Assembly (NCBI RefSeq): GCF_036250695.1
Contig: NZ_CP109427.1
Location: 5,580,001 to 5,644,000 of the forward strand
Reading direction: 5' to 3'
DNA: 64,000 nt
Origin: Streptomyces sp. NBC_01497
GTDB lineage: Bacteria; Actinomycetota; Actinomycetes; Streptomycetales; Streptomycetaceae
Position 1 is the stretch's first letter; every line of letters begins with the position of its first letter. A program made the translations under genes and the position numbers. This document shows positions 1-64,000 of the stretch, one piece after another. The notes below the pieces were generated by a model. That model was not told the DNA's origin. It worked only from the letters and a program-made list of their open reading frames with translations, and made no database searches.

Positions 1-2
1 GG

Positions 3-104
3 CGGGAGGGGGACCGCGTCCCGGGCCAGGGGCAGGGCGCGGGCGGCGGACCCCTCGGTACGGGTGCCGAGGACGGACGGGACGGACGGGGGAAGCGCGT
101 ATGA
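3..104 (+). CDS. C-terminal end of an upstream gene (partial)
   Basis: A frame open from the window edge ends in TGA at 102-104, and this stop overlaps the ATG of the kinase gene at 101 in the ATGA arrangement typical of translationally coupled actinomycete genes. The visible 33 residues are Gly/Arg-rich tail with no recognisable domain. In mycobacteria the gene upstream of pknG encodes a glutamate-binding lipoprotein, so that is the natural guess, but nothing seen here proves it. Another frame stays open to 132, so the assignment is tentative. Confidence 0.35.
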   Translation, partial: REGDRVPGQGQGAGGGPLGTGAEDGRDGRGKRV

Positions 105-2920
105 CGGGGTCGACGGCATGTCAGCGGCCTGACTGCGAGGGAATGTACGAGGACGTGGGCGGGGGCGAGCTGTACTGCGACGTCTGCGGCCTCGCGCCCG
201 TCGTGTCGCCGACGGGCTCGCTGTCCTCACCGCCGACCGGGCTCGCGGCCGCCGCGAAGGAGCGGGCCGGGACGGGCGCGGGATTCGGCGCGGGGACGGG
301 CAGGGGGAACGGGACAGCCACGGGACCCGGCGTCGGCACCGGCGCGGGCGGCGGGACCGGTAGGGGCACGGGGCCGGGTGGCGGCGCCGGCGCGGCGGGC
401 TCCACACTCGCCGGCTCGGAGAGCTCGTCCCGTTCCTCGCGTTCCTCGACGTCCCGGCGCTCGGTCTCCGGGCGGCTCTCCAGGGCGCTGTCCGGTGAGA
501 CGTCCGGCCGGTCGGTCTCCGTGATCAGCTCCGGCAACTCTGGCTCGCCGTCCGGCCGCAGCAGGCTCGGCGCGGGTCTCGTCTCGATCCCCGACGTGCC
601 GAAGCCCGACCCGCGCGCCGCGGTGATGGACAACGCCGAGGTGCCGGAGCGCAAGCGGTTCTGCTCGCGCTCCGACTGCGGCGCGCCGGTGGGCCGTTCG
701 CGCGGCGACCGGCCCGGCCGCACGGAGGGCTTCTGCACCAAGTGCGGCCACCCGTACTCCTTCGTGCCGAAGCTGCGCGAGGGCGACATCGTGCACGGCC
801 AGTACGAGATCGCCGGCTGCCTCGCGCACGGCGGCCTCGGCTGGATCTACCTGGCCGTCGACCGGGCGGTGGACGGCCGCTGGGTGGTCCTCAAGGGCCT
901 GCTCGACACGGGCGACGCCGACGCGATGGCGGCGGCCATGTCCGAACGCCGCTTCCTCGCCGAGATCGAGCATTCGAACATCGTCCGCATCTACAACTTC
1001 GTCGAGCACCTGGACCCGCGCACCGGCTCCCTGGACGGCTACATCGTCATGGAGTACGTCGGCGGCAAGTCGCTGAAGGAGATCGCCAACGACCGGCGTT
1101 CGCCCGCGACCGGCCGGCGCGACCCGCTGCCGGTCGAGCAGGCGTGCGCGTACGGCATCGAGGCGCTGGGCGCGCTCGGCCACCTGCACAGCCGGAATCT
1201 GCTGTACTGCGACTTCAAGGTCGACAACGCCATCCAGGCCGAGGACCAGCTCAAGCTCATAGACATGGGCGCCGTCCGGCGGATGGACGACGAGGACTCC
1301 GCGATCTACGGCACGGTCGGCTACCAGGCTCCGGAGGTCGCCGAGGTCGGCCCGTCGGTCGCCTCCGACCTGTACACGGTCGCGCGCACGCTCGCGGTGC
1401 TCACGTTCGACTTCCAGGGCTACACCAATGTGTTCGTGGACTCGCTGCCCGACCCGGAGCACATCGAGGTGTTCGGTCAGTACGAGTCCTTCTACCGCCT
1501 CCTGGTGCGCGCGACGGACCCGGACCCGGGGCGCAGGTTCTCCTCGGCCGAGGAGATGGCGGAGCAGCTGACGGGGGTCCTGCGCGAGGTCGTGGCGCTC
1601 CAGTCGGGCCGGCCCCGGCCCGCGCTGTCCACGCTGTTCGGCCCCGAGGTGCGGGTGACCGACGCCCAGTTGTTCGCCGAGCAGACGGACGACGTCTCGG
1701 TGCTGGGTGCGCGCCAGGTGCTCTCGCGCCGGTCCCGGCGCTCCGCCGCCCGGGCGCTGCCCGCGGGGCACGTGCCCCCGGCCGCCCCGGGCACCGCTCC
1801 GGCGGCGACCGCGCTGCCGCCCGCCGGATCGCGCCCCGGCGTGCCCGGGCAGCGCGGGCTGCTCCCCGCGGAGGCCGCCGGCGGCGCCCCGGGAGGAGGG
1901 CCCGCGCAGGCGCCCGCCGCGCCCCAGGGGGATACGGGCCGCACAGGGGCCCGGTCCGCCGCGGCGGAGGCGCTGCGGCTGGTCCCCCTGGACGTACGCG
2001 CGACGGTCCTCGCGCTGCCCGTACCGCGGGTGGACCCGAACGACCCCCACGCGGGATACCTCGCGGGCCTGCTCTCCTCGTCTGCGCACGGCGAGCTGAT
2101 AGCGGCGCTGGAGGTGGCGAAGAGCCACGCGTCCGGTGACTCGGCGGAGGTGCGGCTGCGTGAGGTGCGTGCGCACCTGGAGCACGGCGACACCGCCGCC
2201 GCCGCCGGTGCGCTCGGGGCCCTGCAGGCACGTCACCCCGACGAGTGGCGGGTTGTCTGGTGCCGGGCTCTGATGGCGCTGGTGACGGGTGACCACGCCA
2301 CCGCCGCGGTGTCCTTCGACGCGATCTACGATGCCTTCCCCGGCGAGCCCGCGCCGAAGCTGGCGCTCGGCGTGTGCGCCGAGGTACTGGGCCAGCTGGA
2401 CAACGCGGCGGAGTACTACCGCCTCGTTTGGGCGACTGACCCCAGCTACGTGAGTGCCGCCTTCGGGCTCGCCCGGGTCCGGCTCGCAGCGGGTGACCGG
2501 CAGGGCGCGGTCGCGACCCTGGAGTCGGTGCCGGAGGCGTCCATCCACTACACGGCCGCGCGGGTGGCCGCCGTACGGGCGCGGCTGCGCCGGCGGGTCT
2601 CGGTGGAGCCGCTGCTGCCGGATCTGACGGCGGCGGCGGACCAGGTGGAGGCGCTGCGGCAGCTGGGCCTGGACGCGGTGCGCCGGGAGCAGTTGTCGAC
2701 TGAAGTACTCGGGACGGCCCTGGACTGGGTAATCTCCGGGGGCCGGGGCGGTCGGGCCGATGCGACCACGACCCTCCTCGGCAGCCGTCTCGACGAGCGG
2801 GGCCTGCGCTTCGGACTGGAGCGCTCGTACCGGGCACTCGCCCGGCTCGCCCAGCGCGGCGAGGAGAGGATCGAACTGGTGGAGCGGGCCAACCGTTTCC
2901 GCCCCCGGACGTGGGTGTGA
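101..2920 (+). CDS. pknG: PknG-like serine/threonine protein kinase with zinc ribbons and TPRs
   Basis: 939 residues, ATG preceded by a GGGGGAAG ribosome site. Residues 7-29 and about 187-221 each hold a four-cysteine zinc ribbon (C-x4-C then CDVC or CTKC); between them lies a long Gly/Ser/Thr-rich linker. The kinase domain starts near residue 230, with the ATP-binding lysine at K265 (VLKGL), catalytic loop YCDFKVDN (D371, K373, N376) and DMG instead of DFG at 388-390. Loss of the HRD arginine and a rubredoxin-like metal site before the kinase are PknG hallmarks. The C-terminal part (about 640-860) is helical and TPR-like. In mycobacteria PknG phosphorylates FHA protein GarA and controls 2-oxoglutarate/glutamate flux; the FHA protein at 6109 is the obvious candidate partner here. 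It is followed with almost no gap by a PP2C phosphatase gene. Confidence 0.9.
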   Translation: MTGSTACQRPDCEGMYEDVGGGELYCDVCGLAPVVSPTGSLSSPPTGLAAAAKERAGTGAGFGAGTGRGNGTATGPGVGTGAGGGTGRGTGPGGGAGAAGSTLAGSESSSRSSRSSTSRRSVSGRLSRALSGETSGRSVSVISSGNSGSPSGRSRLGAGLVSIPDVPKPDPRAAVMDNAEVPERKRFCSRSDCGAPVGRSRGDRPGRTEGFCTKCGHPYSFVPKLREGDIVHGQYEIAGCLAHGGLGWIYLAVDRAVDGRWVVLKGLLDTGDADAMAAAMSERRFLAEIEHSNIVRIYNFVEHLDPRTGSLDGYIVMEYVGGKSLKEIANDRRSPATGRRDPLPVEQACAYGIEALGALGHLHSRNLLYCDFKVDNAIQAEDQLKLIDMGAVRRMDDEDSAIYGTVGYQAPEVAEVGPSVASDLYTVARTLAVLTFDFQGYTNVFVDSLPDPEHIEVFGQYESFYRLLVRATDPDPGRRFSSAEEMAEQLTGVLREVVALQSGRPRPALSTLFGPEVRVTDAQLFAEQTDDVSVLGARQVLSRRSRRSAARALPAGHVPPAAPGTAPAATALPPAGSRPGVPGQRGLLPAEAAGGAPGGGPAQAPAAPQGDTGRTGARSAAAEALRLVPLDVRATVLALPVPRVDPNDPHAGYLAGLLSSSAHGELIAALEVAKSHASGDSAEVRLREVRAHLEHGDTAAAAGALGALQARHPDEWRVVWCRALMALVTGDHATAAVSFDAIYDAFPGEPAPKLALGVCAEVLGQLDNAAEYYRLVWATDPSYVSAAFGLARVRLAAGDRQGAVATLESVPEASIHYTAARVAAVRARLRRRVSVEPLLPDLTAAADQVEALRQLGLDAVRREQLSTEVLGTALDWVISGGRGGRADATTTLLGSRLDERGLRFGLERSYRALARLAQRGEERIELVERANRFRPRTWV

Positions 2921-2923
2921 TTG

Positions 2924-4447
2924 ATGGCGCAGAAGCACCAGCGGGACGTCAGCACCTCGCCCTGCCCCAACCCGGCCTGCGGCGAACTGGTGGAGCCCGG
3001 CGACCTGTTCTGCGGTGCCTGCGGGTACGACCTGACGGCGGTGCCCGTGCCGGACGCGGGCGCCGACCACCCGACGGTCACGCTCGGCCGGGCCGGCGGC
3101 CACGGCCCGGAGCAGGGCGCGCCCGGGGCCAGGGTGTCGTGGCCGGACGCGGTGCCCGGCCAGGGGGCGGGCGCCCCGGTGGGCGCCCAGCGTCCCGGGG
3201 ATCTGCCGGGTATCGACTCACGGGGTGTCCAACTCCCTCCGGAGACAGGTGACTTCGTGCTGCGTTCGCCGAGTGACGGGCATCGGGGCACACCGGCGGA
3301 GCCGCCCCGCACGGGGACACCGGCTCAGCTGCCGGACCCCGTCGCGCCGGGCCCCGTCGCGCCGGGCTCAGGAGTGCGGACGGACGCCCCCGTGGCGCCT
3401 TCGGCGGCCCCCGCCCCGGTGGCGGGCCCGGGCGTGCCGCCGGACGGGGCCGTACCCGGCGCCGCCGCCCCCGCCGACCCGCGCATGGCCGGCCCGGCCG
3501 GTGCGCCGGCGGGCGGTGAGACGCTGTGCGTGGCCTGCCGGGCGGGCCGGGTCGACACCGACGGCTACTGCGAGAACTGCGGGCACGCGCAGCCCCGGGA
3601 GCGCGACCACGTCGAGCGCGACCTCGGCCGCGTCGCGGCCGTCAGCGACCGGGGTCTGCGCCACCACCGCAACGAGGACGCGTTCGCCGTGTCGAACGGG
3701 ACGGCCGCCGACGGGACCCCCGCGGTGATCGCCGTGGTCTGCGACGGCGTCTCGTCGGCGGCGCGCCCCGACGAGGCCTCGTCGGCCGCCTCGGTGGCCG
3801 CGGGCGAGTCGCTGCTGGCGTCGCTCCCGGGGGGCACGCACCCGCAGCAGGCCATGCACGAGGCGATCCTCGCCGCGGCCGAGGCGGTCAACTCCCTGGT
3901 GGGCGACGGCAGCGCGGTGGAGCGGGAGTCGCAGCGCCGGCAGAACGCCCCCGCCTGCACCTTCGTCGGCGCCGTGGTCACGGGCGGGCTGCTCGTCGTC
4001 GGCTGGGTCGGCGACAGCCGCGCGTACTGGGTACCCGACGATCGGACGACACAGGCGGTACGTCTGACCGAGGACGACTCGTGGGCCGCGCAGATGGTCG
4101 CGGCCGGGCTGATGAACGAGGCGGAGGCGTACGCGGACGAGCGTGCGCACGCGATCACGGGCTGGCTCGGCGCCGACGCGTACGAACTGCAGCCGCACAC
4201 CGCCTCGTTCAAGCCAGACCGGCCCGGCATCGCCCTTATCTGCACCGACGGGCTGTGGAACTACGCGGAGGGCGCCGACGAGATCGCCTCGGCCGTGCCC
4301 GCCGACGCGTCGGCGAGGCCGCTGCACGCGGCGCAGGTCCTCGTCGGGCACGCGCTGGACGGCGGGGGCCACGACAACGTAACAGTGGCCATCGTGCCGT
4401 TCCCCCTGGCGCCGGGCGGGGCAGGATCCGCGTACACCACGCCCTGA
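2924..4447 (+). CDS. PP2C-family protein phosphatase with two zinc ribbons
   Basis: 507 residues if ATG 2924 is used; a TTG at 2921 directly after the kinase stop is also in frame, so the genes are coupled. Residues 14-36 form a zinc ribbon (CPNPAC ... CGAC), a Pro/Ala/Gly-rich linker follows, and a second ribbon (CVAC ... CENC) sits at about 203-222 just before the catalytic domain. PP2C metal-binding motifs are complete: RNED near 250, CDG at 273-275, GDSR at 363-366, TDG at 441-443 and the final GGHDN with D484. It should dephosphorylate Ser/Thr targets of the neighbouring kinase, or the kinase itself. Cytosolic; no membrane segment seen. Confidence 0.88.
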   Translation: MAQKHQRDVSTSPCPNPACGELVEPGDLFCGACGYDLTAVPVPDAGADHPTVTLGRAGGHGPEQGAPGARVSWPDAVPGQGAGAPVGAQRPGDLPGIDSRGVQLPPETGDFVLRSPSDGHRGTPAEPPRTGTPAQLPDPVAPGPVAPGSGVRTDAPVAPSAAPAPVAGPGVPPDGAVPGAAAPADPRMAGPAGAPAGGETLCVACRAGRVDTDGYCENCGHAQPRERDHVERDLGRVAAVSDRGLRHHRNEDAFAVSNGTAADGTPAVIAVVCDGVSSAARPDEASSAASVAAGESLLASLPGGTHPQQAMHEAILAAAEAVNSLVGDGSAVERESQRRQNAPACTFVGAVVTGGLLVVGWVGDSRAYWVPDDRTTQAVRLTEDDSWAAQMVAAGLMNEAEAYADERAHAITGWLGADAYELQPHTASFKPDRPGIALICTDGLWNYAEGADEIASAVPADASARPLHAAQVLVGHALDGGGHDNVTVAIVPFPLAPGGAGSAYTTP

Positions 4448-4534
4448 CCGCCCGATCGATCACCGTTCCCTGTCCGCTTTCTGACGACGTGTCATATCAG
4501 AGCCGATGCCCGGAACGGCTCCGGTCCGCCGCGG

Positions 4535-4562
4535 CCGGGCCGCCGGGACCCCGGCGGCCCGG
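4535..4562. terminator. Hairpin between phosphatase and VWA genes
   Basis: Twelve-base perfect inverted repeat (arms 4535-4546 and 4551-4562) with a GACC tetraloop, GC only. It lies 88 bases after the phosphatase stop and 115 bases before the VWA start. It could end the kinase-phosphatase transcript or act as a partial terminator inside a four-gene operon; there is no T tract. Confidence 0.55.
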
Positions 4563-4677
4563 CGACTGCCCCGGCCGCCGGGGCGCCACGGCCCGTCACC
4601 CCCCCACCGCGCGAGTTCCCTCCGAATCGTTTCGAACCGTTTCCGCCCCAGCCGGTGGAGTGTCGAGGAGCCGACCC

Positions 4678-6003
4678 ATGGCGAACTTCTCCAAGTCGAA
4701 CGTGCCGCAGTTCAGAGTCGACGTGTACCAGAACGAGTACCTGGCCGAGGGTGCCCGTGAGGTCAACGCGATCGTGACGGTGACGTCCACGGGCGGCGGC
4801 ACCAGCGGCGGCGGCCTGGCGGGCCGCGGCTCCGGGGCGGCCGTGGTGATCATGGTGGACTGCTCGGGTTCCATGGACTACCCGCCGGAGAAGATGCGCA
4901 ACGCGCGCGAGGCGACGGCCGCCGCCATCGACACCCTGCGCGACGGTGTCTCCTTCGCGGTGGTCGCGGGGACGCACATCGCCAGGGAGATCTATCCGGC
5001 GAACGGGTCCCTGGCCGTCGCCGACGCGGAGACCCGTTCGCGCGCCCAGCACGCGCTGCGCTCCCTGGGGGCGGGCGGCGGCACCGCCGTCGGCACGTGG
5101 CTGCGGCTCGCCGACCGGCTGCTGTCGACGGCGGACGTGCCGATCCGGCACGGCATCCTGCTCACCGACGGGCGCAACGAGCACGAGTCGCCCGAGGATC
5201 TGCGCGCCGCGCTCGACGCGTGCGCCGGGCGCTTCACCTGTGACGCGCGGGGCGTCGGGACGGACTGGGAGGTCAAGGAGGTCACCGCGGTGGCCTCGGC
5301 GCTGCTCGGCACCGCCGACATCGTGGCCGACCCCGCCAACCTCAGCGCGGACTTCACGCAGATGATGGAGACCGCGATGGGCAAGGAGGTCGCGGACGTC
5401 GCGCTGCGGCTTTGGACCCCGATGGGCGCGGAAGTCCGCTTCGTCAAGCAGGTGGCGCCGACGGTGGAGGCGCTGACCGGCCGCCGGACGCTGAGCGGTC
5501 CGCGCTCCGGGGACTACCCGACCGGGTCGTGGGGTGACGAATCTCGCGATTACCACGTCTGTGTAGAGGTTCCCGAGGCGGCCGTCGGACGGGAGATGCT
5601 GGCCGCCCGCGTCTCGCTCGTCCTGCCCGCGCCCGACGGGGGAGCACCTCAGGTGCTGTCCCAGGGCCTGGTCAAGGCGGTGTGGACGGACGACATGGAG
5701 GCGTCGACGTCCATCAACCCGCAGGTCGCGCACTACACGGGGCAGGCGGAGCTGGCGCAGGTCATCCAACAGGGCCTCGACGCGCGCAAATCGGGTGATT
5801 TCGATGGCGCGACGGCCAAACTCGGCCGGGCGGTACAGCTGGCCGCGTCGTCCGGAAACGCGGACACTGCGAAATTGCTTTCGAAGGTGGTGGACGTGGT
5901 CGATGCCGCGACGGGTACTGTGCGACTGAAGGCGAAGGTGGCGGAAGCGGACGAGATGACCCTCGAAACGCGCTCCACCAAGACCGTCCGGGTCAAGAAG
6001 TAG
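4678..6003 (+). CDS. von Willebrand factor A domain protein
   Basis: 441 residues, ATG 4678 preceded by GAGGAG. The metal-ion-dependent adhesion site reads DCSGSM (D61, S63, S65), with a conserved threonine in GGGTAVGT and the second acidic loop ILLTDGRNEH, so the divalent-metal site looks intact. The VWA fold is followed by a beta-rich region and a C-terminal helical stretch ending in basic residues. No signal peptide and no membrane segment, so it is cytosolic, like TerY-type VWA proteins. The genes before and after encode a kinase, a phosphatase and an FHA protein, which matches the kinase/PP2C/VWA triads known as TerY-P systems. No zinc ribbon, in contrast to its three neighbours. Confidence 0.85.
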   Translation: MANFSKSNVPQFRVDVYQNEYLAEGAREVNAIVTVTSTGGGTSGGGLAGRGSGAAVVIMVDCSGSMDYPPEKMRNAREATAAAIDTLRDGVSFAVVAGTHIAREIYPANGSLAVADAETRSRAQHALRSLGAGGGTAVGTWLRLADRLLSTADVPIRHGILLTDGRNEHESPEDLRAALDACAGRFTCDARGVGTDWEVKEVTAVASALLGTADIVADPANLSADFTQMMETAMGKEVADVALRLWTPMGAEVRFVKQVAPTVEALTGRRTLSGPRSGDYPTGSWGDESRDYHVCVEVPEAAVGREMLAARVSLVLPAPDGGAPQVLSQGLVKAVWTDDMEASTSINPQVAHYTGQAELAQVIQQGLDARKSGDFDGATAKLGRAVQLAASSGNADTAKLLSKVVDVVDAATGTVRLKAKVAEADEMTLETRSTKTVRVKK

Positions 6004-6108
6004 CCCGCGGGAAGCACCGCGGAACCGGGCCGGACAACCACCGCAACAACCGCAAGCACCACCGAGTGGCGGCCGCGAGGCCGGATCAGGAGAGGGGGAA
6101 GCGCAGCC

Positions 6109-7410
6109 ATGCCGACCTGCCCCAACGGACACCAGTCGGGCTCCGACGACTGGTGCGAAGTCTGCGGCCATCGCATGGGCGGCCCTGCCGTACCGCCTCC
6201 CCCCGCACCGCCGGGCCAGGGGTACGGGTACCCGCCGCAGGGCCCCGGTCCCGCCGCCGTGTCCGAACTCTGCCCGCAGTGCCAGACGCCGCGTGAGGCC
6301 AACGCGCCGTACTGCGAGGAGTGCCGGTGGAACTTCCTCACCAACACCGCCACCTCGTACACGCCCCTCGCGCCGCGCACCACCAACGGCCAGGGCCCCG
6401 GCGGCGGGATCAACCTACCGCCCGGCTTCCAGACCCAGCCGCCGGGGCCGCAGACGACGCGCCCGCCGGAGCAGTACGGGACCCGGCCGCCCGACCCGTA
6501 CGGGACGCGCCCGCCGGAGCCGTACGGGACGCGCCCGCCCGAACCGCCCTACGAGGCGAGGCCGCCGGAGCCCTACGGGACAAGACCCCCCGAGCAGCCG
6601 CCCTACGAGCGGAGCGGAACCCGCCCCTCGCAGATCAACCGTCCCGCCGAACCCCTGCTCTCCGAGCCGGCGCCGGGGCCTGGCGGCGGAGCCGACGACG
6701 GCTGGGGCGCACCCCAGCCGTCGCGCTTCGAGCGCGTCTCGCCCCCGGCCGCCCCCGCACCGCAGGGGCCGGGCCCCACAGCGGGCGGCGACTGGGCGCC
6801 CGCGCCCCCCGCGCCGTCCTTCGACCGGCTCTCCCCGCCGCCCGCGCAGCCCGGCCCCGGCCCGGTCGCCGAGGACGACTGGATGCTGCCGCCGCCGTCC
6901 GCCTCGGGGCCGTTCCCGCCCCAGCAGGGGATGGAGCAGCCCGGTGTGCCGCCGCAGGGGACCCAGGGCGGGCCCGGGCCGCAGCAGCCGCGCTACCCCG
7001 GGCCGTCCCGGTGGGCCGTGGTGATCGGCCCCGACCGCGAGTACTTCATGGCGATGATGCACCGCAGCGGGCCGGAGGCCACGGGCCTCAACCTGCCCGC
7101 GTACTCGCCCGAGCAGCACATGCCGCTCACCGGCAACCAGGTCACCATCGGCCGCCGCAGGCACTCCACGGGGGAGTCGCCCGACATCGACCTCTCGGTG
7201 CCGCCTGAGGACCCGGGCGTCTCGCACCAGCACGCGATCCTCGTCCAGCAGCCGGACGGCGGGTGGGCCGTGGTCGACCAGAACTCGACCAACGGCACGA
7301 CCCTCAACGGCGGCGAGGAACCGATACAGCCCTACGTACCGATTCCGCTCGGTGACGGTGACCGGGTGCACGTGGGCGCCTGGACGACCATCCGGATCGT
7401 CCAGGACTGA
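6109..7410 (+). CDS. FHA domain protein with zinc ribbons and a proline-rich linker
   Basis: 433 residues, ATG 6109 after GGAGAGGGGG. Two zinc ribbons come first (CPNGH...CEVC at 4-23 and CPQC...CEEC at 55-74). A Pro-rich linker follows with six or so copies of a GTRPPEPY-like unit at about 123-165. The C-terminal FHA domain (about 340-433) has the phosphothreonine-binding residues GRRR (348-351), S372 and H375 in SHQH, and NSTNG (392-396). FHA domains read phosphothreonine, so this protein is likely a target or adaptor of the kinase at 101. The linker repeats probably vary in number between strains. Confidence 0.88.
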   Translation: MPTCPNGHQSGSDDWCEVCGHRMGGPAVPPPPAPPGQGYGYPPQGPGPAAVSELCPQCQTPREANAPYCEECRWNFLTNTATSYTPLAPRTTNGQGPGGGINLPPGFQTQPPGPQTTRPPEQYGTRPPDPYGTRPPEPYGTRPPEPPYEARPPEPYGTRPPEQPPYERSGTRPSQINRPAEPLLSEPAPGPGGGADDGWGAPQPSRFERVSPPAAPAPQGPGPTAGGDWAPAPPAPSFDRLSPPPAQPGPGPVAEDDWMLPPPSASGPFPPQQGMEQPGVPPQGTQGGPGPQQPRYPGPSRWAVVIGPDREYFMAMMHRSGPEATGLNLPAYSPEQHMPLTGNQVTIGRRRHSTGESPDIDLSVPPEDPGVSHQHAILVQQPDGGWAVVDQNSTNGTTLNGGEEPIQPYVPIPLGDGDRVHVGAWTTIRIVQD

Positions 7411-7445
7411 GCCCTGCGGACGGGGTCCCGGCCGGGACGCCCGGC

Positions 7446-7490
7446 GCGCTCCCGTCCGGTACGCGCTGCCTCCGTTGCGCTCCCGTCCGG
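7446..7490. repeat. 14-bp direct repeat in a convergent intergenic gap
   Basis: The 14-mer GCGCTCCCGTCCGG occurs at 7446-7459 and again at 7477-7490. It lies between the convergent FHA and methyltransferase genes. A GTCCCGGCCGGGAC palindrome lies just upstream at about 7427. No further function visible. Confidence 0.5.
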
Positions 7491-7493
7491 CGC

Positions 7494-8477
7494 TCAGGTC
7501 GGCGGGAGCGGCCAGACGTCACGCCCGTGCGGATCGTCCAGCCAGGCCCACTGGCCGGCGTCGGTGACCGTGACGCCGTAGCGCTCCCGCCCGGGGCGGT
7601 GCGCGTGGCGCCACAGGCCGTACGCCTCCTGCGGGTCGAGGCTCTGCGCGCTCAGCGCCAGCAGGAAGCGGAAGCTGTCGTTCGCCAGCACGTGCCGGGG
7701 CAGTTCCGCCGCCCGCTCGGCGAGGTCCTCGCCGAGGACGGGCGCGCCGCGCAGCGCCACGAAGAACGCCGAAGTGGGAAGGAACGTGCCCTGCGCCAGC
7801 CGCCCCCCGGCGGTGTCCGTCACCCGCAGGGAGATCAGCCCGGTGGCGAGCGGCGCGACGATGCGCCCGTCGGGCGCCGACTGCTCGACCCAGGCGCGCG
7901 GCACCGACGGCAGCGCGCAGGTCGCGATGATCCGGTCGAACGGCGCGCGCTCCGGGACGCCGCGGGCGCCGTCGCCCGTGAAGACGGCGGGCCGCCGGCC
8001 GGCCGCCCTGAGGTGGACCCGGGCCGACTCGGTGATCTCCGGATCCAGGTCGACGGTCGTCACGAGGTCGTCGCCGAGCCGGTGCGCGAGCAGCGCCGCG
8101 TTGTAGCCGGTGCCCGCGCCGATCTCCAGCACGCGGTGGCCGTCACGCACGTCCAGTTCGGCGAGCATCCCCGCCATCAGCGAGGGCTGGCTGCTCGACG
8201 AGATCAGCCGGCCGTCGCGCATGCGGGTACCGAGCGCGGTGTCCGCGTACGCGCCGCTCAGCCAGCGCCACCGGTTCTCCTGATCCGGGTCGCCGGACCA
8301 CAGCCGCCTGCTGCCGCCGCTGCCCTCGACGTAGTAGTAGGGGACGAACAGATGCCGGGGCACGGCCTCGAACGCGGCACGCCAGGCCGGGTCGGGCAGC
8401 GCGCCCATGGCGGCCATGTCGCGCACCATCGTGGCCCGCGCCTGGGCGGCGTGGGCCTCCTCGTCGTATCCGGTCAC
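7494..8477 (-). CDS. PCMT-family SAM-dependent methyltransferase
   Basis: 327 residues from GTG 8477. The SAM-binding motif is VLEIGAGTGYNAALLA (about residues 120-135), followed by an acidic post-motif (TVDLDPEI) and the GDGARG loop; upstream lies the SSSSQPSLMAGML stretch characteristic of the protein-L-isoaspartate O-methyltransferase family. At 327 residues it is longer than the ~210-residue repair enzyme, with an extra C-terminal domain, so the substrate may not be isoaspartyl protein; related long forms act in peptide-modification systems, but no precursor gene is seen nearby. Stands alone, convergent with the FHA gene. The GTG start has only a cramped ribosome site (GGAAGG touching it); ATG 8429 is an alternative. 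Confidence 0.75.
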   Translation of the reverse strand: MTGYDEEAHAAQARATMVRDMAAMGALPDPAWRAAFEAVPRHLFVPYYYVEGSGGSRRLWSGDPDQENRWRWLSGAYADTALGTRMRDGRLISSSSQPSLMAGMLAELDVRDGHRVLEIGAGTGYNAALLAHRLGDDLVTTVDLDPEITESARVHLRAAGRRPAVFTGDGARGVPERAPFDRIIATCALPSVPRAWVEQSAPDGRIVAPLATGLISLRVTDTAGGRLAQGTFLPTSAFFVALRGAPVLGEDLAERAAELPRHVLANDSFRFLLALSAQSLDPQEAYGLWRHAHRPGRERYGVTVTDAGQWAWLDDPHGRDVWPLPPT

Positions 8478-8576
8478 CCTTCCACTGTCAGCCCTGACGG
8501 TCGGCCGGGCGAGTGCGGGAGCCCGCCGTGCGGGGCGCAGGGACCGGCGGTGGGGGAGCGTGGGGGGCCGGAGCGC

Positions 8577-9110
8577 TCAGCCCGGGGACTGGAGGGTCCT
8601 GCTGGGGCTCTCTCCGTACATCGATTTGTACTGTTCGGCGAAACGGCTGAGGTGGGTGAAGCCCCAGCGGTACGCGATCTCGGAGACGGAGGAGCCGGCC
8701 GGGTCGGCCCGCACGAGCTCCGTGTGGGCGCGGCGAATCCGGACGGACTGCAGGTACTTCATGGGCGACATGTTCAGATTCCGCCGGAACGTGTTCTGGA
8801 GCGCGCGCACGCTCACGTGCACCTGGCCCGCGATGTCCCCGACGGTCAGGGGCAGTTCCGGCTGATCCTCGATCAGGGCGATCGCGGCCTTCAGGGCGCG
8901 CGGCCGCAAGTCCTCCGCCGCGGCGCGCAACGGGCCGGACGCCGTGTGCGTTGTGGCGAGCAGGAACCCGTTGACGAGGGACTCCCTGATGGGCCGCGCG
9001 GCCAGCGGCTGGGCGAGCAACCCGCCCGGCGTGGCGCCGAGTTCGGTGGCCGTGCGGACCAGCCTCGCCCAGTCCCCTCCGGCGCCGGTCCGGCGCGCGC
9101 CAGCGCCCCT
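8577..9110 (-). pseudogene. 5'-truncated AraC-family regulator
   Basis: From about 9074 down to the TGA at 8577-8579 the frame encodes the last ~165 residues of an AraC regulator with the cupin-like ligand domain: DWARLVR...GGLLAQPL, then a complete two-HTH AraC domain (SVRALQNTFRRNLNMSPMKY, RIRRAHTELV, SEIAYRWGFTHLSRFAEQYK). The ~180-residue N-terminal ligand domain normally present is missing. Between the HTH part and the XRE stop at 9217 there is no ATG, GTG or TTG in frame and the translated residues are Arg/Ala-rich nonsense. The simplest reading is a gene whose 5' half was lost, probably when the XRE/aminopeptidase pair was placed here. The 9110 boundary is approximate. Confidence 0.7.
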
Positions 9111-9216
9111 GTGCGCCGCTGACCGGGACCGGCCGCACGGCGCGGGCGCGGGCGCCCGGCAGTGCGGGCCGCGTCGCGCCGGGGGGCACGAAAGGGGCGA
9201 TGTGGCGCGACGGGCG

Positions 9217-9522
9217 TTACGAAACCAGCGACGCGTGACGTGCGACGGGCAGGACCGACGGATCCTCGGCGGCGCCCTCCGGTCGGCTGATCTCGGCCCA
9301 GACCGCGTCCAGCGACAGGCTGAGGACGTCGGCGATCGCCGCGATGGTCGGGAACGCGGGGGTGGCCACGCGGCCGGATTCGATCTTCCGAAGCGTCTCC
9401 GGTGAGATGTGCGAGGCGAGCGCCACGTCGAGCATCGAGCGGCAGCCCCGGGACCGGCGGAGCAGGGCACCGAGGCGCTGTCCGCGTGCTACCTCGGCGG
9501 GGGTGAGCGGCAACCTGACCAT
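9217..9522 (-). CDS. Small XRE-family DNA-binding protein
   Basis: 101 residues from ATG 9522. An XRE/Cro HTH covers roughly residues 13-70 (RLGALLRRSR...LDVALASHISPETLRKIESG...TIAAIADVL). A short tail follows with no ligand or oligomer domain recognised. It is divergently arranged with the methionine aminopeptidase gene and only 65 bases apart; two 12-bp direct repeats sit in that gap. It is probably a repressor of itself and of the aminopeptidase. Confidence 0.82.
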   Translation of the reverse strand: MVRLPLTPAEVARGQRLGALLRRSRGCRSMLDVALASHISPETLRKIESGRVATPAFPTIAAIADVLSLSLDAVWAEISRPEGAAEDPSVLPVARHASLVS

Positions 9523-9536
9523 GACCCAACTCTAAT

Positions 9537-9562
9537 ACCGGTACAGTTAGACCGGGATAGTT
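9537..9562. promoter_or_regulatory. Tandem 12-bp repeats, candidate XRE operator
   Basis: ACCGGTACAGTT (9537-9548) and ACCGGGATAGTT (9551-9562) match at 10 of 12 bases with a 14-base period. TACCGGTA inside the first copy is itself palindromic. The pair fills the 65-base divergent promoter between the XRE gene and the aminopeptidase gene, an expected place for an autoregulatory operator. Confidence 0.5.
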
Positions 9563-9587
9563 ATTGGACGTACATGAGAGGCCCCCG

Positions 9588-10370
9588 ATGATTGAGATCC
9601 TGAACTCCGCGCGACTGGAGCGGGCGAGGGGCACGGGCGCCCTGGTCGCCGACATCCTGCACGCCCTGAAGCAGCGCGCCACGGTCGGGACGAACCTGCT
9701 GGAGATCGATCAGTGGGCCAAGGAGATGATCACCGAAGCGGGGGCGCAGTCCTGCTACGTCGACTACGCGCCGTCCTTCGGGCGCGGCCCGTTCGGTCAC
9801 TACATCTGCACGGCCGTCAACGACGCCGTCCTGCACGGGCGGCCTCACCACTCCACGCTGGCCGACGGGGATCTGCTGACGCTCGACCTGGCCGTGGTCA
9901 GGGACGGAGTGGCCGCGGACGCCGCGATCAGCTTCCTGGTGGGCAAGGCCCGGCCCGCGGCGAGCGTCACGATGATCGAGACGACACAACGGGCCCTCGC
10001 GGCCGGTATCGCCGCCGCCAAGCCAGGAGCACGCATCGGCGATCTCTCGCACGCCATCGGCACGGTTCTCAGCGACGCGGGCTACCCCGTCAACACCGAG
10101 TTCGGCGGCCACGGCATCGGCTCGACGATGCACCAGGACCCGCACGTCCCGAACACCGGACGGCCCGGCCGGGGCTACAAGCTGCGCCCCGGGCTGCTGC
10201 TCGCCCTGGAGCCCTGGGTCATGGCCGACACCGCCACGCTCGTCACCGACGCCGACGGCTGGACACTGCGCAGCGCGACGGGCTGCCGCACCGCGCACAC
10301 CGAACACACCATCGCCATCACCGATGACGGCGCCGAGATCCTCACCCTTCCCACTCCGGCACGGCCGTAA
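9588..10370 (+). CDS. map: Type I methionine aminopeptidase (M24)
   Basis: 260 residues from ATG 9588, with GAGAGG 7 bases upstream; a TTG at 9564 is also in frame but has no ribosome site. M24 metal ligands are visible: D in [10 protein letters not shown] in AADAAISF, H in [10 protein letters not shown] in LALEPWV and E in HTEHTI. The enzyme removes the initiator methionine from new proteins. Housekeeping map in Streptomyces sits in the ribosomal protein region (with secY/adk), so this stand-alone copy, paired with its own XRE gene, is an accessory paralogue. Accessory aminopeptidases can give self-resistance to fumagillin- or bengamide-type inhibitors; that is only a possibility here. Confidence 0.88.
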
Positions 10371-10702
10371 AGCCCTGGTCACCGCTCCGAACCCGAAGGC
10401 CGGCACGCAGAACTCCGCACCGGAGTGCGCGCTGCGGCGGCCACGTGCAGGCGGGTGGTCGGCCGTACGCGCGAAAGCCCGGCGGCTCACGCAGGCACCG
10501 GGCATCAGCGCGGTCACCTCGGGTGTCGAGGGTGAGGGTGTCGCTGCCCGCCTCCCGGGCGTCGGCCATCAGGCCGGCGGTCCCGCCCGGGTCGCCGGGT
10601 GAGCCGACGAAGCCGCCGCCGGCCGACCGCACGGTCAACGCCCTCCCGGACGACGGGAGCCGGACGACGGGCGGGCACCGCTCCCCCCTTGCCGTGGGGG
10701 GC
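10371..10702. other. Intergenic stretch without a gene
   Basis: About 330 bases between the aminopeptidase stop and the globin promoter. Open frames here have poor codon use and no ribosome site. I see no RNA gene. The dyad at its right edge is listed separately. Confidence 0.5.
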
Positions 10703-10730
10703 GGTCCTAGGACCAGGGGCCTGGTCCTGG
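10703..10730. promoter_or_regulatory. Overlapping palindromes before the globin gene
   Basis: A perfect 12-base palindrome GGTCCTAGGACC (10703-10714) overlaps a second perfect inverted repeat with 9-base arms, AGGACCAGG (10709-10717) and CCTGGTCCT (10720-10728), separated by GG. The structure ends 22 bases before the GTG start of the globin. Position and symmetry suggest an operator for a dimeric regulator; the regulator is not identifiable from this window. Confidence 0.6.
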
Positions 10731-10750
10731 CCGTCTGCGACCATGGGGGG

Positions 10751-11155
10751 GTGACAGAGATCAGGCGCGGCACGCTGAGTGAGCAGACGTTCTACGAGGC
10801 GGTCGGCGGCGAGGAGACGTTCCGCCGTCTGGTGCACCGCTTCTACGAGGGTGTCGCGGAGGACCCGCTGCTGCGGCCGATGTACCCGGAGGAAGACCTC
10901 GGCCCGGCCGAGGAGCGCTTCCGGCTGTTCCTGATCCAGTACTGGGGCGGCCCGCGCACCTACAGCGAGCAGCGCGGACACCCCCGGTTGCGGATGCGGC
11001 ACGCGCCGTTCGCGGTCGACAGCGCGGCCCGTGACGCCTGGCTCGCCCGGATGCGGGTGGCCGTCGAGGAGCTGGAGCTGCCGCAGGAGTACGAGCAGCA
11101 GCTCTGGGACTACTTCACCTTCGCCGCCCAGTCCATGGTCAACACCCCCGGCTGA
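10751..11155 (+). CDS. Truncated haemoglobin (trHbO-like)
   Basis: 134 residues from GTG 10751, the usual size for group II truncated globins. The features are [33 protein letters not shown] at the N terminus, then the proximal-histidine region [10 protein letters not shown] and a WLARM...ELELP helix. FLIQYWGG with its distal tyrosine and tryptophan is typical of the trHbO group. It binds haem and O2 or NO in the cytosol. Expression is probably controlled at the dyad just upstream. Convergent with the kinase at 11376. Confidence 0.9.
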
Positions 11156-11205
11156 CCCGGGCCCTGGCCGTGCCCGGGGTGCCCGGCGCGGTGGGGGCAC
11201 GGCCC

Positions 11206-11333
11206 GGCCGTACGGGAAGGGCCTCGACCACGCGCCCGGCCGTACGGGAAGGGCCTCGACCACGCGCCCGGCCGCACGGGAAGGGCCCCGGCCACGCGCC
11301 CGGCCGTACGGGAAGGGCCCCGGCCAGATCCGC
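11206..11333. repeat. Four tandem copies of a 32-bp unit
   Basis: Copies begin at 11206, 11238, 11270 and 11302, exactly 32 bases apart, each starting GGCCGTACGGGAAGGGCC (copy 3 has GCACGGG). They lie between the convergent globin and kinase genes and run into a terminator. The low divergence suggests recent slippage; copy number may differ between strains. Confidence 0.85.
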
Positions 11334-11356
11334 CGTCGTGGCGGTGGCCGGGGCCC
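11315..11356. terminator. Bidirectional terminator hairpin
   Basis: Twelve-base arms GGGCCCCGGCCA (11315-11326) and TGGCCGGGGCCC (11345-11356) enclose a further CCGCC/GGCGG stem. It lies between the convergent globin (+) and the sugar operon (-) whose last stop is at 11376. Confidence 0.75.
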
Positions 11357-11375
11357 TGCGGCGGGCCGTACGGAT

Positions 11376-12371
11376 CTACCGCGCGTAGTGCGCCGCCAGG
11401 CGTTCGTGCGCCGACGCGGGCGCGCCCAGGTGGTCCAGGCCGAGCAGCCCCGCACCCAGCACGGGCGGGGCCGTCACCACGTCCACCACGGCCTTGGGTG
11501 CCCTGGCCGCCAGCAGTTCGGCGATCCGCTCGTCCAGCTGCGGATGACGGGCGGCGAGCACCCCGCCGCCGAGCAGCACCGGGGCCGGTTCGTCCAGCAG
11601 GTCGAGCTTGCCCAGCGCGACGCCGGCCATCACGACGACCTCCTCGGCCAGCCGGTCCACCACCGAGGTGGCGATCGCGTCACCGGCCGCGGCGACCGTG
11701 AACAGGACCGGCGTCAGCTCGTGCCGCCGGGCGCTCTCGATGCGGCCCAGGTGCAGCGCCTCGATGAGCTCGTACATGGTGGACAGGCCGAAGTGCGCGG
11801 GCAGCGCGCGGACCAGTTCGGTCGGTCCGCCCCTGCCGTCCTCGGCGCGGGCCGCGTGCCACAGCGCCTCCAGCGCGAGGCCGCTGCCGCCGCCCCAGTC
11901 GCCGGAGATCTGGCCGATCGCGGGGAAGCGTGCCGTGCGGCCGTCGGGCCGCATGCCCACGCAGTTGATGCCCGCGCCGCACACGACGGCAACACCGCGC
12001 GGCGCGTCGCCGCTCGGCAGGCCCGCCCGCAGGATCGCGAAGGTGTCGTTGCGCACGTCGGTGGTCGCCGCCCACCCGCGCTCCTGTATCGCCGCAGCCA
12101 ACTGCTCCTCCTCGACGGGGAGGTCGGCGTTGGCGAGGCACGCCGAGACGTGCCGTGCCACGCCGGACGCGGACAAGCCCGCGTCCGCCGCGGCGGCGGC
12201 CACCGCCACCGCGAGGGTGTCGATGGCCGCCTGTACGCCGACGATCGGCGGCTGGAAGCCGCCGCCGCGGGCCGCGCCGAGCACCGAGCCGTCGGCGCCG
12301 ATCACGGCCACATCGGTCTTGCTGTTCCCCGCGTCGACCGCCAGGACGGCCGACGGGGGAGTGTCACTCAT
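11376..12371 (-). CDS. BadF/BadG-type ATPase, N-acetylglucosamine kinase-like
   Basis: 331 residues. The N terminus AVDAGNSKTDVAVIGADG is the first phosphate motif of the actin-like ATPase superfamily; ISGDWGGGSGLALEAL and VVCGAGINCVG are the following nucleotide-binding motifs, and LLGGGVLAA is the adenosine motif. The ATG at 12371 overlaps the TGA of the GH4 gene (ATGA), so it is translationally coupled as the last gene of the sugar operon. Its likely role is phosphorylation of the imported sugar, either the monosaccharide or the disaccharide before cleavage by the GH4 enzyme. It is not a benzoyl-CoA reductase activator, given the context and lack of an iron-sulfur motif. Confidence 0.83.
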   Translation of the reverse strand: MSDTPPSAVLAVDAGNSKTDVAVIGADGSVLGAARGGGFQPPIVGVQAAIDTLAVAVAAAAADAGLSASGVARHVSACLANADLPVEEEQLAAAIQERGWAATTDVRNDTFAILRAGLPSGDAPRGVAVVCGAGINCVGMRPDGRTARFPAIGQISGDWGGGSGLALEALWHAARAEDGRGGPTELVRALPAHFGLSTMYELIEALHLGRIESARRHELTPVLFTVAAAGDAIATSVVDRLAEEVVVMAGVALGKLDLLDEPAPVLLGGGVLAARHPQLDERIAELLAARAPKAVVDVVTAPPVLGAGLLGLDHLGAPASAHERLAAHYAR

Positions 12372-13633
12372 GCCCACGCCAGGTGCTCCCGGTTGTGGGC
12401 GATCAGCTCGTCCGTGAGCTTCTCCGCGTACGCGAACTGCCCGACGAGCGGGTTCGCGAGCAGCGCGTCGTACACCCGGTCCCGGCCGCCGTGCAGCGCG
12501 GCCTTGAGCGCCAGGTCCTCGTACGCGGTGGCGTGCGCGATGAGGCCCGCGTACAGCGGGTCGACCGGTGCGACGGCGAGCGGCTCGGCGCCGGTGGTGG
12601 TGACCTTCGCCTGTACCTCGATGACCGCGTCGTCCGGCAGGAAGGGCAAGGTGCCCTTGTTGTAGGTGTTGACGACCTGCACCGCGCTGCCCCGGCCGCG
12701 CAGGAGCGAGGCCGCCAGGTCCACGGCCGCCTCGGAGTAGTACGCGCCGCCGCGCTTGGCGAGCAGCGCGGGCTTCTCGTCCAGCTTCGGGTCGCCGTAC
12801 ATCTCCAGCAGTTGCTTCTCCATCGCCGCGACCTCGGAGGCGCGGGACGGCTTGGTGCGCAGCTCGCGCACGACCTCGTCGTGCGCGTAGTAGTAGCGCA
12901 GGTAGTACGAGGGGACGACGCCGAGCCGCTCGACCACGGCGCGCGGCATGTGCAGGTCCTCGGCGATCGCGGCGCCGTGCTCCGCGAGCAGCTTCGGCAG
13001 CACGTCCTCGCCCTCGGGGCCGCCGAGGCGCACCCCCCGCTCCCACGTGAGGTGGTTGAGGCCCACGTGCTCCAGGTAGACCTCGGACGGTGAGACGCCG
13101 AGGTGGTTCGCGAACTTCCGCTGGAAGCCGATCGCCACGTTGCACAGGCCGATGGCCTTGTGCCCGGCCTCCAGCAGCGCGCGCGTCACGATCCCGACCG
13201 GGTTGGTGAAGTCGATGATCCACGCGTCCGGGTTGGTGCGGCGCACCCGCTCGGCGATGTCCAGTACGACCGGCACCGTGCGCAGCGCCTTGGCGAGGCC
13301 GCCCGCGCCGGTCGTCTCCTGGCCGACGCAGCCGCACTCAAGCGGCCATGTCTCGTCCTGGCCGCGGGCGGCCTGGCCGCCGACGCGCAGCTGCAGCAGC
13401 ACCGCGTCGGCGCCCTCCACGCCCGCGTCCAGGTCGGAGGTGGTGACGATGCGGCCGGGGTGGCCCTGCTTGGCGAAGATGCGGCGCGCGAGGCCCCCCA
13501 CCAGGTCCAGACGGTCGGCCGCCGGGTCGACGAGCACCAGCTCCTCGATCGGCAGGGTGTCCCTCAGCCGCGCGAATCCGTCAATGAGTTCAGGTGTGTA
13601 GGTGGATCCTCCGCCTACCACTGCGAGCTTCAT
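12368..13633 (-). CDS. Family 4 glycosidase, 6-phospho-beta-glucosidase
   Basis: 421 residues, ATG 13633. The N-terminal Rossmann motif VVGGGSTYTPEL binds NAD+. C164 (GLCN) and H194 (GLNH) match the Mn2+ ligands of GH4 enzymes, and the substrate loop INxxN-like region is present as DFTNPVG. GH4 enzymes cleave 6-phosphorylated glycosides by an oxidation-elimination route needing NAD+ and Mn2+. It lies 6 bases after the permease stop and overlaps the kinase start, so it acts on the sugar the operon imports. An ABC importer delivers unphosphorylated sugar, hence the interest of the kinase next door. Confidence 0.9.
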   Translation of the reverse strand: MKLAVVGGGSTYTPELIDGFARLRDTLPIEELVLVDPAADRLDLVGGLARRIFAKQGHPGRIVTTSDLDAGVEGADAVLLQLRVGGQAARGQDETWPLECGCVGQETTGAGGLAKALRTVPVVLDIAERVRRTNPDAWIIDFTNPVGIVTRALLEAGHKAIGLCNVAIGFQRKFANHLGVSPSEVYLEHVGLNHLTWERGVRLGGPEGEDVLPKLLAEHGAAIAEDLHMPRAVVERLGVVPSYYLRYYYAHDEVVRELRTKPSRASEVAAMEKQLLEMYGDPKLDEKPALLAKRGGAYYSEAAVDLAASLLRGRGSAVQVVNTYNKGTLPFLPDDAVIEVQAKVTTTGAEPLAVAPVDPLYAGLIAHATAYEDLALKAALHGGRDRVYDALLANPLVGQFAYAEKLTDELIAHNREHLAWA

Positions 13634-13639
13634 GGTTCC

Positions 13640-14542
13640 TTAGCCCTTCACTCCGGTGAGGGTGACGCCTTCGACGAAGGCCTTCTGTGCGAAGAAGAAC
13701 ACGATGATGACCGGGGCCATGACCAGCAGGGTCGCGGCCATCGTGATGTTCCAGTTGACGCTGTGCGCGCTCTTGAAGGATTCCAGGCCGTAGCTGAGGG
13801 TCCAGGCGCCGGGGTTCTGCGAGGCGTAGATCTGCGGGCCGAAGTAGTCGTTCCAGCAGTAGAAGAACTGGAACAGCGCGACGGCCGCGATGCCGGGCTT
13901 CGCCATCGGCACGACCACCCGCAGCAGCGCCCGCAGCTCACCGCAGCCGTCGACCTTCGCCGACTCGATGTACTCGTTGGGGATGGTCAGCAGGAACTGC
14001 CGCAGCAGGAAGATCGAGTACGCGTCACCGAACGCCATCGGGATGATCAGCGGCCACAGCGAGCCCGAGAGGTGGAACTGCTGCGCCCACACCAGGTACA
14101 TGGGGATCACGATGACCTGCGGCGGCAGCATCATCGTCGAGATGACGAGGATCATCGCGAGCCGGCGGCCCTTGAAGCGGAACTTGGCGAGCGCGTAGGC
14201 CACCGGGGTCGACGACACCACGGTGAACACGGTGCCGAGGACCGCGTACATCAGCGAGTTCTTCCACCAGCTGAGGAAGCCCGGGGCGTGGAAGACCGTC
14301 GCGTAGTTCGACCAGTGCCAGGAGTGCGGCCACAGGTCGCTCGTGAGGGCCTGCTGGTCGCTCATCACCGAGGTGAGGAAGACGAACACGAACGGCAGGA
14401 CGAAGAACAGGGCGGCGGCTATCGCCAGCGCGTGCACCGCGACCCAGTTGAGGAACTTCTTGCGGCGGTGCGCTCCGGCGCCGCCCGCGTCCGCGCCCGG
14501 GGCCGAAGCGGTGAGCGGCGGGTTCAGGGTGGTGGTGGTCAT
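13640..14542 (-). CDS. Sugar ABC transporter permease (MalG type)
   Basis: 300 residues with six predicted membrane helices after a basic N terminus (HRRKKFLNW). The EAA coupling loop reads ESAKVDGCGELRALLRVVVP. Binding-protein-dependent inner membrane permease of the carbohydrate uptake family. Starts 3 bases after the stop of the partner permease. No ATPase is encoded in the operon; in Streptomyces the shared ATPase MsiK usually serves such systems. Confidence 0.93.
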   Translation of the reverse strand: MTTTTLNPPLTASAPGADAGGAGAHRRKKFLNWVAVHALAIAAALFFVLPFVFVFLTSVMSDQQALTSDLWPHSWHWSNYATVFHAPGFLSWWKNSLMYAVLGTVFTVVSSTPVAYALAKFRFKGRRLAMILVISTMMLPPQVIVIPMYLVWAQQFHLSGSLWPLIIPMAFGDAYSIFLLRQFLLTIPNEYIESAKVDGCGELRALLRVVVPMAKPGIAAVALFQFFYCWNDYFGPQIYASQNPGAWTLSYGLESFKSAHSVNWNITMAATLLVMAPVIIVFFFAQKAFVEGVTLTGVKG

Positions 14543-14545
14543 CTC

Positions 14546-15544
14546 TCAGTCCTCCGCCGGGATCAGGCCCGCGTTCTTGCGCATCAGCAGCAGGGTCACG
14601 GCCATCGCGATGACGAACAGCACGAGCGAGAGCACGCACGCCGCGCCGGTGTTGAAGTTCTGGAAGCCCAGCTGGTAGACGAGCTGGGGCACGGTCAGGG
14701 TGGAGTGGTCGGGGTAGCCGGGCTGGACGACCGAGCCGGGGCCGATCGAGACACCGGAGGCGATCTTCCCCGCCACCAGGGCCTGCGTGTAGTACTGCAT
14801 GGTCTGCACGACGCCCGTCACCACCGCGAACAGCACGATCGGGGTGATAGCGGGCCAGGTCACGTAGCGGAACTTGGCGATGGCGCCCGCGCCGTCCAGG
14901 TCGGCCGCCTCGTACTGCTCCTTCGGCACGTTGAGCAGCGACGCCATGAAGATGACCATCAGGTCGCCGACACCCCACAGGCCGAGCAGCACCAGCGAGG
15001 GCTTCGCCCAGTTCGGGTCGTTGAACCAGGTCGGGCCGTTGATGCCGATCCAGCCGAGCACCCGGTTGACGGGTCCTGTCGACGGGTTGAGCAGGAAGAC
15101 GAAGGCGACGGTCGCGGCCACCGGCGGTGCCAGGTAGGGCAGGTAGAAGGCGGTGCGGAAGAACCCGACGCCCGTCTTGACCTTGGTGATGAGCAGGCCG
15201 ATGCCGAGGCCGAACACCACGCGCAGCGCGACCATCACGACGACCAGCCAGATGGTGTTCCACAGGGCCGGGCCGAACAGCGGCATCTGCTCCAGCACGT
15301 ACTTCCAGTTCTTGAGGCCCACGAAACTGGGCTGCTCGATCTGGTTGTAGTGCATGAAGGAGAAGTAGACGGTCGCGAGTAGCGGATATCCGAAGAAGAC
15401 GGAGAAGCCGATGAGCCACGGCGACAGGAAGCCCAGCACCTTCAGCCGGTGCCTGTTGCGCTTCCGCTTCAGTGTCATGTCCGGCTGTGTGCCGGTGCCG
15501 GAGCGCGCGGACGCGCCGGCCGAGGACGAGAGGGAGAGTGCCAT
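14546..15544 (-). CDS. Sugar ABC transporter permease (MalF type)
   Basis: 332 residues, ATG 15544 after GAGGAG. A basic cytoplasmic N terminus (LKRKRNRHRLK) precedes six membrane helices; the EAA loop is QYEAADLDGAGAIAKFRYVT. Pairs with the MalG-type permease that follows 3 bases downstream and with the binding lipoprotein whose stop is 10 bases upstream. Confidence 0.93.
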   Translation of the reverse strand: MALSLSSSAGASARSGTGTQPDMTLKRKRNRHRLKVLGFLSPWLIGFSVFFGYPLLATVYFSFMHYNQIEQPSFVGLKNWKYVLEQMPLFGPALWNTIWLVVVMVALRVVFGLGIGLLITKVKTGVGFFRTAFYLPYLAPPVAATVAFVFLLNPSTGPVNRVLGWIGINGPTWFNDPNWAKPSLVLLGLWGVGDLMVIFMASLLNVPKEQYEAADLDGAGAIAKFRYVTWPAITPIVLFAVVTGVVQTMQYYTQALVAGKIASGVSIGPGSVVQPGYPDHSTLTVPQLVYQLGFQNFNTGAACVLSLVLFVIAMAVTLLLMRKNAGLIPAED

Positions 15545-15554
15545 GTGCTGCTCC

Positions 15555-16898
15555 TCAGCTCTCCGACTGGAGGTCGTCGGCGTCGATCTGTTTGTCGAGG
15601 GCCTTCAGGCCCGCGTGGAGGTTCTTCACGCTGCCCTCCTCCTCGGAGTACGCGAAGTCCTGGAAGGAGGTGATGTACATGCCGCCGTTCTCCGACGGGG
15701 GGATCGCGGAGCTGTACTTGTTCTGCGCGATCTTGATGAACGCCCGGAAGTTGGGGTCGGGCGTCAGCTTCGGCGAGGCGAGCGCGGCGTTCGTGGAGGG
15801 CACGTTGTGGATCGCGTTGGCGAAGTCCACCACCTGGTCCGTGTTGGTCGTCAGGAACTTGACCAGCTCCCAGGCCGCGTTCTGGTGCGTGCTGCTGTGC
15901 GCGATGCCGGTGACGGTGCCGGTCAGGTAGCCGCGGCCGTACGTGTCGGCCTGGTCGTCCGGGACCGGCAGCGGCGCGACGGCCCAGTGGAACTTGGCAC
16001 CGGCGTCCTTCAGCATCAGGCCGCGCCACTCGCCGTCCATGTGCATCGCCAGCTTGCCCTGGAGGAAGGCGTTGCCGTCCGAGTACTCGTCACCGAAGCC
16101 GGCGCGCAGGTTCTCCAGCTTCTGGTGTCCGCCCTCGGCCGCCGAGATGTCGTTCATGGACGTGAAGAACTTGGTGACCGCGGGGTCGTCGGCGAGCTGC
16201 GCCTTGCCCTGCTTGTCGAAATAGGTGGGGCCCCACTGCGCCAGCATGCGGTCCGGGCTGTTCTGGTACAGACGGAAGTTGGGCATGAACCCGGCGCGGG
16301 TGATCGAGCCGTTCTTGGCGTGCTTCGTCAGCTTGACCGCGTCGGCCTGGAACTCGGACATGGTCTTCGGCGGGGTGGCGATGCCGGCCGCCTTGAAGTC
16401 GTCCTTGTTGTAGTAGAGCCCGTACGCGTCGGCCAGCAGCGGCAGCGCGCACTGGTCGCCCTTGTACTGGGTGTAGTCGAGCAGGGTCTTCGGGAAGACC
16501 TTGCTCTTGTCGATCCCGTCCTTCTGCAGGAACGGGTCGAGGTCGGCCCACATACCGGACGAGCAGTACTGGCCGACGTTGTTCGTGGTGAAGGACGTCA
16601 CCACGTCCGGGGTGTCGGAACCACCGGCGCGCAGCGCCTGGTTGATGGTGTCGTCCGAGACGTTGCCGGTGGACTGCACCTTGATGTTCGGGTGCAGCTT
16701 CTCGAAGCGGGCGATGCTGGCGTTGATCGCCTTGACCTCGTTGCTGTCCGACCAGCCGTGCCAGAACTTCAGCGTGACCGGTTTGGTCGGATCGTCATGG
16801 GCGCTGCCGGTGCTCGGATTGGCACATCCGGCGAGCAGCAGTGCCGCGGCGGCGCCGAATGCCACGGGCACGCAGGAGCGTATACGCCAACCTGCCAT
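15555..16898 (-). CDS. Sugar-binding lipoprotein of ABC transporter
   Basis: 447 residues from ATG 16898, with AAGGAAG at the right distance; the frame is open further upstream but without a ribosome site. A signal peptide ends in the lipobox LLAGC (about residue 25). The mature part is a family 1 extracellular solute-binding protein (KFWHGWSDSNEVKAINASIARFEKLHPNIKV). It is the first gene of a five-gene operon (binding protein, two permeases, GH4, kinase) and would capture a beta-linked oligosaccharide. Confidence 0.92.
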   Translation of the reverse strand: MAGWRIRSCVPVAFGAAAALLLAGCANPSTGSAHDDPTKPVTLKFWHGWSDSNEVKAINASIARFEKLHPNIKVQSTGNVSDDTINQALRAGGSDTPDVVTSFTTNNVGQYCSSGMWADLDPFLQKDGIDKSKVFPKTLLDYTQYKGDQCALPLLADAYGLYYNKDDFKAAGIATPPKTMSEFQADAVKLTKHAKNGSITRAGFMPNFRLYQNSPDRMLAQWGPTYFDKQGKAQLADDPAVTKFFTSMNDISAAEGGHQKLENLRAGFGDEYSDGNAFLQGKLAMHMDGEWRGLMLKDAGAKFHWAVAPLPVPDDQADTYGRGYLTGTVTGIAHSSTHQNAAWELVKFLTTNTDQVVDFANAIHNVPSTNAALASPKLTPDPNFRAFIKIAQNKYSSAIPPSENGGMYITSFQDFAYSEEEGSVKNLHAGLKALDKQIDADDLQSES

Positions 16899-16929
16899 GT
16901 CGGACTTCCTTTGCGAGGAGGGAACGGAC

Positions 16930-16975
16930 GGGGAAGGGACAATATGGATTAATCGGTACAAAACACAGCTGTGGG
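16930..16975 (-). promoter_or_regulatory. AT-rich promoter region of the sugar operon
   Basis: An AT-rich island upstream of the binding-protein gene contains CATATT on the minus strand (a plausible -10) and the palindrome GATTAATC at 16947-16954. I could not assign a convincing -35, and I do not see here the TTAGGAA repeat found at the ROK gene. Confidence 0.35.
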
Positions 16976-17049
16976 GGTAGGGGAGACCACACCGACGACC
17001 CGTGGTGGGGAGGCCGGGCGGTGGAAGGGAGCGCGGAGGCCGGTCCGGC

Positions 17050-18234
17050 CTACCGCGCGGTATCGAAGCGGCTCGTGTCGAAGACCGCGTCCCTGGCCTG
17101 CGTGAGCGCGGTGCGCAGCGCCCCCGTCAGGATCGGATCGCCGTCGATGTCACTGATCCGCAGCAGGGGCCTCGGCAGTGCGAGCCCGGTGAGTTCGGCG
17201 TCCACCGCCTCACGCAGCGCTTCGCCGCCCGCCTGGGCCACGGAGCCCGAGAGCACCACGAGTTCCGGATCGACCACCGCGACCACCGCGGCGATCCCGG
17301 TGGCGAGGCGTTCGGCGACGGTCCTGCGTACGGCCTCGTCCGCCAGCGCCTCGTCCAGTGGGGCGCCGCCGGCGAGCGCCCGGACGGCGACCGCGGAGAC
17401 CTGGCTCTGGAAACCGCCGCCCGCGTCGTCGCCCGCCCACGCGGCGGAGCCGCCGCGGGCCAGCGGGGCGCCGGGCAGGGGCATGTAGCCGATCTCGCCC
17501 GCGCCGCCGGTCGCGCCGCGCAGCAGCGTGCCGCCGAGCACGATCGCGGCGCCGACGCCCCGGTCGAGCCAGGTCAGCACGTAGTCGTCGAAGTCCTGGG
17601 CGGCGCCCTCGTACTGTTCGGCGAGCGCCGCGAGGTTCACGTCGTTCTCGATGACGACGGGGGTGCCGAGTACCTCGGCGAGGTCGGCGAGCAGCGTGCG
17701 GGAGTGCCAGCCGGGCAGGTGCGGCGCGTACCGCAGTTCGCCGCTGGAGCGGTCGATCGCGCCGGGCGTGCCGATGACCGCGCAGTGCAGGTCGCCGTGG
17801 CCGACCCCGGCCTCGGCGAGCGCGCCGTCCACGGCCTCGGCGACGAGTTGGGCCGTGCGGCCCCGGACGTCCGCGGCGACGGCGTCCGCCTCGACCCGGC
17901 AGGTGCCCACCACCGCGCCGGTGATGTCGGCGATCTGGGCGCTGATGCCGGTGTGGCCGACGGCGAGCGCGGCGACGTACGAGGCCGTCGGCTCGATCTC
18001 GTACAGCGCCGCGTTGGGTCCTGGGCGGCCGCTCACCCTGCCGGTGGCGCGGACCAGGCCCGCGGCCTCCAGGCGGTTGAGCAACTGGGACGCGGTGGGC
18101 TTGGACAGCCCGGTCAGTTCACCGATCCTGGTCCTGGTCAGCGGGCCGTGTGCGATGAGCAGATCGAGCGCCGCCCGGTCGTTCATCGCCCGCAGCACTC
18201 TGGGGGTGCCCGGTGAAGGTGTCGTCGTGCTCAC
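17050..18234 (-). CDS. ROK-family transcriptional regulator
   Basis: 394 residues from GTG 18234, which has GAGGAAA upstream; GTG 18273 is also in frame but would place its ribosome site inside the operator. Residues about 15-75 form a winged HTH (LTRTRIGELTGLSKPTASQLLNRLEAAGLV). The rest is the ROK sugar-kinase-like fold (VIGTPGAIDRSSGEL, VIENDVNLAALAE, GVGAAIVLGGTLLRGATGGAGEIGYM). The CxCGxxGC zinc motif of many ROK proteins is absent. It lies directly upstream of the sugar operon on the same strand and should respond to its substrate or phosphorylated sugar. A palindrome at its promoter suggests autorepression. Confidence 0.88.
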   Translation of the reverse strand: MSTTTPSPGTPRVLRAMNDRAALDLLIAHGPLTRTRIGELTGLSKPTASQLLNRLEAAGLVRATGRVSGRPGPNAALYEIEPTASYVAALAVGHTGISAQIADITGAVVGTCRVEADAVAADVRGRTAQLVAEAVDGALAEAGVGHGDLHCAVIGTPGAIDRSSGELRYAPHLPGWHSRTLLADLAEVLGTPVVIENDVNLAALAEQYEGAAQDFDDYVLTWLDRGVGAAIVLGGTLLRGATGGAGEIGYMPLPGAPLARGGSAAWAGDDAGGGFQSQVSAVAVRALAGGAPLDEALADEAVRRTVAERLATGIAAVVAVVDPELVVLSGSVAQAGGEALREAVDAELTGLALPRPLLRISDIDGDPILTGALRTALTQARDAVFDTSRFDTAR

Positions 18235-18275
18235 GCCCGGACCTGTTTCCTCGACTGATGAATCACCGATCACTG

Positions 18276-18292
18276 TTAGGAAGGTTTCCTAA
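18276..18292. promoter_or_regulatory. ROK operator palindrome
   Basis: TTAGGAA (18276-18282) and TTCCTAA (18286-18292) form a perfect 7-base inverted repeat with a 3-base spacer, just ahead of the ROK gene. The AGGAA-n-TTCCT pattern matches operators described for Streptomyces ROK regulators such as CsnR. Confidence 0.7.
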
Positions 18293-18579
18293 TCGGTTGC
18301 GAGGAACGTATGACCCGCGTAAGGGCGGCGTCAATACCCCAAACCGCCGGTTTTCCGCAGGCAACCAAAGCGTTACGTGGGCGGGTACGGAAGAACGGAC
18401 GGAAGGGGGGCAGCCACCTCCGGCCATGGGCGTGGTCCTGGACGGCCGCCACGGATGGCCCCAGGGGGCGGCCCCCGGGAGGCCGTCGAGGACCGGCTCG
18501 CGCGTCCCTCGCCCGCCTGGGTCCAGCTGGGTCACTCTCCGCCCGGCCCGCGGCCGTGCCGGCGGCACACAATGGGCTG

Positions 18580-19485
18580 ATGGATCAGAACACGGAGCTG
18601 CGGGACTTCCTCCGCTCGCGCCGGGGCCGGCTGAGCCCCGAGGCGGCGGGCCTGGCGCCAGGAGGAGGCGCCCGCAGGGTGCCTGGGCTGCGCCGGGAGG
18701 AGGTGGCGCACCTGGCCGGGATGAGCACCGACTACTACACCCGCCTGGAACAGGGCCGTCACCCGCACGTCTCCGGGGGCGTGCTGGACGCGGTGGCGCG
18801 CGCCCTGCGCATGGACGACGTGGAACGCGACTACCTGTTCGAGCTCGTCCGGGCACGCATCGCGCGCCCTGCCCGGAGCCCTGGCACGGTGACGCGGCGG
18901 GTGCGGCCGGAAGTGCATCAGATGCTGGACGTCCTGGGCGACGTCGCACCGGCGGTGGTCATCAACCACCGTCAGGACGTGCTGGCCTCCAACCGCCTGG
19001 CCCGAGCCCTGATCACGGACTTCGAGGTGCTGGCCGGCCGGCAGCGCAACCTCGCCCGGCTGGTCCTGCTCGACCCGGCCGTCCGCGCACTGTTCGTGGA
19101 CTGGGAGGAGATGGCGGAGATCACCGTGGCAGTCCTGCGACTGGCGTCCGGCCGTCACCCCGACGACGCCCTGCTCAACGAGCTGATCGGCGAAGTGATG
19201 GCCAAGGTGCCGAAGGCGGGGACCTGGTGGGCGAGCCACCGGATCTCCCAGTGCGTGCACGCGACGACCCCGCTCCACCACCCTGTGGTCGGTCCGCTCA
19301 CCCTGCGCTTCGAGACGCTGTCGTTCCCCGCCGATCCCGACCACACCCTGGGCCTGTTCACGGCGGAACCCGGCTCCCCTTCCGCGCAGGCCCTTTCCCT
19401 GCTGGCCAGTTGGACCGCGCCCGAGATCCGTGCGGACCCGGAGGTACCGGGCCGCACCGGTCCCGGCGAACCGCACCGCACCTGA
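18580..19485 (+). CDS. XRE regulator with MmyB-like ligand domain
   Basis: 301 residues; ATG 18580 (MDQNTELRDFL) matches the family start although no clear ribosome site precedes it. The N-terminal HTH (about 10-85) contains VPGLRREEVAHLAGMSTDYYTRLEQGR, the signature of this family. The C-terminal half is the MmyB-type ligand-binding PAS-like domain (DVLASNRLARALITDF, WWASHRI). These regulators usually control a neighbouring oxidoreductase; the reductase at 19681 follows in the same direction. Confidence 0.88.
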   Translation: MDQNTELRDFLRSRRGRLSPEAAGLAPGGGARRVPGLRREEVAHLAGMSTDYYTRLEQGRHPHVSGGVLDAVARALRMDDVERDYLFELVRARIARPARSPGTVTRRVRPEVHQMLDVLGDVAPAVVINHRQDVLASNRLARALITDFEVLAGRQRNLARLVLLDPAVRALFVDWEEMAEITVAVLRLASGRHPDDALLNELIGEVMAKVPKAGTWWASHRISQCVHATTPLHHPVVGPLTLRFETLSFPADPDHTLGLFTAEPGSPSAQALSLLASWTAPEIRADPEVPGRTGPGEPHRT

Positions 19486-19680
19486 GGTCCCTGTGACCCG
19501 CGGCCCGCGCGGCCCGCGGGTCGGACGGCCCGGCCCGTTCGAACCTGGTTCCAGCTGGGCCAGGCCGGGGGCCGCAAGGCGGCGGCCGGGGCGTGAGGGT
19601 GGAGAAGTGCCCGCGCCGCGCTCGAAGGATCGTGGAGCGCCGGGCGCGATCCCTCCACCCGTCGATGCGAAGGAAACCGT

Positions 19681-20394
19681 ATGAGCACCATCGGTCTGAT
19701 CGGCAGCGGCCTGATCGGTTCCACCGTCGCCCGCCTGGCTGTGGCAGCCGGCCATGACGTCGTCCTCAGCAACCGGCGCGGCCCCGACACCCTGAAGGAC
19801 CTCGTGGCGGACCTGGGCCCGCGCGCCCGCGCCGCCACTCCCGCCGAAGCCGCCGAGGCCGGCGACCTGGTCGTGGTGACGGTCCCGCTGCACGCCTACA
19901 CCAGCGTCCCGGCTGCTCCGCTGGGCGGGAAGACCGTGATCGACACCGACAACTACTACCCGGACCGGGACGAGCACATCGCCGCGCTGGACGACGAGTC
20001 CACCACGACCAGCGAACTCCTCCAGGACCACCTGCACGGGTCCCACGTGGTCAAGGCGTTCAACAACATCACCCACGCCCACCTGGCCGCCCTCGCCCGC
20101 CGGGCCGGCGCCCCCGACCGCTCCACGCTCGCGATCGCCGGTGACGACGCGGACGCCAAGCGGCAGGTCGTCGCCTTCCTCGGCTCGATCGGCTACGACA
20201 CCCTGGACGCCGGGCCGCTCGCCGAGGGCTGGCGCTTCCAGCGCGACACCCCGGCCTACTGCGTGCCGTACTTCGGCGCGGGCTACACCACGGCGGACGC
20301 CCTCCGGGGCGCCGACGTCGGCCCGGGACAGCAGGTGACGGCCGAGACGCTGCGCCGCCGGCTGGCCGAGGCGCGCCGCTACCGCGACATGTGA
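19681..20394 (+). CDS. NAD(P)/F420-type reductase with Rossmann fold
   Basis: 237 residues, ATG 19681 with AGGAAA just upstream. The N-terminal dinucleotide motif is GLIGSGLIGSTVARLAVAAGHDVVLSNRRG split across the first strand and helix; NRR after the second strand suits NADPH. VVKAFNN and LAIAGDDADAKRQV are typical of the NADPH-dependent F420 reductase and pyrroline-5-carboxylate reductase-like family. Substrate unknown. It is probably under the XRE regulator upstream, as this pair is common in Streptomyces. Confidence 0.78.
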   Translation: MSTIGLIGSGLIGSTVARLAVAAGHDVVLSNRRGPDTLKDLVADLGPRARAATPAEAAEAGDLVVVTVPLHAYTSVPAAPLGGKTVIDTDNYYPDRDEHIAALDDESTTTSELLQDHLHGSHVVKAFNNITHAHLAALARRAGAPDRSTLAIAGDDADAKRQVVAFLGSIGYDTLDAGPLAEGWRFQRDTPAYCVPYFGAGYTTADALRGADVGPGQQVTAETLRRRLAEARRYRDM

Positions 20395-20563
20395 CATGTG
20401 AGCCGCACACGGGCCCCGGCCGCGACACCGTCACGCGGCCGGCGGCCTACGCGGCTGGTACCTCCAGGCGACCGGGCCGTCACGCGGGCGGGGCTGTCAC
20501 GGGGCCGGGACCTTCACGCGGCCGGGGCTGTCGGTGGCCGGGGCCCGGTGTCGCGGCCGGGGG

Positions 20564-21637
20564 CTACTTGTTGACGTTCGGCTGGGCGGACGGCAGCGGC
20601 GACGCCTCAGTCGACTGCGGGGATGTCGGGCTGGCCAGCGCGGACGGCGGGGCGACCCCGGCCGAGGGGTCGGCCACGTCCTCCGCCACGAGGGGCAGCG
20701 CACCGCCCACGAGGGGGATGCCCGCCTCGTCGAACGCCTGCTTGATCCGCCAGCGCAGCTCCCGCTCCACCCGCAGCGACTGGCCGGGCATCGTCTTCGC
20801 GGACAGCCGGATCGTCATCGAGTCCAACTGCACGGAATCGAGGCCCAGGACCTCCACGGGGCCCCAGAGGCGCTCGTTCCACGGGTCCTCCTTGGCCAGC
20901 TGCTCCGTGGTGGCGAGAATGACCGACCGCACCCGGTCCAGATCCTCGGTGGGCCGCACCGTCACATCGACACCGGCGGTCGCCCAGCCCTGGCTGAGGT
21001 TCCCTATCCGCTTGACCTCGCCGTTGCGCACGTACCAGATCTCGCCGCCCTCGCCGCGCAGCTTCGTCACCCGCAGCCCGACCTCGATGACCTCGCCGGA
21101 CGCGACCCCCGCGTCGATCGTGTCGCCCACGCCGTACTGGTCCTCCAGGATCATGAACACACCGGAGAGGAAGTCCGTGACCAGGTTGCGCGCGCCGAAT
21201 CCCAGTGCGACGCCGGCCACCCCGGCCGAGGCGAGCAGGGGCGCCAGATTGATGTTCAGCGCCCCCAGCACCATCAGCGCGGCCGTGCCGAGGATCAGGA
21301 ACGACGTCACCGAGCGCAGCACGGAACCGATCGCCTCGGAGCGCTGTCTGCGCCGCTCCGCGTTGACCAGCAGGCCGCCGAGCGCGGTGCCCTCCACCGC
21401 CTGCACACTGCGGTTCATCCGGGCGATCAGCCGGGTCAGGGCCTTGCGCAGCAACTGCCGCAGCACCAGCGCGATCAGCGTGATCAGGATGATGCGCAGC
21501 CCGACGCTCAGCCAGGTGGACCAGTTCTGCCCGACCCAGCTCGCCGCGTCGTTCGCCCGCTCCGTGGCCTCGCCGAGGCTGTCGGGCGCGGGGTTCGGGG
21601 CGGCGAGCGGCACGCCCGCCGGCAGGGACCAGGACAC
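20564..21637 (-). CDS. MscS-family mechanosensitive channel
   Basis: 357 residues from GTG 21637, chosen because GGAGG sits 9 bases upstream; an earlier GTG at 21679 lacks one. Membrane helices lie near residues 40-65, 105-125 and 130-150, the last being the pore helix with the Gly/Ala pattern LLASAGVAGVALGFGARN. The beta domain follows (EDQYGVGDTIDAGVASGEVIEVGLR, RNGEVKRIGN). It opens under hypo-osmotic stress to release solutes. The C-terminal tail is Pro/Ser-rich. Monocistronic. Confidence 0.9.
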   Translation of the reverse strand: MSWSLPAGVPLAAPNPAPDSLGEATERANDAASWVGQNWSTWLSVGLRIILITLIALVLRQLLRKALTRLIARMNRSVQAVEGTALGGLLVNAERRRQRSEAIGSVLRSVTSFLILGTAALMVLGALNINLAPLLASAGVAGVALGFGARNLVTDFLSGVFMILEDQYGVGDTIDAGVASGEVIEVGLRVTKLRGEGGEIWYVRNGEVKRIGNLSQGWATAGVDVTVRPTEDLDRVRSVILATTEQLAKEDPWNERLWGPVEVLGLDSVQLDSMTIRLSAKTMPGQSLRVERELRWRIKQAFDEAGIPLVGGALPLVAEDVADPSAGVAPPSALASPTSPQSTEASPLPSAQPNVNK

Positions 21638-21877
21638 GACGGAAAACCTCCAGATGGCGCCGGGCGGCGGATCCTCCACACTAACGGCCCACCGGCGGCG
21701 TCCCGGTGTCCCCGTGGAGGGGAGAGACCTGTTTCACGTGGGAAGAAATGGGCTGTGGTCGAAAACACCCTGAGCCTGTTACCCGGTCGTGGTGGCGTTT
21801 CGACCAGGCATGAGGAGAGACTGAGAGCAGATCGTCCCGGCGCCAGCCACGCGCCGCCGGCGTAATAGGAGGCATCC

Positions 21878-22414
21878 GTGCCGCATGTCCTGGTCCTCAA
21901 CGCGTCGTACGAGCCGCTCGGCGTCGTACCGCTCCGCCGCGCGCTCGTCCTCGTCCTGGAGAACAAGGCGATCTCCCTGGAGGACACCGGCGCCTTCCTG
22001 CACAGCGCGACACGGGTCGTGTCCGCGCCCAGTGTGATCCGGCTCAAGCGCTTCGTGCGGGTCCCCTACCGGGGGCCCGTACCGCTCACCCGCCGCGCCC
22101 TGTTCGCCCGCGACGGCGGCCGCTGCATGTACTGCGGGGGCGTCGCGACCAGCGTCGACCACGTGGTGCCGCGCAGCAGGGGGGGACAGCACGCGTGGGA
22201 GAACGTGGTGGCCGCCTGCCGCCACTGCAACCACATCAAGGCCGACCGGCACCTGCGCGAACTGGGCTGGCGGCTCCATCAGCAACCCGCGCCGCCTTCG
22301 GGTCTCGCGTGGCGCATCATCGGCACCGGCCACCGGGACCCGCGCTGGATGCCGTACTTGCAGCCGTACGGCGCGGAGGACGCGGTGGCCCGGATCGACG
22401 GCGTTTCAGCCTGA
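21878..22414 (+). CDS. HNH endonuclease
   Basis: 178 residues, GTG 21878 with a perfect AGGAGG. The HNH core is RCMYCGG...SVDHVVPRSRGGQHAWENVVAACRHCNHIKADR (about 85-125): two CxxC zinc pairs and the DH, N and H catalytic positions are present. Proteins of this group are core Streptomyces genes of unknown physiological role. No restriction or toxin partner is adjacent, so a role in DNA defence is not indicated. Confidence 0.9.
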   Translation: MPHVLVLNASYEPLGVVPLRRALVLVLENKAISLEDTGAFLHSATRVVSAPSVIRLKRFVRVPYRGPVPLTRRALFARDGGRCMYCGGVATSVDHVVPRSRGGQHAWENVVAACRHCNHIKADRHLRELGWRLHQQPAPPSGLAWRIIGTGHRDPRWMPYLQPYGAEDAVARIDGVSA

Positions 22415-22484
22415 GTCCGGGCCATCGGTGTGTCCGGCCCGTGCCCGCACGGCACCCGCCGGACGCGTCCGCGGCATGCCCCGG

Positions 22485-22522
22485 GCCGGGCCCGCGGTGG
22501 TCCGCCGGGCCGCGGGCCCGGC
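22485..22522. terminator. Bidirectional terminator hairpin
   Basis: Perfect 13-base arms GCCGGGCCCGCGG (22485-22497) and CCGCGGGCCCGGC (22510-22522) with a 12-base loop, between the convergent HNH and GH84 genes. Confidence 0.75.
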
Positions 22523-22547
22523 GCGCCCGCATGCCCGGGCCGTCCCG

Positions 22548-25500
22548 CTACGGTCGCGCGGTTCCTGCCGGGGGCGCGGCGGTACCCGGGGCGTCCGGGT
22601 CCTCCGGGGCGTCCGCACCGGCCCCGTACACCTCGACCGAGAACAGCGAGTACCCGTACGCCGTCGCCCGCTCCTCGCCCCGCACCCGGACGTAGCGGGT
22701 GTCCGCCGCGTCCAGGCCGATCACCTCGCGCCCGCCGGACCCGTCGCGCACCGTCGCGGCCGCTCTCCAGCGGCGGCCGTCCGCCGAGGTCTGCACGCGG
22801 TAGCGCGAGGCGTACGCGTCCTGCCAGGTCAGCACGACCTGCCCGACCCGGGCCGGCCGGGCGAGCCGCACCTGCCACCACGCGTCGTCCGAGGGCGGTG
22901 AGGACCAGCGGGTGACCGGGTCGCCGTCGTTCGCCGCCGACGCGGGGAAGGCGTCCGTCTCGTCTCCCGACGACGACGCGAGCGTCCCCGGCCCCCGTGC
23001 GAGATCCGGCCCCGACACCTGCGGCGACACGCGCACCGCCAGGGTCCGCGTCGCGCCCCCGAACGCCAGAGGCACCGCGTACGTACCGCTCGGCGCGCCC
23101 GCCGCGGCGGAGACCCGCACCGGCACCGTCGCGGCCCGGCCGCGCGGCACCGTCGTCTCCCCGGGCACCCGTACGGTGATCCCGGCCGGTGCCTCGGCCG
23201 TCAGTGAGCCCCGCACGGCGCCGGGGCGCAACCCGGTCAGCCGGGCCGGGACCGTCGCCCCGCCGCCGCCCGAGCGGACGTCCGCGGCGCCCCGCCCGAG
23301 CGTGAGCGCCGCCTTCGGGCCGTCCGCGAACCACGGCACCACCCGGTGCACCAGCGGCGTCGAGGCCATGGCGCCCGGTCCGCCCCCCTTCGCGGCGGGG
23401 CCCGCGCCGGGCCAGGACACCCGCAGGGACTCCGCGTGCAGCCCGCGCCCGGGCAGCCGGGTCCAGCCCGATGCCGACACCGGTCCGAGCGGGCGCCAGC
23501 CGCCGGGCACGTACGCCTCGACGGCCGCGCCCGCGCCCGTGCCCGGTTCCGTCATCACGGTGACCGAGTCCAGCGGACGCGAGCGCTTGAGATCCACCGT
23601 CCAGCCCTCGGACGTGGACACCGGGTCCTGTCCGGCCGAGCGGTTCGCCCCGGTCCAGCCCGCTGCGGCCTTCACCACCCGCTCCAGGAACGCGTCCGGC
23701 ACACCCCCTCCCACCCGCGCGGACGAGGCGGCGCGCGCCGCCGCCCGGCGCGCGGGCCCGAGGGCCAGCGAGGCCCGCCAGGCCGCCGCGCCGTCGCCGT
23801 GGGCCTGCGCCTGGAGCATGTCGACGGCGAGTACGCCGGCCCTGCCGTACCGGGCGAGCTGGTCCACCCAGGGCCGTGCCTCGCTCTCCAGCGCGCCGCC
23901 CGCCGTCCGCGCCAGGGCGGCGGGGGCGTCCGCCATCACCGCGAAGGCCGCCCTCAGGCGCGCCGCGGCACTGTCGCGTGCCGCCGTGTCCGTCCCCGCC
24001 CCCGACGCCCAGAAGCGGCCCATGAGCGGCTTCAGGTACGCCGACTCGGCCGGGTCGAGGATCGACGCGGCGTCGTTCCCCGCGAGCGCGCCCAGGGCGG
24101 CCCCGGCCCGCGCGTCGCCGCCCGCGAGGTCGTCGACGGCGGCCCGCCAGGAGCGGTCGGGGTCGTACCCGCGCGGGTTCCACGCGAAGTCGGCGGCGGT
24201 GAACAGCGCGAGACGGGACGCCGCCGCCTGCGGCATCGCGTTCGCCAGCACCCCCGCGGACCCGGTCGCGACGGCCGCGTCGCGGCCCCGGTAGGGACCG
24301 AGGAAGAGGCGTTCGCCCCGGTAGTCGTTGACCGGGTAGTTGTCGGTGGTCACGACGGGCCGCCCGCCGAACGCGGCGCGCGCGGCCGCCAGTTCCCGGC
24401 CGGTGATCGTGCGCGGTACGACCCCGACCCCGGTCCACGCAACCTGCACCGAGGGCGCGAGCGCCCGGGTGAGCGCGCTCCGGTACCTCGTCGCACCGCT
24501 CTGGTAGTACTCGGTCGGCATGACCCCGAGCGGGGGCGCTCCCGGATGGCGCCGGGCCAGGTGTGCCGCCAGCGCGTCGGCGACCCCGGCCTGTGCGCGG
24601 GCCGCGGCGCGCGGGCCCGAGCCGTACAGGTGCGCGTCCTCGTCACAGTGCCACTCGCTGTAGCTGACGTCCTGGAACTGGAGCTGGAACGCCCGCACGC
24701 CGAGCGCCCACATCGCGTCGGTCTTGCGCAGCAGCGCCCGGACATCGCCGTCGGACGACAGGCACATGGCCTGCGCGGGCGCCACGGCCCAGGCCAGGGT
24801 GACGTGGTCGGCCGCAGCGCGGGCCGCGAGCTGCCGGAAGTCCGCACGCCGGGCCGCCGGGTACGGCTCGCGCCACCGCGCCCGCCGGTACGGGTCGTCG
24901 CCGGGCGCGTACAGGTAGCGGTTCTGCTTGGTGCGGCCCATGAAGTCGAGCTGTGCGAGCCGGTCCGCCCGGCTCCACGGCCGCCCGTAGAACCCCTCCT
25001 CGGTGCCGCGCACGGGGGAGGCCGGCCAGTCCCGCACGTTCACGGCGGCGAGCGAGGGCCCGTCCGGGCCGCGCACGACGAGCTGCCGGAAGGTCTGGGC
25101 GGCGTGGAAGAGGCCGTCGCTGCCCGTCCCTTCGAGGGCGACGGTGGCCCGCCCCGCGACCCGGCCGGCCACGAGGCGGTATCCCCCGGACGGCAGGGGG
25201 GCGCTTCGAGGTGCGTGCAGGGCGCGCAGTGCGTCCCGCGCGCCGGTACCGCCGACCAGGACCACGGTCCCCGCCGCACCCGCGGTGACCGGGCGGCGCG
25301 CCCGGACGACCGGGACGCCCGCCGTCGTCAGCGCGTCCCGCACCGCGCCGACCGCGTACGGGTCGGCGCCCGCACCGGCCACGACCCGGACCCCGGCCCG
25401 GAGCGGCAGCGCACGTCCCGCCGCCCGGATCGACCGGGGGCGCGGCCACACCGCGGGGGCGGCTGCGGCGCCTGCGCCCGGGGACGCGGCGGGCGCCGGG

Positions 25501-25622
25501 CCGCGGGGCCCGCCAGGGGCCCCGCCCGGCACCGCGAGGGCGCCCTGGCCGGTGCAGAGCAGTCCGCCGAGCACCGCGGCCGCGACGGCGGCGGCGGTGC
25601 GCCTGCGGTGTACGAACCGCAT
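22548..25622 (-). CDS. Secreted GH84 beta-N-acetylglucosaminidase-family protein
   Basis: 1024 residues, ATG 25622 after GAGGGGAG. A Sec signal peptide (MRFVHRRRT...GALA) covers about 1-30. Residues 55-195 form the N-terminal GH20/GH84-associated domain, 200-500 the GH84 barrel (GTEEGFYGRPWSRADR, MPTEYYQ, DNYPVND), then a helical region, an NPCBM-like beta domain near 780-880 and a C-terminal F5/8 type C (CBM32) domain near 890-1005. The family removes GlcNAc from glycoconjugates or hyaluronan fragments. The catalytic pair normally reads DD; here it is Q317-D318 in LQFQDVSY, so the residue that orients the substrate acetamido group is replaced while the acid/base is kept. Activity on the usual substrate is therefore uncertain. 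Monocistronic. Confidence 0.86.
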   Translation of the reverse strand: MRFVHRRRTAAAVAAAVLGGLLCTGQGALAVPGGAPGGPRGPAPAASPGAGAAAAPAVWPRPRSIRAAGRALPLRAGVRVVAGAGADPYAVGAVRDALTTAGVPVVRARRPVTAGAAGTVVLVGGTGARDALRALHAPRSAPLPSGGYRLVAGRVAGRATVALEGTGSDGLFHAAQTFRQLVVRGPDGPSLAAVNVRDWPASPVRGTEEGFYGRPWSRADRLAQLDFMGRTKQNRYLYAPGDDPYRRARWREPYPAARRADFRQLAARAAADHVTLAWAVAPAQAMCLSSDGDVRALLRKTDAMWALGVRAFQLQFQDVSYSEWHCDEDAHLYGSGPRAAARAQAGVADALAAHLARRHPGAPPLGVMPTEYYQSGATRYRSALTRALAPSVQVAWTGVGVVPRTITGRELAAARAAFGGRPVVTTDNYPVNDYRGERLFLGPYRGRDAAVATGSAGVLANAMPQAAASRLALFTAADFAWNPRGYDPDRSWRAAVDDLAGGDARAGAALGALAGNDAASILDPAESAYLKPLMGRFWASGAGTDTAARDSAAARLRAAFAVMADAPAALARTAGGALESEARPWVDQLARYGRAGVLAVDMLQAQAHGDGAAAWRASLALGPARRAAARAASSARVGGGVPDAFLERVVKAAAGWTGANRSAGQDPVSTSEGWTVDLKRSRPLDSVTVMTEPGTGAGAAVEAYVPGGWRPLGPVSASGWTRLPGRGLHAESLRVSWPGAGPAAKGGGPGAMASTPLVHRVVPWFADGPKAALTLGRGAADVRSGGGGATVPARLTGLRPGAVRGSLTAEAPAGITVRVPGETTVPRGRAATVPVRVSAAAGAPSGTYAVPLAFGGATRTLAVRVSPQVSGPDLARGPGTLASSSGDETDAFPASAANDGDPVTRWSSPPSDDAWWQVRLARPARVGQVVLTWQDAYASRYRVQTSADGRRWRAAATVRDGSGGREVIGLDAADTRYVRVRGEERATAYGYSLFSVEVYGAGADAPEDPDAPGTAAPPAGTARP

Positions 25623-25952
25623 GTCTGCTCCCCTCGTCGCCCGGTGCGCGACCGGCTGCGCCACCTGCCGCGCGCCTGGTGCGCGGCCCGCCGTGCGGCC
25701 CGCTGACGGTCCGTCGGGCAGGCCGGGCCCCGAGCCCACCACCGGCGGGTGGGCGTGTCAACGAGCCCGGCCCTGGTGTCGTAATTGCCCGCTGTGGTAG
25801 ATAAAGGTCCCCACTCCGGCTCATCCCCCGACCCGCTCGCGTCGCGGTGCCGTCCGTGACTCCCCGCACGTTCACCACCCGTGCACGTCTGCGGCCGCGC
25901 GCGCTGGGTAGGCCTGACGGGGTCCGGATCCCACACCTCCTGGAGGCACCCC
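25623..25952. other. Divergent intergenic region
   Basis: 330 bases between the GH84 gene (-) and the small gene ahead of malQ (+). On the minus strand TTGACA (25756-25761) with a 17-base spacer to TGGGCT could drive GH84. An AT-richer patch TAGATAAAGG near 25798 could hold a plus-strand promoter. No gene or RNA recognised. Confidence 0.4.
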
Positions 25953-26228
25953 GTGGCCGTCGTCGTCCGCAAATCCGCCAAACAGTCCACCAAGTCCGCG
26001 GGTCAGCCCTCCAAACGGCGGGCACTGTGCGCGCCCGCCATCCCGGCACAGGCGTGGGCAGTGCCCGCCTCCGCACCGGCCTCCTTCGCCGCGCCCCTCA
26101 CCAGCGAACCGCCCCTCGGCGACGCCGCCCCCCTGACGAGCGAGCCGCCGCTCTCCGACACGGCCCCCCTGACCAGCGAACCGACCGCGCCGGGCCCGGC
26201 CGTCGGCACGGAGCCCTCAGGAGTCTGA
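25953..26228 (+). CDS. Small hypothetical protein with LTSEP repeats
   Basis: 91 residues from GTG 25953, with GGAGG 6 bases upstream. The N terminus is basic (VRKSAKQSTKSAGQPSKRR), the C-terminal half contains three copies of an APLTSEPPL unit about 13 residues apart. High GC at third positions supports coding. Its TGA touches the ATG of malQ, so the two are likely co-translated. No family recognised and no clear signal peptide or membrane helix. It may be a natural tail-repeat protein or a translational leader for malQ. Confidence 0.55.
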   Translation: MAVVVRKSAKQSTKSAGQPSKRRALCAPAIPAQAWAVPASAPASFAAPLTSEPPLGDAAPLTSEPPLSDTAPLTSEPTAPGPAVGTEPSGV

Positions 26229-28361
26229 ATGGGCCTCGCCCGCCTCGCCGAGCTGTACGGCGTCGCCACGGCGTACGCACCCTCCCCCACCGAGGAGGTC
26301 CGTGTCCCGGACGCCACGGTGGTGGCGGTGCTCGCCGCGCTCGGCGTCGACGCCTCCACCCCGGCCGCGGTCCGCGCGGCCACCGAGGCCGCCGAGCGGG
26401 AGGCCGCCGCCCGCCTGCTTCCGCCTACGGTGGTGCGCTGGGCGGACGAGCCCCGGCCGGCGTGGGAGGCGGCGCTGCCCTCCGGCACCCGCCTCACCCT
26501 CGCCCTGGAGGACGGCGGCGCGCGGCAGCTGACCGTCCCGGACGGCGGGGGGTCCGCTGACCTGCCGCTCGGGGTGCACCGCCTGACGGCCCTCGCGCCC
26601 GACGGGCGCACCGCCGCCGCGACACTCGTCGTCGCCCCGCCGCGGGCCCCGCAACCCGGCGCACGCACGTACGGATTCCTCGTCCAGCTCTACTCGCTCC
26701 TCTCCTCCCGCTCCTGGGGCATGGGCGACCTCGGGGACCTCGCGGAACTGGCCTCCTGGGCCGGCCGCAGCCTCGGCGCCGGCTTCGTCCAGATCAACCC
26801 CCTGCACGCGGCCGTGCCCGGCCGCCCCACCGACCCCTCCCCGTACCGCCCGTCCTCCCGCCGCTTCCCCGACCCCGTGCACCTGCGGATCGAGGACGTG
26901 CCCGAGTACGCGTACGTCACCGGGCCCGACCGGGCCCGCCTCGACGCCCTGATCCCGCGCGCCGCCGCACTGCGCGCGGCCGTCCTCGACGAGGGCGCGC
27001 TCATCGACCGCGACGCCGTCTGGGAACTCAAGCGGGAGGCGCTGGAGATCCTGTGCGCCGAGGACCTCGGACCCGGCCGGCAGGCCGAGTACGGCGACTT
27101 CCTCGCGGACCGGGGCGATGCCCTGGACGACCACGCGACCTGGTGCGCGCTCGCCGAGGTCCACGGCACCTCCCGCGCCGAGTGGCCCGAGCCGCTGCGC
27201 GACCCGCGCTCCCCGCAGACCGCCGCCGCCCGCGACCGATTGGCCGCGCGGGTCGAGTTCCACCGCCGCGCCGCCTGGCTCACCGACGAGCAGCTCGGCC
27301 GGGCGAGCCGTGCCGCACGCGACGCCGGTATGGGCGTCGGCATCGTCCACGACCTCGCCGTCGGCGTGCATCCCGACGGCGCCGACACCTGGGCGCAGCG
27401 GGACGTGTTCGCCGAGGGCATCTCGGTGGGCGCGCCGCCCGACGCGTTCAACTCCCTGGGCCAGGACTGGGGGCTGCCGCCGTGGCGTCCCGACGCGCTC
27501 GCCGCGAGCGGGTACGCGGCCTACCGGGGTCTCCTGCGCGGCCTGCTGCGGCACGCGGGCGCACTGCGGATCGACCATGTCATGGGCCTGTTCCGGCTCT
27601 GGTGGATCCCGGAGGCGACAGGCGGCGGCAGTGACCCCACACGCGGCACCTACGTGCGCTACGACGCCGACGCCATGCTCGCCGTCCTCGTCCTGGAGGC
27701 GCGTCGCGCGGGCGCGGTGGTGGTGGGGGAGGACCTCGGCACCGTCGAGCCGGGGGTGCGCGAGGAACTGGCGCGGCGCGGCATCCTCGGCACCTCCGTG
27801 CTGTGGTTCGAACGTCACTGGGACGAGGAGGGGCAGCCGCCGCTGGAGCCCGGCGAGTGGCGCTCCGGCTGCGTGGCCACGGCCACCACCCACGACCTGC
27901 CCGCAACGGCCGCCCGGCTCACCGGCGAGCACGTCGCCCTGCGCCACCGGCTCGGGCTGCTCTCCCGCCCGCTCGCCGAGGAGCAGGCCGAGGACCGTGC
28001 CGAGGTCGGGGCCTGGCTGCGCGAACTGACCCGTCTCGGCCTGCTGCGGGACACCGCCGCCGGTGGTCCCGGCGACGGTGACGAGGAGGAGGAGATCCGC
28101 GCCGTCCACCGCTTCCTGCTGAGCACGCCCGCCCGGATGGTGGGCATCTGGCTGCCCGACGCGGTCGGTGACCGCCGTCCGCAGAACCTCCCGGGCACCT
28201 GGGACCAGTACCCGAACTGGCGGCTGCCCGTGGCGGACGCGGCGGGCCGGCCGATGACGCTGGAGCAACTGGCCGCGTCACCGCGTCTGCGTCGCCTGAT
28301 GGAGGGAGTCCTGCCCCTCGGTCCGGCGCGTACAGCACCCCCGGCCGCGCACTCGGCCTAG
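26229..28361 (+). CDS. malQ: 4-alpha-glucanotransferase (amylomaltase, GH77)
   Basis: 710 residues. GH77 catalytic residues are all present: nucleophile D449 in LRIDHVMG, acid/base E501 in VVGEDLGT and D556 in TTHDLPA. The extra N-terminal ~130 residues before YGFLVQLYSL are usual in actinobacterial MalQ. It moves maltooligosaccharide chains between acceptors in cytosolic maltose/glycogen metabolism. The ATG directly follows the stop of the 91-residue gene. Confidence 0.95.
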   Translation: MGLARLAELYGVATAYAPSPTEEVRVPDATVVAVLAALGVDASTPAAVRAATEAAEREAAARLLPPTVVRWADEPRPAWEAALPSGTRLTLALEDGGARQLTVPDGGGSADLPLGVHRLTALAPDGRTAAATLVVAPPRAPQPGARTYGFLVQLYSLLSSRSWGMGDLGDLAELASWAGRSLGAGFVQINPLHAAVPGRPTDPSPYRPSSRRFPDPVHLRIEDVPEYAYVTGPDRARLDALIPRAAALRAAVLDEGALIDRDAVWELKREALEILCAEDLGPGRQAEYGDFLADRGDALDDHATWCALAEVHGTSRAEWPEPLRDPRSPQTAAARDRLAARVEFHRRAAWLTDEQLGRASRAARDAGMGVGIVHDLAVGVHPDGADTWAQRDVFAEGISVGAPPDAFNSLGQDWGLPPWRPDALAASGYAAYRGLLRGLLRHAGALRIDHVMGLFRLWWIPEATGGGSDPTRGTYVRYDADAMLAVLVLEARRAGAVVVGEDLGTVEPGVREELARRGILGTSVLWFERHWDEEGQPPLEPGEWRSGCVATATTHDLPATAARLTGEHVALRHRLGLLSRPLAEEQAEDRAEVGAWLRELTRLGLLRDTAAGGPGDGDEEEEIRAVHRFLLSTPARMVGIWLPDAVGDRRPQNLPGTWDQYPNWRLPVADAAGRPMTLEQLAASPRLRRLMEGVLPLGPARTAPPAAHSA

Positions 28362-28381
28362 GCGTTCGCTACGTTTGCACC

Positions 28382-28660
28382 GTGGACAAGAAGAACGCTC
28401 TGCGCGCCGGCGCCGTCGCGGCCGGTACGACGCTGATGATGCTGCTGATGTCGTCCCCGGCGCTGGCCCTCACCCGGGACGACGGCGACGACCCGGGATC
28501 CGGTCTGAGTGTGATCCAGACGGTCGGCCTGTTCGTGCTGATCCCCCTGGCGCTGTTCGCGGTCATCGCGGGCCTCGTCATGGTCCTGGACAAGTCCCGC
28601 AAGGCCGGCGGTCCGACCGCGGTCGTGAAGCCCAAGAAGAAGGTCAAGGCGAGCGTCTGA
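28382..28660 (+). CDS. Small membrane protein
   Basis: 92 residues from GTG 28382, 20 bases after malQ. A cleavable signal-like segment (MMLLMSSPALA) is followed by an acidic linker and a membrane helix (VIQTVGLFVLIPLALFAVIAGLVMVL), ending in a lysine-rich cytosolic tail (KPKKKVKASV). Such single-helix proteins are conserved in Streptomyces without known function. A strong terminator follows 26 bases later. Confidence 0.8.
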   Translation: MDKKNALRAGAVAAGTTLMMLLMSSPALALTRDDGDDPGSGLSVIQTVGLFVLIPLALFAVIAGLVMVLDKSRKAGGPTAVVKPKKKVKASV

Positions 28661-28686
28661 CGCTCCCACCGGCCCCGCGTAGCGCG

Positions 28687-28736
28687 AACGCCGGGGCGCC
28701 GTCCGTGCCCAGAGCCGGACGGCGCTCCGGCGTTTT
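28687..28736 (+). terminator. Strong terminator after the small membrane protein
   Basis: Nineteen-base arms (28687-28705 and 28716-28734) with one G.T mismatch, a 10-base loop and a TTTT run at the 3' side. It ends the malQ transcript. Confidence 0.88.
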
Positions 28737-28860
28737 CGCGTGCGGACATGCGGGGCGTGTGCGCGATGCGGGAGATTCCGGGGCGGGCCTTGGGTCGCGG
28801 CGGGAGGTGACCCTTGTGATCCCCGTGTTCCCCGTGACCTGAGGGCGCGACAGGCGCGAG

Positions 28861-28925
28861 GCCCCTGGTCCCGGCCCCTGGTCCCGGCCCCTGGTCCCGG
28901 TCCCTCGTCCCGGTCCCTCGTCCCG
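28861..28925. repeat. Five tandem copies of a 13-bp unit
   Basis: Three copies of GCCCCTGGTCCCG are followed by two of GTCCCTCGTCCCG, in perfect register from 28861 to 28925. The array lies between two terminators in the gap before pepN. Confidence 0.85.
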
Positions 28926-28936
28926 GCATCCTCGTA

Positions 28937-28974
28937 CGACCGGCCCCACCGGAGATGTCCGGTGGGGCCGGTCG
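28937..28974. terminator. Terminator downstream of pepN
   Basis: Perfect 16-base inverted repeat (28937-28952 and 28959-28974) with the loop AGATGT, 56 bases past the pepN stop. Confidence 0.82.
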
Positions 28975-29030
28975 CGTCCGGTCGTGCCTGCGGCGGGCGC
29001 GCCGCCTGCGTACAGGCGTACGGGGAGGTG

Positions 29031-31613
29031 TTACGCCCTGGCCGCGGCCTCGTCGGCGGCGCGGGCCCGCAGGGCGCGCTCGACACCCGAGCGGGATTCC
29101 GTGATCAGGCGGCGCAGCGCCGCGTTCGGGCCGGCCGCCGCCAGCCAGGCGTCGGTCGCGGCGAGGGTCTCCTCACCGACCTGGAGCGACGGGTACAGGC
29201 CGATCGCGACCTGCTGCGCCATCTCGTGCGAACGGGAGCCCCAGACGTCCCCGACCGCCGCGAAGTACTTCTCCGCGTACGGGGCCAGCAGCTCCCGCTG
29301 GTCGGTCTGGACGAAGCCCGCGATCACGGCCTCCTGCACCGCGTTGGGCAGCTTGTCGTCCTCGACCACCGATTCCCACGCCTCGGCCTTCGCCTGTGCC
29401 GTCGGGCGGGCGGAGCGGGCGGCGGCCGCGTGGCGCTCGCCCGCGGCCGTGCGGTCACGCTCGTACTCCGCGGCGATCTCCTCCTCGTCGAAGTCGCCGG
29501 TCGCCGCGAGCCGCGCCACGAACGCCCAGCGCAGTTCCGTGTCGACCGCGAGGCCCTCGATGCTCTCCCGGCCGTCCAGCAGGCCCTGGAGCAGGTGCAG
29601 CTGCTGCGGTGTGCGGGCCGTCGCGGCGAACGCCCGCGCCCACGCCAGCTGGTGGTCGCTGCCGGGCTCGGCGGCCCGCAGGTGCGCCAGGGTCGCGTCC
29701 GTCCACTGCGACAGGCCCGCCTCGCGCCAGGCCGGCGCCGCGTACTGGTCGAGGGCGAGCTTCGCCTGCCGGTGCAGCGTCTGCACGACACCGATGTCGC
29801 TCTCCTTGGAGATCCCCGACAGCACCAGCGTCAGGTAGTCGCGCGTCGCCAGTTCGCCGTCGCGCGTCATGTCCCACGCCGAGGCCCAGGACAGCGCGCG
29901 CGGCAGCGACTCGGCGAAGTCGCCGAGGTGTTCCGTGACGGTCCGCAGCGACTCCTCGTCGAGGCGCACCTTCGCGTACGAGAGGTCGTCGTCGTTGAGC
30001 AGGATCACCGCGGGCCGTGCCGTGCCGGCCGGGAGCGGGACCTCGGTGAGCTCACCGTCGACGTCCAGTTCGATGCGCTCGCCGCGCACGAGCTTGCCCG
30101 CGTCGTCGAAGTCGTAGAACCCGATCGCGATCCGGTGCGGGCGCAGCACCGGGGTGCCCTTGGCGCCCTCCGGCAGGGCCGGGGCCTCCTGCCGCACCGC
30201 GAGGGACGTCAGCACGCCGGCGTCGTCCGTCTCGATCTCGGGACGCAGGATGTTGATGCCCGCGGTCTCCAGCCACGCCGTGGACCAGGTCTTCAGGTCG
30301 CGTCCCGAGGTCTGCTCCAGCGCGCCCAGCAGGTCCGTCAGGCGGGTGTTGCCGAAGGCGTGCTCCTTGAAGTACGCCTGCACGCCCCGGAAGAACTCGT
30401 CCTCGCCGACGTACGCGACGAGCTGCTTGAGCACGGACGCGCCCTTCGCGTACGTGATGCCGTCGAAGTTGACGAGCACGTCGTCCAGGTCGCGGATGTC
30501 CGCCATGATCGGGTGGGTGGAGGGCAGCTGGTCCTGCCGGTACGCCCAGGTCTTCATCGAGTTGGCGAAGCTCGTCCAGGACTGCGGCCAGCGCGAACCG
30601 GGCGCCGCGGCCTGGCAGGCGATGGAGGTGAACGTGGCGAACGACTCGTTCAGCCAGAGGTCGTTCCACCACTCCATGGTGACCAGGTCGCCGAACCACA
30701 TGTGCGCCAGCTCGTGCAGGATGGTCTCCGCGCGGCCCTCGTACGCGGCGTCCGTCACCTTGGAGCGGAAGACGTACTGGTCGCGGATGGTCACCGCGCC
30801 GGCGTTCTCCATCGCGCCCGCGTTGAACTCCGGCACGAACAGCTGGTCGTACTTGGCGAACGGGTAGTCGTGGTCGAACTTCTCCTGGAACCAGTCGAAG
30901 CCCTGCCGCGTGACGTCGAAGATCGCGTCCGCGTCGAGGAACTCGGCCAGCGACGGGCGGCAGTAGACGGCGAGCGGGACGGTCCGTCCGTCCTTCTCGT
31001 ACGTGCTGTGGACGCTGTGGTACGGGCCGGCGATGAGCGCCGTGATGTACGACGAGATCCGGGGCGTCGCCTCGAAGCCGCGCACGCCCTGGGCGTCCGC
31101 CTCCGGGGTGGGGGAGTTCGACACGACGGTCCAGCCGGCCGGCGCCTTCACGGTGAAGCGGAACGTGGCCTTGAGGTCGGGCTGCTCGAACACCGCGAAC
31201 ACCCGGCGCGAGTCGGCGACCTCGAACTGCGTGTACAGATAGGCCTGCTCGTCGACCGGGTCGACGAAGCGGTGCAGTCCCTCGCCCGTGTTCGTGTACG
31301 CGCAGTCCGCGACGACCCGCAGCTCGTTGCTGCCCGCCCGCAGGCCGGGCAGCGCGATCCGGGAGTCCTTGAACACCGCGTCGACGTCGAGCGCCGTGCC
31401 GTTGAGCACCACCGAGCCCACCCCCGGCGCGACCAGGTCGATGAAGGTGTCGGCGTCGGCCTCCGCGCTGTCGAAGCGCACCGTCGTGACCGAGGCGAAG
31501 GTGCCGCCCCCGGCCTGCGCGCCACTGAGGTCGAGGTCGATCTCGTAACTGTCCACGCGGAGCAGCCGAGCCCGCTGCTGCGCCTCGTCGCGGGTCAGGT
31601 TCGTACCAGGCAC
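29031..31613 (-). CDS. pepN: Aminopeptidase N (M1), first copy
   Basis: 860 residues from GTG 31613, which has GAGGAG upstream. The exopeptidase motif GAMEN is at 266-270; the zinc site is HELAH (H300, H304) with E323 in NES. The C-terminal ~350 residues form the ERAP1-like helical domain. Cytosolic zinc aminopeptidase that trims N-terminal residues from peptides. A second copy of almost the same length lies at 52750. Divergent from the DUF1203 gene. Confidence 0.94.
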   Translation of the reverse strand: MPGTNLTRDEAQQRARLLRVDSYEIDLDLSGAQAGGGTFASVTTVRFDSAEADADTFIDLVAPGVGSVVLNGTALDVDAVFKDSRIALPGLRAGSNELRVVADCAYTNTGEGLHRFVDPVDEQAYLYTQFEVADSRRVFAVFEQPDLKATFRFTVKAPAGWTVVSNSPTPEADAQGVRGFEATPRISSYITALIAGPYHSVHSTYEKDGRTVPLAVYCRPSLAEFLDADAIFDVTRQGFDWFQEKFDHDYPFAKYDQLFVPEFNAGAMENAGAVTIRDQYVFRSKVTDAAYEGRAETILHELAHMWFGDLVTMEWWNDLWLNESFATFTSIACQAAAPGSRWPQSWTSFANSMKTWAYRQDQLPSTHPIMADIRDLDDVLVNFDGITYAKGASVLKQLVAYVGEDEFFRGVQAYFKEHAFGNTRLTDLLGALEQTSGRDLKTWSTAWLETAGINILRPEIETDDAGVLTSLAVRQEAPALPEGAKGTPVLRPHRIAIGFYDFDDAGKLVRGERIELDVDGELTEVPLPAGTARPAVILLNDDDLSYAKVRLDEESLRTVTEHLGDFAESLPRALSWASAWDMTRDGELATRDYLTLVLSGISKESDIGVVQTLHRQAKLALDQYAAPAWREAGLSQWTDATLAHLRAAEPGSDHQLAWARAFAATARTPQQLHLLQGLLDGRESIEGLAVDTELRWAFVARLAATGDFDEEEIAAEYERDRTAAGERHAAAARSARPTAQAKAEAWESVVEDDKLPNAVQEAVIAGFVQTDQRELLAPYAEKYFAAVGDVWGSRSHEMAQQVAIGLYPSLQVGEETLAATDAWLAAAGPNAALRRLITESRSGVERALRARAADEAAARA

Positions 31614-31676
31614 CGGGTCATCTCCTCGTTGTGTGTCGCTTCTCCGACCGCCATCCTTCCACGCGGGCCCCGCACC

Positions 31677-31686
31677 ACGACGTCGT
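31677..31686. promoter_or_regulatory. Palindrome in the pepN/DUF1203 divergent promoter
   Basis: ACGACGTCGT is a perfect 10-base palindrome followed by ATATCC, in the 116-base gap between pepN and the DUF1203 gene. Possibly part of a shared promoter; weak evidence. Confidence 0.25.
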
Positions 31687-31729
31687 ATATCCGCCGGTAG
31701 CGCCGTCGGGGCCCGGCCAGCATCGGGGT

Positions 31730-32233
31730 ATGACCCAGCACACACCGCGGCCCATCGAGCCGGCCGCCCTGAAGGAACTCCGCGTCACCGACGACGCCGG
31801 GGCCCCCGTCGCCCCCTTCACCGACGACGAGGGCGGCGCGCCGCTGCGCTGCTGCCTGCGCGGCAGCGGCCCCGGCGAGCGCATCGCCCTGGTCACTTAC
31901 GCCCCGCTGCGCCGCTGGGCGGCGGCGACGGGCGCCACCCCCGGCGCCTACGACGAGCAGGGACCGGTCTTCATCCACCCCGGCGACTGCGGCGGGCCGG
32001 CCACCGGCCAGGACGCCCGCTACCCGTTCGCCCGCCCCGGCGCGCTGCGCACGCTGCGCCGCTACGACACCCGGGGGCGCATCGACGGCGGCCGGCTGCT
32101 GGAGATCCCGGCAGACGCCGACAGCGGCTTCGACGCGGCCCTCGACGAGGCGTTCGCCGACCCGGAGGTGGCCCTGGTGCACGTCCGGGCGGTGGAGTAC
32201 GGCTGCTTCCAGTTCGAGGTCCGCCGCCCCTGA
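31730..32233 (+). CDS. DUF1203 domain protein
   Basis: 167 residues, ATG 31730. The conserved DUF1203 core is seen: RCCLRGSGPGERIALVTY, GPVFIHPGDC, RTLRRYDTRGRI and a final VRAVEYGCFQFEVRR. No function is known for the family. Single gene divergent from pepN and convergent with asd. Confidence 0.8.
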   Translation: MTQHTPRPIEPAALKELRVTDDAGAPVAPFTDDEGGAPLRCCLRGSGPGERIALVTYAPLRRWAAATGATPGAYDEQGPVFIHPGDCGGPATGQDARYPFARPGALRTLRRYDTRGRIDGGRLLEIPADADSGFDAALDEAFADPEVALVHVRAVEYGCFQFEVRRP

Positions 32234-32324
32234 GGCCCCCCGGGCGCGACCCCGCGACGTGCGAGGGCCGGGGACGCGCAGTGCGTCCCCGGCCCTCGCA
32301 CGCACCGGTGTGCGGTGCCGGACG

Positions 32325-34539
<2,215 letters not shown>

Positions 34540-34630
34540 GCCTGCCTCCGTCTCGCCCGGCGGACCGGCGCTCCGGCGTCGCCGCGACCGTGGGGCGCCC
34601 GACGCTACGGCGGCGCGCCCGGCCCGCGCT

Positions 34631-34684
34631 ACGGCGCCCCCGGCCCTTCCTGGAGGAACAGGAGGAAGGAACCGGGGGCGCCGT
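34631..34684. terminator. Terminator after the subtilase gene
   Basis: Thirteen-base perfect arms (34631-34643 and 34672-34684) with an inner CCTTCC/GGAAGG stem, just beyond the subtilase stop at 34709. Confidence 0.75.
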
Positions 34685-34708
34685 CGTGTGCCGGGCGGTG
34701 TGCCGCCG

Positions 34709-37700
34709 TTACGGGGTGACGTGGGCGATGGTCACGTTGCCCGTGCCCGCCGGGGTCCCGTTCGCGTTCAGCAGCCGCACCTCACCGAAGAACTGCCGGC
34801 CTGCCGGTGCCGGGGCCGCGACCTCGACCGACGCGCCGAGCGTCGCCGACGCGCCGTTCCCGAGGCGCACGTGCTGCGTCGCGTCGACGGTCGTCGAGCC
34901 GAGCGCGGACGAGTAGTACACGTCCCGGTAGTCGTAGGCCGTCGACCCGGCCGGGACCGCGAAGCCGTCCACGAGGATCGTGTACGTGCCCGGCGCCGGG
35001 TCCGGGATCGACACCGACTCGTCCGAGTCGCCGTCCGCGGACTGCGCGACGGTCACTCCGTCCTTCAGTACGGTCAGGTCGAGGTCGGCGCCCGGGTCGG
35101 CCGGGTTCCCGATCGCCACGTCGAGGCGCTCGGCCCCCTGCGGCACGTCGACCGTCGTCGTGCGCTGCTCGCCCTGCGCGATCGTCGGCCGGTCCGTCTT
35201 CGCCGAGCCGAGCGGGCCGCCCGCCAGCTTCCCCTCGACGGGCGCGAAGTCGTTCTTCACCGTCCACTCGACGGGCTCCGGTGTGCCGGCCTTCGCCTCG
35301 GGGAGGGTGATGACGGCCGGGTCGAACGCGGCGCCGAGCACCGTCGCGTGCAGCCGGTAGGGGTTGTCGAGCAGCGGGGAGGTGCGCCGCGCCTCGACCT
35401 CGATCTCCCAGACCCCGGGCAGCGGCGCGTCGTACGACCGCACGTCGGGGCGGCAGGGGTTCGCCGGATTCGGGTAGTTGGGGTAGCAGAACCCGGTGGT
35501 CGAGTCGTCCACCGGCACGCCGTACGGGTGGATGGTGATGAACCGGGTCTGGCTGCCCTTGGCGAGCCCGTCCATGGACACTTCGAGGGTCTTCGCGCCC
35601 TGTGGCACCGTCACGAAGTAGGAGGTCGTGCTGTTGCGCTGCGCGGTGCCGGACGCCGTGAACGCGTAAGAGGGCTTCGGGAACGCCTTCGCGACCACGA
35701 CCGTCACCATGATCTGCTTGTCGACGCCGCCCGTCGCCCGGTCGTCGACCTGCAGGAGCGCGCTGTGCGCTCCCGCCGTGCGCGGCTTCGCCCGCACGGT
35801 CAGCGTCACCGGCTGGTTCAGCGGCAGCCGCACCCTCTCGCCGCCCGCCAGTGTGAACGTCCCGTCGTCGTACTTCCAGCTCAGCCGGTGCTCCAGCGCG
35901 CCCTTCGGCCCGGTCGTACGGGTCACGGTCACGTCGTACGTACGGCTCCCGCCGACCGTGAGGCCGCCCTCGCGGTCGTAGACGCCGGGGCCGCGGCCGG
36001 GCGTGGCGAGCGCGCCGGAGAGGACCGTGTCCACCGGCGCCTCGACCGTGTACGCGTGCGCGTCGACGCCCCGCTCGATGGTCTTCCACGCGCCGGCCGC
36101 GTCGATCAGGCCCGCGCCCTGCTCGTGTGCCGCGACCCCGTCGATGCCTTTGGCGCTGCTGGTCAGCGCGGTACGCAGCCGGTCCGGGGTGAGCGTGATG
36201 TGCTTCTGCCGCGCCGCCGAGAGCAGCAGCGCGCCGACGCCCGTGGTCTGCGGTGCCGCCATCGAGGTGCCCTGGAGCATCGCGTAGCCGGGCGGCAGGG
36301 AGTACCCGGCCTCGGCGACGGGCGCGCCCGCCTCCCAGGTGGGGATGGAGTTGATGGCCGCGCCCGGCGCCGTCACGGTCGGGGTCAGGCCGCCGTCCTC
36401 GCGGGGACCGCGCGCGGAGAAGGGCATCATCTGGTTCTTCCGCGTGACACCGGATCCGTAGTCGGCGGCCCAGGTGTCCTTGGAGACGGACGCGCCGACG
36501 GAGATGGCCTTGTCGGCGGTGGCGGGGTCGCTGATGGTGTTCGTACCGGGGCCGTCGTTGCCCGCGGAGATCACCAGTTGCACGCCGTAGGTGTCGATGA
36601 GGCGCGTGTACAGCTCGTCGCGGGCGTTGTTGGAGTCGTTCAGCGGCGGCAGACCGCCGATGGAGAGGTTCACGATGTCGACGCCGCGGTTCGCCACGAG
36701 GTCGATCATGCCCTCGGTCAGCGCGATGTTGGTGCAGCCGCCGCTCCAGGTGCAGGCGCGGGAGGAGACGAGTTTCGCACCGGGCGCGGCGCCGTCCATC
36801 TTCCCGCCGAACAGCCCGTTGGCGGCGGTGATCCCCGCGACGTGCGTGCCGTGTTCGGCCTCGACCACGCCGATGTTGACGTAGTCGGAGGTGTCACCCG
36901 CCGCGTCGTAGGTGACGTCCTTGCGGATCTCGACGACGAACGGGATGCGCTCGGCGATCGCGGTGCGCGGGTCGTCCTTGCCGAAGTAGCCGATCTGGAA
37001 GCCGTCCTTGTAGGGCTTCATCGCGGTGTCGTCGGTGAAGTCACCGTCGTTGTCGAGGTCGACGCGCACGGTGCCCTTCGCCGGGTCGTACAGCACACCC
37101 CAGGTGTCCGTGGTGTCGCCGTCGCGGTTCAGGTCGCCGTTCATGTCGCCGCCGATGGTGGCGGACTCGGCGAACGTGTTGAACGCGTACGACCCGGCCG
37201 GCGCCTTCCAGGTCCGGCCGTCGGCCGTGAACACCCGCCCGGCGACGGGGGTGTTCATCCGGCGCCAGGTGTTGTCGCCGTCGGTCACGGGGTCGGTGGC
37301 GGTGACCCAGTCGACGATCTTGCGCTCGCCGGTGGTGGTCGTCCGCAGCGCCGGGTGCCCGAGGTCCACACCGGAGTCGAGGATGCCGATGGTGACACCG
37401 CGGCCGTCGGCCCCGGGGTGCTGCCTGACGAAGTCGGCCGCGCCGGTCTCGCCGTTCGGGTTGTACGGGTTCTTCGCCGGGGTGTGCGCGTCGGGCGCGG
37501 GCCGCAGCGCGACCCCGTTCTTCCCGCCGGAGACCGTCGCCGCGGTGCCGCCGCCGGTCTCGGGCGCGGGGTCGTCCAGCTTGATCTCCTTCTTGAGATC
37601 GATGCCGTGGACGGACGGCAGCCGGGAGGCGGCACTGATGGCGGCGGCGGCCTCGGAGGTCGGCACCGTGGCCCGCACATAGCCGAGCGCGTCGTAGGTC

Positions 37701-38017
37701 TTGCCGACCAACGCGCCTTTTACCTTGTGGAGTTGACCGGATACCTGCTCGGTGGCGCCGGGCGCGGTGGCGACCATCATCGTGACGGTCTTCTCGTGGT
37801 CCGCGCGGGCGGTGGCGAGCAGGCCGGCGTCGGCGGCGCCGAGCTTGTCCGCGGTCGTGGCGGGCGTGTTCCCCGGCGCCCGCCCGGTGGAGGCGGCGAA
37901 CGCGGGAACGGCACCGGAGGCGATCAGCGCGGCCGCGAGTCCCGCGGCGGCCGTGATCCGGGCCAGGCGCCGTGGGCGCTCCGGTCCGGATATGGATCTC
38001 TCGTGGGCGGAGCTCAT
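34709..38017 (-). CDS. Large secreted S8 serine peptidase (subtilase)
   Basis: 1102 residues from ATG 38017; GAAGG lies 6 bases before it, whereas the ATG at 38023 is too close. A signal peptide (RRLARITAAAGLAAALIASGAVPAFAA split over about 16-42) is followed by an inhibitor-like propeptide (to ~190). The catalytic triad is D214 (ILDSGVD), H389 (EHGTH) and S585 (GTSMA). About 175 residues separate D and H, against ~30 in subtilisin; the insert carries two DxNxDGD-type loops (around 294-301 and 320-326) that look like calcium sites. This layout resembles tripeptidyl-peptidase II-like subtilases. The C-terminal ~450 residues contain beta-sandwich domains and a PPC-like domain near 960-1040. Extracellular. 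Confidence 0.9.
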   Translation of the reverse strand: MSSAHERSISGPERPRRLARITAAAGLAAALIASGAVPAFAASTGRAPGNTPATTADKLGAADAGLLATARADHEKTVTMMVATAPGATEQVSGQLHKVKGALVGKTYDALGYVRATVPTSEAAAAISAASRLPSVHGIDLKKEIKLDDPAPETGGGTAATVSGGKNGVALRPAPDAHTPAKNPYNPNGETGAADFVRQHPGADGRGVTIGILDSGVDLGHPALRTTTTGERKIVDWVTATDPVTDGDNTWRRMNTPVAGRVFTADGRTWKAPAGSYAFNTFAESATIGGDMNGDLNRDGDTTDTWGVLYDPAKGTVRVDLDNDGDFTDDTAMKPYKDGFQIGYFGKDDPRTAIAERIPFVVEIRKDVTYDAAGDTSDYVNIGVVEAEHGTHVAGITAANGLFGGKMDGAAPGAKLVSSRACTWSGGCTNIALTEGMIDLVANRGVDIVNLSIGGLPPLNDSNNARDELYTRLIDTYGVQLVISAGNDGPGTNTISDPATADKAISVGASVSKDTWAADYGSGVTRKNQMMPFSARGPREDGGLTPTVTAPGAAINSIPTWEAGAPVAEAGYSLPPGYAMLQGTSMAAPQTTGVGALLLSAARQKHITLTPDRLRTALTSSAKGIDGVAAHEQGAGLIDAAGAWKTIERGVDAHAYTVEAPVDTVLSGALATPGRGPGVYDREGGLTVGGSRTYDVTVTRTTGPKGALEHRLSWKYDDGTFTLAGGERVRLPLNQPVTLTVRAKPRTAGAHSALLQVDDRATGGVDKQIMVTVVVAKAFPKPSYAFTASGTAQRNSTTSYFVTVPQGAKTLEVSMDGLAKGSQTRFITIHPYGVPVDDSTTGFCYPNYPNPANPCRPDVRSYDAPLPGVWEIEVEARRTSPLLDNPYRLHATVLGAAFDPAVITLPEAKAGTPEPVEWTVKNDFAPVEGKLAGGPLGSAKTDRPTIAQGEQRTTTVDVPQGAERLDVAIGNPADPGADLDLTVLKDGVTVAQSADGDSDESVSIPDPAPGTYTILVDGFAVPAGSTAYDYRDVYYSSALGSTTVDATQHVRLGNGASATLGASVEVAAPAPAGRQFFGEVRLLNANGTPAGTGNVTIAHVTP

Positions 38018-38355
38018 CGACATCCTTCGGTTGGGGAAGGGATCGTCCGGGTGAGACACCGGATGGCCGCTCAGCTTTGCCCAATGACCGGGTCTTTGTG
38101 GAGTCTTGACCGGACGTAGATCCTCACTTGGCGGAGATCCGCCACCGGACGTGGCGCGCCACGCGGGCCCCTGAACGGTCGCAGGTGGGCGCCCCGGACG
38201 CCGGGCCCGCGCCGCCCGGGGATCCGGGACGCCGGGCACACGTGGGCGGAGGTACGGGTGCGGGCATGTCCGCGCGTCCGGGGGACCGGGAGTGCCGGCG
38301 GCCGGGCCGGCGGCCGGCTGTGGGGGCCGTGGTAGCGTTCGGTCCCCGCGCCGCC
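38018..38355. other. Intergenic region between subtilase and HemK-family genes
   Basis: Divergent gap. The part next to the subtilase is AT-richer (CTTTGTGGAGTCTTGACCGG near 38094), with TTGACC as a possible promoter element. GTGGTAGCGTTCGG near 38330 could hold the -10 for the plus-strand genes. No gene recognised before the short leader frame at 38370. Confidence 0.4.
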
Positions 38356-38369
38356 AGGAGGTGAGTCCC

Positions 38370-38420
38370 GTGACGACCGTCAGCGCCCCGTTCCCTCCCG
38401 GACTCGCCCGCGCCCGCTGA
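38370..38420 (+). CDS. Possible 16-residue leader peptide
   Basis: GTG 38370 has a perfect AGGAGG 8 bases upstream (38356-38361) and opens a 16-codon frame, VTTVSAPFPPGLARAR, ending in TGA at 38418-38420, 53 bases before the methyltransferase gene. A near-ideal ribosome site on such a short frame is hard to explain unless it is translated. Three prolines and three arginines in the last nine residues could slow ribosomes. It may be an attenuator leader or a chance frame. Confidence 0.45.
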   Translation: MTTVSAPFPPGLARAR

Positions 38421-38446
38421 ACCTCCGCGGACCCGGACCGTCCGGA

Positions 38447-38458
38447 CCCTTCCGGAAG
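38447..38458. promoter_or_regulatory. Palindrome at the HemK-family ribosome site
   Basis: CCTTCCGGAAGG, a perfect 12-base palindrome, overlaps the purine stretch GGAAGGTCGAG that precedes the ATG at 38474. It could occlude the ribosome site or bind a regulator. Position is accurate to a few bases. Confidence 0.35.
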
Positions 38459-38473
38459 GTCGAGACACCACCG

Positions 38474-39265
38474 ATGTCCCTCGTCACCACCCTGCGTGCC
38501 GCCGGCTGCGTGTTCGCCGAGGAAGAGGCCGCGCTCATCCTCGCCACCGCCTCCGGGCCGGCCGAGGCCGCCCGGATGGCCACCCGCCGCGCCGCCGGTG
38601 AGCCCCTCGAACACGTCCTGGGCTGGGCCGGGTTCCTCGGCCTGCGGATCGCCGTCGGACCCGGCGTCTTCGTGCCCCGCCGCCGTACGGAGTTCCTCGC
38701 GGGCCTGGCCCTGCTGCTGATGCCGCCCGGCGCGAGGGCGGTCGACCTGTGCTGCGGCGCCGGCGCGCTCGGCGCCGTGCTCGCCCGCCACGGCGCGGGC
38801 GAGGTGCACGCGGCCGACCTCGACCCGGCCGCCGTCGACTGCGCGCGCCGCAACCTCGAACCGCTCGGCGCCCACGTCCACAGGGGCGACCTGTTCGCGG
38901 CCCTGCCGGCTTCTCTGCGCGGCCGGGTCGACGTGCTCGTCGCCAACGTCCCCTACGTACCGACCGGCGAGGTCCCGCTGCTGCCCACCGAGGCCCGGGA
39001 GCACGAACCGCTGCTGTCCCTCGACGGCGGCGACGACGGGCTCGGCGTCCTGCGGCGCGTGGCCGGGGACGCGGCCTCCTGGCTCGCCCCCGGCGGGGTG
39101 CTGCTCAGCGAGACCAGCGAGCGCCAGGCCCCCGCCGCACTCGCCGCGTTCGCCGGGGCCGGGCTCGAAGCGCGGCTCGCCGAGGACGACGACCTCGGCG
39201 CCACGGTCGTGCTGGGCACCCGGCCCGGCGGCGTCAGAGCGTGTCGACGATCTTCCGCGGGGTGA
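38474..39265 (+). CDS. HemK/PrmC-like N5-glutamine methyltransferase
   Basis: 263 residues. SAM motif VDLCCGAGALGAVLA (about 90-104), acidic AADLDP, and the substrate motif NVPY (about 158-161) where PrmC has NPPY. Peptide release factor methylation needs the Asn-Pro-Pro-Tyr turn, so the Val change hints at another glutamine-containing target or relaxed geometry. The N-terminal helical domain is shorter than in PrmC, whose own gene normally follows prfA. The 3' end overlaps the convergent PPOX gene by 32 bases. Confidence 0.82.
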   Translation: MSLVTTLRAAGCVFAEEEAALILATASGPAEAARMATRRAAGEPLEHVLGWAGFLGLRIAVGPGVFVPRRRTEFLAGLALLLMPPGARAVDLCCGAGALGAVLARHGAGEVHAADLDPAAVDCARRNLEPLGAHVHRGDLFAALPASLRGRVDVLVANVPYVPTGEVPLLPTEAREHEPLLSLDGGDDGLGVLRRVAGDAASWLAPGGVLLSETSERQAPAALAAFAGAGLEARLAEDDDLGATVVLGTRPGGVRACRRSSAG

Positions 39266-39638
39266 TCCGGACGGCCACGGCCCCGCTCGTGCTCGCGCCG
39301 GGCGAGAACTGCGCGTAGGGCTTGCCCTCGTACGCGACGGACAGCCGGTCGAGGAGTTCGGGCCCGTCCTGCTCCGAGAGGGTGACGGTGCCGCGCACCT
39401 CCGCGTACGTGTACGGCGCGGCCGCCGGCTGCAGCAGCACCGAGATCCGGGGGTCGCGGCCCAGGTCGACCGCCTTGCGCGAGCCGGCTCCGGTCGCGAA
39501 CACGAGATCGTCGCCGTCCCGGCCCATCCACACCACGGCGAGGTGCGGGCTGCCGTCGGGCAGCAGCGTCGAGACCATCGCGAACGTCTTCCCGCCGTCG
39601 ACGAGCTGCTTCAGTTTCTCCGAGAGCTGCGCTGACAT
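39234..39638 (-). CDS. PPOX-class pyridoxamine oxidase-like flavoprotein
   Basis: 134 residues. The split-barrel pattern is clear: FAMVSTLLPDGSPHLAVVWMGRDGDDLVFATGAGSRKAVDLGRDPRISVLL. This places it in the FMN/F420-dependent PPOX group, which includes F420-dependent reductases and biliverdin reductases. Cofactor and substrate cannot be told from sequence. Convergent with the methyltransferase gene. Confidence 0.85.
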   Translation of the reverse strand: MSAQLSEKLKQLVDGGKTFAMVSTLLPDGSPHLAVVWMGRDGDDLVFATGAGSRKAVDLGRDPRISVLLQPAAAPYTYAEVRGTVTLSEQDGPELLDRLSVAYEGKPYAQFSPGASTSGAVAVRITPRKIVDTL

Positions 39639-39723
39639 GCCGTGTCCCTTCCGTCGCCCGCCACGGCTGCGCCGTCACGGTGAGTGATCGATCGGTCGCG
39701 AGTCTAAGCGCGGGCCGCGGCTC

Positions 39724-40614
39724 TCACCCGGCGGGCAGGCCCTCGCGCGTCAGCGCGTCGACCACCCGGCGCAGTGCCGGGTTGGGGTTGTCCGGACTCC
39801 AGCAGGCGTGCAGGGTCACCGAGTGCGCGTCGGCCGCCGCCAGCTCCCGGTAGCGGACTCCGCGCACCCCCATCGCCATGACGGACCGGGGGATCAGGGC
39901 GCATCCCCTCCCGGCCCTGACCAGGGCGAGCATCGTCGGCACCTGCGAGGTCAGCTGGCTGACGGCGTACCGGTCCACACCGATCATGGCCGCGCAGATG
40001 TCGTGCAGGTACCGGGACCCCTCGGGGCTGTAGCCGATGTAGTCGTCGCTGGCGTCCGCGAGCACCACCGGTTCGGCGCCGCCCGCCAGCGGATGCCCGT
40101 CGGGAACGGCGAGGACGAGATCCTCCGAGTGGACGCGCACCGACGCGTACATGTCGGGGATCGGCGGCCGGACGAGGCCGAGGTCGATGCGCAGGTCCGA
40201 CAGGGCCGCGAACTGGTCGGGGCTGACCAGCTCGGTCAGCTCCACGGAGACCTCCGGGAGGTGCCGGGCGGTGAAGTCGAGGACGTCCGCGAGCACCGCG
40301 TACGCGCCGATCGCGGTGAAGGCCAGCCGCAGGGTGCCCGTACGCCCCTCGGCGGCTCTGCGCACGGCGGCCGGGGCGGACTCCAGCAGGGCGAGCACCC
40401 GGCGGCAGTGGTCGAGGAACACCTCGCCGCCCGGGGTGAGCCGTGCGCCCCGCCCGGTCCTCTCGAAGAGCGGGACACCCAACGACTTCTCCAGCGCCTG
40501 GACTTGGCGGGTCAGAGGCGGCTGGGTCATGGTGAGCCGGATCGCCGCACGGCCGAAGTGGCCTTCCTCCGCGACCGCGACGAAGCCCCGGAGCTGCTGC
40601 AGGGATATCTCCAT
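39724..40614 (-). CDS. LysR-family transcriptional regulator
   Basis: 296 residues from ATG 40614. HTH at about 1-62 (LQQLRGFVAVAEEGHFGRAAIRLTMTQPPLTRQVQALEKSLG), then two-lobed effector domain (TLRLAFTAIGAYAVL, IDLGLVRPP, VLAVPDGHPLA). Divergent from the 2-hydroxyacid dehydrogenase gene with a 114-base gap, the classic position for a LysR activator of the adjacent operon. Confidence 0.9.
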   Translation of the reverse strand: MEISLQQLRGFVAVAEEGHFGRAAIRLTMTQPPLTRQVQALEKSLGVPLFERTGRGARLTPGGEVFLDHCRRVLALLESAPAAVRRAAEGRTGTLRLAFTAIGAYAVLADVLDFTARHLPEVSVELTELVSPDQFAALSDLRIDLGLVRPPIPDMYASVRVHSEDLVLAVPDGHPLAGGAEPVVLADASDDYIGYSPEGSRYLHDICAAMIGVDRYAVSQLTSQVPTMLALVRAGRGCALIPRSVMAMGVRGVRYRELAAADAHSVTLHACWSPDNPNPALRRVVDALTREGLPAG

Positions 40615-40647
40615 ACCGGCACGGTATCGGGCGATGCGAAATCGGGC

Positions 40648-40678
40648 TTGGACGCGCATAACCGGGGCTGGCTACCGT
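40648..40678 (+). promoter_or_regulatory. Candidate promoter of the LysR-linked operon
   Basis: TTGGAC (40648-40653) and CTACCG/TACCGT (40672-40678) at 18-19 bases spacing, 50 bases before the TTG start. An ATGCG/CGCAT inverted repeat flanks the -35, a possible LysR site. Confidence 0.4.
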
Positions 40679-40728
40679 CGGGACGAGTCACCGCGCAAGC
40701 GGCGTACGCACCCGTCGAAGGAGCCAGG

Positions 40729-41745
40729 TTGTCGAAACTCGCCGTCGCCATGACCCCCGAGCGCGCCGCCGACGTGTGCGGCCCCGACGCCCGCCGCCTG
40801 ATCGAAGAACACTTCGACGTGACCTGGGCCGAGCAGGAGATGTCCGCGCGGGAACGCGCCGCGGGAGAGCTGACCTGGGACGTGGTGGCCCGCCTCGCGG
40901 CCGGCCGTGACGTCCTCCTCACCAGCTGGGGCACCCCCCATCTCGACTCCTCCCTGTGGGCGGACGGCGGCGGGCCGCGCGTCGTCGCCCACGCCGCGGG
41001 CACCGTGAAGAAACTCCTCGACCGGGAGGTGCTGGACCGGGGCGTCACGGTGTTCTCCGCCGCGGGCCGGATCGCCTGGTCCGTCGGCGAGTACTGCCTC
41101 GCCTCGATGCTCACCCTCGCCCGGCGGCTGCCCCGCCTCGACGCCGCGCTGCGCACAGGCGGCTGGAAAGCGCCCGCGCTGCGCGGCCACGAACTCGCCG
41201 GCGCTCGCGTGGGCCTGCTCGGCGCCAGCTCCACGGCACGCGCCCTGATCACCCTGCTGAAGCCGTTCCGGTGCGACGTCGTCGTCTACGACCCGTACCT
41301 CGGCGCGGAGCGGGCCGCCGCGCTCGGCGTGCGCACCGCGCCGCTCGCCGAGGTGCTGCGCAGCCCGTTCGTCTCCCTGCACGTACCGAACCTGCCGGAG
41401 ACCGAGGGTCTGGTGGACCGGGGCCTGATCGAGTCGATCCCGGACGGCGCCGTTGTCGTCAACTCCGCCCGCGGGCCCGCCGTCGACCAGGCCGCCCTGC
41501 TCGAACACGCCCTGGCGGGGCGGCTCCTCGCCGCCCTCGACGTGTACGACCCGGAACCGCCCCGGTTCGGCGCGGACGTGCTCGGCTGCCCGAACCTCCT
41601 GCTGACCCCACACATCGCGGGGGACACCGCGGAGGGGCACCTCGCTCTCGCCGGATACGTCCTCGGCTCCGTCGTCGGCTGGCTCGACACGGGGGAGCTG
41701 GGCCCGGGCCACGTGGACCCCGGGGCCTGGCCGACAGCCGCCTGA
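40729..41745 (+). CDS. D-2-hydroxyacid dehydrogenase
   Basis: 338 residues from TTG 40729, chosen because AAGGAG precedes it by 5 bases. The NAD domain has VGLLGASSTARALITLLKPF, where the second glycine of GxGxxG is replaced by Ser, then VVYDPYL. Catalytic residues R (NSARG), E (DPEP) and H (TPHIAGDT) are present. Likely oxidises or reduces a sugar-derived 2-hydroxy acid. First gene of the cluster and divergent from the LysR gene. Confidence 0.86.
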   Translation: MSKLAVAMTPERAADVCGPDARRLIEEHFDVTWAEQEMSARERAAGELTWDVVARLAAGRDVLLTSWGTPHLDSSLWADGGGPRVVAHAAGTVKKLLDREVLDRGVTVFSAAGRIAWSVGEYCLASMLTLARRLPRLDAALRTGGWKAPALRGHELAGARVGLLGASSTARALITLLKPFRCDVVVYDPYLGAERAAALGVRTAPLAEVLRSPFVSLHVPNLPETEGLVDRGLIESIPDGAVVVNSARGPAVDQAALLEHALAGRLLAALDVYDPEPPRFGADVLGCPNLLLTPHIAGDTAEGHLALAGYVLGSVVGWLDTGELGPGHVDPGAWPTAA

Positions 41746-41788
41746 GCCACCGCCCGACCACCCCCGCGTGAAAGGAACCACCCAAGCC

Positions 41789-42919
41789 ATGTCGCGTATC
41801 GCGGCGGTCGACGTCTTCGCCGTTGCCGTGCCGTTCGCCCGCAGATTCGTCCTCGGCAGCGGCACCGTCGGCACCCCCGACCAGGCGGGCTCCGTCATCT
41901 TCGTCAAGCTCACCACCGAGGACGGCGTCGTCGGCTGGGGCGAGCAGCGGGCCCTGCCGAGCTGGAGCTACGAGACCGCCGAGACCATCGCGGTCGTCAT
42001 CAAGCGGCACCTCGCCCCGATACTCCTCGAACTCACCCCGTTCGACGTCGAGTTGTTCCATGCGCGGGCCTCCCGACGGCTGAGCCCCGCCGTCTCCAAC
42101 GGCTTCCCCTTCGCGCGGGCGGCCGTCGACATCGCCCTGCACGACGCAGCGGGCAAACTGGCGGGCCTGCCGGTGCACGCCCTCCTCGGCGGACGGCTGA
42201 CGGACACCGTCCCGCTGTGCTCCGCCATCGGTGTGGGGGAGCCGGACGCGGTGCGCGAGCACGCGCTCCAGTCCGCCGACTACGCCGCCTACAAGGTCAA
42301 GATCGGCGGGGACGTCGCCGCCGACGCGGCCGCCGTCGCCGCCGTCGCCGAGGTCGCGGGCGACAAACCCATCTGGCTCGACGCCAACCAGTCCTACCGT
42401 CCCGCCGCCCTGCGCCGACTGCTGGACGCCGTCGGGGACATCCGTACGATCCACTGCGTGGAGCAGCCCGTGCCCAGCACGGACACCCTCGCCCTGTGCC
42501 GGCTCCGCGAGATGATCGACCTGCCGGTGGCCATCGACGAGGGCAGCTTCAGCGCCCAGGACCTGGCCCGCGCCATGCGGCTCGGCGCCGCCGACCTGGT
42601 CGTGGTCAAGATCTGCAAGTCCGGCGGCATCCGCAACGCGCTGAAGACGGCGCAGGTCGCGCTCGCGGGCGGCCTCGAAGTGCTCGCCAGCGGACTGACC
42701 GACTGCGGGATCGGCTTCGCCGCCGCGCTGCACCTGTTCAGCCAGCTCGAACTGGCCCTGCCCGCCGAGCTGAACGGGCCCGAACTGCTCGCCGACCTCT
42801 ACGTGGAGAACCTGTCGATCGAGGCCGCCGTGGCCCGGGTGCCCCAGGGGCCCGGCCTCGGTGTGGAGGTCGACGAGGAGCGCATCCGCGCCCAGGCGAC
42901 GGAACTCTCCTTCACCTGA
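41789..42919 (+). CDS. Enolase-superfamily enzyme (mandelate racemase/MLE type)
   Basis: 376 residues. Metal ligands D in WLDANQSY, E in CVEQPV and D in AIDEGSF; base pair of lysines in YKVKIGG (KxK) and KICKSGG. This lysine pattern places it in the muconate lactonizing enzyme subgroup (which also has dipeptide epimerases and N-succinylamino acid racemases). In this setting it probably acts on a sugar acid or cyclic lactone. ATG 41789 lies 43 bases after the dehydrogenase stop. Confidence 0.87.
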   Translation: MSRIAAVDVFAVAVPFARRFVLGSGTVGTPDQAGSVIFVKLTTEDGVVGWGEQRALPSWSYETAETIAVVIKRHLAPILLELTPFDVELFHARASRRLSPAVSNGFPFARAAVDIALHDAAGKLAGLPVHALLGGRLTDTVPLCSAIGVGEPDAVREHALQSADYAAYKVKIGGDVAADAAAVAAVAEVAGDKPIWLDANQSYRPAALRRLLDAVGDIRTIHCVEQPVPSTDTLALCRLREMIDLPVAIDEGSFSAQDLARAMRLGAADLVVVKICKSGGIRNALKTAQVALAGGLEVLASGLTDCGIGFAAALHLFSQLELALPAELNGPELLADLYVENLSIEAAVARVPQGPGLGVEVDEERIRAQATELSFT

Positions 42920-42928
42920 GCCGCGTTC

Positions 42929-43105
42929 GCCGTTCCCACGCATCTCCACCCGTCCCGCCGGCCGTCACGTGGAAACCCACCGCCGCGTCACCGGTCCCAC
43001 CGGCCCTCACCAGGAAACCCACCGCCGCCTCACCGTTTTCCCCGGCTGTGACCAGACACCCCCAACGCGTCACCGATCTCACCGGTCATCACGCGAAACC
43101 CCTCG
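42929..43105. repeat. Degenerate 42-bp tandem repeat
   Basis: A unit around GGAAACCCACCGCCGC recurs at 42971, 43013, about 43054 and about 43095 with a 41-42 base period, copies growing more diverged to the right. It lies between the enolase-family gene and the binding protein. No gene with a ribosome site spans it. Confidence 0.65.
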
Positions 43106-43157
43106 TGTGGCGGCGATCCCCCGACGCCCGCCGCAGCACCCACCGCGCGCGACCGGC

Positions 43158-43225
43158 AGCACCCGCACCCGCACCCGTAACCCACACCGCACCGGTACCC
43201 GTACCCGCACCGCACCCGTAACCCA
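43158..43225. repeat. ACCCG-type short repeats
   Basis: Many ACCCGC, ACCCGT and CACACC hexamers in a row, with CACCCGTAACCCAC appearing twice. Low-complexity, strongly strand-asymmetric (C on the plus strand). It ends 30 bases before the ATG of the binding protein. Confidence 0.6.
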
Positions 43226-43256
43226 CCGAATCTCGCCGGCCCCTGAGGAGACGACG

Positions 43257-44582
43257 ATGTCTTCCCCCTTCTCCCGCCGCTCCTTCCTCACAGCCGCCGC
43301 CGTGGCGGGCGCCGCGGCCGCGGCGGGCAGCGCCCTGTCGGGCTGCTCGTCGGGGCCCCCTGCGGGCACCGCCACCTGGTCCATGTGGTCCGACAGCCCT
43401 CAGGAACAGCAGGTGTGGACCGATTTCGGCGCGTACGTGCGGCGCGAGATGCGGGTCAGGTCCCTGTCCACCCTCACCCCCGCATCCGGCTACCCGACCA
43501 AGCTCGACCTGCAGCTCGTCAGCGGTACGGCGAGTCTGGTCACCGCGCTCAACGGCTGGCTGATCCCCACCTACGCGGCACGCGGCGCCCACCGCCCGCT
43601 CGACGACCTCATCGCGGCCGATCCGGACTTCGACACCGGCGACTTCTACCCGGACAGCCGGTCGATCTCGTCCTTCGCGGGCCGCACGTACGCCGTCGGC
43701 TTCGACGTGGCGCCCACGGTCCTCTACTACAACAGGACCCTGCTGGAGAAGAACGGCATCGCGCCGCCCTCGCCCACCGAGCCGATGAGCTGGGACACCT
43801 TCCGCGGCCTCGCCCGCGAACTGAGCGGACCCGAAGGGCAGTACGGGTTCACCTGCGCGCCGGCCATCGACGACCTGGTGTCCTGGATCTACTCGGCCGG
43901 TGGCAACGTCATGAACCGGGCCGCCGACCGGAGCATCCTCGGTGACGCGGAGGCCATGGAGGCGATCGACTTCGTCACCGGCCTCTTCGTCAAGGACCGG
44001 GTCACCCCGCCCATCGCGAACCTGGTCACCGAGAACGCCCTCGCCAACTTCCTCCAGGGCAACGTCGCGTTCATGCAGAACGGGCCCTGGCAGGTGGTGA
44101 ACGTCCGTAAGGCGTCGTTCGACTGGGACATCGTCCCCTTCCCCGCGGGGCCGGCCGGCAGCAAGCCGCGGGTATCGGGCTCCAGCTTCGCGATCCCCGC
44201 AGGCGTAGGGGACGACCAACTCGGCCTGGCGTGGCGGCTGCTGAAAACCCTCACCAGCACCGGCGCGCTGAACATCTACGCACGGGCGGGCCGCAACAAC
44301 CCCGCGCGGCTCTCCGCCTCGACGGCTTTCGCGCCGCCGCCCGCCAACCTCGGCATCGTGCGCAGGATCCTCGACAGGAGGGCCGGCAAGCTCGCGGGCG
44401 GCCACCCCTTCGACGTCACGACCAACTGGAACCAGGTGCGCCAACTCCTGGGGCAGGACCTGCCCCGGGCGTTTCTCGGCCAGGTCGGGGCGAAGGAGGC
44501 CGTCGCCGGTCTCACCCCCCGGCTGAACGTCCTGATGCGGCAGAACCAGGACGCCGTACGGCAGGCGTCCGCCAAGTCCTGA
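43257..44582 (+). CDS. Sugar-binding lipoprotein of ABC transporter (Tat-type signal)
   Basis: 441 residues, ATG 43257 after GAGGAG. The signal peptide has twin arginines (SRRSFLTAAAVAG) and ends in the lipobox LSGC (about residue 30), so it is probably a Tat-exported lipoprotein. The mature part is a family 1 solute-binding protein (TWSMWSDSPQEQQVWTDF). Partner permeases follow. Sugar or sugar-acid specificity unknown. Confidence 0.9.
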   Translation: MSSPFSRRSFLTAAAVAGAAAAAGSALSGCSSGPPAGTATWSMWSDSPQEQQVWTDFGAYVRREMRVRSLSTLTPASGYPTKLDLQLVSGTASLVTALNGWLIPTYAARGAHRPLDDLIAADPDFDTGDFYPDSRSISSFAGRTYAVGFDVAPTVLYYNRTLLEKNGIAPPSPTEPMSWDTFRGLARELSGPEGQYGFTCAPAIDDLVSWIYSAGGNVMNRAADRSILGDAEAMEAIDFVTGLFVKDRVTPPIANLVTENALANFLQGNVAFMQNGPWQVVNVRKASFDWDIVPFPAGPAGSKPRVSGSSFAIPAGVGDDQLGLAWRLLKTLTSTGALNIYARAGRNNPARLSASTAFAPPPANLGIVRRILDRRAGKLAGGHPFDVTTNWNQVRQLLGQDLPRAFLGQVGAKEAVAGLTPRLNVLMRQNQDAVRQASAKS

Positions 44583-44705
44583 ACGTGGCCGCTCCCACGT
44601 GGTGGCCGCCGCACCCGGACCGCCGCACTCCACCCCGTCCCGCCGGTCCGGCCCAGCCCGGCCCCCATGTCCCGCAAGCCCGCCCGACGTCCGAAGGAGG
44701 ACGCC

Positions 44706-45647
44706 ATGGCCGTCGAGGTCCATCCCGCCGCACCCGTCCGAGCGCCGGGGCCGCCGCGCGGCCGGCGCCACCGGTGGCGCGGCTCCGAGACGCTCGCCGC
44801 CTGGCTGTTCCTGCTGCCGAGCTTCGCCGGGTTCGTCGTCTTCACCGTCGTCCCCGTCCTGGGCGCCGGCACGATCTCCCTCCTGAACTGGAACCTGTTC
44901 TCCTCGCCGACCTGGGCCGGCCTGCACAACTTCGCCCGCCTCGGGCCCGATCCGACCTTCTGGTCGGCGCTCGGCAACACCGCGTACTTCACCTTCGTCA
45001 GCGTGCCGCTGACCCTGCTGGTCAGCCTCGGCCTGGCGCTGCTCCTCAACCAGGGGCTGCGGCACGTCGCGCTCTTCCGGTCACTGCTGCTCCTGCCGTA
45101 CGCCACCATCACCGTCGCGGTGGCGTTCGTCTGGATCTGGCTGTACATCCCGCACGACGGGCTGGTCAACGCGGTGCTCGGGCTCGTCGGCCTGCACGGC
45201 CCCAGTTGGCTGATCTCCGACGAGTGGGCCATGCCCGCGCTGATCGTCATGAGTGTGTGGAAGAGTTTCGGCTTCGGCATGGTGATCTTCCTGGCCGGCC
45301 TCCAGGCCATTCCCCAGCAGCTGTACGAGGCCGCGCGGGTCGACGGCACCTCGCCGTGGCAGAGCTTTCGCAACGTCACCCTGCCGCTGCTCTCGCCCTC
45401 GGTGTTCTTCGTGGTCGTCACTTCGGTCATCGGGTCGTTCCAGGTCTTCGACCAGGCACTCGTGATGACGAACGGCGGTCCCGGATCCCGTACCACCACG
45501 CTCGTCATGTACATCTACCAGACCGGGTTCGAGAACTACGACCAGGGATACGCGGCCGCCCAGTCCCTGGTGCTGTTCGCGTTCATCGCCGTCATCACGG
45601 GCCTGCAGTTCCTGCTCCAACGGAGGCTGGTGCACTATGACATCTGA
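44706..45647 (+). CDS. Sugar ABC transporter permease (MalF type)
   Basis: 313 residues, ATG 44706 after AAGGAGG. Six membrane helices; EAA loop LYEAARVDGTSPWQSFRNVT. Its end overlaps the next permease by 11 bases. Confidence 0.92.
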   Translation: MAVEVHPAAPVRAPGPPRGRRHRWRGSETLAAWLFLLPSFAGFVVFTVVPVLGAGTISLLNWNLFSSPTWAGLHNFARLGPDPTFWSALGNTAYFTFVSVPLTLLVSLGLALLLNQGLRHVALFRSLLLLPYATITVAVAFVWIWLYIPHDGLVNAVLGLVGLHGPSWLISDEWAMPALIVMSVWKSFGFGMVIFLAGLQAIPQQLYEAARVDGTSPWQSFRNVTLPLLSPSVFFVVVTSVIGSFQVFDQALVMTNGGPGSRTTTLVMYIYQTGFENYDQGYAAAQSLVLFAFIAVITGLQFLLQRRLVHYDI

Positions 45648-46527
45648 CGCTCCCACCCTGGCCGGGAACGCGGTGCCGGGCCCGCTCGCGGCGAGCCTGC
45701 GGCGCTCCCCGGCGCTGCGGCGCAGACTGCTCGTCCTCGCCTGCTTCCTCGTCACCGCGCTCACCCTGACACCGGTCGTCATGATGCTGCTGGTGGCCTT
45801 CCAGTCCGACAGCGAGTCGATGGCGGCGAAGCCGTCGTTCTGGCCCGGGACCTGGCACTTCGAGAACATCAGCCGCGCGTTCCAGCTCGTCCCGCTCGGC
45901 CGCTACCTGCTCAACACCGTGTTCTTCGCGGGCGGTACGACCCTGCTGGAGACCGTCACCGCCGCGCCCGCCGCGTACGCCTTCGCCCGGCTCACCTTTC
46001 CGGGACGCGGTGTGCTGTTCGGTGTGTACCTGACGACCCTGATGATCCCGGCGCAGGTCACACTGATCCCGCAGTTCATCCTCGTGGCGAAGTTCCACGG
46101 TGTGGACACCTGGCCGGGCATGATCCTGCCGCACGCCTTCACCGCCCTCGGGGTGTTCCTGCTGCGGCAGTTCTTCCTCGGCATCCCCCGCGACTACGAG
46201 GAGGCGGCGCGGCTGGACGGCGCCAACCGCTGGCAGGCGTTCACCCGGGTGATCGTGCCGCTGGCGGTGCCCGCGATCGCGACGCTCGCGGTCTTCAAGT
46301 TCATCAGCCAGTGGAACAACCTGCTCTGGCCGCTGGTGGTGTCGAACAGCGACGCCACCAGGACCGCGGCCGTGGGACTGCAGGTGTTCCAGTCCACCGA
46401 CGGCACCCAGTGGAACCTGCTGCTGATGGCCGCGTCCATCTGCACCGTGCCGCTGATCGTGCTGTTCTTCCTCACCCAGCGCTGGTTCGTCAAAGGCATC
46501 ACCATGAGCGGACTCGGAGGCCGCTGA
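45637..46527 (+). CDS. Sugar ABC transporter permease (MalG type)
   Basis: 296 residues, ATG 45637 with GGAGG 10 bases before. Six membrane helices; EAA loop YEEAARLDGANRWQAFTRVI. No ATPase gene follows, so a shared ATPase is needed, as for the operon at 11.4-16.9 kb. Confidence 0.92.
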   Translation: MTSDAPTLAGNAVPGPLAASLRRSPALRRRLLVLACFLVTALTLTPVVMMLLVAFQSDSESMAAKPSFWPGTWHFENISRAFQLVPLGRYLLNTVFFAGGTTLLETVTAAPAAYAFARLTFPGRGVLFGVYLTTLMIPAQVTLIPQFILVAKFHGVDTWPGMILPHAFTALGVFLLRQFFLGIPRDYEEAARLDGANRWQAFTRVIVPLAVPAIATLAVFKFISQWNNLLWPLVVSNSDATRTAAVGLQVFQSTDGTQWNLLLMAASICTVPLIVLFFLTQRWFVKGITMSGLGGR

Positions 46528-46530
46528 ACC

Positions 46531-47322
46531 ATGACATTCCTGTGGTCCGTCTTCACCAAGCCCTGGTCCGCACTGCCAGGGGAGGAGCTCGGCCCGCTCG
46601 TCGCGGGCCTCGGTTTCACGGGCGCCGAGGTGCCCGTACGCGACAACGCCCATGTCACGCCCGGCGAGGCCGAACGGCTGCTGCCTCAGCTGGCGTCCCG
46701 GCTGCGGGACGAAGGGGTCGAGGTGATCAGCATCGCCGGCGACCTCGACGAGCGGTTCTTCGCGGCCTGCGCCGCGGCGCGTGTCCCGCTCGTGCGGATC
46801 ATGGCCGACCTCGGCCCCGACGGTTACGCGGAGTCGGTGCGGCGCGTGCGCGCCCGGCTGGAGGCCGCCGCGCCGCTGGCGCAGCGGTACGGAGTGGGGG
46901 TCGGTGTGCAGCCCCACCACGGCCGGTACGTCTCCTCGACCCTCGGCGTCCTCGGGCTGCTCGAAGGGCTGCCGGCCGAGCACTTCCGACTGGTGTGGGA
47001 CGCCGCCCACGACGCCCTCGCGGGCGACGATCCGCGCGTCACCCTGCCGCTCGCGGCGGACCGGCTCGCGATCGTGAATCTGAAGAACGCCGTTCACGTG
47101 CCCGCCGATCCGCCCGTGCGTCCCCTCGGCGGCAACTGGACTCCCCGGTGGGTGCAGGGGGCCGAGGGGCTGGCCGACTGGGCGGTGGCGCTGCGGCAGC
47201 TCACCGAACTGGGGTACGCGGGCCCGGTCTGCCTCTCCGGCCAGTACTCGGACCCCGCGGTGCCGGTGGAGGAGCGCCTCGCGGTGGATCTGGCGGCGGC
47301 GCGGGCGGTGGCGGGGGAGTGA
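46531..47322 (+). CDS. TIM-barrel sugar isomerase/epimerase
   Basis: 263 residues, 3 bases after the permease, with GGAGG. Xylose isomerase-like AP endonuclease 2 fold: AEVPVRD, VQPHHGRY, LVWDAAHDAL and ALRQLTELGY. Metal ligands normally E-D-H-E; the first Glu in this family is seen as E in TGAEVPVRD. Last gene of the cluster; it presumably rearranges the imported sugar or keto acid. Confidence 0.78.
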   Translation: MTFLWSVFTKPWSALPGEELGPLVAGLGFTGAEVPVRDNAHVTPGEAERLLPQLASRLRDEGVEVISIAGDLDERFFAACAAARVPLVRIMADLGPDGYAESVRRVRARLEAAAPLAQRYGVGVGVQPHHGRYVSSTLGVLGLLEGLPAEHFRLVWDAAHDALAGDDPRVTLPLAADRLAIVNLKNAVHVPADPPVRPLGGNWTPRWVQGAEGLADWAVALRQLTELGYAGPVCLSGQYSDPAVPVEERLAVDLAAARAVAGE

Positions 47323-47368
47323 CACGGCCGGGCTCCGGCCCGGCCGGTACGCCGTACTGCCGGCCGGG

Positions 47369-47827
47369 TCAGCCGCTGCCGTCGTCGCTGTCGTCGGGAT
47401 CCGCGAGCAGAGCCCGCTCCCAGGGGGCCCGCGGTGCGTCCCCGGCCGGCAGCTTCTTGGTGGCGGAGTAGTGGGACCGCCCGGCCGCGACCCGCAGCAT
47501 CTGGACGGGGAGCAGGAGGTACGCGCGCTTCCCGCGGATGCTCGCCCTGCCCGAGAAGACGGCGGTGATCACGTCGCCCAGGTGCCCGGCGGCGATGTCC
47601 TCCAGGATCCAGTCGTCCAGCACGAGCCGCACCTTGCGGGTGGTGGAGGACTTCCCCATGACGGCGAGGTACACGTCCGAGCCGGCCAGCGGGCCGGACC
47701 AGTCGGCGAACCAGTGCCCACGCCCCGCGGGCCGCTGGTCCAGCACGGCACCCCGGACCCCGAGCGACCGCAGCGCCGTCTCGGCCTCGGTCACCACGGG
47801 GAGCTTCTCGCCGCTCTTCGATGCCAT
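47369..47827 (-). CDS. Conserved actinobacterial protein of unknown function
   Basis: 152 residues from ATG 47827 (GTG 47845 possible). Mixed alpha/beta with GVRGAVLDQRPAGRGHWFADW and SSTTRKVRLVLDDWILEDIAAGHLGDVITAVF, no known catalytic motif, acidic Asp/Ser C terminus. Looks coding by codon use. Function not recognised. Confidence 0.6.
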   Translation of the reverse strand: MASKSGEKLPVVTEAETALRSLGVRGAVLDQRPAGRGHWFADWSGPLAGSDVYLAVMGKSSTTRKVRLVLDDWILEDIAAGHLGDVITAVFSGRASIRGKRAYLLLPVQMLRVAAGRSHYSATKKLPAGDAPRAPWERALLADPDDSDDGSG

Positions 47828-47950
47828 CAACTCAAACGGTCTCACATACCGCGCCCGGTGGCCCGCCCGCAGCGGGCCCTCCGGCCGCCCCCGCGACACC
47901 GGGCCGGGCCACGCGGTGGGAGCCGCCGCCCGCCGTCCGCCGGACCCCCG

Positions 47951-48760
47951 CTAGGGGGCCTGGCAGGTCGGGCACCAGAAGAGGTTCCTGGCCGCCAGCG
48001 GAGCCGTGCGCACCGGGGTCCCGCACACCAGGCACGGCAGGTGCGTGCGCCGGTAGACGTACACCTCGCCGCCGTGGTCGTCCACGCGCGGCGGCCGGCC
48101 CATCGCCCCCGGTTCGTGCTCGGGGCGGACCGTGTCGATGCGGTTGTTGCGCACGCCCTCGCGCATCAGGGCCACCAGGTCCGCCCAGATCGCGTCCCAC
48201 GCGGCCCTGGTGAGGTCCCTGCCCGCTAGGTAGGGGTCGATGCCGTGCCGGAACAGGACCTCGGCGCGGTAGACGTTGCCGACGCCGGAGACGATCCGCT
48301 GGTCCATCAGCAGCGCCGCGAGCGTCGTACGGGAGCGGGAGATCCGGGGCCACGCGTCGTCGGCCGAAGCGGCCGGGCGCAGCGGGTCCGCGCCGAGACG
48401 TTCGTGCACCGCCCGCTTCTCGCCGTCCGTGATCAGCGCGCACGTCGTCGGACCCCGCAGGTCCATGTACGCCGACTCGCCCACCAGGCGCAGCCGTACG
48501 GTGTCCGTGGGCGGCGGGGCGGGCGGCCCGCCGAACGCCACCTTGCCGAACAGCCCCAGATGGATGTGGACCCAGCCGGAGTTCTCGAAGCCGAGGAAGA
48601 GGTGCTTGCCGTGGGCGTCCGCGTCGTCCAGCACCCGTCGGTCGAGAAGCGCGGCGCTGTCGGAGAACTTGCCCTGGGGGCTGCTCACCCGGACCGCCCG
48701 GCCGCCGAAGCGGTCCAGGTGGTCCAGGGCGAGCCGGTGGATCGTGTGACCTTCGGGCAC
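47951..48760 (-). CDS. Fpg/Nei-family DNA glycosylase (endonuclease VIII-like)
   Basis: 269 residues. Mature N terminus PEGHTIHR gives the catalytic P2 and E3; GHT rather than LPE places it in the Nei group. H2TH domain (ALLMDQRIVSGVGNVYRAEVLF) and C-terminal zinc finger CLVC...CPTC are intact. Removes oxidised pyrimidines and cuts the strand. 16 bases behind rpiB, so co-transcribed. Confidence 0.92.
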   Translation of the reverse strand: MPEGHTIHRLALDHLDRFGGRAVRVSSPQGKFSDSAALLDRRVLDDADAHGKHLFLGFENSGWVHIHLGLFGKVAFGGPPAPPPTDTVRLRLVGESAYMDLRGPTTCALITDGEKRAVHERLGADPLRPAASADDAWPRISRSRTTLAALLMDQRIVSGVGNVYRAEVLFRHGIDPYLAGRDLTRAAWDAIWADLVALMREGVRNNRIDTVRPEHEPGAMGRPPRVDDHGGEVYVYRRTHLPCLVCGTPVRTAPLAARNLFWCPTCQAP

Positions 48761-48776
48761 CAGCGGACCCTCGTGC

Positions 48777-49265
48777 TCAGTCCTGCTGCGGGTGGTGCGC
48801 GGGGACCGGCGGCAGTTCGCCCGTCTCCTCGTACGCCGTGAGCATGCCGATACGCCGGGCGTGCCGTTCCTCGCGCGAGTACGGCGTCTTCAGGAAGACC
48901 TCGACGAAGGACGTCGCCTCGTCCCTGCTGTGCATCCGCGCGCCGACGGAGACGACGTTCGCGTCGTTGTGCTCGCGGCTCAGGCGTGCGGTCTCCTCGC
49001 TCCACGCGAGGGCGGCGCGTACGCCCTTGACCTTGTTCGCGGCGATCTGCTCGCCGTTTCCGGAGCCGCCGATCACGATGCCGAGGCTGTCCGGGTCCGC
49101 CGCCGTACGCTCCGCGGCGCGCAGGCAGAACGGCGGGTAGTCGTCCTGGTCGTCGAGGATGCGGGGACCGCAGTCGACCGGTTCGTGGCCGTGCGAGGTC
49201 AGCCACTGGACAAGATGATTCTTGAGTTCGTAGCCCGCGTGGTCGGAGCCGAGGTAGACGCGCAT
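48777..49265 (-). CDS. rpiB: Ribose-5-phosphate isomerase B
   Basis: 162 residues from ATG 49265. SDHAGYELK at the N terminus and GGSGNGEQIAANKV near 70. Glu in GNGEQ is the base in the mycobacterial form, which lacks the catalytic Cys of E. coli RpiB. Interconverts ribose 5-phosphate and ribulose 5-phosphate. Precedes the Nei gene. Confidence 0.93.
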   Translation of the reverse strand: MRVYLGSDHAGYELKNHLVQWLTSHGHEPVDCGPRILDDQDDYPPFCLRAAERTAADPDSLGIVIGGSGNGEQIAANKVKGVRAALAWSEETARLSREHNDANVVSVGARMHSRDEATSFVEVFLKTPYSREERHARRIGMLTAYEETGELPPVPAHHPQQD

Positions 49266-49437
49266 GTCCCGAGTGTGGCACGGGAAGCGGTGGGTAATGG
49301 GCAGGGGGCTCGCCTTGTGTTGATCTGGACCCGACAATGCTGGGCAGGCCGTGACCGGGTGCGGCGGAGTGCCGCGCGTGCGGGCACTTCCTCCTCGCGA
49401 GCCCCCGCGCCCGGCCGCCGTCCGCCCGTACACCGAA

Positions 49438-49451
49438 TGACGCCAGCGTCA
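49438..49451. promoter_or_regulatory. TGACGC inverted repeat before the permease gene
   Basis: TGACGC (49438-49443) and GCGTCA (49446-49451) with a CA spacer, 26 bases before ATG 49478. Probable operator or leader element. Confidence 0.45.
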
Positions 49452-49477
49452 TGGACCTAACCGAGGGATGCACCAAC

Positions 49478-50980
49478 ATGACTCGTCCCCCCACCGTCAC
49501 CGCGGACGGCGGAGCCCCCGCCGGGCCACCGCCCCCCGCCCAGCCCTCAGCCGGTGACGGCGGTCTGCGCCCCGGGCTCAGGAACCGCCACCTGTCGATG
49601 ATCGCGATCGGCGGCGTCATCGGCGCGGGACTCTTCGTGGGTTCGGGCTCCGGCATCGCCGCCGCCGGGCCCGCCATCCTCGTCTCGTACGCCCTGGTCG
49701 GCCTGCTGGTCGTCCTGGTGATGCGGATGCTCGGCGAGATGGCGGCGGCGAACCCGACCTCCGGGTCGTTCTCCGCGTACGCCGACCGGGCACTGGGCCG
49801 GTGGGCGGGATTCTCGATCGGCTGGCTCTACTGGTTCTTCTGGGTGGTCGTGCTCGCGGTCGAGGCGACCGCGGGCGCCACGATCCTGAACGGCTGGGTG
49901 CCGGCGATCCCGCAATGGGGCTGGTCGCTGATCGTGATGCTCGTACTGACGGGCTCGAACCTCGCGTCCGTCGCCTCGTACGGCGAGTTCGAGTTCTGGT
50001 TCGCGGGCATCAAGGTCGTCGCGATCGGCGCGTTCATCATCATCGGTCTGCTCGCCGTCTTCGGCGTGCTCCCCGGCTCCGACAACGCCGGCGCGGGCTT
50101 CTCCCACCTCTCGGACGCGGGCGGATTCCTGCCGAAGGGGCCCGGCGCGATCCTCACCGGTGTGCTGCTGGTGGTGTTCTCCTTCATGGGCAGCGAGATC
50201 GTGACCCTCGCGGCCGGCGAGTCCGCCGACCCCAGGCGCGCCGTGTCCAAGGCCACCAACAGCGTCATCTGGCGTATCTGCATCTTCTATCTGGGCTCGA
50301 TCTTCGTCGTGCTGGCACTGGTGCCGTGGAACGACAAGTCCATCGCGAAGGACGGCAGCTACGTCGCGGCGCTCGACACGATAGGCATTCCGCACGTCGG
50401 CACAGTGATGGACGTGATCGTGCTGACGGCCGTGCTGTCCTGCCTCAACTCGGGCCTCTACACGGCCTCGCGGATGGCGTTCTCGCTGGGCCGGCGCGGT
50501 GACGCGCCGCGGGCCTTCACCCGTACGAGCCGGCGCGGGGTGCCGCACGTGGCGATCATGTCGTCGGTGGCGTTCGGCTTCGTCGCGGTGTGGTTCAACT
50601 ACCAGTGGCCCGACACGGTCTTCCAGTTCCTGCTGAACTCCTCGGGCGCCGTCGCGCTCTTCGTGTGGCTGGTGATCTGCCTGACGCAGCTGCGGATGCG
50701 CCGGATCATCCTGCGGGAGTCGCCGGACAAGCTCGTCGTGCGCATGTGGCTGTTCCCGTACCTCACCTGGGTGACGGCCGCGGTCATCGTCTTCGTCGTC
50801 GGCTACATGCTCACGGACGACTCGGCACGCGACGAGATGCTGCTGTCGCTGCTGGTGGCGGCGATCGTGGTGGCCATCGCGGTCGTGCGCCGCGCGGTGG
50901 GCAGGGAGACCCCGGCGGCGGTGCCCGCCGTCGAACCGGCGGGCGCCGCGCCCGCCGGTTCGCCGGAGGGTCCCGCGTAG
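49478..50980 (+). CDS. Amino acid permease (APC family)
   Basis: 500 residues from ATG 49478, with GAGGGATG upstream. Twelve membrane helices; consensus MIAIGGVIGAGLFVGSG and MRMLGEMAAANPTSGSFSAYA are typical of the AAT branch (GabP, AnsP, proline-type). Imports an amino acid or GABA with protons. A strong terminator follows. Confidence 0.9.
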   Translation: MTRPPTVTADGGAPAGPPPPAQPSAGDGGLRPGLRNRHLSMIAIGGVIGAGLFVGSGSGIAAAGPAILVSYALVGLLVVLVMRMLGEMAAANPTSGSFSAYADRALGRWAGFSIGWLYWFFWVVVLAVEATAGATILNGWVPAIPQWGWSLIVMLVLTGSNLASVASYGEFEFWFAGIKVVAIGAFIIIGLLAVFGVLPGSDNAGAGFSHLSDAGGFLPKGPGAILTGVLLVVFSFMGSEIVTLAAGESADPRRAVSKATNSVIWRICIFYLGSIFVVLALVPWNDKSIAKDGSYVAALDTIGIPHVGTVMDVIVLTAVLSCLNSGLYTASRMAFSLGRRGDAPRAFTRTSRRGVPHVAIMSSVAFGFVAVWFNYQWPDTVFQFLLNSSGAVALFVWLVICLTQLRMRRIILRESPDKLVVRMWLFPYLTWVTAAVIVFVVGYMLTDDSARDEMLLSLLVAAIVVAIAVVRRAVGRETPAAVPAVEPAGAAPAGSPEGPA

Positions 50981-51013
50981 CGGCCGCGCCCCGTCCCCGT
51001 TCGCGGGTGCCAC

Positions 51014-51064
51014 GCGTGAGGCCCCGCTCCCCGGAAGCGATGACAGGGGAGCGGGGCCTCACGC
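51014..51064. terminator. Perfect 19-bp-stem terminator
   Basis: Arms 51014-51032 and 51046-51064 with a 13-base loop, between the convergent amino acid permease and bioY genes. Confidence 0.9.
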
Positions 51065-51077
51065 GGTGCACGGGTGG

Positions 51078-51665
51078 TCAGCGGCGGTCCGCCAGCTTCC
51101 AGGAGGCCGGCAGCGCGCCCATCGCGAGGGCGGCCTTGATCGCGTCGCCGATCAGGAAGGGCACGAGCCCGGCCGCGATCGCCGCGCCCGCGGACATGCC
51201 GGTCGACAGGGCCAGATAGGGCACGCCGATCGCGTAGACGACGGCTGAACCGATCACCATCGTGGCCGCCGTGCGGGGCACCGAGCGGTCGCCGCCGCGC
51301 CGGGCCAGCGCGCCGACGACGGCGGACGCGGCGAGCATGCCGAGCACGTAACCGAACGAGGCGCCGCCGGCGCCCGAGGTGCCGCCGGAGAACCACGGCA
51401 GCCCCGCCAGGCCCAGCACGGTGTAGAGCGCGAGCGAGAGGAAACCGCGGCGCGCGCCGAGGGCGCTGCCCACGAGCAGGGCCGCGAAGGTCTGCCCGGT
51501 GACGGGCACCGGCGAGCCGGGGACGGCCACGGACAGCTGCGCGGCGAGCCCGGTGAGCACGGCGCCCCCGGCGACGAGCGCGATGTCGCGGGTACGGGTG
51601 GCGGGGATGAGGTCGGCGAGAACGCCGGCGCGGGAGGCGGCCGCTGTGGGCGCGACGGTGCTCAT
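51078..51665 (-). CDS. bioY: BioY biotin transporter substrate component
   Basis: 195 residues, six membrane helices. The BioY signature VPGSPVPVTGQTFAALLVGSALG and GLPWFSGG are present. Energy-coupling-factor genes (bioM, bioN) are not adjacent, so BioY acts alone or with a shared ECF module. No biotin gene is nearby. Confidence 0.93.
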   Translation of the reverse strand: MSTVAPTAAASRAGVLADLIPATRTRDIALVAGGAVLTGLAAQLSVAVPGSPVPVTGQTFAALLVGSALGARRGFLSLALYTVLGLAGLPWFSGGTSGAGGASFGYVLGMLAASAVVGALARRGGDRSVPRTAATMVIGSAVVYAIGVPYLALSTGMSAGAAIAAGLVPFLIGDAIKAALAMGALPASWKLADRR

Positions 51666-51909
51666 GGGGGCTCCGCGGGGTGAGGTCGGACGGATGGTCG
51701 AATCGCCTCGACGTTAACCCACGGGGCGGCCCGCCCCGGCCGTCGGAGCCCCACAAAGCCGAGGCCACAGCGTTGTGGACCGTGTACGCGCGGCATACCC
51801 CGGGCGCCGCGCGGCCCCGGACAGGCCCTTCCCCCGCGTGGGGCACGTACCTCGGGACCGGCAGCCGGCAGCGCCCGGCGGGGCGTCGCCCGCGCCGTAG
51901 GACTGCCGG

Positions 51910-51939
51910 CGGCCCGGGGCTCCTCGGAGCCCCGGGCCG
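51910..51939 (-). terminator. Inverted repeat after the DsbA-like gene
   Basis: Fourteen-base arms (51910-51923 and 51926-51939) with only two bases between, just past the minus-strand stop at 51948. Confidence 0.65.
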
Positions 51940-51947
51940 TTGAGACC

Positions 51948-52580
51948 TCAGTCGAAGACCGGGCCCTGGGTGCGCGTGCGCTTGAGCTCGTAGAAGCCCT
52001 TGACCGACGCCACCATCAGCGTGCCGTCCCAGAGCCGCAGCGCCTCCTCGCCCTTGGGCGCCGGGGTCACGACGGGGCCGAAGAACGCGACCTGCTCGCC
52101 GTCCGCACCCGGCACGGCGATGACCGGGGTGCCGACGTCCTGGCCGACCTTGTCGATGCCCTCCTGGTGGGAGGCCCGCAGTTCGGTGTCGTAGGCGTCC
52201 GAGTCCGCGTACTCGATGAGGTCGGCCGGCAGGCCGACGTCCGCGAGCGCGCCCGCGACGGCCTCGCGCGTGGGGCCCTCGCCCTTGTTGTGGATGCGGG
52301 TGCCGAGCGCGGTGTACAGCGGACCGACGACGTCGTCGCCGTGCTTGATCCGGGCGGCGATGACGACGCGGACGGGCGCCCAGGCCTTCGTCGCCATCAA
52401 GTCCCGGTACTCCTCCGGCATCTCGTCCAGCCGCGGCTCGTTCAGCACCGCGAGGCTCATCACGTGCCACCGGATGTCCAGGTTCCTGGCCTGCTGGACC
52501 TCCAGCACCCAGCGGGAGGTCATCCACGCCCAGGGGCACAGCGGGTCGAACCAGAAGTCGACCGGGGTCTTCTCCGACAT
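51948..52580 (-). CDS. DsbA-family mycothiol-linked reductase-like protein
   Basis: 210 residues from ATG 52580 with GAGGAG. Thioredoxin-fold DsbA/2-HCCA type: FWFDPLCPWAW has a single cysteine (C15) in the CPWA position, then cis-Pro region VGTPVIAVPG. This matches the actinobacterial mycothiol-dependent nitroreductase-like family (Rv2466c group). No signal peptide, so cytosolic. Divergent from the second pepN. Confidence 0.8.
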   Translation of the reverse strand: MSEKTPVDFWFDPLCPWAWMTSRWVLEVQQARNLDIRWHVMSLAVLNEPRLDEMPEEYRDLMATKAWAPVRVVIAARIKHGDDVVGPLYTALGTRIHNKGEGPTREAVAGALADVGLPADLIEYADSDAYDTELRASHQEGIDKVGQDVGTPVIAVPGADGEQVAFFGPVVTPAPKGEEALRLWDGTLMVASVKGFYELKRTRTQGPVFD

Positions 52581-52749
52581 GTCTCTCCTCGAAAGCTCCA
52601 TACAGGACACACCTCGTCGTGAGGCCCAACGTACGCGCGGCCCCGCCACATTCCCGGAACGCGGGCGACCGCCTGCCTCTGCCGCACTGCCGACATGCGA
52701 GGATCGACCCGGTTGTGAGACGTCCGTGAGCTGCGAAGGAGCTGCCCCC

Positions 52750-55326
52750 GTGCCTGGAGAGAACCTGTCCCGCGACGAGGCCCGTCAGCGGGGAGATCTG
52801 CTGTCCGCCACGGGTTACGAGGTCGCCCTCGACCTCCGCTCGGCGGTCGGCGAGGGCCCCGTGGCCGGGCCCCGTACGTTCCGGTCCGTCACCACGCTCC
52901 ACTTCACCTGCGCCCGCCCCGGCGCTGCGACCTTCGTCGACCTGATCGCCCCCTCGGTGACCAGCGTCACACTCAACGGCCGCGCCCTCGACCCCGCCAC
53001 CGTCTTCGACGGCGTACGCATCGCGATCGACGACCTCCAGGCGGAGAACACACTCGTCGTCGACGCGCAGTGTGCGTACAGCAGGACCGGCGAGGGCATG
53101 CACCGCTTCGTCGACCCCGAGGACGGCGAGGTCTACCTCTACACGCAGTACGAGCCGGCCGACGCCCGCCGCGTCTACGCCAACTTCGAGCAGCCAGACC
53201 TCAAGGCCCCGTACCGCTTCGAGGTCACGGCCCCCGACGACTGGCAGGTGTGGAACAACGGCGCGGGCGATCGGGGAGCCGACGGTGTGTGGCGCTTCGC
53301 GCAGACCAAGCCGATCTCCACGTACATCACGGCCGTCGTCGCGGGCCCGTACCACTACGTGAGCGACACCTACCGGCGCGCCCTGCCCGGCGGTGGCGAA
53401 CTGGAGATCCCGCTCGGCGCCCTGTGCCGCAAGGGCCTCGCCAAGCACTTCGACGCGGACGACATCTTCCTCGTCACCAAACAGGGCCTGGACTTCTTCC
53501 ACGACAACTTCGACTTCCCCTACCCCTTCGGGAAGTACGACCAGGCGTTCGTGCCCGAGTACAACCTCGGCGCGATGGAGAACCCGGGCCTCGTGACCTT
53601 CCGCGAGGAGTACATCTACCGCGGCAAGGTCACCCAGGCGTCCTACGAGCGCCGGGCCAACGTCATCCTGCACGAGATGGCGCACATGTGGTTCGGTGAC
53701 CTCGTCACCATGCGGTGGTGGGACGACCTGTGGCTGAAGGAGTCCTTCGCCGATTTCATGGGCGCCTTCTCGATGGTCGAGGCGACGCGCTTCACCAACG
53801 GCTGGATCACCTTCGCCAACAACCGCAAGGCCTGGGCCTACCGCGCGGACCAGCTGCCCTCCACGCACCCCATCACCGCGGACATCCGCGACCTGGAGGA
53901 CGCGAAGCTCAACTTCGACGGCATCACCTACGCCAAGGGCGCCTCCGTGCTCAAGCAGCTGGTGGCGTACGTGGGCAGGGACGCGTTCCTGGAGGGCGCA
54001 CGCCGCTACTTCAAGCGGCACGCGTACGGCAACACGGAGCTCGGCGACCTGCTCGCCGTGCTGGAGGAGACCTCCGGCCGTGACATGGCGGGCTGGGCCC
54101 GCTCGTGGCTCCAGACCGCGGGGGTCAACTCGCTGACCCCGCAGGTGGCGTACGACGCCGAGGGCCGCGTCCAGGAGCTCGCCGTCGTCCAGGACGCGCC
54201 GAAGGAGCACCCCGAACTGCGGCCGCACCGCGTCGTGGTGGCCCTCTACCGGCTCTCGCCGGAGGGTGAACTCGCCGCCTACGCGACGGCGGGGACCGAT
54301 GTCTCGGGTCCGCGCACGGTCGTCGCGGAGCTCGCCGGGGCCGAGCGTCCCGACCTGATCCTCGTCAACGACGAGGACCTGACCTACTGCAAGACCCGCC
54401 TCGACGACGCGTCGCTCGACACCCTGCGCACCCGCCTCGGCGCCCTCACGGATCCGATGGCGCGAGCGCTGTGCTGGTCGGCGCTGTGGAACATGACGCG
54501 CGACGCGCTGCTGCCCGCCCGGGACTTCGTGGCGCTCGTGCTCGCGCACGCGGGCCGCGAGAGCGACATCGGTGTGCTCCAGATGCTGCACACGTGGGCG
54601 AACTCCGCCCTCGTGCACTACGCGGCGCCCGCCTGGCGCGCCGAGGGCGGGCGGCTGCTCGCGGAGGGCGCCCTGCGCGAGCTGCGCGACGCCGAGCCGG
54701 GCAGCCAGCACCAGCTGACCTGGGCCCGCTTCTTCGCCCAGGTCGCCGCGAGCGACAGCGACCTGACGTTGTGTCAGGCCTTGCTCGACGGCTCGGAGCA
54801 GGTGCCGGGACTCGACGTGGACCAGGAGCTGCGGTGGGCCTTCCTCAGCCCGCTGGCCTCCCACGGCCGCGCCGGCGCGCCCGCCATCGCGGCCGAACGC
54901 GCCCGCGACGACACCGCGTCGGGTGAGCGCCACGCGGTGCGCTGCCTCGCGTCGCGCCCCTCGCCCGAGGTGAAGGCCGCCGCGTGGAGCGACGTCGTGG
55001 AGCACGACGCCCTGTCCAACGCGCTGGTGGAGGCGACGATCGCCGGGTTCGCGCAGTCCGGGCAGCGCGAACTGATCGCGCCGTACGCCGAGAAGTACTT
55101 CGCGGCCGTGGAACGCGTCTGGGCCGACCGGTCGATCCAGATCGGCATGCTCGTCGTACGCGGCCTGTTCCCGGACCTCCAGGACGACCCGGCGACGCTC
55201 GACGCCGCCCGCACCTGGCTGGCCGGGCACAAGGACGCGGCGCCCGCGCTGCGCCGCCTCGTGACGGAGGCGGAGGACGACCTGGCGCGCGCCCTGCGCG
55301 CCCAGGAGCGCGACGCCGCGGCGTGA
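52750..55326 (+). CDS. pepN: Aminopeptidase N (M1), second copy
   Basis: 858 residues from GTG 52750 with AAGGAG. GAMEN at 274-278, zinc ligands H308 and H312 in HEMAH, E331 in KES. Same domain order and length as the copy at 29031, but clearly diverged (PGENLSRDEARQRGDLL against PGTNLTRDEAQQRARLL). Probably differs in specificity or expression. An in-frame extension reaches upstream but has no ribosome site. Confidence 0.94.
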   Translation: MPGENLSRDEARQRGDLLSATGYEVALDLRSAVGEGPVAGPRTFRSVTTLHFTCARPGAATFVDLIAPSVTSVTLNGRALDPATVFDGVRIAIDDLQAENTLVVDAQCAYSRTGEGMHRFVDPEDGEVYLYTQYEPADARRVYANFEQPDLKAPYRFEVTAPDDWQVWNNGAGDRGADGVWRFAQTKPISTYITAVVAGPYHYVSDTYRRALPGGGELEIPLGALCRKGLAKHFDADDIFLVTKQGLDFFHDNFDFPYPFGKYDQAFVPEYNLGAMENPGLVTFREEYIYRGKVTQASYERRANVILHEMAHMWFGDLVTMRWWDDLWLKESFADFMGAFSMVEATRFTNGWITFANNRKAWAYRADQLPSTHPITADIRDLEDAKLNFDGITYAKGASVLKQLVAYVGRDAFLEGARRYFKRHAYGNTELGDLLAVLEETSGRDMAGWARSWLQTAGVNSLTPQVAYDAEGRVQELAVVQDAPKEHPELRPHRVVVALYRLSPEGELAAYATAGTDVSGPRTVVAELAGAERPDLILVNDEDLTYCKTRLDDASLDTLRTRLGALTDPMARALCWSALWNMTRDALLPARDFVALVLAHAGRESDIGVLQMLHTWANSALVHYAAPAWRAEGGRLLAEGALRELRDAEPGSQHQLTWARFFAQVAASDSDLTLCQALLDGSEQVPGLDVDQELRWAFLSPLASHGRAGAPAIAAERARDDTASGERHAVRCLASRPSPEVKAAAWSDVVEHDALSNALVEATIAGFAQSGQRELIAPYAEKYFAAVERVWADRSIQIGMLVVRGLFPDLQDDPATLDAARTWLAGHKDAAPALRRLVTEAEDDLARALRAQERDAAA

Positions 55327-55461
55327 ACTCCGCGCCGGCCGGCCGTGCGGGGTGATGTCGATACCGGCCGGCTGCGGCGGTGTCAACTCCGTCGCGGCCG
55401 GCTGTGACCCGAACGGGTGGCTCCCTGCTCGGCAGTCGAACGTCCGTACTTTAGGACGGGC

Positions 55462-55490
55462 TTGTCCGGTTTGCGCAACGCCCTTGTAAC
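55462..55490 (+). promoter_or_regulatory. Candidate promoter of the nuclease-like gene
   Basis: TTGTCC (55462-55467) and TGTAAC (55485-55490) with a 17-base spacer, 40 bases before ATG 55531. A GTCC...GGAC repeat lies just upstream. Confidence 0.4.
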
Positions 55491-55530
55491 AGGGGTTAGC
55501 GGGGCGCGGGAGAGGGGGGAGACCGGGAGC

Positions 55531-56619
55531 ATGAACAACAACAGCACCCCCCTCTCCAACTCCCCCCGCCCCGGCTGCGACGGCCGCCCCACCGGTGGCG
55601 CTCCCGCCGGCGCCCCCCTCCTCGCGGAGGCCGCAGGCGCCGCAGTGCCGCGCCTGCTGACGACGGCGCAGCTGCGGGCGCGCGGAGTGCCGGCGGCCAC
55701 CGCCGCCGCCCACAGCCGCCCCGGTGGGGCCTGGCAGCAACTGCTGCCCGGTGTCTTCCTGCTGCACCGGGCACCGGCCACGGGGGAGGACCGCCTGCGG
55801 GCGGCGCTGCTCTACGCGGGACGCGCCCTGCCGGCCCAGCAGTCGGGCAGCGGCAGCGGCCGGCCGGCCGCGATGCTCACCGGCCTTGCCGCGCTCTCCG
55901 CCCACGGCTTCGAAGCGGTGCCCCCGGTGCCGTCCCTGGAGACGCTCGACGTCCTCGTGCCCCGCACCAGGCGCCTGCGCTCCACCGGATTCGCGCGGCT
56001 GATCCGCACGGCCGCGCTGCCCGAGCCCGAAGTCGTCGGCGGTCTCGCCCTCGCCCCGGTCGCCCGCGCGCTGGCGGACGCCGTGGCGGACGTGCGGGAC
56101 GCCGCGTCCCTGCGCCGGCTGCTGACCGAGGCCGTGCGGGACGGGTACTGCGAACCTGGGGCGATCGTCACCGAGTTGGCGGCCGCGCGGCTGCTGGCCC
56201 GCCCGCACGTCGTGGGCGCGGTCGACGCCCTCCTCGCCGAGGGCAGGGCCCGCGCCGAGGAGCGGCTGTACACGCTCGTGCACGACAACGCCCTGCCCGA
56301 GCCGCTGTGGAACGTCGACCTGCGGCTGCCCGGAGGGCCCTACCTCGGCGGGGTGGACGCGTTCTGGCCCGGGCAGGCCGTCGCGGTCGAACTCGACACC
56401 CGGGCACCGAGGTTCTGCGGCAGCTTCGAGGACGACGCCCGCTGGGAGGCGGGCGCCGCGAAGCGCGAGCACCTGGAGCGGCTCGGCATCACCGTCGTCC
56501 ACCTCACGCCCCGCAAGCTGCGGGACGCCCCCGACCAGCAGGCCGTGGTGGTACGGACCGCGCTGACGGCCGCCGACGAGCGGGAGCCCGCCGCGTACGT
56601 GGTGGTACTACCGAGGTGA
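55531..56619 (+). CDS. PD-(D/E)XK-like protein, AbiEi/DUF559-type
   Basis: 362 residues from ATG 55531. The N-terminal part (LLTTAQLRARGVPAATAAAH) resembles the winged HTH found in AbiEi-type and related proteins, the middle resembles their linker (PAAMLTGLAALSAHG), and the C-terminal part (about 265-345) has a very-short-patch/DUF559-like nuclease pattern: GVDAFWPGQAVAVELD, REHLERLGITVVHLTP. This architecture is common and of unknown role in Streptomyces. No toxin is next to it, so an antitoxin role is not supported. The 3' end overlaps the Nudix gene by 12 bases. Confidence 0.7.
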   Translation: MNNNSTPLSNSPRPGCDGRPTGGAPAGAPLLAEAAGAAVPRLLTTAQLRARGVPAATAAAHSRPGGAWQQLLPGVFLLHRAPATGEDRLRAALLYAGRALPAQQSGSGSGRPAAMLTGLAALSAHGFEAVPPVPSLETLDVLVPRTRRLRSTGFARLIRTAALPEPEVVGGLALAPVARALADAVADVRDAASLRRLLTEAVRDGYCEPGAIVTELAAARLLARPHVVGAVDALLAEGRARAEERLYTLVHDNALPEPLWNVDLRLPGGPYLGGVDAFWPGQAVAVELDTRAPRFCGSFEDDARWEAGAAKREHLERLGITVVHLTPRKLRDAPDQQAVVVRTALTAADEREPAAYVVVLPR

Positions 56620-57054
56620 CGTCTTCGGGAGGTGTCCGACGGCGGGCCGCTCCCGCCACAACCGCAGCGCCAGATCGACCAGTTCGACCCGGGCCAGGTT
56701 CGCCACCGCCTCCAGCGGGTGCCAGGCCGCCAGATCCGTCGACCCGTGCGGCTCGGCCCGCAGGGCGCCGCCGGTGATCTCCCCCTCGTACAGGACGCGC
56801 ACGGTGTGCAGGTCGCCCCGCTGCTGGGAGTCCACACCGAGCAGCGCCGCCATCCGCGACAGGTGGCCGGTCTCCTCCTCCACCTCCCGCACGACCGTGT
56901 CGAACGGGTCCTCGCCGGGATCCGTCCCGCCGCCCGGCAGCGTCCACCGTCCGGCGACCGACTGGTCGCGCAGATGCGGGACGAGCCGCGACAGCAGTAT
57001 GCGGCCGTCGTCGACCAGGACGGCGTAGGCGGCCACGCGAAGTGAGGTACGCAT
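56608..57054 (-). CDS. Nudix hydrolase
   Basis: 148 residues. The Nudix box is complete: GGGTDPGEDPFDTVVREVEEETG (Gx5Ex7REVxEETG read across residues 41-63). Hydrolyses a nucleoside diphosphate derivative; WTLPGGG is shared with MutT/ADP-ribose types. Convergent with the nuclease-like gene. Confidence 0.9.
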   Translation of the reverse strand: MRTSLRVAAYAVLVDDGRILLSRLVPHLRDQSVAGRWTLPGGGTDPGEDPFDTVVREVEEETGHLSRMAALLGVDSQQRGDLHTVRVLYEGEITGGALRAEPHGSTDLAAWHPLEAVANLARVELVDLALRLWRERPAVGHLPKTSPR

Positions 57055-57113
57055 CGGCGCAGGGTACCCACCGCAAACCGTCGGCCGCCCGGCATTTTGC
57101 CCCGTCGGGAGGG

Positions 57114-58346
57114 TCAGAAGCCGTGCGGCAGCCAGGGCGCCACCTCGGAGCCGAACGCCGCCGACGCGGACGCCAGCGCACCGGGCCGCAGCTCCCGCAC
57201 CCGTCCCGCGTCCGCCAGTTCGCGCAGCGTCGCACCGCCGAGGTAGGCGGCGCCGATCTCCCGTACCGACAGCGACAGGTCAGCGGCGTCCGTCGTGGGC
57301 CCGCACACCGCGCCGTCGCCGTCGCCGCTCAGCCGCACCCGGCCCGCGTTCCACGGGCAGAAGGCGTCCGCCACCTCCAGCACCACGTCCACCGGGGCAC
57401 GGTAGGTACGGGCCGCGAGCGCGGCTCCCACCTCCACCGGTCGCAGATACAGGTCGTCCCGGATCCTGAGGCCCGAACGGCGCACGTCCGAGACGAGATG
57501 CAGGAGCGGGTCGTCCACCGGGCGGCGGCGCGCGGTGACCGTCCATGTCAGGTCGATGCCGCACAGGAACCTCCACAGCGCCGCGTACGACGCGGGGTCG
57601 AGCCCGTACACCTCCCGGACCCGGACCGCGCCGTTCGCGCCCCCAGCATCCGAGTCGCCCGTCGTGGCGAACAGCGCGAACCCCAGACTCTCGCCGTCCC
57701 GTTCGGCCAGCACGCACTGCAGCGGCGACGCCCCGTCGCGGCCCTCCGGCGGGTCCAGCAGCGACAGCCGCTCCCAGCCGGGCTGCCGGGCAAGCATGCC
57801 GGGCCGGACCGGCACGGCCCGCGCGTAGATCTCCTCGATGCTCCGGCCCGTGGCCGGATCGGCGGGCGACGCGTACCGCAGGGCCACCGCGTCGGTGCCC
57901 TCGGGCGCCTCGATCCGCACGCGCGTCGTGTCGATCTCCACCGACAGCTGCCGCGTCGCCGACCCGTACCCGAACCGTCCATAGATGTCCGGTTCGGAGG
58001 CGGTCAGTACGGCCAGCGCCTCGCCCCGCTCCCGTACGTCGTCCAACTGCCGCCGCATCATGGACCGCAGCAGCCCCCGGCGCCGGTGCGTGGCCGCGAC
58101 GCTCACCATGGTCACCCCGGCGGCGGGCACCAGCGCGCCGCCCGGCACCGACAGCCGGAACGAGAACGCCCCCGCGGTACCGACGCAGCTCTCCCCGTCC
58201 CACAGCCCGAGACTGCGCTCCGGCTCGGTCAGGGCGTCCCACAGGTCGCGCTCCTCGGGCAGGTCGCCCGCACCGCCGAACGCGCGCAGCAACTGTCCGT
58301 ACCAGCGGTCCCAGTGGTCCTTGTGCAGTACGCGCAGTTCCGTCAT
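57114..58346 (-). CDS. eis: Eis-type GNAT N-acetyltransferase
   Basis: 410 residues from ATG 58346. Acetyl-CoA motif VSVAATHRRRGLLRSMM (GNAT motif A), catalytic Tyr in DIYGRFGYG, SCP2-like C-terminal domain, and the C-terminal ...WLPHGF whose terminal carboxylate acts in mycobacterial Eis. Acetylates aminoglycosides or other amines, or lysines. Divergent from the SpoIIE phosphatase. Streptomyces usually has one or more Eis-like genes outside resistance clusters. Confidence 0.88.
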   Translation of the reverse strand: MTELRVLHKDHWDRWYGQLLRAFGGAGDLPEERDLWDALTEPERSLGLWDGESCVGTAGAFSFRLSVPGGALVPAAGVTMVSVAATHRRRGLLRSMMRRQLDDVRERGEALAVLTASEPDIYGRFGYGSATRQLSVEIDTTRVRIEAPEGTDAVALRYASPADPATGRSIEEIYARAVPVRPGMLARQPGWERLSLLDPPEGRDGASPLQCVLAERDGESLGFALFATTGDSDAGGANGAVRVREVYGLDPASYAALWRFLCGIDLTWTVTARRRPVDDPLLHLVSDVRRSGLRIRDDLYLRPVEVGAALAARTYRAPVDVVLEVADAFCPWNAGRVRLSGDGDGAVCGPTTDAADLSLSVREIGAAYLGGATLRELADAGRVRELRPGALASASAAFGSEVAPWLPHGF

Positions 58347-58409
58347 CCGCCCATCAGTACCAGCCAGGGGCTGCCATGGCGATCCGATATCGAACACAAT
58401 GGGCCCCCT

Positions 58410-58439
58410 CTGCACGGCGGGCGAACAGATCGATAGGGT
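58410..58439 (+). promoter_or_regulatory. Candidate promoter of the SpoIIE phosphatase gene
   Basis: CTGCAC (58410-58415) and TAGGGT (58434-58439) with an 18-base spacer; ATG 58449 follows within 10 bases, so the transcript would be nearly leaderless. Confidence 0.4.
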
Positions 58440-58448
58440 CCAACCACC

Positions 58449-59606
58449 ATGGCCGGTGTTGCGGGAGCGGAATCGTATGCGGCCCGGATGCGCAGGAGAC
58501 TGCACCGGGTGCGCACGGCGCTGCGCCGGTCCGGAGTGGACTACTTCCGCGGCGACGGGTCCGACTGGATCGCCATGATCGGCCTGTTGCTGCTCGTGCC
58601 CGCGATCACCGTGAGCACCCTGGCGATGCCGCTGTGGTGCGCGCCGTCCGCGCTGGTCGTGCCGATCGTCGCGGGCGGGCTGCTGCTGCGGCCCGCCAGC
58701 CTGCTCGGCCTGTACGCGGCGTCCGCGGCGGCGCTGATCATCGAGTCGATCGTGCTCGGCCCCTACAACGAGGGGCCGGGACGCGTCACCCCCGGCACCG
58801 TCCTGGTGGTCGCCGCGTGCGGCCTCTTCGGGCTGCTGCTCGCGCAGTTCAGGGCGCGCGTGGGGGTGCCCTGGCGGCGCGGCGGGACCATGCTGTTCGA
58901 CCTGCGCGAGCGCATCCGCGTGCAGAGCGCGCTGCCCGCACTGCCGAAGGGCTGGTACCGGGAGTGGTCGCTGCGTCCGGCGGGCGGCCAGTCCTTCTCC
59001 GGTGACTTCGTCGTCGCCGCGAGGACCAACGGCGGCAGGACCCTGGAGGTCGTCCTCACCGACGTGTCCGGCAAGGGCATGGACGCGGGCTCACGGGCGC
59101 TGCTGCTGTCGGGCGCGTTCGGCGGGCTGCTCGGCTCGCTGCCGCCGCACGGCTTCCTGCCGGCCGCCAACGGCTACCTGCTCAGACAGGACTGGGACGA
59201 GGGCTTCGCCACCTCCATCCACCTCGTGCTCGACCTGGACTCCGGCGACTACGAACTCCTCTCGGCGGGCCACCTGCCCGCCCTCCAACTGCACGCGGGC
59301 ACCGGCCTGTGGGAGGAGAAGTCGGGCGAGGGCCCGCTCCTCGGGGTCTACGACGGCGCGCAGTTCGACCCGGTCAAGGGCGCACTGCGGCCCGGGGACG
59401 TCCTGATGCTGTTCACCGACGGCCTCGTGGAGGCGCCGGGCCGCGACCTCGGCGAAGGCATCGACCGGCTCACCGGCGCGGCCGACCGGTACGTCAAGGC
59501 GGGCTTCGAGGGCGCCGCGTGGCACCTCATCGAAGCGGTCGCCAAGGACGTCAACGACGACCGGGCGCTGCTCCTGCTCACCCGCGACGCGGACGTGGCG
59601 CCGTGA
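58449..59606 (+). CDS. Membrane SpoIIE-type PP2C phosphatase
   Basis: 385 residues. Three or four membrane helices at about 40-140, then a catalytic domain: SFSGDFVVAAR, TDVSGKGMDAG, SAGHLPALQL, FTDGLVEAPG and DDRALLLL with the metal-binding Asp residues. Unlike many relatives there is no PAS or GAF sensor; the membrane part may sense. Probably acts on an anti-sigma antagonist. Coupled by GTGA overlap to the next gene. Confidence 0.88.
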   Translation: MAGVAGAESYAARMRRRLHRVRTALRRSGVDYFRGDGSDWIAMIGLLLLVPAITVSTLAMPLWCAPSALVVPIVAGGLLLRPASLLGLYAASAAALIIESIVLGPYNEGPGRVTPGTVLVVAACGLFGLLLAQFRARVGVPWRRGGTMLFDLRERIRVQSALPALPKGWYREWSLRPAGGQSFSGDFVVAARTNGGRTLEVVLTDVSGKGMDAGSRALLLSGAFGGLLGSLPPHGFLPAANGYLLRQDWDEGFATSIHLVLDLDSGDYELLSAGHLPALQLHAGTGLWEEKSGEGPLLGVYDGAQFDPVKGALRPGDVLMLFTDGLVEAPGRDLGEGIDRLTGAADRYVKAGFEGAAWHLIEAVAKDVNDDRALLLLTRDADVAP

Positions 59607-60130
59607 CCACGGGCGACTGGCGGAGCCTGGCCGCCCGCCAGTTCGTCCGCATGCACACCGACCTGACGGCGCTGCTCACCGGCGTCCCCGACCGGATGCT
59701 GCACGTCCGCCCGGCGGCGCTGCCCGGCGCCAACACCCCCGCCTGGCTCCTCTGGCACGTGGCACGCGGCCAGGACCGCAACGTCTCCGAGCTCCTCGGC
59801 CGCGCGCAGCTGTGGACGGCGGGGGACCGGGCCGCCCGCTTCGGCCGCCTCCCGGACCCCGCGGACACCGGCCTCGGACACACCCCTGAGGAAGCGGCCG
59901 CCTTCCACGTCCCCTCCCCGGCCGGAGAGACGCTGGCCGCGTACCTGGCCGACGCGCACGCCCGCACCCTGGCGTACCTGGCCGGGGCGCCCGGGGACGA
60001 CGCGACGAGAGCCGTGACAAGCCCCACACTGCGTGACACCCGCACGGTGGAGGAGCGCCTGGCGGCCCTGCTCCGCGACGGCTTCGAGCACACGGGCCAA
60101 CTGAGCGTGCTGCTGCCGTCGGCAGGCTGA
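59603..60130 (+). CDS. DinB/maleylpyruvate isomerase-like protein
   Basis: 175 residues from GTG 59603, which overlaps the phosphatase stop. Four-helix DinB-type bundle; metal-ligand candidates are H in WHVARGQDRN and H in GFEHTGQLS. A thiol- (mycothiol-) dependent enzyme is likely by family; no substrate can be given. Confidence 0.75.
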   Translation: MTTGDWRSLAARQFVRMHTDLTALLTGVPDRMLHVRPAALPGANTPAWLLWHVARGQDRNVSELLGRAQLWTAGDRAARFGRLPDPADTGLGHTPEEAAAFHVPSPAGETLAAYLADAHARTLAYLAGAPGDDATRAVTSPTLRDTRTVEERLAALLRDGFEHTGQLSVLLPSAG

Positions 60131-60203
60131 GGCGGACCCTCGCCGCCGGCCGGAGCGCGGCGCGCACGCACCCGCGCGCGGGGCCCCTCGTGGCGCGGTC
60201 CTG

Positions 60204-60660
60204 CCCCAGCGCCCGTTCGAACCAGCGACGACGAGGAGCCGGCGTACGAGCCGAAGGGTGGGATCGGGCGGTAGCCGCACCGGCGGCAGAAGCGCACGGC
60301 CCCAGGCTGCCGGTCCCCCTCTCCAGCCGCAGCCCCGTCCAGCCATGGGCCCGCGCCCGGTCCTCCAGAGCCACGGCAGCTCTGCCGCCGCCCCCGGAGC
60401 CGCGCCGGGCGGGCGCCACGTACATGCGCTTGATCGCCCGCGCTGCGGCCGAGGTCCCGCGGACCACCGCAGCCGACGGCCGTGCCGTCGTCCGCGAAGG
60501 CCACCAGGAAGACCGCGATGTCCCGCGCCGACGGCGGCGTTCCCGGTCCGCTGTCGGGTGTGCCGTAGATCTCCGCGATGTCGCGGCGCTGCCCCTCGCG
60601 CGGTGCGACCGCCTCCGAGCGGTGCCACGCGACCTGTTCGCCCCGCATGGCCCGCATGGC
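60204..60660 (-). pseudogene. GNAT acetyltransferase pseudogene with frameshifts
   Basis: Minus strand. The reading is AEIYGTPDSG...FLVAFADDGTAVGCGG in one frame, then AIKRMYVAPARRGSGGGGRA...GWTGLRLERGTG in a second, back to QPGAVRFCRRCGYRPIPPFGSYAG in the first, and finally WFERALG in the second. Joined, these form a normal GNAT domain (acetyl-CoA loop RRGSGGGGRA). The switches lie near 60436, 60310 and 60222, and no stop follows where the family normally ends. At least three indels mean the gene is broken, or the local sequence has errors. Confidence 0.75.
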
Positions 60661-60732
60661 CCGGATGGTGCGCCAGGGATGTCCCCGGCCGGTGAACCGC
60701 CCCGCCCACGGGGACCCCGACGCGCGCCGGCC

Positions 60733-60763
60733 TTGCCTTCGGGTGCGCTCCAACTCCTAGCGT
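60733..60763 (+). promoter_or_regulatory. MerR-type promoter with 19-bp spacer
   Basis: TTGCCT (60733-60738) and TAGCGT (60758-60763) are separated by 19 bases, the spacing of promoters remodelled by MerR-family activators; a weak dyad fills the spacer. ATG 60772 lies where transcription should begin, implying a leaderless mRNA. No MerR gene is in the window. Confidence 0.55.
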
Positions 60764-60771
60764 CACGGGCC

Positions 60772-61755
60772 ATGGACACCAGGACATTGGGACACAGCGA
60801 CCTCCGCGTCAGCGCGCTCGGCTTCGGCTGCTGGGCCATCGGCGGCGAATGGCGGGGCCCCGACGGCGGGCCGCTCGGGTGGGGAAGCGTCGACGACGAC
60901 GAGTCCGTCGCCGCGGTCCGCCGCGCCCTCGATCTCGGCGTCACCTTCTTCGACACCGCGGACGTGTACGGCACCGGCCACAGCGAGCGCCTCCTCGGCC
61001 GTGCCCTCGCGGGCCGGCGCGACGACGTCGTCATCGCCACCAAGTGGGGCAACGTCTTCGACGAGGGAACGAGGACCCTCACCGGCGAGGACCCCGGCCC
61101 GGCCCACGCGCGGCGCGCCCTCACCGCCTCGCTCCGGCGCCTTCGCACCGACCACGTCGACCTCTACCAGCTCCACCTGGCGGGCGCTTCGCCCGAGGAG
61201 GGGGCCGCCCTGCGCGAAACCTGCGAGGACCTCGTACGCGAAGGGCTCGTACGCGGTTACGCCTGGAGCACGGACGACCCCGGGCGGGCGGCCGTCTTCG
61301 CCGCGGGTCCGCACTGCCTCGCCGTCCAGCACGCGTGCAACGTCCTTGAGGACGCACCCGAGATGCTCGACCTCACCGCGCGGTACGGCCTCGCGAGCGT
61401 GAACCGCAGCCCGCTCGCCATGGGCCTGCTCACCGCGAAGCGGGGCTCAGGCAGCCGGGGCGCGACGGGCGACATCAGGGCCGTACCGCCGTCCTGGCTG
61501 CGGTTCTTCGAGCAGGGCGGGGTCCCGGCGCCCCACTGGGCGGCGCGCGTGGACGCGGTCCGCTCCGTCCTGACCAGCGGCGGGCGCACCCTCGCCCAGG
61601 GCGCCCTCGCCTGGCTCTGGGCCCGGGGCGCGCACACCGTGCCCATCCCCGGTTTCCGCACCGTCGCGCAGGCCGAGGAGAACGCGGGCGCGATGGCGTA
61701 CGGCCCGCTCACCGCGGCGCAGCTGACGGAGATCGACGGGCTGCTCGGCCGGTAG
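60772..61755 (+). CDS. Aldo/keto reductase
   Basis: 327 residues. The catalytic tetrad is in [12 protein letters not shown] (D and Y), VIATKWG (K) and YQLHLA (H). NADP-dependent oxidoreductase, (alpha/beta)8 barrel. No ribosome site, in line with a leaderless transcript from the promoter just upstream. Convergent with the acyltransferase gene. Confidence 0.9.
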
Positions 61756-61786
61756 ACGTGCGGGCCGCGCGGCCCGGGAACGACGA

Positions 61787-61822
61787 ACGGCCGGTGCGGC
61801 CTCAACCAGCCGCACCGGCCGT
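61787..61822. terminator. Bidirectional terminator hairpin
   Basis: Perfect 14-base arms (61787-61800 and 61809-61822) and an 8-base loop between the convergent aldo/keto reductase and acyltransferase genes. Confidence 0.85.
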
Positions 61823-61853
61823 ACGCCCGTCTCAAGGGGCCGATGGCGTGTGC

Positions 61854-63101
61854 TCAGCCACCGGCCCGGAACGCCCACGCCATGTCCGGCTCGGTCGCCC
61901 AGCGAAACGCCCGCCGGACCGGCGGACTGCACAGGACCGTCACGACCGCCGCCGCTGTGACGGACACCACGACCTCGCCCGACGGGGCGCTCAGCCACGG
62001 GTTGTCGAAGACCCCCGCGAACCCGAGGCCCTTGATCACGAAGCCGTGCAGCAGGTAGCCGCAGATCGTCCCCGTGCCCAGCACCGTGAACCACATGTGC
62101 CGGCCGGGCACCCAGGACAGGAAGCACGCCGTCAGCAGCATCGAGCAGAGGAACAGGCCCAGTTCCATGGCGGGCCCGGTCCACCACGCGTGATGCAGCT
62201 GCTGCGCGCTGGTGTTGTGGTAGAGCCAGCCGGACGCGAAGCTCGGGGCGATCACGTACGAGAAGGCCAGCGCCGCCAGGACCACCGGCACCGTGAGCAT
62301 CCTCACTTCGCGGCGCCGCACCAGCTGGAAGTGCTCCGGCTTCAGGCACAGGCCGAGCACGAAGTACGGGAGGAACTGCAGCACCCGCTGGAGGTCCAGA
62401 TCGGTACCGATCGACGGGCAGAACGACGCGAGCATCGCGATCACCAGTGCGACCGGCAGGGGGTGGCGGATCGCCTGCCACAGGGGCGTCGTGAGCCGCC
62501 AGACGAACAGGGCGATCAGGAACCAGGTGAGGAACCAGGGGTCCTGGAGGCTGATGGTCAGGTGGTGCGGCTTCTCCCCGGCCCAGCGCAGCAGCGAGTA
62601 CGCCGTCTCGAAGATGACGTACGGCACCGCGACGCCCGTCACCAGCCGTTTCAGCTGGTGCGGCCTGGCCGTGAAGGTCCGGGAGAAGTAGCCGGAGATG
62701 ACGATGAAGGCCGGCATGTGGAACGTGTAGACGACCATGTACAGCGCCTTGGTCGTGCGGCTGCCGTCCATGATCGGTTCCCACGAGTGGGCCACCGCCA
62801 CCAGCACGATCGCCAGGTACTTCGCGTTGTCGAAGTACGCCTCGCGCTTCTTCGCGGCGGGCTTCGCGCGGGCGGCCGGCCCGGCCGTGGCCGCGGGCCT
62901 GTCGCGGGAACCGGTCTCCGTGCGCGGCGCGATGGTGGACGTCACACGTCCCGAAGACGTAGCTCGCGTGGACGGATGGCCCGTGCCCGGCGGCGTGTCG
63001 GCCACCGTGGTCGATGCGTTCGCGACGGCCGTGCGGGCGGATTCCTGCTGCCCGTCGCCCGGCCGGGAGGTCTTCTCATATCCCTGTGACGCCTGAACCA
63101 T
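61854..63101 (-). CDS. Membrane acyltransferase (fucose 4-O-acetylase-like)
   Basis: 415 residues from ATG 63101 (a further ~50 residues upstream are in frame but lack a start site). A ~80-residue Thr/Ala-rich cytosolic N terminus is followed by about ten membrane helices. AYFDNAKYLAIVLVAVAHSW contains the acyltransferase-3 His; TFHMPAFIVISGYFSRTF is the second motif. O-acetylates a surface glycan or lipid-linked sugar in the membrane. Single gene. Confidence 0.85.
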   Translation of the reverse strand: MVQASQGYEKTSRPGDGQQESARTAVANASTTVADTPPGTGHPSTRATSSGRVTSTIAPRTETGSRDRPAATAGPAARAKPAAKKREAYFDNAKYLAIVLVAVAHSWEPIMDGSRTTKALYMVVYTFHMPAFIVISGYFSRTFTARPHQLKRLVTGVAVPYVIFETAYSLLRWAGEKPHHLTISLQDPWFLTWFLIALFVWRLTTPLWQAIRHPLPVALVIAMLASFCPSIGTDLDLQRVLQFLPYFVLGLCLKPEHFQLVRRREVRMLTVPVVLAALAFSYVIAPSFASGWLYHNTSAQQLHHAWWTGPAMELGLFLCSMLLTACFLSWVPGRHMWFTVLGTGTICGYLLHGFVIKGLGFAGVFDNPWLSAPSGEVVVSVTAAAVVTVLCSPPVRRAFRWATEPDMAWAFRAGG

Positions 63102-63570
63102 TTGACGCACCCTAGACCCGCACAATGCATTTCGTAAAACCGCTGTACCTGATGGCCCATAGGAGCGGGAAACTGACAACAACCGTGCGCTATGCCCTGA
63201 TTCATCCGTCTTCAAGCGGGCATATCGGCACGCTCCGACGTGAGACCCCATCGCACCTCAATTGCCTTCCCGGCGCCCTGGTCGGCGTCGTCCATACATG
63301 CTGTGCTTTACCTGTGTGCGCGCTGAAACGATCGCGTGCGATTCATTTGATTTTCCCGGCGCATTGATCACGGCTGGATGCCGCGCACCGGCGGAAGGTT
63401 GCGGTTGCGATGGTTTGCGGGGCCTGAGGGATGGCGTGTTCTGGCCGTCGATGATTCGTCACTGGGCAGCACGGACACAGGGGTTGGTGGCACGATGGGT
63501 GCCAGCGGGGTGCGAGACGGAGCGCGGTCCCGCGGCCGGCTAGGCGGACCGACCGAGGGTGTGATCAGTT
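63102..63570. other. AT-richer intergenic region with a dyad
   Basis: About 470 bases of clearly lower GC than the neighbours, holding the promoters of the divergent acyltransferase (-) and small membrane protein (+). TGGCAC (63488-63493) and GTGCCA (63499-63504) form an inverted repeat 67 bases before the small gene. Open frames here have atypical codon use and no ribosome site, so I call no gene. Confidence 0.5.
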
Positions 63571-63765
63571 ATGGCCGTTTCAGTGTCCGTAGCGGTGGTG
63601 TTGGCGCTCATCCTGGTGCTGATGATCCGCAGCAAGTCCATCAAGGGCGGACCCGCCATCGTGGCGATCCTGTTCGGTTTCTTCCTTGCGTCGACGGACA
63701 TCGCTCCGTCCGTGAACAGGTTCATGAACTCGATAGGGGACACGATCAGCCAGATCCACTTCTGA
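63571..63765 (+). CDS. Small membrane protein, 64 residues
   Basis: An N-terminal membrane helix (VSVSVAVVLALILVLMIRSKS) and a second hydrophobic stretch (PAIVAILFGFFLAST) with a short C terminus (ISQIHF). ATG 63571 has only a weak upstream GAGGGTG. Such two-helix proteins are conserved in Streptomyces; function unknown. Confidence 0.7.
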   Translation: MAVSVSVAVVLALILVLMIRSKSIKGGPAIVAILFGFFLASTDIAPSVNRFMNSIGDTISQIHF

Positions 63766-63917
63766 CCTGTCCCCGGCCGTCTCCGGTCGCCCGCCACCGT
63801 CTCGTCGCGCCGGCGGGCCACCGTGAGCGGCGGGCCACCGTGACGAGGGCGCTCACGGTGCCACCGCCGCGCGCGAGCGCGACGGCGACGACCGGAGTGG
63901 GAACGGGAAACAGCGAC

Positions 63918-63952
63918 GGCCCGGCAGGCGGGACGAGACCGCCTGCCGGGCC
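63918..63952. terminator. Hairpin near the window end
   Basis: Perfect 14-base arms (63918-63931 and 63939-63952) with a 7-base loop. It could end a minus-strand gene entering from the right (a frame ends in TGA at 63957-63959) or the small membrane gene 150 bases upstream. Confidence 0.65.
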
Positions 63953-63956
63953 GACG

Positions 63957-63998
63957 TCATGGCGGCAGGCGTCCACGTGCACGCCGGGGCGGGCAACG
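63957..63998 (-). CDS. Possible C-terminal end of a gene beyond the window
   Basis: A minus-strand frame from the edge ends in TGA at 63957-63959, five bases before a terminator-like hairpin. Only 13 Arg/Pro-rich residues are visible, so it is a weak call. Confidence 0.2.
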   Translation of the reverse strand, partial: RCPPRRARGRLPP

Positions 63999-64000
63999 GG

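Follow-up and report, generated by a model that had tools for sequence, protein, structure and literature searches.

The kinase, PP2C, VWA and FHA genes that lie side by side at the start of the window (the whole stretch of 64,000 nucleotides from Streptomyces sp. NBC_01497 that was analysed) belong, as judged from gene order and strand, to an operon of seven genes, glnX-glnH-(coiled coil)-pknG-PP2C-VWA-FHA, of which they form the 3' part, and by the features tested the locus is an extended PknG pathway locus. Four adjacent same-strand genes had been claimed in a first-pass annotation of this DNA, and Pfam profiles bear this out, identifying a PknG orthologue, a PP2C phosphatase, a VWA protein and an FHA protein, all on the + strand. 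The kinase (positions 101-2920, + strand, 939 aa) matches PknG_TPR (PF16918, E 1.5e-88, 297 bits against a cut-off of 27), PknG_rubred (PF16919, E 8.9e-33, 112.5 bits against a cut-off of 28.5) and Pkinase (PF00069, E 8.9e-23), and it matches the M. tuberculosis PknG structure 2pzi with E 5.2e-171. Its domains are arranged as an N-terminal extra ribbon, a low-complexity linker, the rubredoxin domain, the kinase domain and the TPR domain (1976-2911, + strand, by Pfam), the last of which is proposed in the sections of PMC8546545 that deal with it to be the scaffold contacting GlnX. If kinase, TPR and (outside Corynebacterium) rubredoxin domains are taken as the criterion for the PknG pathway, all of them are found here, together with glnX and glnH in the operon and a GarA with an ETTS site in the genome.

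The genome, which by protein matches is closest to Streptomyces, comprises 9.08 Mb on two contigs; the window covers bases 5580001-5644000, and the genes beyond the left edge of the window can be read in the stretch L003 (bases 5568001-5587500 of contig 1). There, genes for GlnX, GlnH and a putative coiled-coil protein are located directly upstream on the same strand as pknG, and thus the window quartet forms the latter half of a glnX-glnH-pknG operon, known as the PknG locus for amino-acid sensing in actinobacteria; the arrangement is described in part of PMC6069109 as widely conserved. The gene in place of glnX (L003:7856-9271) is assigned by position and profile; it has no Pfam match of its own, and the profile built from it also matches the gene at that position in mycobacterium-like loci, at 396-427 bits after iteration. 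The gene in place of glnH (about L003:9283-10404) encodes a family-3 solute-binding protein (SBP_bac_3, E 1.3e-22) that matches M. tuberculosis GlnH with E 3.6e-40. Of the six contact residues named in the relevant part of PMC6069109 (M. tuberculosis numbering, positions counted by hand in the alignment) R147, T162, R169 and D250 are kept, S164 is replaced by Thr and W232 by Gln, and Lys161, a seventh M. tuberculosis residue with a water-mediated contact, is Arg here. Owing to the Thr for Ser164 and the Gln for Trp232 the ligand may differ from that of M. tuberculosis GlnH. The third gene (L003:10719-12104, 461 aa, no Pfam match), which we call a coiled-coil gene by look alone, has a stop codon overlapping the kinase ATG by 4 bp. 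A second PknG_TPR reading frame, comprising the TPR part only (312 aa, L004:7606-8526, - strand, near position 1485677 of contig 1), adjoins a short kinase-like frame and looks like a degraded stand-alone PknG paralogue; the stand-alone PknG copies of congeners are longer (L062, L063).

Downstream of the kinase, whose stop codon TGA occupies positions 2918-2920, the PP2C-type phosphatase (2924-4447, + strand, 507 aa) starts three bases on with the ATG at 2924, an in-frame TTG being present at 2921, and according to Pfam and motifs it has two N-terminal ribbons and the catalytic motifs. It is followed by the VWA protein (4678-6003, + strand, 441 aa), which on the evidence of Pfam and a structure model consists of a VWA domain with MIDAS, a beta-sandwich and C-terminal helices, and by the FHA protein (6109-7410, + strand, 433 aa), in which two N-terminal ribbons are connected via a long predicted-disordered linker to a C-terminal FHA domain (7141-7377, + strand, by Pfam and alignment) with the canonical phosphothreonine-binding residues. 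No sigma-70-like site is found within 2850-7600, and the two terminator-like sites in the same interval, one inside the VWA gene (5859-5871, + strand) and one at 6004-6023 (- strand), compare with 1.0 expected by chance; Rfam gives no match at the gathering threshold in positions 1-9000 of the window. Further downstream, a truncated-haemoglobin-like protein can be read from the translation of 10445-11155.

PknG exceeds the PF16918 cut-off in 82 of 217 class-level, 59 of 61 family-level and 12 of 158 phylum-level genomes. Its surroundings were searched in 101 PknG loci, i.e. 100 neighbourhoods picked as a subset from the PknG_TPR hits plus the window's own, with seven protein profiles built from the first 60 loci, the window's own and its paralogue stretch. 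PP2C, VWA and FHA genes accompany pknG in 61 of the 101 loci, which belong to seven families, and the order PknG-PP2C-VWA-FHA is kept in 60 of these 61 (exception L154); GlnX is present in 59 of them, GlnH in 59 and the coiled-coil protein in 57. The gene-order comparison for which the first-pass annotation had called, naming scattered homologues as the adverse outcome, thus came out in favour of the set: the four genes are real and no chance neighbourhood. Its further claim of a complete write/erase/read/scaffold circuit stands for the conserved set with those parts, but not for completeness, as it lacks GlnH, GlnX and the upstream protein, and GarA is encoded 1.37 Mb away.

The remaining 40 loci comprise 20 with none of the three genes, six with VWA alone, four with VWA and FHA, two with PP2C and FHA, two with PP2C alone and six that are cut by contig ends. 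Among the 20 bare loci nine are mycobacterium-like (family f3, so assigned by its PknG and GarA), seven come from family f60, two are stand-alone copies in family f1 (its g1 being assigned to Streptomyces by protein matches), and L036 (f82) and L040 (f59) complete the group. Six of the seven f60 loci belong to a PknG paralogue clade beside a reversed glnH-glnX pair, L055 being separate. PP2C, VWA and FHA are absent from all nine mycobacterium-like loci, of which eight contain glnX and glnH; in the ninth, L027, PknG stands alone. In f59 loci the sensors are found downstream (coiled coil-PknG-PP2C-VWA-FHA-GlnX-GlnH and variants), i.e. the four genes travel as a block regardless of the side on which the sensors are encoded.

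A second set of loci, selected by a scan with the VWA alignment, consists of the best 80 of at least 582 confirmed relatives, ranked by closeness to a Nocardioides-like query; it stands outside profile building except for one locus, which is L156 of the first set. These best 80 include Nocardioides, Kribbella, Janibacter, Cellulomonas, Oerskovia, Rathayibacter, Agreia, Kineosporia, Microlunatus and others. Where the flank suffices, FHA is located downstream in 71 of 73 of these loci (misses L225, L227), PP2C upstream in 63 of 64 (miss L233), PknG upstream in 59 of 64 (missing in L201, L225, L233, L241 and L242) and the coiled-coil gene in 55 of 64; among the 20 loci fetched with some 9 kb of upstream sequence, 18 have GlnX and 14 have GlnH. 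VWA is also absent in 20 of 21 PknG-less genomes, where PknG-less denotes no match over the cut-off among the candidates scored, often part of a first-look list, and the one VWA_3_C match is a 105-aa frame; the divergent VWA of genome G175 escaped the PF18571 search, which therefore undercounts. In G358 the same search found VWA_3_C beside a second PknG-like match. A search for the rubredoxin domain gave two weak matches below the cut-off, G176 and G227, the latter also with a weak TPR match. We conclude from these distributions that the four-gene module is for the most part gained and lost as a unit.

The protein parts of the operon look functional from their motifs. All 61 four-gene loci have the PknG motifs DxKxxN and DxG, and 59 have VVLKG; the five PP2C motifs are found in 56-60 of them and the three MIDAS motifs of VWA in 53-55, and the groove residues of the FHA domain are all but invariant in 67 orthologues. 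Some operons seemingly have a VWA protein without MIDAS domain (L017, L023, L164, L039, L033) or no VWA between PP2C and FHA (L151, L152), PP2C and FHA being retained.

Six metal-binding clusters can be recognized by pattern, two each in the kinase, the phosphatase and the FHA protein and none in the VWA protein. The kinase contains the extra N-terminal ribbon (119-187, CX4C...CX2C) and the cluster of the rubredoxin domain (557-775, residues 153-225, CX4C...CX2C); as the latter is the known PknG rubredoxin PF16919, five ribbons are extra. PP2C ribbon 1 (2963-3022) is CX4C...CX2C here and CX2C...CX2C in most relatives printed, PP2C ribbon 2 (3527-3580) is CX2C...CX2C, FHA-protein ribbon 1 (6118-6165) is CX3H...CX2C and FHA-protein ribbon 2 (6271-6324) is CX2C...CX2C, all on the + strand. 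The number of six given in the first-pass annotation is therefore right, as are the long low-complexity linkers that it placed between the ribbons, but the strict CxxC...CxxC form that it gave for all of them applies to the second ribbons of PP2C and of the FHA protein only. According to a pattern count in the 61 four-gene operons PP2C and FHA protein carry two ribbons each in 53, one each in five, two and one in two, and five and two in one, and relatives have one to three copies of the extra PknG ribbon (three in L058), which is not found in any of the nine mycobacterium-like loci. Judged by this recurrence, the ribbons are no chance occurrence. For the FHA protein AlphaFold gave a weak model (38 sequences, mean pLDDT of 54.5), in which order is best at the two ribbons (78-86); these are followed by some 220 low-confidence residues and then by a partly modelled FHA domain.

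The extra PknG ribbon and the VWA/FHA genes tend to be found together. Both are present in 70 of 91 loci and neither in 18, three have the ribbon only, and VWA/FHA without the ribbon does not occur; the ribbon state was set by reading the sequences, with degenerate forms counted as present, and the table leaves out L061 and L064 (absent from the tree), L043, L057 and the six contig-end loci. When tested on a midpoint-rooted tree without outgroup, the association does not reach significance either way (median p = 0.25 for each direction). Of three independent ribbon changes an average of 2.6 are accompanied by a VWA/FHA change, and the six independent VWA/FHA changes divide into three with and three without a ribbon change. 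A correlated loss of one ribbon each in PknG, PP2C and FHA protein in f60 genera (g147/g155) was dropped as evidence because the seemingly lost PknG ribbons are three-Cys forms with Thr as fourth ligand, L136 is an exception and only one family is concerned. The four-cysteine rubredoxin pattern was not found in L013, L016, L038, L040, L041 and L157-L159, and the fourth cysteine is an aspartate in L013, L038, L040, L035 and L059 (e.g. CPHDG, CPYDR).

Six Cys clusters distributed over three partners might also be metal or redox sensors, so that zinc loss or cysteine oxidation would switch the circuit and amino-acid sensing would be secondary, and perturbation of the metal centre of the M. tuberculosis rubredoxin is indeed reported, in passages of PMC8546545 and PMC6069109, to alter PknG activity. 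However, the operon is kept in loci with Asp as fourth rubredoxin ligand (L013, L038, L040), and likewise where the fourth ligand of the N-terminal ribbon is Thr (several f60 loci) or Asp (L032), variability more in keeping with structural or docking modules than with a conserved thiol switch; moreover, no redox gene is seen in the conserved gene set. We thus regard a sensor function as the unlikely explanation, and of the two roles offered in the first-pass annotation, assembly of the complex seems more likely for the ribbons than metal sensing.

The VWA protein matches the Pfam profiles VWA_3, VWA_2, VWA and VWA_3_C, and on the basis of the model it is a three-part protein of ArnB/4FX5-type fold. 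It gives no match at E 0.1 to TerY_C, which we take to be the marker domain of TerY-like VWA proteins. At its C-terminus lies a conserved Ser/Thr tail, DEMTLETRSTKTVRVKK (5944-6000, + strand, by alignment), which we propose as a candidate phospho-docking site for the FHA protein. Conservation of the tail motif, DEMxLDTxSTKTxR, exceeds that of the folded parts, the mean column identity being 0.85 for residues 423-438 as compared to 0.65 for the VWA domain, 0.75 for the beta-sandwich, 0.77 for the helices and 0.72 for residues 405-421. D425, M427, L429, T431 and S433 do not vary among the 37 sequences, and T434, T436 and R438 are identical in 36 of 37, the odd one being a gap. LDTxSTKT or close variants, found with a pattern that itself requires the Ser and the last Thr, occur in 132 of 136 loci having an FHA gene and a VWA match above 300 bits; eight further FHA loci, six having a weaker VWA and two no VWA match, fall outside this count, and its four misses are f60 paralogues without PP2C. 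A TVRVxK-like tail is still found at the end of the weak VWA proteins of L017, L023 and L164, whereas the full motif occurs in none of the six loci having VWA but no FHA. In three paralogous PknG-VWA loci without FHA and PP2C (L059, L061, L064) a zinc ribbon is found at the end of the VWA protein itself, and this ribbon on VWA where the ribbon-bearing FHA protein is absent is the best hint in the sequences at a physical association of ribbons and VWA protein. The tail (ETxST) also resembles the GarA phosphosite (ETTST), a likeness that can serve as a lead only, since the first Thr is not invariant.

The first-pass annotation had further stated that PknG works through an FHA protein, which is true of its known partner GarA/OdhI, but the FHA protein of the window is a different protein. 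It was rejected as GarA because it reaches 19.2 bits against the NCBIfam OdhI cut-off of 200, while the true GarA of the genome, encoded at contig 1 position 6950550, 1.37 Mb from the operon, reaches 187.6 bits and keeps the ETTS site. The FHA protein might still be another GarA-type PknG substrate acting on a metabolic enzyme, with VWA and PP2C as accessories and no complex, and both its intact groove and the recruitment of FHA substrates via the phosphorylated PknG N-terminus, as described in part of PMC8546545, would agree with this. Yet apart from its distance to OdhI/GarA no ETTS-type N-terminal site is seen in it, and the gene follows VWA in a conserved order, the ribbon being found on VWA itself in the three FHA-less paralogous loci. 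Such a role as a separate substrate therefore appears improbable to us.

GarA of the source genome (L065:about 1309-1851) carries an N-terminal zinc ribbon just ahead of the ETTS phosphosite, and this ribbon is absent from six of six mycobacterium-like GarA proteins. Among 58 genomes with a readable GarA N-terminus (two of 60 rows, G372 and G177, have no readable motif, G167 has no GarA match, and extra weaker matches in G093 and G171 are uncounted) the ribbon is found in 27 of 28 four-gene genomes (miss G175), is absent in seven of eight PknG genomes with no PP2C, VWA or FHA in the loci fetched, is present in three more genomes with partial or cut PknG loci and is kept in 13 of 19 PknG-less genomes. 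The last figure indicates that the ribbon of GarA predates the operon or is independent of it, and the idea that all ribbons are one pathway code was rejected on account of this distribution.

GlnH binds the amino acid outside the membrane, GlnX relays this to PknG, and PknG phosphorylates GarA/OdhI, resulting in the release of 2-oxoglutarate dehydrogenase, as set out in parts of PMC6069109, PMC9769921 and PMC8546545. With slightly better than even confidence we suggest that the extended operon adds to this pathway a VWA tail that is written by PknG, read by the FHA protein and erased by PP2C, all steps beyond PknG-GarA being our own extrapolation. In this scheme GlnH and GlnX would report extracellular amino acids to PknG, which, besides GarA, would phosphorylate the VWA protein on its Ser/Thr tail or else act on its own N-terminus. 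The tail phosphothreonine would then be bound by the FHA protein, much as ArnA binds the C-terminus of ArnB, which would finally result in a phosphorylation-gated scaffold, and the dedicated PP2C would reset this scaffold and probably GarA, too. The VWA protein would be the platform on which writer, eraser and reader come together, with the ribbons of kinase, phosphatase and FHA protein most likely serving as docking modules; redox or zinc state may in addition exert control via the PknG rubredoxin, and GarA, although encoded far away, would remain the metabolic output. More tentatively, and with considerable doubt, we speculate that actinobacterial PknG operons encode a bacterial ArnAB-type complex, i.e. 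a VWA platform on which interchangeable ribbons of the FHA protein, the kinase and the phosphatase dock, gated by phosphorylation of the LDTxSTKT tail, of which the mycobacterial three-gene operon would be a stripped-down form.

PknG is a much-studied bacterial Ser/Thr kinase. The published work, as far as it is represented by parts of PMC6069109, PMC9769921 and PMC8546545, concerns mycobacteria and corynebacteria, and the word phosphatase is absent from the main text of PMC6069109. Apparently, Streptomyces and many relatives keep a whole on/off/read circuit beside PknG, and the mycobacterium-like loci examined are without it. If all of this is one pathway, it would identify the phosphatase that reverses PknG signalling as well as the role of the conserved partners of the kinase in other PknG carriers, and in actinomycetes that produce antibiotics it would link the sensing of amino acids to one deletable operon. 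Moreover, an ArnAB-like pair of VWA and FHA proteins would thereby be placed in a concrete bacterial context, and LDTxSTKT would be a precise candidate docking motif. If the ArnAB-type reading were true, the three-gene mycobacterial PknG operon would be the stripped-down version of an amino-acid-sensing signalling complex.

No description of PknG, PP2C, VWA and FHA as a single operon was found in the open-licence literature searched, and three known systems can be compared with it. The TerY-P triad, which the first-pass annotation had named as a known form of kinase/PP2C/VWA triad and which would imply a role in stress or defence, likewise encodes VWA, PP2C and a ribbon-bearing kinase together, i.e. 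the same three domain classes (definition in part of PMC11090510), and actinobacterial kinase-PP2C-VWA neighbourhoods are mentioned in a GTPase-centred context in part of PMC7159879, but we rejected membership, and consider it extremely improbable, on kinase type, ribbon position and VWA family, since the kinase is a PknG with TPR and rubredoxin domains within a glnX-glnH operon, both its ribbons are N-terminal of the kinase domain whereas a TerY-P kinase carries its ribbon or OB-fold C-terminally, the VWA protein has the ArnB/4FX5 fold with VWA_3_C and lacks TerY_C, an FHA protein is present, and PknG is, unlike a sporadic defence island, found in nearly all of the sampled family genomes (59/61). 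A defence system was also rejected with PADLOC, which gave kinase-domain matches only (PD-T4-6, mad6) and none for the other three proteins.

With the GlnH-GlnX-PknG-GarA/OdhI pathway the locus shares the glnX-glnH-pknG neighbourhood, the PknG domain order with rubredoxin and TPR domains and a distant GarA with ETTS. Compared to the mycobacterial and corynebacterial pathway the extended operon adds the coiled-coil, PP2C, VWA and FHA genes and the extra PknG ribbon, and compared to mycobacterium-like GarA that of the source genome carries a ribbon.

The VWA protein has its closest published counterparts in ArnB of Sulfolobus (8s05, 5a8j), with which it shares a VWA domain with MIDAS, a beta-sandwich and C-terminal helices as well as a Ser/Thr-rich C-terminus, and in 4FX5, the solved structure of a VWA protein from Catenulispora acidiphila, which is cited as a structural neighbour in part of the literature. 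In the PDB title of 8s05 ArnAB is called an archaeal orthologue of the Sec23/24 core. ArnA, the published partner of ArnB, is a zinc-finger FHA protein (PMC6509490, in part), and as a zinc-finger FHA protein and a VWA protein of the same fold bind each other in Sulfolobus, the set is supported by precedent. There are clear differences, i.e. the identity is only 13-16%, two ribbons are found here versus one RanBP2-type finger, and the pair is tied to PknG and PP2C here but to ArnC/ArnD and PP2A there, no archaellum being involved here. Nevertheless, both systems combine the three-part VWA fold with a partner FHA protein that has an N-terminal zinc-binding module (by pattern here) and a conserved groove, and both are linked to the nutrient state. 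Thus, by analogy in fold and domain set, the VWA/FHA pair of the extended PknG operon may work like ArnA-ArnB.
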